Source: a virus. Taken from it: a DNA stretch of 25,755 nucleotides. The translations under genes were made by a program, and so were the position numbers. The notes below the pieces were generated by a model. It did no database searches, was not told the origin of the DNA, and was given only the letters and a program-made list of their open reading frames with translations. The stretch lies in the IMG/VR virus record IMGVR_UViG_3300017969_005422, positions 1-25,755 of that record; one strand, given 5' to 3'. Positions 1-25,755 of this stretch are shown piece by piece (position 1 is the stretch's first letter; every line of letters begins with the position of its first letter).

Positions 1-3000
1 CCAGAATCATATAAATCGGCACTTGATAAGTTGAAAGGATTTTTCACAAATTCTGCAAAAGAAGCATCAGAAAAAATAGGTGAAAAAGTTACAGATAGTG
101 CGACTGAAAAACTTAAGGATTTCGGAACAGATAGTGTCACGGATAAAATAAAAAGTAGATCAGAGGATGTATCTGGATCAAAAGGACCTAGTTTGATTGA
201 ACGATTCGGTAAAATTGATACCAAGAAATTAATACAAGGAGCAGCTGCCATGGGGATTCTTGCAGGTGCGTTGTGGATTGTATCAAAAGCACTTCAAGAA
301 TTTAATAAAGTAGAATGGGCATCGGTTGCAAAAGGAACGATTGCGATGGGAACACTCGTGGGTGGATTGTACGGTGTATCAAAAGCATTAGACGCAACAA
401 AAAGTTCTTTAATAAAAGGTGCTATTGCACTTGCAATAATGGGAGCTGCTTTGATACCAGCTGCCTACGGGTTTCAGTTATTCTCAGAAGTATCATGGGA
501 AAGCTTGGCAGTTGCAGGTGTTGCACTTATCGGACTGACTGCAGCTGTTGCGGGATTGGGAGCAATTATGAGTTCGGGTGTAGGTGCAATGATGCTTGGA
601 TTAGGTGCAGTTGCACTTGCTGGATTAGGAGCATCATTGTTACCTTTGGCATATGCGTTAGAACTTGCAACACCTGGATTGCTTTCACTTGGGATTGTAT
701 TATCCAAGTTATCGGATATAGGAGTTGCTAGTTTATTTGGAATTGCTGGTGGAATAAGTGCAATAGGGGCTGCATTAATGGGATTGGGTGCTGGTGGTGG
801 TATGGGTTCTGTGATGAGTGGTGTGGGTAACATGCTAGGTTCTATGGGAAATTCTATTGCTGGATTATTTGGTGCTGACACAGATAAATTAAATGAAAAT
901 CCACTTGATAGAATATTGAGATTTGCAAATGAAAGTGGAAACTTACAAGCTGCAACAGATGCTCTTGAAAGATTTTCTGTAATAGATTTAAGTGGATTTG
1001 CGGTAAATATTTCCGAGGACTTTGAAGAAAAACTTGGAATGGTTACGAGTAGTCTAGATGGATTTTTTGAAATGTTCAAAGGTATCAACGCAGGTGTAGT
1101 TTTAAATTTACCTGCCATGGCAATGGGAATGGAGATATTATTATCGTCTATGGCAAGAAATGGAATGAGAATAAAAGTTTCTATGGGTAAGGTATTGAGT
1201 ACTTTATCTGATGGTATGGCAGACTTTATTAATTCACTTGAAGATGCAAAACCAAAGATAATAGGTATGTTACCAACAATGGCAGTAGGAATTGCAGGAC
1301 TTGCGACTACATTATCATCTGACATTGCAAAATTACCCGATGATGTAGATGATATGTTGGAATTGCTTGGAGAATCTATTGATGATTTATTTGATGAAAT
1401 TGATGATACAGACTTTGGTGCATTAAAATATTTTCCGGCTCTTAATTTGTCAATAATTCCTATGTTAAATGATTTATCCAAATTAAATTTTGCTTCGTTC
1501 GTGGGAGTTGATAGTGCAATGGAATCAATTGGGAAGGGATTAGAAGAACTTGCTGATTATATAGACGATGGTGAATTGGAAATATTATCAAAGTTTTCTA
1601 GTGGAAGTGCTAACTTAATTGCTATGATTATATCATTATCTAAGTTAGCAGGTGCAGCTGATTCTGTTAAAAAGGTATTTCAAAACATAAAATTTGGATT
1701 AGATTATATTGCAGAGATACCATACGAACAATTATCTACAAATAAAATAGGTTTGCTAAAAACATTTTCTGTAAAGTTAGTTGATGCGTTTTCTGTATTT
1801 TACAATAATACTTTAGATCCAGTCGTTGAGGGAATGCGAACATTGACACAGGAATTATATACTATGTGTGATGCAATTGATAAATTAGATTCTGAAAAAA
1901 TAAATAGACTAAAAACTTTATCAACTGGTTCCACAAATCTACCACCTCAAGATCCATTTGAAACTAAAAAAGTTAATCCAATGGTTGTAACAAAACCAAA
2001 TAATGTAGAAAGTTTAGTAACTCAGAAAATAACTTCAACTGAAGACGAAAGATTGCGAGATATTTTCATAACAAAAACCGGAGGTGTTGAAAATTTTAAT
2101 AAATTAATTAAACTTGGAGAAGAATCCTCTCGTGCTCTTAAACAAGCATTTGATTTTGGAAAAAAATACGGAACTTACAACGAAGCATCTGAGTTTGAAG
2201 CCGATGCACCTTCTTATACATTCAAAGATGAATCAATGCAAGCAAAGTATCAAGAGTTAATGAAAATAAGGGGTGATAAGTTCGATACTTACTTTGATCA
2301 CAAACGATCTATGCAAGATAAATTTATGGATCATCATAAAGCAAGTATAAAAACTAGTCTCGGTCGCGATAGAGTTTCTCAGGCATTTTATAAGCAATCT
2401 GAAAAATACGAAGATATGGGGGCAATAAATACTCCTCAATTAGATATTACTTCAAATATTACCCCAGTTATGCAACAAAAATCACAACAACTAATTTCTG
2501 ATGGAATTGGTGACACAACTACACAAATGTATAATACAGGAACAGGAATGTTAGATACTCAAAAATCAATGGAAGATGTTTTAAGTGCAGTAAACACAAA
2601 TGTAAATTCAAGTGGGTTGTTTGGAATATTTAGTGCATTGTCGACATTTACTGCGGATACTTTTATTACTGGTATAGGCAATGCAACTAATGCAATATTA
2701 GCATTTACAAGTTCATTAGAAAGTATGTCGGTTAGTAACATAAAAATACTTGATAATATTACCAAAATAATTACTACCGAAAAAAACATAGAATCTGGAT
2801 TTAATTCAACATTATCTGAAATACAATCAACACCAAACGAAAGTGAATCAGTAACCAACATTAGTACCGTAAATCAGAGTACAATACAACCAAGTGACCA
2901 AAAATTAAAAGATAATACAGAAGTTGTTGCAAAATTGAATGAACTTATAGGATTAATGAGAACCGGTGGCATTGCGGTAAATGTAGATGGACGCAAAGTG

Positions 3001-3030
3001 TCAAAGGCAATCGCATCGTCACATGATTAA
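1..3030 (+). CDS. Tail tape-measure-like protein, 5' end cut by window
   Basis: The frame is open from the first base of the window, so the true start lies upstream; a TTG at 31 is possible but nothing marks it as a start. About 1000 residues are visible. Bases ~230-850 encode a long run of Gly/Ala-rich hydrophobic helices (for example GAAAMGILAG and GLGASLLPLA) containing a loose repeat with W-x-S followed by SKAL. The middle is mixed helical sequence and the last third is polar. The C-terminus has NVDGRKVSKAIA, a short 'DG+KV-x-x-AI' tail often seen at the end of tape-measure and related tail proteins. Such proteins set tail length inside the tube and are ejected with the DNA; the hydrophobic part may act in the membrane. 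The next gene starts 14 bases on and is also a tail gene. The assignment rests on composition, length and context, not on a sharp motif, so another large tail-lumen protein is possible. Confidence 0.7.
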   Translation, partial: PESYKSALDKLKGFFTNSAKEASEKIGEKVTDSATEKLKDFGTDSVTDKIKSRSEDVSGSKGPSLIERFGKIDTKKLIQGAAAMGILAGALWIVSKALQEFNKVEWASVAKGTIAMGTLVGGLYGVSKALDATKSSLIKGAIALAIMGAALIPAAYGFQLFSEVSWESLAVAGVALIGLTAAVAGLGAIMSSGVGAMMLGLGAVALAGLGASLLPLAYALELATPGLLSLGIVLSKLSDIGVASLFGIAGGISAIGAALMGLGAGGGMGSVMSGVGNMLGSMGNSIAGLFGADTDKLNENPLDRILRFANESGNLQAATDALERFSVIDLSGFAVNISEDFEEKLGMVTSSLDGFFEMFKGINAGVVLNLPAMAMGMEILLSSMARNGMRIKVSMGKVLSTLSDGMADFINSLEDAKPKIIGMLPTMAVGIAGLATTLSSDIAKLPDDVDDMLELLGESIDDLFDEIDDTDFGALKYFPALNLSIIPMLNDLSKLNFASFVGVDSAMESIGKGLEELADYIDDGELEILSKFSSGSANLIAMIISLSKLAGAADSVKKVFQNIKFGLDYIAEIPYEQLSTNKIGLLKTFSVKLVDAFSVFYNNTLDPVVEGMRTLTQELYTMCDAIDKLDSEKINRLKTLSTGSTNLPPQDPFETKKVNPMVVTKPNNVESLVTQKITSTEDERLRDIFITKTGGVENFNKLIKLGEESSRALKQAFDFGKKYGTYNEASEFEADAPSYTFKDESMQAKYQELMKIRGDKFDTYFDHKRSMQDKFMDHHKASIKTSLGRDRVSQAFYKQSEKYEDMGAINTPQLDITSNITPVMQQKSQQLISDGIGDTTTQMYNTGTGMLDTQKSMEDVLSAVNTNVNSSGLFGIFSALSTFTADTFITGIGNATNAILAFTSSLESMSVSNIKILDNITKIITTEKNIESGFNSTLSEIQSTPNESESVTNISTVNQSTIQPSDQKLKDNTEVVAKLNELIGLMRTGGIAVNVDGRKVSKAIASSHD

Positions 3031-3044
3031 AACAAATATTTGAA

Positions 3045-6000
3045 ATGAGTACACCCGAAGAAGCATCATCTGGACCTTGGAAACCAATGCCAGAAAAATT
3101 AATAACTCCATATACTAAGTTTAATTCATCTAGTGATAGATTGTCATTAAATCGTGGAATATCTAAAATATATACGGGCAGAGGAACAATATATTCAGAG
3201 GCACAACCAGATGATGCACAAAAGTGGACATATAAATTCTCAAGTGAATCGGACAAAGAAGAAAATAGGTACGGTAGAAAAATAAATCGTGGTGGTGACC
3301 CAAATGGAAATTCTGAACTTGTACCACAATTAGGTGTTTATCCTGGAATTGTAGATGTAGAAAAAAAAGAAAAAAAAGATTTTGAAACTGTAAATAAGTA
3401 TGCTGGACAAACTCATGCTCACCATGAAACATTTAAAACCGATATGGAATTTGCAATACGGAACAACGGATTTAATTCGGTTGGAATGCAAAATGACACA
3501 AAGAGGAAAGAAATTATTGACTCACTTGCTTCTAATAATAATGATTTAATCGGTCAGTATCTACCCAAGTCCAATAAAGATGAAGACTTCGTAAGTAATT
3601 CAAAACTAAAGTATGAAAGTAGATATGATAATAATAAAGATCATTTAAATAAAAAAAAGATACCATCATACAAATCCGGATCGAAAACAAAATCAGATGA
3701 ATACGATAAATTATATCCATTGTCAGATGATATAGCTGATGTTAAAACTGAACATCAAACATGGAAAAGTTGGGATTTTATACCTTTTGTTTTACATGAT
3801 TTAGTTAATAAAAAATATTTACCATTTCGTTCATACATCAATGCTATCTCTGATCAGTCAGATGCACAATACACTGCGGTGAAATATTTAGGAAGAGCTG
3901 ATAGTGTTCAAGTATATAATGGATTTACACGGATTCTGTCACTCGATTTTACTGCGGTTTCGTTTACACTTGAAGAACTACATCCGATGTGGCAACGATT
4001 AAATTATTTAGTTGGGTTAACGCAACCATCTGGATATACAAATATGAAAGACGGTGACCTTGGTCCTGCTCATAGTAGCTTTGTAATTCCACCTTTTATA
4101 CGAATGAATTTAGGTGATATGTATAAAGACCAACCTTGTATTATAACTTCAGTTGGATTGACTATACCACAAGAAGCATCGTGGGAGTTAACAAAGGATT
4201 CAAGTGTAAAACGAGAAGGTGGAAATTATGAATTTTTAAACGGCACAATAAAAAAACCAGATATATTGGTTGGTCAATACCCAAACATGGCACAAGTAAA
4301 TATTTCATTTACATTGCTTGAGAAAAGATTACCAAAAACTAAAAATAGACACTTTGGTCATTACAACAGAGAAGATAATGAATGGGATGTAAATCATTAT
4401 CCAGACAAAAAAGGAGATCGTAAAAAGGGATTTAATTATAATCTAATACACTCGGATCCAGACGAGGTTCAACGAGAGTTGGTTGGTGAAATTGAACCAA
4501 GTGAACCCATCGAACCAAATACAATTATTAGAAAAGAGATAGATCCCTTTGAGGGTTCGGATACACATAAATGTACAACATATCCACCCTCACATTATTA
4601 CAAACAAAATGGAAACTTAACAAAAAAAGATCAAGAACGCATAGATTCAGAAGTTGCCGAGTGGAAAAAATGTGCGTGTGAGCATATAGCAAAGATTATG
4701 AATGAAGAATCTGCGGATTCATGTGTTTGGGAGGATGATTGTATTAAAACTATAAATGGAAAAATAGTTCCAGAAGGGTTAAAATGTACATATACAACTG
4801 CATTTCAATCAGATCCTGTAAAAGAAGATGATGAAGTAAAGAAACCTCCAATGTGTCCATATGAAATAGGTGATTTTAAACAAACAGATGAAAAAGGAAG
4901 GGTAATTGGTTACCAAAATAAGTCTTTATTTGAAAATGACAGTTCAAACTATATAGAGTTTTTGAAGGGTAGAAATCTAAATTATTGGATTAAAGATTTG
5001 ACAGATTATCTTGCAAATGAAATGGGTCAACCAAAATTTGGAAGCAGTGGATACAAATACGAAACAATAAACGGTACACCTTCTATGTACAATGTAAAAA
5101 AAGTTACCAGTGGTAGTTTAGTGTTGGAATTTGATTCAGAAGGATTTCCCTTTTCATACAATGGTGCACCGATTGATTCATCTATTTCGGGTGATTTTAA
5201 AGTAAATTGTAGTTCCGATGATAAAATGACTGACCGAGAACTTGCCGGAAATTATCAACCGTCAATAGTTGTTGATTTAAATTCTAACTTTAAAATAATA
5301 ATTGATGCAGAAAAAGATCACTACATTACAAAAGAAAATTATACAAATACATCAAGTGTAAAAAGTATGCTGGCTGAGTGGGTTGCAAAAACCATGTCAA
5401 AATATGCGGATAATGGTCGTACCTCAGAAGCAAAGGAGTCGTGGATTAACTTAGACAGAGAAGAAACTGATATTTATTATGTTCCATATGAAACTGATTT
5501 TGCAAAACAAATAACTGCATATAAAGTATTTCCTGGAAAATCTGATTATGTAAACTACGAAGTTGATAACGATGTTTCTGAAAAATTAAATATAGGTGGA
5601 GGTAAGAAATATGCACAATTAAAATTTGGAATGTATGCAATTGTTAGTAACTCTGTTGAAAAATTATCTGGAACTACAACCGAGAAGCAAATGGAAAGTA
5701 CAATTGGTGATACTTTGTATAGATTATTCTTTGAACAAAATTACTACGGAGGGGCAACAACAGGAACACTATCATCCGGATCTGGTGTGAGTAATCGTGA
5801 TGTAAGTGGTGATGGAACTCAACTTGATTCACAAGAGAATGCAAAGAAATTTTTAGATCCTGGAAATCTAGGTCCATTGAAGGAACGAAAAGACGCATTA
5901 GAAAGACTAAAGTCAAATGAAATTGAATTACAAAAACAAATGCGAAACGAAAATGTTCCATGCCTTAATTATGAAATAGTTGTTGGGAAGTGGAGTGATT

Positions 6001-8597
6001 CTGATAAAAATGTAATAATTGGCAGAATGAAAAACATGGAATATCAGAAAATAATAAAAGAAAAAGTATCAAATGGTGCTACTAGAGTCGCAATTGAGAA
6101 TTTAATATTTATGTTAGATGGTACTTCTTCTTTAGAAATAGAAAAAGCAGAATCTAAATATTATTCAAAATACGATGCAGGAGAACTTACACCTTCGGAT
6201 CCAGAACTTAAAAAATATACCGACATTAATTTCATTGATTCTGAAATTGAAAGAATCAACGAACAAATCAAGGAAATTGAAGATAAACAAAAACGAGGTG
6301 AAATTGAAGATCCAATAAAGGAAGGTTATTATTTTGGAGACGATGATTCTTCGAGTCATTACGAACCTTGGAGAAGTAATCATGCGATGGAAAAAATAGA
6401 TTTCGTAGAAGGAACATTTCCGTCTAGTAATGATTCAACTACTGACGATGATTTTGATGAAAGTGATGAATCCAATTATATTGGTCAACCAAAACCAACT
6501 ACCGAATCACCTACTCCTGTAAAACGACCAATATGGGAGTGGTCTCCGATAGACAGAGCAACAAAATATGAAGTTGAGTTCATGGGTTCTAAGCAGATAA
6601 TATCAAATGCAGTTTTTAAATCTACAATTGATCTTTCTCCCGGAAAGTATACTATAAAAGTAAAAGCAGGTGCTGAATCTCGTTCGGGTAAAATTGATTG
6701 GTCGCAAACAGGAAGTCATACGGTTACTATAAGTGAAAAAGCATTACCACCAAAACCAAACAATTGTCCTTATCCTGTTGTTCGTGAAAAAAATGCAAAG
6801 GATAAGTATGGAAGACTAATAGGTCTTCCTTCGAGTGGAGAGTTTAGTGAAGAACAATTAATTGAACGGAATGTAAAAATGTGGATGGGTGATGTAATGG
6901 CATATATCATTGCAAATGAAAAAATAAGTAGTCTTCCATTTCCAGCAGATCCTTCACAAGTAAGTTGGAGAACTAATGATAAATTTTCTACATCAACTTA
7001 CGGAAGAAGTGATGTTGTTTGGTCATTTTCTGGTAAAAAACTATCAAATCTAAGTGGAGTTGGTAATCCCGTTAAAATCAATGGAAAATCTATAACAGCA
7101 TACAACGAATTTAATAATGCTTGTGGTGAACGAATTGATTCGGATAAAGACACGGCACATAAAACTGATGGTGAAAAATTAGCAACTCCAAAACCAAACG
7201 CAGATACACCAACTGATAATACAAAACCGGAATGGACATGGGAGTCGATAGCATCTGCAAACACATATAAAGTTTCGTTGAGAAAAGTAAAACCATCAAG
7301 TTCATCGGATTCATCCACATGGTCAACGATAAAAGACTATGGAGTAATACAATATAGTCCAGATACATCAGTTACTCCGTTTGCTCCACTTGATGAAGGA
7401 ACTTATGAAATATCTGTGATTGCTGAGAAGAAAAGTGCTAAAAGAAAAGCAAACAGAATGGCCAATCAAAACAAAAAAATTAAAGAAACCATTATGAATG
7501 CTTCGGATGCAGGAACTCATATCGTTGAAATAAAATATGATACACTAAATGCACCAAAACCCACATCCGATGAAACTACAAATAGTAAAACTATAACATG
7601 GACATGGAATGAAATTAAAGATGCGGTACAATATGATGTTTATCTTAAAAAAATTAAATATATGGACAATGGTAATGTAGTTACAATAACCGATTTTGGA
7701 AAGGTTGACAATGTAACTGTACCAAGAATAAGTAAAACTGTACAAACGGTTGAAGATGATGGTTATTACGAAATAAGTGTAATTGCTAGAAATGATACAA
7801 TTAGTTCCGCACCGGGAACACATGTAGTATATGTAGACTCGGATTTTATAGAACCCACTCCGTCACCTTCACCTTCGGCAAGTCCTTCTTCAATCAATTG
7901 TAAAGATTTGTTATTTGATAAATGGAATCCGTTTCCCAATAAAAACGGACTATCTGACATTAGAATTTGTGAGGATTCCATACGTGGTAGAAATCGGTAC
8001 ATTGCAGATGTTGCCGAATATTTAGCTTGTGTTAAATTTAACAAACAATTTGATTCTGGTGATTTTCCAAATACTAGATTACATTCTGCTGGACATTATG
8101 TAAGTGGGGGTGTAATAAAAGGAGTTACTGTTCGCATTGATGGAAAACTTGAAAGACATCCGGTCGGTGACTTGAAAGAAAATATTTTCAATGTAACTAA
8201 GGGTGATCGTTTAGAGAGTGCGTCTGAACGAGAGCAATTTAGAAATTCATTAATTCCAAATTGGAATAAAAATGATACATTTGATAAAATAATAAGTGAT
8301 GCTCCTGAATTGAATAATTGTCCTGGAAGTACTACATATATAGGTTTGAGAGTATTTCATAATAATATACAATGGAAAGGGCAAACCAACGGAGCCGTGC
8401 CAAGTGGCCACGAACCCGGAGATACCAAAGATAAAATGCCAGAGTCTTTGTATAATAAAACACAACAAGATGCGAGTATTTATTTTAAAAAGGAAAAAAA
8501 TGCAAATGATCCTGATAGAGATTTATTAGGTAGATGGTGGTTGACCGAAGAAGAAGATAAGAAAATCCAAATAAAAGCACTGCGAAAAAATATATAA
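3045..8597 (+). CDS. Giant tail/baseplate structural protein with repeated domains
   Basis: 1850 residues, uncommonly large for a baseplate protein. Residues ~240-460 form a conserved-looking virion domain (WKSWDFIPFVLHDLV ... GRADSVQVYNGFTRIL ... LHPMWQRLNYLVGL) resembling tail-tube/baseplate-junction proteins of myoviruses; this is recognition by eye. After it come repeated modules. Cys-containing modules begin near residues 602 and 1237, both with a CPY start, a K-x(0,1)-GR-(V/I/L)-IG motif and W-x-x-D ... Y-(L/I)-ANE; a weaker copy is near 1617. Three FN3-like beta modules begin near 1158, 1393 and 1505 with W-(E/T)-W-(S/E/N)-x-I, then a (T/V)-Y-(K/E/D)-V strand and a closing Y-(T/E)-I-(K/S)-V strand. 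A Pro/Ser linker (EPTPSPSPSASPSS) sits near 1602. ATG start 14 bases after the tape-measure stop, with no clear Shine-Dalgarno. It may join baseplate and surface-exposed adhesive parts in one chain. Exact role unknown. Confidence 0.65.
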   Translation: MSTPEEASSGPWKPMPEKLITPYTKFNSSSDRLSLNRGISKIYTGRGTIYSEAQPDDAQKWTYKFSSESDKEENRYGRKINRGGDPNGNSELVPQLGVYPGIVDVEKKEKKDFETVNKYAGQTHAHHETFKTDMEFAIRNNGFNSVGMQNDTKRKEIIDSLASNNNDLIGQYLPKSNKDEDFVSNSKLKYESRYDNNKDHLNKKKIPSYKSGSKTKSDEYDKLYPLSDDIADVKTEHQTWKSWDFIPFVLHDLVNKKYLPFRSYINAISDQSDAQYTAVKYLGRADSVQVYNGFTRILSLDFTAVSFTLEELHPMWQRLNYLVGLTQPSGYTNMKDGDLGPAHSSFVIPPFIRMNLGDMYKDQPCIITSVGLTIPQEASWELTKDSSVKREGGNYEFLNGTIKKPDILVGQYPNMAQVNISFTLLEKRLPKTKNRHFGHYNREDNEWDVNHYPDKKGDRKKGFNYNLIHSDPDEVQRELVGEIEPSEPIEPNTIIRKEIDPFEGSDTHKCTTYPPSHYYKQNGNLTKKDQERIDSEVAEWKKCACEHIAKIMNEESADSCVWEDDCIKTINGKIVPEGLKCTYTTAFQSDPVKEDDEVKKPPMCPYEIGDFKQTDEKGRVIGYQNKSLFENDSSNYIEFLKGRNLNYWIKDLTDYLANEMGQPKFGSSGYKYETINGTPSMYNVKKVTSGSLVLEFDSEGFPFSYNGAPIDSSISGDFKVNCSSDDKMTDRELAGNYQPSIVVDLNSNFKIIIDAEKDHYITKENYTNTSSVKSMLAEWVAKTMSKYADNGRTSEAKESWINLDREETDIYYVPYETDFAKQITAYKVFPGKSDYVNYEVDNDVSEKLNIGGGKKYAQLKFGMYAIVSNSVEKLSGTTTEKQMESTIGDTLYRLFFEQNYYGGATTGTLSSGSGVSNRDVSGDGTQLDSQENAKKFLDPGNLGPLKERKDALERLKSNEIELQKQMRNENVPCLNYEIVVGKWSDSDKNVIIGRMKNMEYQKIIKEKVSNGATRVAIENLIFMLDGTSSLEIEKAESKYYSKYDAGELTPSDPELKKYTDINFIDSEIERINEQIKEIEDKQKRGEIEDPIKEGYYFGDDDSSSHYEPWRSNHAMEKIDFVEGTFPSSNDSTTDDDFDESDESNYIGQPKPTTESPTPVKRPIWEWSPIDRATKYEVEFMGSKQIISNAVFKSTIDLSPGKYTIKVKAGAESRSGKIDWSQTGSHTVTISEKALPPKPNNCPYPVVREKNAKDKYGRLIGLPSSGEFSEEQLIERNVKMWMGDVMAYIIANEKISSLPFPADPSQVSWRTNDKFSTSTYGRSDVVWSFSGKKLSNLSGVGNPVKINGKSITAYNEFNNACGERIDSDKDTAHKTDGEKLATPKPNADTPTDNTKPEWTWESIASANTYKVSLRKVKPSSSSDSSTWSTIKDYGVIQYSPDTSVTPFAPLDEGTYEISVIAEKKSAKRKANRMANQNKKIKETIMNASDAGTHIVEIKYDTLNAPKPTSDETTNSKTITWTWNEIKDAVQYDVYLKKIKYMDNGNVVTITDFGKVDNVTVPRISKTVQTVEDDGYYEISVIARNDTISSAPGTHVVYVDSDFIEPTPSPSPSASPSSINCKDLLFDKWNPFPNKNGLSDIRICEDSIRGRNRYIADVAEYLACVKFNKQFDSGDFPNTRLHSAGHYVSGGVIKGVTVRIDGKLERHPVGDLKENIFNVTKGDRLESASEREQFRNSLIPNWNKNDTFDKIISDAPELNNCPGSTTYIGLRVFHNNIQWKGQTNGAVPSGHEPGDTKDKMPESLYNKTQQDASIYFKKEKNANDPDRDLLGRWWLTEEEDKKIQIKALRKNI

Positions 8598-8601
8598 GAT
8601 T

Positions 8602-8898
8602 ATGAGATACACATCAGTAAAACGAAAAAAAGATTCAAACGGAAATAGAATAGTTTCAACTGCAATTATACCAAAAATACCACGTAGTAATAATGATACA
8701 TTTGTAATGATTGTCGAACGAACCAGACTTGACCATTTGGCATATAAGTTTTATAAGAATCCAGAATACTGGTGGGTAATTGCAAATGCAAATAATATAA
8801 ATGGAACAATGTATGCAAAATTAGGTTCTCAGATTAGAATCCCAATGAATATTACACAGATAATAGCAGAGTATAATAGAATTAATGAAATGCAATGA
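8602..8898 (+). CDS. gp53/LysM-like baseplate wedge protein
   Basis: 98 residues. The core RLDHLAYKFYKNPEYWWVIA followed by NANNI and GSQIRIP has the pattern of T4 gp53 and other LysM-type baseplate proteins: 'D-x-L-A-x-K-x-Y', a W-W-x-I-A helix, then a short loop and a closing '+-I-x-I-P'. In T4, gp53 joins neighbouring baseplate wedges; LysM-like folds in phage baseplates usually bind other baseplate proteins and not peptidoglycan. The length is short for gp53 (about 196 residues in T4) and closer to a bare LysM module. It starts 4 bases after the giant tail gene, and its stop overlaps the next start in ATGA, so the three genes are very likely translated from one message. Confidence 0.7.
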   Translation: MRYTSVKRKKDSNGNRIVSTAIIPKIPRSNNDTFVMIVERTRLDHLAYKFYKNPEYWWVIANANNINGTMYAKLGSQIRIPMNITQIIAEYNRINEMQ

Positions 8899-11800
8899 GT
8901 AAAAGTGTTATAGAAAAATATCCTTTACCAGATCCAGATGTAAGTCCATATGCCGTCCGTGACTGGGCACGTGAAGATAGATTTGAATTTCCATCTAGAA
9001 ATCATATAAGAGACTGGGTGAGAGAAGAATTTTTAAATCGTGCAAGAAACTTCGGAAGCAGATATACAGAAAGTGGTGAGACTAGTAATTTTTCGGATAC
9101 ATTTGAGAAGTCATATGCAATACCTGCATTGAGTGGAACACCTGAGCAACAAAGCAATTGGGATCAAGCATTGTACAAAGGTTCTAAATCTGCTTGGGTT
9201 AGAATGTGTTCAAATGCAGTTGTTCAATACAGTGAAGATAACATACGGGAGGGGTTAATATTAACTGGTAATACAAATTTCGACGATACCTATGGATTTT
9301 TAAATTCCAATATGAAACGAGATGATGGAAATGCTTCATTGATGGCAAGTTCCGAGGCAGAAACACTTATAGGGTACGATATAAATGGATTACCACACAA
9401 AATACTAGAACCCGATTATAAACATAGACCAAGTCCTGGTATAACATCAGTGGAGTCTGAAGATATTGAACCGGGTAAAAATTTTAGAAGAACCACAATT
9501 TCATTTAATTGTTGGAGTCCTGCACAACTTGATTATTTAGATAACTACTTTTTTCAAGTTGGTAGCACCGTGGTAGTGGAATGGGGGTGGAATACCTTCC
9601 CACGAAATGCATTACTTCCACTAGATAAAAAGGGTGTAAATCATTTAGTTGAAATTTTTAATAATAAGTGGTCAGACGGAAGAACAGAAAAATTTAGTCT
9701 GCCTCCTGCTTCTTTTCATTTACGAAAGGGTAAAGGTAATTATGGGTTTGTTATTGGGATTGTTCATAAATTTGATATGAGTGTTCGTGAGGATGGTGGA
9801 TTTGATTGTAAAATTGAAGTATGTACAATGTCCGAAATTGGACATCAACAAAATCAAAAAGATAATGAAAAAGGTCGGGCAGGAAAAAATTCCGATAAAA
9901 GAATGACACTGCGTGATTTTGTAAACAATCGTCTTGGTATATCGTTAATAAAAGATACCTCTCAAATGAATAAAGAAAATTCTGCTGACACAATTTATGA
10001 TAATGCTATCGAGTTATCAAGAGGTAGGTTTTTTACATTCGATGTAAAACCTTCAAGTAAACCATATTATGCGGGTAAAGATAATAAAGGAGGGACATAT
10101 ATTACAGTTGGGTATTTTATAGATATCCTTAATTTATTTTTTGAAAAAAAATCTAAAGATACAGATGCATTATTGTGTCAATTTTCTTGTTTTAATTCAC
10201 GATGTATCGCACATCCGAATATAAAATCCACAAACGGTGATGTCTTGTTGATACCAAATGCATTATCACCGAGGCACAATCAAATTTCATGGAACGGTCC
10301 CGACTTAAATACACTTGCAGCGGAAAATAGTGCAATTGCAATATTACAAAAAGGAAATGGGTTTGCTAACAATGAATATAAAGCATCAACTGACAATTAT
10401 ATAAGGATGGTTGAGAAAACAAAAGGTTTAAAACCTAACTCAATTAGTACACTTGAAGAAGCACTTAAAAAGTCTCCTCGTGACAACTTACATTCTATAC
10501 TATCAATTAATGCTAAACCTGGTAAAGATCGTCAACACCCAAATTATCATCCTACTAAAAACAATGATGATGTTATGGTAAGTAAACAGGATTGTATTAG
10601 ACCTTTTCCAGATTTTTCAAATATAAAGAACGATGAATTTTCTTTAGAAACAAAAGGTTATTCGGGAAGAATACAAGATTTGTTTATTAATATAGAAGTA
10701 ATAAAAAATGTAGTAAACGAACATGAAGAAGCATCAGATATATTATTAAATGTAATGAAACAAGTTTCTACGGCGGGTGGAGGTTTCTGGGACTTTGCGG
10801 TAATTGGTGGAGACCAAAATACTGCATCTACTACTACTCTTGATTTAATTGATAGAAATTTTTCTGGTACAGAAAATGTTGATGAACAAAAACCAAAAGC
10901 TTGGTTATTCAACCCACATCGTTCTGATAGTATTATTACTGGGTGCGACTTTTCTGCGGCTACAAAATCTGAAATATCATCCCAAGTTTTATTTGGGGCA
11001 GGTGGTGTGACAGGACCGGCTGCATTTTACGGAAGACCAAAAACAATTACAGATTTAATAGCAAATCCTAATAATTTTTCAAAGCAAACAAACGACGCAA
11101 TCGCAAAAAGTTCAGGAACAGGATCAAGTGAAGAAGAAATGGCAGATGAGCAAAAATATATAATTGCAAGAAAAATAGTTGGTGCAACTGCAAATGATAT
11201 AAGTAAGTTTTTAACTTACCCAGAGATGTCAGATGGAGAAACAGACTATGCAATTTCTTATGAAGATGAAGATGGAACAACAAGAATTTTAGAAGCAAAA
11301 AACGAGGAAGAGCAACAAAAGAATATTCAAAAAGTTAGAAACGAAGGAAAAGAAAATTCGATAAAAACAAAAAATAAAGTAACTAATGCAAAAAAATACG
11401 GAGATAGTGCTGGTCGTGCAAAAGCAAAAATGTATCAACGTGCAACTTGGGTATATGTAACCGATGAGTTCATTAAACGAGCAAATAATGAAACTGTAGA
11501 TGGTGAAGGTGATAAAATTAAAGAAGAAGATAGTGCAATTAAAGTTTATCAAAAACTAAAAGGAAAAATAATTAAGTTATCAATTGGAAGTGACACTTGG
11601 AGTGGTGACGAATGGAAAGCCGCAAATGGTGATGAAAAAGATGATATGCTTGAAGATATTGAAGAAGATGAGTTTGCAGTTGAAGAAATACAAAAGTTAG
11701 AAAATGTGAACGATGAATGGAAATATAAAATAAAACTAAGAGAGCAGAAATCACGTGAAGTTGATAATGCAACATTAGCTGCATATTTAAAGGCAAGATC

Positions 11801-12290
11801 TGAGGAAAAAGAAAATATAGAGGATATGCCACAATCGGTCAAAGATGCGGTTAGTGGTCTCGGTGAGGATGGTCTTGATGAAATTGAAAGACAGGCATAT
11901 ATTGCTTACCCAAAACACAAAGGTGGTTGGTTTACTGATGATAAGAATCCATTCGGTATGGGAAGTGAAGGTGGTTATGAAGAAGATGTAGAAATGGTAG
12001 ATATTGATATAGAAAGAGTTCGTCGTGAATGCAGGTTAGACGATTCTCCTCATAATAATATAAACTTCAATCAACCATTACCTGCCGGCCCTGAATTATC
12101 ACTAAAATTTGATGGTATTGAGGGATTAAGACTACTTGATGTTTTTAATTGCACTGGTGTACCAATTAGATTTTATAACAAAGGAATTTGGGCAATAACG
12201 GCAGTTAAGCACTCTATATCAGATGGTAATTGGGAAACTACAATTGATGCTTTATTTTATCCAGGATCAACTTCATTAGAAACAGATTGA
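8895..12290 (+). CDS. Baseplate hub-like structural protein
   Basis: 1131 residues. The first half contains the block TTISFNCWSPAQLDYLD then GSTVVVEWGWN (residues ~223-233), a pattern I associate with hub/baseplate proteins of large phages. The extreme C-terminus (~1060-1131) has GPELSLKFDGIEGLR, then 'G-I-W-A-I-T-A-V-K-H-S-I-S-x-G-x-W-x-T-T-I', the usual ending of hub proteins related to gp27, gpD and VgrG, where a beta strand closes the hub ring. Between them, residues ~745-1035 form a highly charged Lys/Glu-rich stretch with few hydrophobics, looking like an inserted helical or disordered segment. The start overlaps the gp53-like gene by 4 bases (ATGA). A central hub or spike-bearing protein at the tip of the tail tube is the best reading; assignment to a named T4 gene is not safe. 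Confidence 0.6.
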   Translation: MSKSVIEKYPLPDPDVSPYAVRDWAREDRFEFPSRNHIRDWVREEFLNRARNFGSRYTESGETSNFSDTFEKSYAIPALSGTPEQQSNWDQALYKGSKSAWVRMCSNAVVQYSEDNIREGLILTGNTNFDDTYGFLNSNMKRDDGNASLMASSEAETLIGYDINGLPHKILEPDYKHRPSPGITSVESEDIEPGKNFRRTTISFNCWSPAQLDYLDNYFFQVGSTVVVEWGWNTFPRNALLPLDKKGVNHLVEIFNNKWSDGRTEKFSLPPASFHLRKGKGNYGFVIGIVHKFDMSVREDGGFDCKIEVCTMSEIGHQQNQKDNEKGRAGKNSDKRMTLRDFVNNRLGISLIKDTSQMNKENSADTIYDNAIELSRGRFFTFDVKPSSKPYYAGKDNKGGTYITVGYFIDILNLFFEKKSKDTDALLCQFSCFNSRCIAHPNIKSTNGDVLLIPNALSPRHNQISWNGPDLNTLAAENSAIAILQKGNGFANNEYKASTDNYIRMVEKTKGLKPNSISTLEEALKKSPRDNLHSILSINAKPGKDRQHPNYHPTKNNDDVMVSKQDCIRPFPDFSNIKNDEFSLETKGYSGRIQDLFINIEVIKNVVNEHEEASDILLNVMKQVSTAGGGFWDFAVIGGDQNTASTTTLDLIDRNFSGTENVDEQKPKAWLFNPHRSDSIITGCDFSAATKSEISSQVLFGAGGVTGPAAFYGRPKTITDLIANPNNFSKQTNDAIAKSSGTGSSEEEMADEQKYIIARKIVGATANDISKFLTYPEMSDGETDYAISYEDEDGTTRILEAKNEEEQQKNIQKVRNEGKENSIKTKNKVTNAKKYGDSAGRAKAKMYQRATWVYVTDEFIKRANNETVDGEGDKIKEEDSAIKVYQKLKGKIIKLSIGSDTWSGDEWKAANGDEKDDMLEDIEEDEFAVEEIQKLENVNDEWKYKIKLREQKSREVDNATLAAYLKARSEEKENIEDMPQSVKDAVSGLGEDGLDEIERQAYIAYPKHKGGWFTDDKNPFGMGSEGGYEEDVEMVDIDIERVRRECRLDDSPHNNINFNQPLPAGPELSLKFDGIEGLRLLDVFNCTGVPIRFYNKGIWAITAVKHSISDGNWETTIDALFYPGSTSLETD

Positions 12291-12291
12291 A

Positions 12292-12732
12292 ATGAAAAAT
12301 AATAACGACAATACAAATATGTACATGAATGGAAGATACACTTCACTTGCTGAAAAAAATCCATATTTTAATTTTAATTATACAAGTAGTGAACCAAACT
12401 TATATATTCCTGAAATAAGTGAAGAAGATACTTCACGTGGGTATATTGACAGATACTTTGTTAAGCAAATTACTTCTGCTAATTTTCCTATATACGAAGT
12501 AGATGTAGACCAGTATGAAACTTTCAAGGAAAATCCATTTTATGATACACTTGAAATAAAATGGAGAATTTCAGATCAAAAATATAACTTTACCGAATCA
12601 GATAATTCTTACAATAGACCTATGTCCGTTGCTGAATATAATAGCAACCAAATAAATTTTGCCGAAAACAAACTGGTTGGTATGGTGAATAAATTAAAAA
12701 ATCCACTTGAGTTTTATAAAAAAATATTGTAA
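12292..12732 (+). CDS. Small baseplate-associated protein of unknown function
   Basis: 146 residues with no signal peptide or membrane segment. It is Asn/Tyr-rich at the start (NNNDNTNMYMNG). A central block RYFVKQITSANFPIYEVD leads to a short beta-like stretch (FYDTLEIKWRIS) and the end is helical (LVGMVNKLKNPLEFYKK). The gene starts one base after the hub-like stop, with no Shine-Dalgarno of its own, so translation is probably coupled to the hub gene. Position at the end of a tightly packed tail run suggests a virion or tail-assembly role, which is inference from context only. I do not recognise the family. Confidence 0.6.
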   Translation: MKNNNDNTNMYMNGRYTSLAEKNPYFNFNYTSSEPNLYIPEISEEDTSRGYIDRYFVKQITSANFPIYEVDVDQYETFKENPFYDTLEIKWRISDQKYNFTESDNSYNRPMSVAEYNSNQINFAENKLVGMVNKLKNPLEFYKKIL

Positions 12733-12744
12733 TATAAAAACTCT

Positions 12745-14043
12745 ATGCAATTTATAGAAACTACGTCAGAGGCAAGGTCACTACTAGAAAAATTACAATC
12801 CAGTCAAAGTGTAATTAATTTTTACAACCAATGGTCTGACCAACATTCCGCAAACAATCAATTATGTGCATTGCTTGTAAATGTAGATTCTGAAAATTAT
12901 GTAATTTCATTTGGTCATCCTGATGTAAAACCAATGCCAATTCAGTATTTAAAACTTTTATTCGAGACTGATGGCAAAAAAATAATATTTGATAGAAAAA
13001 ATATAAAATACTTTGTATCAAATATTAAGAATGCGGTAGATTACAAAGTGTGTTCTTACTTCAAAACAAAAGAAGAAATTTCTGAGAATTTTGATTTGAA
13101 AAGATCAAATGACATGAGATCTATTCCTATAATGAATATACTTAAACATTTTAAGAATTTAGTATCAACACTCAACTACGATTTAATTCTAGGTGACGTA
13201 GAAACTGATTTATATGAATTAGAATTTTCTGATGCATTGTACAATGTTGAAAAAAACGGAATGTTTGTGGAAAATTTTACTTTGGGAAGTCAACATTTAG
13301 TAAATGATAAAAATTTAGTTTATGGTCAATATAATATGCTAACTCCAACGGGTAGACCGAGTAATAGATTTGGTAACATAAATTTCGCAGCTTTAAATAA
13401 AAAAACTAATGAACGAGATTGTTTTGTTTCAAGATTTTCAGATGGACTACTTGTGATGGTAGATTATGAAAGTTACCATCTAAGATTGTTGGGAAATTAT
13501 TTAAATTATGAGTTACCAAATACATCTTTACATGAGTATCTAGGGAAATTATACCATGGTAAACAAGAATTAACAGAAGATGAATATGAGTTATCAAAAA
13601 AAATTACATTTAACTTAATATACGGAGGTATATCCGATGATGTTAAAAACAATGTTCCATTCATGAATGAAATATCAAAATATGTAGATAAAGTTTGGAA
13701 CTTTTATACTAACAATAAATATGTAAAGACATGGTTCTATAAAAGAAAAATATTACCTAAGTTCTTTGGAGAAAAAGTTAATTCATATAAGATTTTTAAC
13801 TATCTACTCCAGTCGGCCGAAACTGAACAAAATTGTAATGTATTATTAAAAATAAATAATTTTCTAAAATCTAAAAAAACAAAATTAGTTTTATACACAT
13901 ACGATGCATTTTTATTTGATATACCGGGTGACGAGTTTTCATTGATAAAAGAAATAAAACCAATCATAACTTCTAATGATTCATATCCAATTAGAATTTA
14001 TTATGGAAGAAGTTATGGAAGTATGAAAGAAATGAAACTTTGA
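12745..14043 (+). CDS. Miniature family A (PolA-like) DNA polymerase homologue
   Basis: 432 residues against about 605 for a Klenow-type polymerase. Family A landmarks occur in order: TPTGRPS (200-206; TATGRLS in E. coli Pol I), motif A VDYESYHLR (239-247) with catalytic Asp240, motif B SKKITFNLIYGG (284-295) with Lys285, Phe289 and Tyr293 at the positions of Lys758, Phe762 and Tyr766, then LLQSAETEQ and motif C LYTYDAFLFD (383-392) with Asp387. Several residues differ: the steric-gate Glu710 position is His245, the Arg754 position is Tyr281, and the motif C triplet HDE is YDA. The first ~120 residues look like a worn 3'-5' exonuclease domain without its Asp/Glu ligands. Only about 24 residues separate the EKNGMFVE block from TPTGR, where Pol I has a thumb of roughly 120. 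Very AT-rich. It starts 12 bases after the tail-module gene. Both metal-binding aspartates remain, so it may be active, but that is uncertain. Confidence 0.75.
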   Translation: MQFIETTSEARSLLEKLQSSQSVINFYNQWSDQHSANNQLCALLVNVDSENYVISFGHPDVKPMPIQYLKLLFETDGKKIIFDRKNIKYFVSNIKNAVDYKVCSYFKTKEEISENFDLKRSNDMRSIPIMNILKHFKNLVSTLNYDLILGDVETDLYELEFSDALYNVEKNGMFVENFTLGSQHLVNDKNLVYGQYNMLTPTGRPSNRFGNINFAALNKKTNERDCFVSRFSDGLLVMVDYESYHLRLLGNYLNYELPNTSLHEYLGKLYHGKQELTEDEYELSKKITFNLIYGGISDDVKNNVPFMNEISKYVDKVWNFYTNNKYVKTWFYKRKILPKFFGEKVNSYKIFNYLLQSAETEQNCNVLLKINNFLKSKKTKLVLYTYDAFLFDIPGDEFSLIKEIKPIITSNDSYPIRIYYGRSYGSMKEMKL

Positions 14044-14080
14044 TTTTCATTTAATATACTTATTATCAAAAGGTTATATA

Positions 14081-14476
14081 ATGAAAACAAAACTGCTTTG
14101 TACATTTACCGATATTCATAGTTATGATATTGAGGTTGAAAATATTAAAAAATTTTACGATATTGTATATGATAAAATTTATATACTTCAAGATATAGAC
14201 AATTTAAATAGTTTATTGTTGACTTACAACATAGATGCAGATAAATTTGAATCTAATAATTTTTATTTAAATACAATTAGTATGCATAGAAAAAAAGATT
14301 CAAATACATTATATACAATTAATTCATTGAACGCATTAATAAAAAGTTTAAACAACGGCATACTTGATTTTAATTTAAAAATAAATTGGAATGACTATAA
14401 GAATACGGTTTTATTAGTGGACGGAAATTCGTATCGCGAAATAAAAACAAAATTATTTAAAATTCTGAAAAATTAG
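14081..14476 (+). CDS. Unknown 131-residue protein
   Basis: I do not recognise this protein. It is Asn/Ile/Lys/Tyr-rich and has no cysteine motif beyond a single Cys near the start, no signal peptide and no membrane helix. Predicted secondary structure by eye is an opening strand (KTKLLCTFTDIHSYDIEV), helices in the middle, and a closing strand-plus-helix (NTVLLVDGNSYREIKTKLFK). The gene is real-looking because it has a good ribosome site, AAAAGG at 14068-14073, 7 bases before the ATG, and fills the gap between the polymerase-like gene and PrkA. Its extreme AT content matches the polymerase-like gene upstream and not the PrkA operon downstream, so it may belong with the polymerase. Confidence 0.6.
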   Translation: MKTKLLCTFTDIHSYDIEVENIKKFYDIVYDKIYILQDIDNLNSLLLTYNIDADKFESNNFYLNTISMHRKKDSNTLYTINSLNALIKSLNNGILDFNLKINWNDYKNTVLLVDGNSYREIKTKLFKILKN

Positions 14477-14512
14477 TTGACTATCTAACACAAAATATAT
14501 AAGGTAAAGGTT

Positions 14513-16609
14513 ATGGAAAATAAAAAGACACGAACAAAAAAAGAAAAAAATACATCTCTTGAATCTTTGATAAAAGTAAACGATGAAGAATCAATAAATG
14601 AATACAAGGCATTAAATTGGTCTGGAACTTTTTGGGATTACTTGGCAATGGTTGAAGATAATCCAAAATTGGCAAGAAATTCATATCAGAGATTATACGA
14701 TATGGTTATTTCCCATGGAACTCGTGAGTTTAAATATTGTAAAAGGCAATATGTAAAATATAAGTTTTTTGAAGGTCTTGGTGATATTTCAATTTATGGT
14801 TTAGAAGAAAATTTGATGGAATTCATGGACATCCTTAAAAGTGCAAGTCGTCATTATGGTCCTGAACGTCGTGTTATTCTTTTACATGGTCCTGTGGGTA
14901 GTAGTAAATCTACAATTGTAACTGCACTTAAAAAAGGATTAGAAGAATATACAAAAACAGAAGAAGGTGCATTATATTCATTTAGTTGGAAGGTTTCAGA
15001 TAAAGATGGAAATGAAGTTCTTGTAAATTGTCCAATGAACGAAGAACCTCTAAAATTATTACCAGATAATGTTCGTTTAGAAATTGTAAACAAATTAAAC
15101 GACTCATTATCAACCGATGAGTACCGTTTAAAATTAGATGGTGCATTGAATCCTGTAAATGAGTTTTATTACAATCAATTGATGGAATTGCACGGGGGTG
15201 ATTATCGTAAAGTTCTTGACCATGTTGTGGTTAGAAGAGTTGTTTTGTCCGAAAAAAATCGTGTCGGGATCGGAACATTTCAACCAAAAGACGAAAAGTC
15301 ACAAGATGCAACCGAATTAACGGGAGATATCAACTACCGCAAATTAGCAGAATATGGAAGTGAAAGTGACCCCCGTGCATTTGATTTTGATGGAGAATTT
15401 TTGGTATCAAACCGAGGTCTAATTGAATTCCAAGAAATTCTTAAACTTCAGACCGAGTTCTTGTATGATCTATTAGGTGCAACCCAAGAGCATCGTGTTA
15501 AACCACGACGATTTAACCAAGTACCTATCGATGAAGTTATTCTTGGTCACACAAATAATGCCGAGTTTGAAAAGTTAACCAACAATAAATTTATGGAAGC
15601 ACTTCGTGATAGAACTATTAAAATTGATATTCCGTATCTCTTGAAGATTTCAGAAGAAAAGAAAATTTATGATCACTTCTATAATAAGAGCACCGTTAAC
15701 AAGCATATTGCTCCACATACAACATATTTGGCTGCATTGTTTGCAGTTGTAAGTCGTTTAGAAGAAAGTTCAAAGCAGGATATGAGCATCATTCAAAAAG
15801 CAAAACTTTACAATGGTCAAAGTGTACATGGTTTCACAGACGAACACGTAAAGGAAATGCAAGAAGAGGCTCCAAAAGAAGGATTATATGGTGGAGTATC
15901 TGCTCGTTTTATTCAGAATCAATTTTCTAATGCGATTGTAAATCCAAGAATGGGTGCAAAGAGTTTAAATCCATTTATGCTTTTCGCACAAATTCGTGAA
16001 GGACTTAAAAGTTATAGTGGATTTCAAAGTGAAGACAACAAAAAGATTATGTTTGAACGTCTTGAACTTGTAGAAAAGGAATATGACAGAATTGTGAAAC
16101 GTGAAGTACAACAAGCACTTAGTAGTAGTGAAGAAGCAATCAAAGCACTTTGCACAAACTACATTGATAATATCGTTGCTTATATTCAAGATGAAAAAGT
16201 TACAAATCCTGTAACTGGAAAAGAAGAAACTGCAAACGAGCAACTTATGCGTAGCATCGAAGAAAAAATTGGTATTTCCAATGGTATGAAAGATGATTTC
16301 CGCAGAGAAATTATGAACTATATGGGTGGACTTGCCGCCAAGGGTAAAGAATTCAAGTATGACTCAAACGAGCAACTTTACAAAGCACTTGAAAAGAAGT
16401 TGTTTGAAGATACTAAAGATAGCATCAAGTTGTCTGCTCTTGCACAAGATACTGCAACCGTAGTTGATAAAGAACTTCTTGAAAAGATTGACGCACTCAA
16501 GCAACGTCTTATTACATCATTTGGTTATGATGAAGATAGTGCTTCTGATGTTCTTACATATGTAGGTAGTATTTTCGCAAGAGGTGATGCAGACGAAGAC
16601 GAAGATTAA
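14513..16609 (+). CDS. prkA: PrkA family AAA+ serine protein kinase/protease
   Basis: 698 residues; bacterial PrkA/YeaG proteins are about 630-645. The Walker A loop GPVGSSKST (126-134) is the characteristic PrkA form. The AAA+ part holds further family blocks such as HGGDYRKVLDHVVVRRVVLS, the pre-sensor stretch PIDEVILGHTNNAEF, and YGGVSARFIQNQFSNA with the sensor-2-type Arg. The C-terminal PrkA domain is also present (NYIDNIVAYI, DEKVTNPVTGKE, LMRSIEEKIGIS, DDFRREIMNYM). The N-terminus adds a Lys-rich leader and the end is acidic (GDADEDED). PrkA was described as a serine protein kinase and in Bacillus also as an AAA+ protease; in enterobacteria it works with YeaH and YcgB under stress and starvation. 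Ribosome site AAGGT at 14501-14505. First of four close genes. An intact Walker A and full length suggest a working protein; why a phage carries it is not known. Confidence 0.93.
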   Translation: MENKKTRTKKEKNTSLESLIKVNDEESINEYKALNWSGTFWDYLAMVEDNPKLARNSYQRLYDMVISHGTREFKYCKRQYVKYKFFEGLGDISIYGLEENLMEFMDILKSASRHYGPERRVILLHGPVGSSKSTIVTALKKGLEEYTKTEEGALYSFSWKVSDKDGNEVLVNCPMNEEPLKLLPDNVRLEIVNKLNDSLSTDEYRLKLDGALNPVNEFYYNQLMELHGGDYRKVLDHVVVRRVVLSEKNRVGIGTFQPKDEKSQDATELTGDINYRKLAEYGSESDPRAFDFDGEFLVSNRGLIEFQEILKLQTEFLYDLLGATQEHRVKPRRFNQVPIDEVILGHTNNAEFEKLTNNKFMEALRDRTIKIDIPYLLKISEEKKIYDHFYNKSTVNKHIAPHTTYLAALFAVVSRLEESSKQDMSIIQKAKLYNGQSVHGFTDEHVKEMQEEAPKEGLYGGVSARFIQNQFSNAIVNPRMGAKSLNPFMLFAQIREGLKSYSGFQSEDNKKIMFERLELVEKEYDRIVKREVQQALSSSEEAIKALCTNYIDNIVAYIQDEKVTNPVTGKEETANEQLMRSIEEKIGISNGMKDDFRREIMNYMGGLAAKGKEFKYDSNEQLYKALEKKLFEDTKDSIKLSALAQDTATVVDKELLEKIDALKQRLITSFGYDEDSASDVLTYVGSIFARGDADEDED

Positions 16610-16629
16610 TAGTCAACGGATACATCATT

Positions 16630-17781
16630 ATGCCATCTCGTAGAGTTAGGGAAGACCACCGTGAATATAGGGATATCGTCAAAGGTAATGTTGACGAAAA
16701 ACTTAAAAAGCATATTAAGGGTGGACAACGAATCACTCGCAGAGGAAAAGACTTTGTAGTAGTACGAGTTCCTCATGTTGAGTTACCAAGTTTTCGTTAC
16801 GGTGCTCCTTCTGATGGAGGTGGTATAGGTAATGGAGAAGCATCCGTGGGTGATGAAGTTGGAGAAGGACCACAACAACAAGGTCAAGGTGGACAACCTG
16901 GTGAAGGTGGTGAGGGAGAAGGTGAAGGTCACGAAATTGATGTTGGAATTAGCATGGATGCTTATTTTGATATGATAGGTGAAGAACTTCAACTTCCTAA
17001 TCTACTTCCAAAAGAAAATGGTGAAATGGTAAAAGAAAAAATCAAATGGAACCGTATTGCTAAAGTTGGAAACAATTCACTTCTTCACAAACGAAAAACA
17101 TTAAAGAACGCATTCAAACGATTAATTTCATCTGGTGATTACAACGAAGAAGATTTATCTAATTTTTATCCAATTAAAGAAGATAAAGAATTTCGCAGTT
17201 GGAGTTCCGTTGAAATGCCTGATACCAATGCGGCTATATTCTTTGTATCCGATATTTCTGCGAGTATGGATGATGAAAAACGTGCATTAATTCGTGAGTT
17301 GTGTTGGTATCTTGATAATTGGGTACAACGATTTTATCAAGAAACACAAGTAAAATATATAGTTCACGATCACCATGCACAAGAAGTAGATCAAGAAAAG
17401 TTCTACAAATATAAAAGTGGTGGTGGAACTCAAATTAGTAGTGCTTTTCATTTAGTTAATGATATAATTGAAAAAGCATTTCCATTAAACGAATGGAATA
17501 TCTACGTATTCTATTTAAGTGATGGAGAAAATTTTGGTTCTGATAACGACTTGTGTGTGGAGTATTTAAAAACAATGCAAAACTATGCGAATTTAATCGG
17601 AATAACCGAAGTAAAAGCAGTTCGTAGTTGGGCAACATTTTTACCACATATTCAAACAAAGATTTCTTCTAAAGAATTGGATTCAAAAAAAATAGTTACT
17701 GCAACAATGAATGAACCGAGTGATGTATTCAAAACACTCAAAAAATTATTGACACCTGAAGAAGAGGAGGTACCGTTCTAA
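16630..17781 (+). CDS. yeaH: YeaH family (DUF444) vWA-like protein
   Basis: 383 residues; E. coli YeaH is 427. The N-terminal RRVREDHREYRDIVKGN and RITRRGKDFVVVRVPHVELP match the YeaH opening, followed by a Gly/Glu/Gln-rich linker (GQGGQPGEGGEGEGEG). The C-terminal half is a von Willebrand A-like domain with MIDAS-type residues: DISASM (Asp208, Ser210, Ser212), GGGTQ (Thr267) and YLSDGEN (Asp298). Such domains bind a divalent metal and a protein partner. In bacteria YeaH is encoded beside PrkA and SpoVR/YcgB and is thought to act with them; the biochemical role is not settled. It begins 20 bases after prkA with a GGA about 12 bases upstream as a weak ribosome site. The intact MIDAS residues indicate selection for function. 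Confidence 0.92.
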   Translation: MPSRRVREDHREYRDIVKGNVDEKLKKHIKGGQRITRRGKDFVVVRVPHVELPSFRYGAPSDGGGIGNGEASVGDEVGEGPQQQGQGGQPGEGGEGEGEGHEIDVGISMDAYFDMIGEELQLPNLLPKENGEMVKEKIKWNRIAKVGNNSLLHKRKTLKNAFKRLISSGDYNEEDLSNFYPIKEDKEFRSWSSVEMPDTNAAIFFVSDISASMDDEKRALIRELCWYLDNWVQRFYQETQVKYIVHDHHAQEVDQEKFYKYKSGGGTQISSAFHLVNDIIEKAFPLNEWNIYVFYLSDGENFGSDNDLCVEYLKTMQNYANLIGITEVKAVRSWATFLPHIQTKISSKELDSKKIVTATMNEPSDVFKTLKKLLTPEEEEVPF

Positions 17782-17784
17782 GTT

Positions 17785-19350
17785 ATGGGAATTGCATGGG
17801 AAAGTCATAGTTTAAATTATGGTGTATGCCCTGAGTTGGCTGCACTAATACCAGATGTTTTAAAGGCGTGTTATGATAATGGTCTTGACCCTTATCCATT
17901 GTGCATAGAAGAGTTTGATGCAGATGAAATAGTTGAAATTGCGGCTTATGGTGGATTTCCTGTTCGTTATCCTCATTTTAATTTCGGACAACAATTTGAG
18001 CAACTTCATCATCAGTACCATTCAGGTATGGGTAAGATTTATGAAATGGTTGTTAATACTGATCCGACTTATATGTATCTGCAACGTAATAATCCTATTG
18101 TTGATAATTTAACTGTTGTTGCACACGCAACTGCACATAGTGATTTCTTTAAAAACAATATTATGTTCAAGCACACGAATCGTAACATGATGAATGTTAT
18201 GGCAAATCATAGTGATAAAATTCGTATGTATATGGATCGTTTTGGTCGTAAAAAAGTAAAAGACTTTTTGAATGCCGCTCTTGCTATTGACGATTTAATT
18301 GATCCATCATTATGTTATCGTGAAAGTAGTTTGAAGAAAGCAACAAAGTTTAACTTTGAAGACCGTCAACCACGTGAACATGTAACTAGAATTGACACTA
18401 AAGAATATATGGAGAAGTATGTAAATCCATCTCATTATATTGAAAAGCAACGTAGAGATCGTGCTGAACGAACAAAATTAGCAGAAAGTAAATACCCACT
18501 TCAACCAGAACGTGATATTATGCTATTCATAATCAATCATTGTCGTTTAGAACCATGGCAACAAAATATTCTAAGTATGATTCGTGATGAATCAATTTAT
18601 TATCAACCACAAGGTATGACAAAAGTTCTTAACGAGGGTTGGGCAAGTTATTGGGATTCTTATATTATGGCAACTTGCAATTTTGCAGGAGATGATGGAA
18701 TATTTGCATATGCCAAACATCATGCGGGAGTTCTTGGTGGTAAATATAACATGAATAATCCATATAAACTTGGAAATACATTATTACGTGACATTGAAGA
18801 CCGTTGGAACAAAGGAAAATTTGGTAAAGAATATGAAAATTGTGACAACGGAGATGAAAAAAGATATTGGAATAAAAATTTGAATTTAGGTCGTGATAAA
18901 ATTTATGAAGTTCGTGAAAACTATAATGATGTAACTTTTTTAAATGAGTTTTTTACCAAAGATTTTTGCGAGAAGTATGAGTATTTTGAATATGCACTTG
19001 ATAAGTCAACCAACAAATATGTTGTAGTTAGCAAAGATTATAAACGTATTAAAAAGAAATTAATAGACAGACATATTAATATGGGTCGTCCTGTTATTTA
19101 TCTTGAAAATATGAAATATAAAAATACAGAGATTTTGCTAAGACATGATTTTGAAGGAAGACCACTTGATTTAAAATATGCAACGGGTACAATGGCATAT
19201 TTGCATGAAATTATTAAAAAACCAATAAACATTCTTACAAATGATGTCCTTGAAGAAGGTTATGGTGCAGAAAAAGAAACTGTTGAAGTAGAAGTGCGTT
19301 ATCGGTATAATAACGGTGAAATGAAAAGGTTTGAAGGTAGTAAAGTTTGA
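17785..19350 (+). CDS. spoVR: SpoVR/YcgB family protein
   Basis: 521 residues, close to E. coli YcgB (510). Family blocks are seen in order: a YGGFPVRYPHFNFGQQFE stretch near the N-terminus, VVAHATAHSDFFKNN, then LEPWQQNILSMIRDESIYY (from ~254) and NEGWASYWDSYIM (Asn283 to Met295). The C-terminal part ends with a sheet-like section and charged tail. SpoVR is needed for spore cortex formation in Bacillus; in non-sporulating bacteria it travels with PrkA and YeaH and its activity is unknown. A GAGGAGG sequence lies in the end of the YeaH gene, about 14 bases before the ATG, which is further than usual. The stop codon overlaps the TTG start of the methyltransferase, so the four genes are probably one operon. 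Confidence 0.92.
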   Translation: MGIAWESHSLNYGVCPELAALIPDVLKACYDNGLDPYPLCIEEFDADEIVEIAAYGGFPVRYPHFNFGQQFEQLHHQYHSGMGKIYEMVVNTDPTYMYLQRNNPIVDNLTVVAHATAHSDFFKNNIMFKHTNRNMMNVMANHSDKIRMYMDRFGRKKVKDFLNAALAIDDLIDPSLCYRESSLKKATKFNFEDRQPREHVTRIDTKEYMEKYVNPSHYIEKQRRDRAERTKLAESKYPLQPERDIMLFIINHCRLEPWQQNILSMIRDESIYYQPQGMTKVLNEGWASYWDSYIMATCNFAGDDGIFAYAKHHAGVLGGKYNMNNPYKLGNTLLRDIEDRWNKGKFGKEYENCDNGDEKRYWNKNLNLGRDKIYEVRENYNDVTFLNEFFTKDFCEKYEYFEYALDKSTNKYVVVSKDYKRIKKKLIDRHINMGRPVIYLENMKYKNTEILLRHDFEGRPLDLKYATGTMAYLHEIIKKPINILTNDVLEEGYGAEKETVEVEVRYRYNNGEMKRFEGSKV

Positions 19351-20162
19351 AGGTGGAAAACTTCGTTACACAAAATCTATGTCGTGATTCAAAAAACTTT
19401 CAACTCAATACTGTATATTGTTGTGATAATATAGACTTACTAACATCATTAAAGTCGGAGTGTATAAATTTAATATATTGCGATATATTATACGGTACAG
19501 GTAAAAAGTTTAAAGATTATACTGATTTACCACCTGAATACGATAAAATTAAAAATCATTATATTCCTAGATTGCACGAAATGAAACGAGTTCTTTCTAG
19601 CAAGGGAACTATCTATCTTCAAATGGATTTACGAATTGTTCATTGGATTCGTACAATTATGGATATGGTGTTTGGTTATGAAAATTTTAGAAATCAAATT
19701 GTAGTAAAATTTAATATAGGTGGTCGTGGAAAAAAAGAGTTTGCAAAAAAACATGACTATATAATTGTGTATACAAAATCAGATGATTTTGTTTTCAATG
19801 ATTTAGATATTCGTGTTCCATACAAATCTGTAATTAGTAAAAAACAAGATCGTCCTAATATCACCGCAGAAAAGTTAGCACTTGGAACAATTCCAACAAA
19901 TGTATGGGATGATATCCCATCCGGTCTAAAAGTTAAAAAACAAACTGATTATTATTCTGAAAAGCACCCTAAGATACTTGAGAGAATAATAAAAGCAAGT
20001 AGCAACGAAGGAGATTTAGTGGCAGATTTTTACTGCGGAAGTGGAACAACATTTGATGTTGCTAACTCTTTAAATCGTAGATATATAGGATGTGATATTA
20101 ACAAAAACGCAGTTGAAATTACACGGAAACGAATTGAAAAAAATCTTCAAAAATCTACTTAA
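19347..20162 (+). CDS. Beta-class DNA methyltransferase (N6-A/N4-C type), altered motif IV
   Basis: 271 residues. The catalytic block comes first, IYCDILYGTG (Asp46-Ile-Leu-Tyr49), and the SAM-binding FxGxG block comes last, DFYCGSGTT (227-235), followed by RRYIGCDINKNAVEITRKRI. This circularly permuted order is the beta class of amino-methyltransferases, as in type III Mod proteins and many phage enzymes. The usual DPPY is DILY here; the surrounding 'Y-x-D-x-x-Y-G-T-G' is kept. No separate target-recognition domain or restriction partner is visible, so this is an orphan enzyme. The start is TTG at 19347, overlapping the SpoVR stop, with GAAGGT about 8 bases upstream; a GTG two codons later is the alternative. 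Likely roles are protecting phage DNA from host restriction or regulating expression. The recognition sequence cannot be read from the protein. Confidence 0.85.
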   Translation: MKVENFVTQNLCRDSKNFQLNTVYCCDNIDLLTSLKSECINLIYCDILYGTGKKFKDYTDLPPEYDKIKNHYIPRLHEMKRVLSSKGTIYLQMDLRIVHWIRTIMDMVFGYENFRNQIVVKFNIGGRGKKEFAKKHDYIIVYTKSDDFVFNDLDIRVPYKSVISKKQDRPNITAEKLALGTIPTNVWDDIPSGLKVKKQTDYYSEKHPKILERIIKASSNEGDLVADFYCGSGTTFDVANSLNRRYIGCDINKNAVEITRKRIEKNLQKST

Positions 20163-20165
20163 AAA

Positions 20166-20194
20166 TTGACATAAAACATGGTCTGAAATATATT
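20166..20194 (+). promoter_or_regulatory. Sigma70-type promoter before the small early gene and replication block
   Basis: A perfect -35 box TTGACA (20166-20171) is followed by exactly 17 bases and the -10 box TATATT (20189-20194), which matches the consensus at five of six positions. The predicted start is near 20201, giving a leader of about 44 bases to the ATG at 20245. It begins 3 bases after the methyltransferase stop. It is one of the two best promoter matches in the window. Confidence 0.75.
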
Positions 20195-20204
20195 TATATA
20201 CACG

Positions 20205-20220
20205 CATTAACACGTTAATG
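20205..20220. promoter_or_regulatory. Operator-like palindrome just downstream of the promoter start
   Basis: CATTAAC, AC, GTTAATG is a perfect inverted repeat with 7-base arms and a 2-base centre. It sits about +5 to +20 relative to the predicted transcript start, a classic position for a repressor site. A related but imperfect version lies at the same distance from the same AT-rich block before nrdA (25213-25226), which supports a regulatory role. It is too AT-rich and short to be a good terminator. Confidence 0.5.
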
Positions 20221-20244
20221 TAATTGAATATTAATAAATAAAAA

Positions 20245-20475
20245 ATGACAATTGAATCTAATAAATTAACCAATCGTGGTATACGATTGGAAGTGCTAAA
20301 ATATGCAAAAGAAATGGTGTGGGAAAGATGGCACATGGAAAACGAAGAATTGCAAAAATATGCAGATTTTGAAAAAACTTCACCTGAAATACTACCACTA
20401 CCAACTACACATGAAGTATTAGAAGTTGCTTCGGACTTTTACAATTTCGTTGAAAATGACGGAAAACTCTCTTAA
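20245..20475 (+). CDS. Small conserved-looking protein of unknown function, next to ssb
   Basis: 76 residues, soluble, mostly helical by eye: a basic opening (NKLTNRGIRLEVLKYAKEM), a Trp-containing stretch (VWERWHMENEEL) and an acidic C-terminal helix (HEVLEVASDFYNFVEND). There is no cysteine and no membrane segment. It has its own promoter and operator-like site directly upstream and is followed 85 bases later by the gp32-like gene with another promoter, so it is probably an early or middle replication-period protein. There is no clear Shine-Dalgarno; the leader is A-rich (AATAAATAAAAA). I do not recognise the family. Confidence 0.6.
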   Translation: MTIESNKLTNRGIRLEVLKYAKEMVWERWHMENEELQKYADFEKTSPEILPLPTTHEVLEVASDFYNFVENDGKLS

Positions 20476-20490
20476 TTAATATAATTCTGA

Positions 20491-20519
20491 TTGACGAAAC
20501 TCAAAACGGAGGGTATTAT
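20491..20519 (+). promoter_or_regulatory. Sigma70-type promoter for the ssb gene
   Basis: TTGACG (20491-20496), 17 bases, then TATTAT (20514-20519). Both boxes differ from consensus at a single position and the spacing is ideal. The transcript should start near 20526, leaving a 35-base AU-rich leader and the ribosome site AAGGA nine bases before the ATG at 20561. A strong separate promoter fits the high dosage needed for an ssDNA-coating protein. Confidence 0.75.
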
Positions 20520-20560
20520 ATTAAGAATAATAATAACAAATACAAATTAAGGAATAAAAA

Positions 20561-21391
20561 ATGGCAATTGACCTAGATAAAATCAAAGCAAAACTAAATA
20601 ATTTGTCTCAGACAAATAATAGAAAAAACTATCAATGGAAACCTCAACCTGGTAAGCAACAGGTTCGTATTGTACCATATAAGCATCAACCCGATAATCC
20701 GTTTATTGAGTTGTATTTTCATTATGGAATCAATAATAGAACTTACTTATCACCAAAGTCATTTGGTCGTCCTGATCCAATCGTTGAGTTTGCTGAAAAG
20801 TTAACTCGTAGTGGTGATAAAGACGATTATCGCATGGGTCGTTCTCTTATGCCAAAGATGCGTACATTCGTACCTGTCATTGTTCGTGGAGAAGAAGCAG
20901 AAGGAGTTCGTTTTTGGGGTTTTGGTAAAGAAGTTTATCAAGAACTATTGAGTGTTATTGCAGATCCAGATTACGGAGACATCACAGATTCAACAAACGG
21001 AAGAGATATTACTATTGAATTTCTTTCCGCAGAAGAAGCAGGAAGATCATTTCCAAAAACTAACATTCGTGTTAAACCAAACACATCACCTATCTCCGAA
21101 AATAAGAATATCGTTGATGGTGTTGCCAACAATCAAGCAGAAATCACAGAGATTTATCAAGAACTTAGTTATGATGAATTAAAAGATGCACTTGAAAAGT
21201 GGGTAAGTGGTGAGTCTGAAGAAGATGCACCGCCAGCAGAATCTGTTGATTCTGAAAATGTTACGGTTGAAAAAACCGAAAGTGAAGTAAAGCAACCAAC
21301 CGTTGCTAGTGCAACTACTGAACAAAGCAAACCAAATGCAACTTCAACTGAAGATGTAGAGGCTGCTTTTGAAGAGTTGTTCAAGTCTTAA
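20561..21391 (+). CDS. gp32-like single-stranded DNA-binding protein without the zinc site
   Basis: 276 residues; T4 gp32 is 301. Residues ~25-140 carry the gp32-like core: WKPQPGKQQVRIVPYK, then PFIELYFHYGINNRTYLSP, DPIVEFAEKL and GVRFWGFGKEVYQELLS, where aromatic and basic residues would hold ssDNA. A short basic N-terminal arm (KIKAKLNNLSQTNNRKN) would serve cooperative binding. The C-terminal ~75 residues are acidic and disordered, ending in EDVEAAFEELFKS, the kind of tip that recruits replication partners. The protein has no cysteine at all, so the T4-type His/Cys zinc site is missing. It has its own promoter, a good ribosome site (AAGGA) and a strong hairpin just after its stop. In the cell it should coat replication-fork and recombination ssDNA and work with the recombinase and helicase downstream. 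Confidence 0.83.
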   Translation: MAIDLDKIKAKLNNLSQTNNRKNYQWKPQPGKQQVRIVPYKHQPDNPFIELYFHYGINNRTYLSPKSFGRPDPIVEFAEKLTRSGDKDDYRMGRSLMPKMRTFVPVIVRGEEAEGVRFWGFGKEVYQELLSVIADPDYGDITDSTNGRDITIEFLSAEEAGRSFPKTNIRVKPNTSPISENKNIVDGVANNQAEITEIYQELSYDELKDALEKWVSGESEEDAPPAESVDSENVTVEKTESEVKQPTVASATTEQSKPNATSTEDVEAAFEELFKS

Positions 21392-21401
21392 AAAAAACTA
21401 A

Positions 21402-21429
21402 GAGGGTGGTTGGATTACCAACCACCCTC
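21402..21429 (+). terminator. Strong hairpin between ssb and recA (terminator or processing element)
   Basis: A perfect 12-base-pair stem (GAGGGTGGTTGG and CCAACCACCCTC) with loop ATTA, starting 11 bases after the ssb stop. It is the most GC-rich stretch around and cannot be coding. On the + strand it is followed by ATATCAATTTAAAATTT, without a solid T run, so termination would be partial; an A-tract (21390-21398) lies before it, giving the opposite strand a better T run. It most likely lowers read-through into the recombinase gene or protects the ssb message 3' end. Confidence 0.55.
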
Positions 21430-21446
21430 ATATCAATTTAAAATTT

Positions 21447-22604
21447 ATGGCAAGAAAAAAAGAAGATAAAACAAAATCAGAAGATTTAGCATCTGTACTT
21501 GCAGAAAGTCTAAACTCTGCGTATAAGGATGAAGGTAAAGTAGCATTCTTTTTAAACGAAGGAGACGATCCTTCTTTAATTTCCGACTGGATTCCAACAG
21601 GTAGTAGTTTACTTGACTTGGCAATTTCAAATCGTCCGAATGGTGGAATTCCTGTGGGGCGAATTACCGAAGTAACTGGACTAGAACAAAGTGGTAAAAG
21701 TTTGTTGTGTGGTCACATTCTTGCGGAAACTCAAAAGAAAGGAGGTGTTGCAGTGTATATTGACACGGAAACAAGTGTCAGTATTGAATATTTAACTGCC
21801 ATTGGTGTTGATACAGCCAAGTTGTTGTATGTTCATGTAGATACCGTAGAAGACATCTTCGCAACGATAGATAATATCATCGCAACAATTCGCAAAAGTA
21901 ATAAGGACAGACTTGTTACTATTGTTACAGATAGTGTTGCGGCCGCATCTACTAAAGTAGAAATGTCAGCAGATTATAGCAAAGATGGATTCGCAACAAC
22001 CAAAGCAATTTTAATCAGTAAAGCAATGCGTAAGTTGACTTCAACAATTGGTCGTCAGCGAATCGCATTAGTATTCACTAATCAACTTCGTCAAAAGATG
22101 GGAGTTATGTTTGGTGATCCGTGGACAACAAGTGGTGGTAAAGCATTAGCATTCCACGCAAGTGTTCGTCTTCGTTTAAAGAATCTTGGACAAATTAAAC
22201 AAGGTTCTACAACTGATGTAATTGGAAATAAATGCGAAGCAACAATCGTTAAGAATCGTATGGGTCCTCCTCAAAGAAAGGCATCTTTTGAAATTTATTT
22301 CAATCGTGGTATTGATGATTTAGGAAGTTGGATCACCACACTTAAAACACATAAAGTATTTAAGCAAGGTGGTGCATACTACACTTATGTTGATTCTAAA
22401 GAAAATGAACACAAGTTTATGGCAAAAGAATTTCCAACTTTGTTAGCAGAAAATCCTGAACTAAAAGAAGAGTTATATACTCAAATTTGTGACAAAGTTG
22501 TTATGCAGTATGAATCTGCTAATAGTGTCATTGATGAAGATGTTGAATTTGAAGATAACGATACAATTGCTGAACAAGAGTTAGCATCCGTGTCAAATGA
22601 GTAA
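21447..22604 (+). CDS. uvsX: UvsX/RecA-like recombinase
   Basis: 385 residues; T4 UvsX is 391. Walker A is GLEQSGKS (78-85). VYIDTETS carries the catalytic Glu (Glu108) in the position of RecA Glu96. LVTIVTDSVAA is Walker B, and TNQLRQKMGVMFGDPWTTSGGKAL contains the end of the Walker/L2 region that binds ssDNA. An acidic C-terminal tail follows. The enzyme forms filaments on ssDNA and carries out strand invasion for repair and recombination-dependent replication, working with the gp32-like SSB. No Shine-Dalgarno is seen before the ATG; the 17 bases after the hairpin are AU-rich. The stop overlaps the next gene's start by 8 bases. The UvsX or RecA name cannot be settled without an alignment; the family is clear. 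Confidence 0.9.
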   Translation: MARKKEDKTKSEDLASVLAESLNSAYKDEGKVAFFLNEGDDPSLISDWIPTGSSLLDLAISNRPNGGIPVGRITEVTGLEQSGKSLLCGHILAETQKKGGVAVYIDTETSVSIEYLTAIGVDTAKLLYVHVDTVEDIFATIDNIIATIRKSNKDRLVTIVTDSVAAASTKVEMSADYSKDGFATTKAILISKAMRKLTSTIGRQRIALVFTNQLRQKMGVMFGDPWTTSGGKALAFHASVRLRLKNLGQIKQGSTTDVIGNKCEATIVKNRMGPPQRKASFEIYFNRGIDDLGSWITTLKTHKVFKQGGAYYTYVDSKENEHKFMAKEFPTLLAENPELKEELYTQICDKVVMQYESANSVIDEDVEFEDNDTIAEQELASVSNE

Positions 22605-23673
22605 AAGTAAAATATTCAGTTTATTTGAAGAATTTTCAGAAGAACAAAAAGCAGAACTTGAAGTAGAACGAACTTTAAATTCTGATGCCCTTTTAGTAGA
22701 TGGAATGAATACTTTCATGCGTGTTTGGAGTATGTATCCAACCACAAATGAAAACGGAGATCATATTGGTGGTTACACCGGATTTCTGAAAAGCATTGGT
22801 CACGCAATTCGTTTGAGAAAACCAACACGTTGTATAATCATATTTGATGGTAAAGGTGGAAGTACACGAAGACGAAAAATATTTCCTGATTACAAAATGA
22901 AAAAGAATGTGCGATTTCGTGTGAATCGTGCGTTGAGTTTAGATATGGATCAAGGAGAAGAAGATAACTCAATGAAAAAACAAATTGTTAAACTCATTGA
23001 GTATCTTAATATGCTTCCTGTTACAACTTTATGTTTGGACAATGTTGAAGCAGACGATGTTATTGCATTACTTGCTCGTTCATACTTCAGTGGACTTGGT
23101 AAGAAGTGCACTATAATGAGTACCGACAAAGACTTTCTTCAACTTGTAGACGATGATGTAACGGTTTATAGTCCGACTAAACGAACCGTTTATACCCCCG
23201 AGAAAGTATTACACGAATATGGAATTCATCCGAGCAATTTTTTATTGTACAGAACAATAGACGGAGACCGTGGTGATAACATAGATGGAATGAAAGGTGT
23301 GGGTGAGAAAAAACTAAAAACTGCATTTCCTGAGTTTGCAAATGACAAAAAACTAAATGTAAATGATTTATTACAAATCTCAGAGAAAAAACAAAAAGAT
23401 ATGCCTTTGTATAAAAACTTTCTTAAAGAAGAAAATCAAAGTTTGCTGAAACGAAATTATGATTTGATGCAACTGACTGATTCTATTCTACCTGCAAGTA
23501 TGCAAACAAAAGTATTTGATCATGTTGATTCTCCTGTTACAACTCTTAATAAATTTGAGTTTAGTAAAAAGTTTGCAGAAGACCAATTATGGGCTGCGTT
23601 TCCTAACCATCACAACTGGTTGATGGAAACATGGACAATTCTGAATAACTATGCGATTTCTTCACAGTCGTAA
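22597..23673 (+). CDS. RNase H/FEN-type 5'-3' exonuclease
   Basis: 358 residues; T4 RNase H is 305. The metal-binding acidic residues of the family are present: LLVDGMN (Asp35), IIFDGKGG (Asp84), NVEADDV (Glu151, Asp153, Asp154), STDKDF (Asp177, Asp179) and DGDRGDNI (Asp224, Asp227). The last is followed by GMKGVGEKKL, the helix-hairpin-helix (H3TH) that grips DNA. A basic arch segment lies around 90-110 (RRRKIFPDYK). Such enzymes remove RNA primers and 5' flaps from lagging-strand fragments. It overlaps the recombinase gene by 8 bases and is probably co-translated. The N-terminal ~28 residues (EEFSEEQKAELEVE) are an acidic helix that could be a partner-binding extension, perhaps to the SSB; that is inference. 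Confidence 0.88.
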   Translation: MSKSKIFSLFEEFSEEQKAELEVERTLNSDALLVDGMNTFMRVWSMYPTTNENGDHIGGYTGFLKSIGHAIRLRKPTRCIIIFDGKGGSTRRRKIFPDYKMKKNVRFRVNRALSLDMDQGEEDNSMKKQIVKLIEYLNMLPVTTLCLDNVEADDVIALLARSYFSGLGKKCTIMSTDKDFLQLVDDDVTVYSPTKRTVYTPEKVLHEYGIHPSNFLLYRTIDGDRGDNIDGMKGVGEKKLKTAFPEFANDKKLNVNDLLQISEKKQKDMPLYKNFLKEENQSLLKRNYDLMQLTDSILPASMQTKVFDHVDSPVTTLNKFEFSKKFAEDQLWAAFPNHHNWLMETWTILNNYAISSQS

Positions 23674-23690
23674 TTTTTTTAAAAAAAGTC

Positions 23691-23719
23691 TTGATTGGAT
23701 TCCAATCATTTGATACTCT
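23691..23719 (+). promoter_or_regulatory. Possible promoter for the helicase gene, with palindrome in its spacer
   Basis: TTGATT (23691-23696), 17 bases, then TACTCT (23714-23719) preceded by TG at the extended -10 position. The -10 box is weak. A T7A7 tract (23674-23687) just upstream could act as an UP element. A 17-base palindrome, TGATTGGATTCCAATCA (23692-23708, 8-base arms), fills the spacer, where a bound repressor would block polymerase. The start would be near 23726, only about five bases before the helicase ATG. Confidence 0.4.
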
Positions 23720-23730
23720 AATTCTTATAT

Positions 23731-25149
23731 ATGACGGAGACTATAAATAATAATGTAGATACCTTACAAAAGTTTGGGACTGCATTTCAAAGTAAAACTA
23801 TTCGTGCTTTAATTGACGATAAAAAGTTCTTGGAAAGAACGCATGACATCATTGAAACCGAATATTGGGAAAGTGAATCAAACAAATGGATTGTAGAAGA
23901 AATACTTAGTTATTACGACAAGTATAAACGAACAACTACTCTTGATGTTTTTAAAATCAGATGTGATGATATAGGAATTGATTCACTCAAGGCTGCAGTT
24001 ATTGACCAACTTAGAAGTATTTTTACTCAAATAGAAACACACGATGCTGAGTTTGTTAAAAATGAGTTTTTGAACTTTTGTAAAAATCAAAAACTTAAAA
24101 ATGCAATTATGCAAAGTGTTGACTTTCTTAAAGGTGGTCAATACGATTCTATTAAAAGAATTGTTGATGATGCACTTAAAGCAGGAACAGAACGTGACAT
24201 TGGACATGATTATGCTCGTGATATTGAATTACGAATGTCAGAAACTGCACGTGATACAATCAACACAGGGTGGGAAGTAATTGATGATTTAACAAATGGT
24301 GGATTGGGACCTGGAGAACTTGGAGTTATTATTAGTAGTGCCGGTGGTGGTAAAAGTTGGTGTTTAGCATCACTTGGAAAGTCGGCAATGCAAAGTGGCA
24401 AGAATGTATTGCATTATACTTTAGAACTTAATGAGTGTTATGTAGGTCTTCGTTATGATAGTTGTTTTACTGGAGTTCCTTTCCAAGATATTATGGACTA
24501 CGAAGAAAAAGTTAAGAATGTAGTTTCAACTATCAAAGGTAAACTTCTTATTAAAGAATATCCAACAAAAAGTGTAGGAGTAAGTACAATTCTTGCACAT
24601 GCAAATTTAGCAAATACAATGGGGTATCCTGTTGATATGGTGGTAATTGATTATGCAGATATTTTGTCTCCGGGTAAAGTATCAAGTAATGCAAATACCT
24701 ACGTAGAACAAGGTGGTATTTATGAGGACTTACGAGGCCTTGCGGGCGAACTCGGAGTTCCAGTATGGACGGCATCTCAAGCAAGTCGTTCGTCATTAGA
24801 CGATAATATTATTGAAGCACAAAAAGTTGCGGATAGTTATCGTAAAATAATGACGGCAGACTTTGTAATGAGTTTGTCGAGAAAGGCAACTGACAAGGTT
24901 AGTAATACAGGAAGATTTCATGTTATCAAAAATCGTTTTGGGGCAGATGGCATGACTTTTCCAAGTAGAGTAGACACATCTTCGGGTGTTATTGAAATAT
25001 ATGATGAACAAAGCACAAAAGGTGCTGAAATAATGGTGGAAATGAATGATTCTGAGAATGGTGCAAAGAATCTATTGAAAACTAAGTATGATCAAATGAA
25101 TACTAATAAAAAATCATATAATAACGAAGATGTTGTTGATATTGGGTAA
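23731..25149 (+). CDS. gp41/DnaB-like replicative DNA helicase
   Basis: 472 residues; T4 gp41 is 475. The N-terminal ~160 residues are helical, as in the DnaB/gp41 primase-interaction half. The RecA-like motor begins at LTNGGLGPGELGVIIS, with Walker A SAGGGKSW (203-210; Lys208), a H1a-type Glu in YTLELNE, Walker B VVIDYADIL (Asp307), and sensor-type GVPVWTASQASR. NRFGADGMTFP near the end is the arginine-finger/closing region. It should form a hexamer that unwinds DNA at the fork. There is no Shine-Dalgarno upstream; the leader is short and AU-rich. The gene lies 57 bases after the 5' nuclease. Confidence 0.9.
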   Translation: MTETINNNVDTLQKFGTAFQSKTIRALIDDKKFLERTHDIIETEYWESESNKWIVEEILSYYDKYKRTTTLDVFKIRCDDIGIDSLKAAVIDQLRSIFTQIETHDAEFVKNEFLNFCKNQKLKNAIMQSVDFLKGGQYDSIKRIVDDALKAGTERDIGHDYARDIELRMSETARDTINTGWEVIDDLTNGGLGPGELGVIISSAGGGKSWCLASLGKSAMQSGKNVLHYTLELNECYVGLRYDSCFTGVPFQDIMDYEEKVKNVVSTIKGKLLIKEYPTKSVGVSTILAHANLANTMGYPVDMVVIDYADILSPGKVSSNANTYVEQGGIYEDLRGLAGELGVPVWTASQASRSSLDDNIIEAQKVADSYRKIMTADFVMSLSRKATDKVSNTGRFHVIKNRFGADGMTFPSRVDTSSGVIEIYDEQSTKGAEIMVEMNDSENGAKNLLKTKYDQMNTNKKSYNNEDVVDIG

Positions 25150-25174
25150 AAAATTCTGTATATATAGTATGTAT

Positions 25175-25196
25175 TTTTACGATGTATTTCGTAAAA
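25175..25196 (+). terminator. Hairpin after the helicase gene, weak terminator or operator
   Basis: TTTTACG and CGTAAAA form a perfect 7-base stem with an 8-base loop, 25 bases after the helicase stop. The downstream sequence is mixed A/T without a T run, so it is a poor intrinsic terminator. It directly abuts the AT-rich promoter-like block before nrdA and may be a regulatory site. Confidence 0.3.
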
Positions 25197-25231
25197 TATA
25201 TTTATATAATTAAATTATAACGTTAATATAA
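25194..25231 (+). promoter_or_regulatory. Promoter/operator-like region of nrdA, repeat of the 20186 element
   Basis: The 15-base block AAATATATTTATATA, 12 bases, then CGTTAATATAA. The same blocks at the same spacing occur at 20186-20223. A consensus TATAAT (25205-25210) and a TATATT (25197-25202) are inside, but no good -35 is seen at 16-18 bases. A central TAACGTTA palindrome replaces the longer one of the first copy. It lies 22 bases before the nrdA start. Confidence 0.5.
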
Positions 25232-25252
25232 AAAACTAACAAAAGGTTACAA

Positions 25253-25755
25253 GTGAAAGTAAAAAAACGAAACGGTAGACTAGAAGATTTTAATGTTGAT
25301 AAAATCAACAAATGTGCAGAACGGGCTGCAAAGAATTTAGAGAATGTAAGTGCTAGTGAAGTACTAATTGACGCAAAAATTAAGTTGTTTGATAAAGTAA
25401 CAACTATGGAGATTGATAAATCTCTTATTATGAGTGCTAGATCAAAAATTGAATTTGAACCGAATTATGCTTATATGGCTGCGAGAATGCTTCTGAATAC
25501 AATTTACAAAGAAGTATTCGGTGAAGGGGTGGATAGTGATGCGTTTGAACTTCAGTATCGTAAAAGTTTTATTACGAATATGCGTAGATTAGTCCGTGAA
25601 GAAATTTTGGACGAACAACTTCTTGAGTGTTATGATTTACGTGAACTTAGTAGTATACTGAATATTGAACGAGAAAAAGATTGGAAGTATCTTGGTATTC
25701 AAACTATATACGACCGTTATTTACTGCACATAGAAGGTCGTAGAATGGAAACACC
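25253..25755 (+). CDS. nrdA: Class I ribonucleotide reductase large subunit, 3' end cut by window
   Basis: The first 167 codons are visible. The start is GTG, supported by AAAAGG (25241-25246) six bases upstream and by the sequence itself, which begins like an NrdA ATP-cone: KVKKRNGRLEDFNVDKIN then KCAERAAKN. The cone binds ATP/dATP and controls activity; its presence suggests dATP feedback is kept. After it come FEPNYAYMAARMLLNTIYKEV, the class I/II linker, and LGIQTIYDRYLLHIEGRRME, the start of the barrel domain. The catalytic cysteines and specificity loops lie beyond the window. The enzyme reduces ribonucleotides to deoxyribonucleotides, feeding phage replication. A beta subunit would be expected downstream. 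Confidence 0.88.
   Translation, partial: MKVKKRNGRLEDFNVDKINKCAERAAKNLENVSASEVLIDAKIKLFDKVTTMEIDKSLIMSARSKIEFEPNYAYMAARMLLNTIYKEVFGEGVDSDAFELQYRKSFITNMRRLVREEILDEQLLECYDLRELSSILNIEREKDWKYLGIQTIYDRYLLHIEGRRMET

Follow-up and report, generated by a model that had tools for sequence, protein, structure and literature searches.

What use does a phage have for a family A DNA polymerase of 432 residues that lacks a thumb? The question is raised by the window, a virus record of 25,755 bases (a 25.7-kb genome fragment), within which no replicase gene is visible. The polymerase reading frame is intact and starts with ATG. Its product matches Pfam DNA_pol_A (PF00476; 41.9 bits against a curated cut-off of 34.3, E 8.4e-11) and PHROG 17, a family of DNA polymerases. 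Family A membership is given by the Pfam score above the cut-off, by motifs A, B and C, by both metal aspartates (D240 in VDYESYHLR, D387 in YTYDAFLFD) and by the fold match; chance likeness to a polymerase is ruled out by the Pfam and fold matches. The reading frame is confirmed as a small DNA polymerase in which the thumb and the proofreading centre are lost and the catalytic centre is kept; judged by its relatives, it is the second polymerase of a large environmental phage. Features of the window are listed in Table 1.

Table 1. Features of the polymerase gene and its surroundings (positions in the window)
Feature	Position	Strand	Basis or remark
146-aa conserved gene upstream of divPolA1	12292..12732	+	in 151/156 loci; no family match
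divPolA1, thumbless family A DNA polymerase	12745..14043	+	PF00476 over cut-off; AlphaFold2 model and fold match; 132 distinct homologues
Exonuclease-like domain without acidic ligands, residues about 1-168	12745..13248	+	model, Bst alignment; ligands mapped by hand
Remnant of thumb stretch, residues 173-199	13261..13341	+	27 residues; model; alignment; 15-35 residues across homologues
Motif A, MVDYESYHLRLLG	13447..13485	+	D240 metal ligand; H245 at steric-gate position (E. coli Glu710)
Motif B (O helix), KKITFNLIYGG	13597..13629	+	K285, F289, Y293
Motif C, YTYDAFLFD	13894..13920	+	D387 metal ligand
131-aa protein, constant divPolA1 companion, candidate partner	14081..14476	+	co-occurrence; INPHARED; AlphaFold2 pLDDT 94.6
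gp32-like single-strand DNA-binding protein (SSB)	20561..21391	+	PF08804, PHROG 1192
UvsX/RecA-like recombinase	21447..22604	+	PF00154, PHROG 97
5'-3' exonuclease (FEN), homologous to Pol I N-terminal domain	22597..23673	+	PF02739
DnaB-like replicative helicase	23731..25149	+	homology to annotated immuto and Mel-JY01 helicases

The protein is homologous to gene 1 of Flavobacterium phage immuto (tblastn, E 2e-34), with 26% identity overall and 31% in the core, and the two fall into one alignment family. The divPolA1 group was described in 2024 from 14 phages around immuto, under the title 'DNA polymerase swapping in Caudoviricetes bacteriophages' (PMC11348598, Virol J 2024, 21:200). The accessible passages of that paper give as its traits a truncated thumb, an inactivated exonuclease and conserved palm residues; the genomes also hold a regular DNA polymerase of family A, B or C, and replication genes lie downstream. 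The window polymerase belongs to this published family. Homology to immuto, the truncated thumb, the dead exonuclease, the kept palm and the downstream replication genes are all found here, and a regular polymerase is seen in 16 of 16 large relatives, the window itself being a 25.7-kb fragment. The sequence-only reading had regarded alignment with a standard phage polymerase subfamily as fatal to its proposal. That objection holds in part, as a phage group of this kind is described in the passages cited above; the thumbless state itself stands.

Nothing essential separates the window protein from the divPolA1 of immuto; the window subgroup has a PrkA-DUF444-SpoVR cassette behind the gene. New here are the active-site signature, the 131-aa neighbour and the hundreds of contigs now counted in a family described from 14 phages; the accessible passages of PMC11348598 mention neither the 131-aa companion nor a fixed Glu710-to-His change. 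The divPolA2 of barbaviruses, considered here by its description in the same passages (PMC11348598), is likewise an additional PolA without a thumb, in company with a regular PolB. It carries an unrelated N-terminal globular domain in a variable neighbourhood, whereas the N-terminus of the window protein lies within the Bst alignment and its neighbourhood is conserved.

A thumbless, exonuclease-dead enzyme with both metal aspartates in place had been proposed from the sequence, and this is borne out by alignment, by the AlphaFold2 model and by 132 homologues. The model (63 sequences) has a mean pLDDT of 94.3 and a pTM of 0.92. On residues 301-876 of the Bst fragment, 407 of its 432 residues are aligned by VIA-align (Z 28.7, rmsd 3.7). 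A normal thumb supplied by another segment is ruled out by this Klenow-type comparison, at most 25 residues of the model being left unaligned to Bst. A profile built from 13 homologues matches the PDB Bst and Klenow polymerases from about residue 194 on; the global profile alignment to E. coli Pol I is reliable only downstream from TPTGR. EKNGMFVE (169-176) and TPTGR (200-204) lie where the earlier reading had placed them. The thumb stretch, from G172 to T200 (the T of T-x-T-G-R), has 27 residues, against 119 from G544 to T664 in E. coli Pol I. In the model it is a loop with a very short helix. The pair of long thumb helices is absent, and the protein lacks the roughly 100-residue thumb that precedes the palm in canonical Pol I. 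The same deletion is found throughout the family, with a stretch of 15-35 residues in all 132 distinct homologues. Loss of the thumb through a frameshift is ruled out, as the reading frame is intact and the homologues are all of similar size.

The N-terminal 168 residues are inside the Bst-fragment alignment, at its exonuclease-domain end, and the exonuclease fold is kept by superposition. Profile alignment of this domain to E. coli Pol I was uninformative; the ligands were mapped manually, by strand and helix order. By this hand mapping on the model, Klenow D355, E357, D424 and D501 appear to have no acidic counterpart in the window protein, and the active 3'-5' exonuclease of canonical Pol I would be missing. 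D99 is nearly invariant; its counterpart is the Asp in the E. coli Pol I 'FDT' element, outside the catalytic four. Palm, fingers, exonuclease-like fold and motifs A, B and C are shared with the Klenow and Bst polymerases; unlike these, the protein has no thumb, has lost its exonuclease ligands and carries the changes E710H, R754Y and HDE to YDA.

In the profile alignment, D240 corresponds to D705 of E. coli Pol I, D387 to D882, K285 to K758, F289 to F762, Q356 to Q849 and H263 to H734; R204, the equivalent of R668, is also kept. Replaced positions are E710 (H245), R754 (Y281), H881 (Y386) and E883 (A388). Residues D240, H245, K285, F289, R204, N207 and N213 are invariant in the 132 distinct homologues, Q356, Y386 and D387 are invariant in every homologue with sequence present there, and Y293 is kept in 131 of 132. 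Arg is found at the R754 position in none of the 132, its place being taken by Y, L, I or V; position 388 (E883 in Pol I) is A or S throughout. The family has a fixed signature: His for Glu710 at the steric gate, YD(A/S) for HDE, and no Arg754. All four replaced positions matter in Pol I, and their change throughout the family could point to another substrate or to low activity.

In E. coli Pol I the steric gate is Glu710 (PMC13228545). The His at this position, invariant in 132 sequences, might admit ribonucleotides or permit bypass of lesions or modified bases, in primer or translesion work; immuto makes a 7-deazaguanine-type DNA modification. Such a change in the choice of sugar or lesion is distinctly improbable. 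His may still gate, the equivalents of F762 and Y766 are kept, and 13 of 15 large genomes encode a DnaG-like primase, so that a primase role is not needed of divPolA1.

The family is large and stable. A scan of IMG/VR yielded 20 relatives, one with the immuto protein 312 matches and one with a profile at least 588; a single-sequence search of IMG/VR using the LR756508 protein found no relatives. The median dN/dS is about 0.07 over 133 pairs, with a maximum of 0.18. Residue conservation and low dN/dS mark the subfamily as stable and subject to purifying selection rather than as a gene in decay, and the thumbless, exonuclease-dead state kept in 132 homologues excludes a degraded copy or a frameshift. 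A host gene is disfavoured: among 84,980 genomes of cellular species there are 8 matches only, every one on a metagenome-assembled contig that may be stray phage. Strong selection thus still retains a family A polymerase without thumb and proofreading, as a second polymerase, in hundreds of large phages.

A non-catalytic derivative that scaffolds or regulates replication or late functions would agree with the loss of thumb and exonuclease, with the changes of R754, H881 and E883 in all homologues and with the position near baseplate genes. It is very unlikely, since a scaffold would not need the metal aspartates or the equivalents of K758, F762, Q849 and R668, all of which are invariant or nearly so. 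Lost polymerisation, allowed for by the sequence-only reading, is not supported, given that both aspartates and most dNTP-binding residues are (near-)invariant and purifying selection is strong.

Polymerases of families A, B and C were searched for in complete or large relatives, and those of families A and B in further relatives. Each of the 16 related contigs that reach 146 kb encodes another full-length polymerase. The immuto-like phages (W01, G014, G016, G017, G018) have a full-length family A enzyme of about 780 aa. In G001, G006-G013 and Microcystis phage Mel-JY01 the second polymerase is of family B, about 840 aa. Contig LR756508 (484 kb) has both PolB and PolC beside divPolA1. G012 and G013 have an identical divPolA1 match and may be one virus. 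Some shorter related fragments show no second polymerase, as expected of fragments, and the window is itself a fragment; the main replicase of its phage is predicted to be of family B, like that of L015 and L028, the large contigs most closely related to it. In LR756508.1 the PolB extends over two reading frames (260623-266900; 1022 and 625 aa), perhaps split or intein-interrupted. The presence of a full-length polymerase in all 16 large contigs marks the small one as accessory, and divPolA1 as sole replicase is ruled out for large relatives. Being kept beside either a family B or a full-length family A replicase, divPolA1 has a task independent of the replicase type. The sequence-only reading had suggested a non-processive accessory enzyme, perhaps in need of a partner; this gains support from the second polymerase in large relatives and from a near-constant neighbour gene.

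The common gene order is gp53-like baseplate protein, large structural protein, 146-aa protein, divPolA1 and 131-aa protein, followed by SSB, UvsX/RecA, 5'-3' exonuclease and DnaB. The genes for SSB, UvsX, FEN and DnaB lie downstream of divPolA1 in the window and in most relatives. The regular PolA of immuto is gene 71 and adjoins GroES/GroEL, an arrangement stated for the immuto group in the accessible passages of PMC11348598, whose authors infer a genome-replication role for divPolA1 from its conserved replication context. Consistent with that published interpretation, divPolA1 might act at the fork, for example on the lagging strand or in initiation from recombination intermediates, and the regular polymerase might have another task. 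Processivity would then be restored by the 131-aa protein, SSB or a clamp. The placement of divPolA1 in the replication block, with the regular polymerase in variable surroundings beside GroEL/GroES, agrees with a role at the fork. Such a role is nevertheless rather unlikely: divPolA1 is without thumb or proofreading, unlike replicases, and the regular polymerases are full length and occur in every large relative.

The preferred explanation, judged somewhat better than even, is that divPolA1 is an accessory, predicted active phage polymerase of low processivity for short gap filling. Without a thumb it would grip the primer-template weakly and add one or a few nucleotides per binding. Short gaps might be filled in lagging-strand maturation after action of the separate FEN nuclease, or in recombination intermediates. 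The enzyme would act together with FEN, SSB and recombinase, and the 131-aa protein or SSB might keep it on the DNA. The FEN domain is part of bacterial Pol I and is on a separate gene in the window phage; this would amount to the cellular Pol I pairing of FEN and polymerase divided between two genes. The adjacency of FEN, SSB and UvsX is weak evidence for gap filling, as it is the general arrangement of this phage clade.

The 131-aa gene is present in 142 of 143 divPolA1 loci with enough sequence. Conversely, divPolA1 is found in 35 of 35 loci that were detected by the 131-aa protein and have at least 6 kb upstream. In INPHARED the 131-aa protein occurs in the same six records as close divPolA1 homologues. 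Shared ancestry alone could yield this co-occurrence, but both genes are kept even with up to 6 kb between them. The 131-aa protein has a strongly conserved HRKK..NTLYTIN.LN signature and hundreds of relatives in IMG/VR. Pfam and PHROGs gave no convincing family for it. Its model has no match in PDB under E 0.001 (VIA Z at most 6.4) and one match in BFVD, a phage protein from the same family. Likeness to ferredoxin-like domains or to the polyomavirus origin-binding domain is at chance level and was rejected.

T7 DNA polymerase is a phage PolA that needs a partner protein, thioredoxin, to grip DNA. It has a thumb and active proofreading and serves as the replicase. A partner for grip is proposed for divPolA1 as well; unlike the T7 enzyme, divPolA1 has no thumb and no active proofreading and is not the replicase. 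A two-part polymerase, in which the 131-aa protein stands in for the missing thumb, is doubtful. If true, a family A polymerase would have its grip supplied externally and would be used beside any main replicase type in many environmental phages. With a constant partner gene, an altered steric gate and a cultured relative, immuto, the role of divPolA1 is directly testable.

Between the 131-aa gene and SSB, the window carries a cassette of PrkA kinase, DUF444/YeaH and SpoVR (14513-19350), a trio of bacterial stress and stationary phase. SpoVR and PrkA are also present in jumbo phage RsoM2USA (PMC8504454). No such cassette was found adjoining divPolA1 in immuto, Mel-JY01 or LR756508. All three genes together occur at 20 loci, every one belonging to the nearest relatives of the window. 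An N6/N4 DNA methyltransferase (PF01555; 19347-20162) follows, its TTG start overlapping the SpoVR stop. This methyltransferase and a 76-aa gene (20245-20475) both accompany the PrkA-SpoVR cassette.
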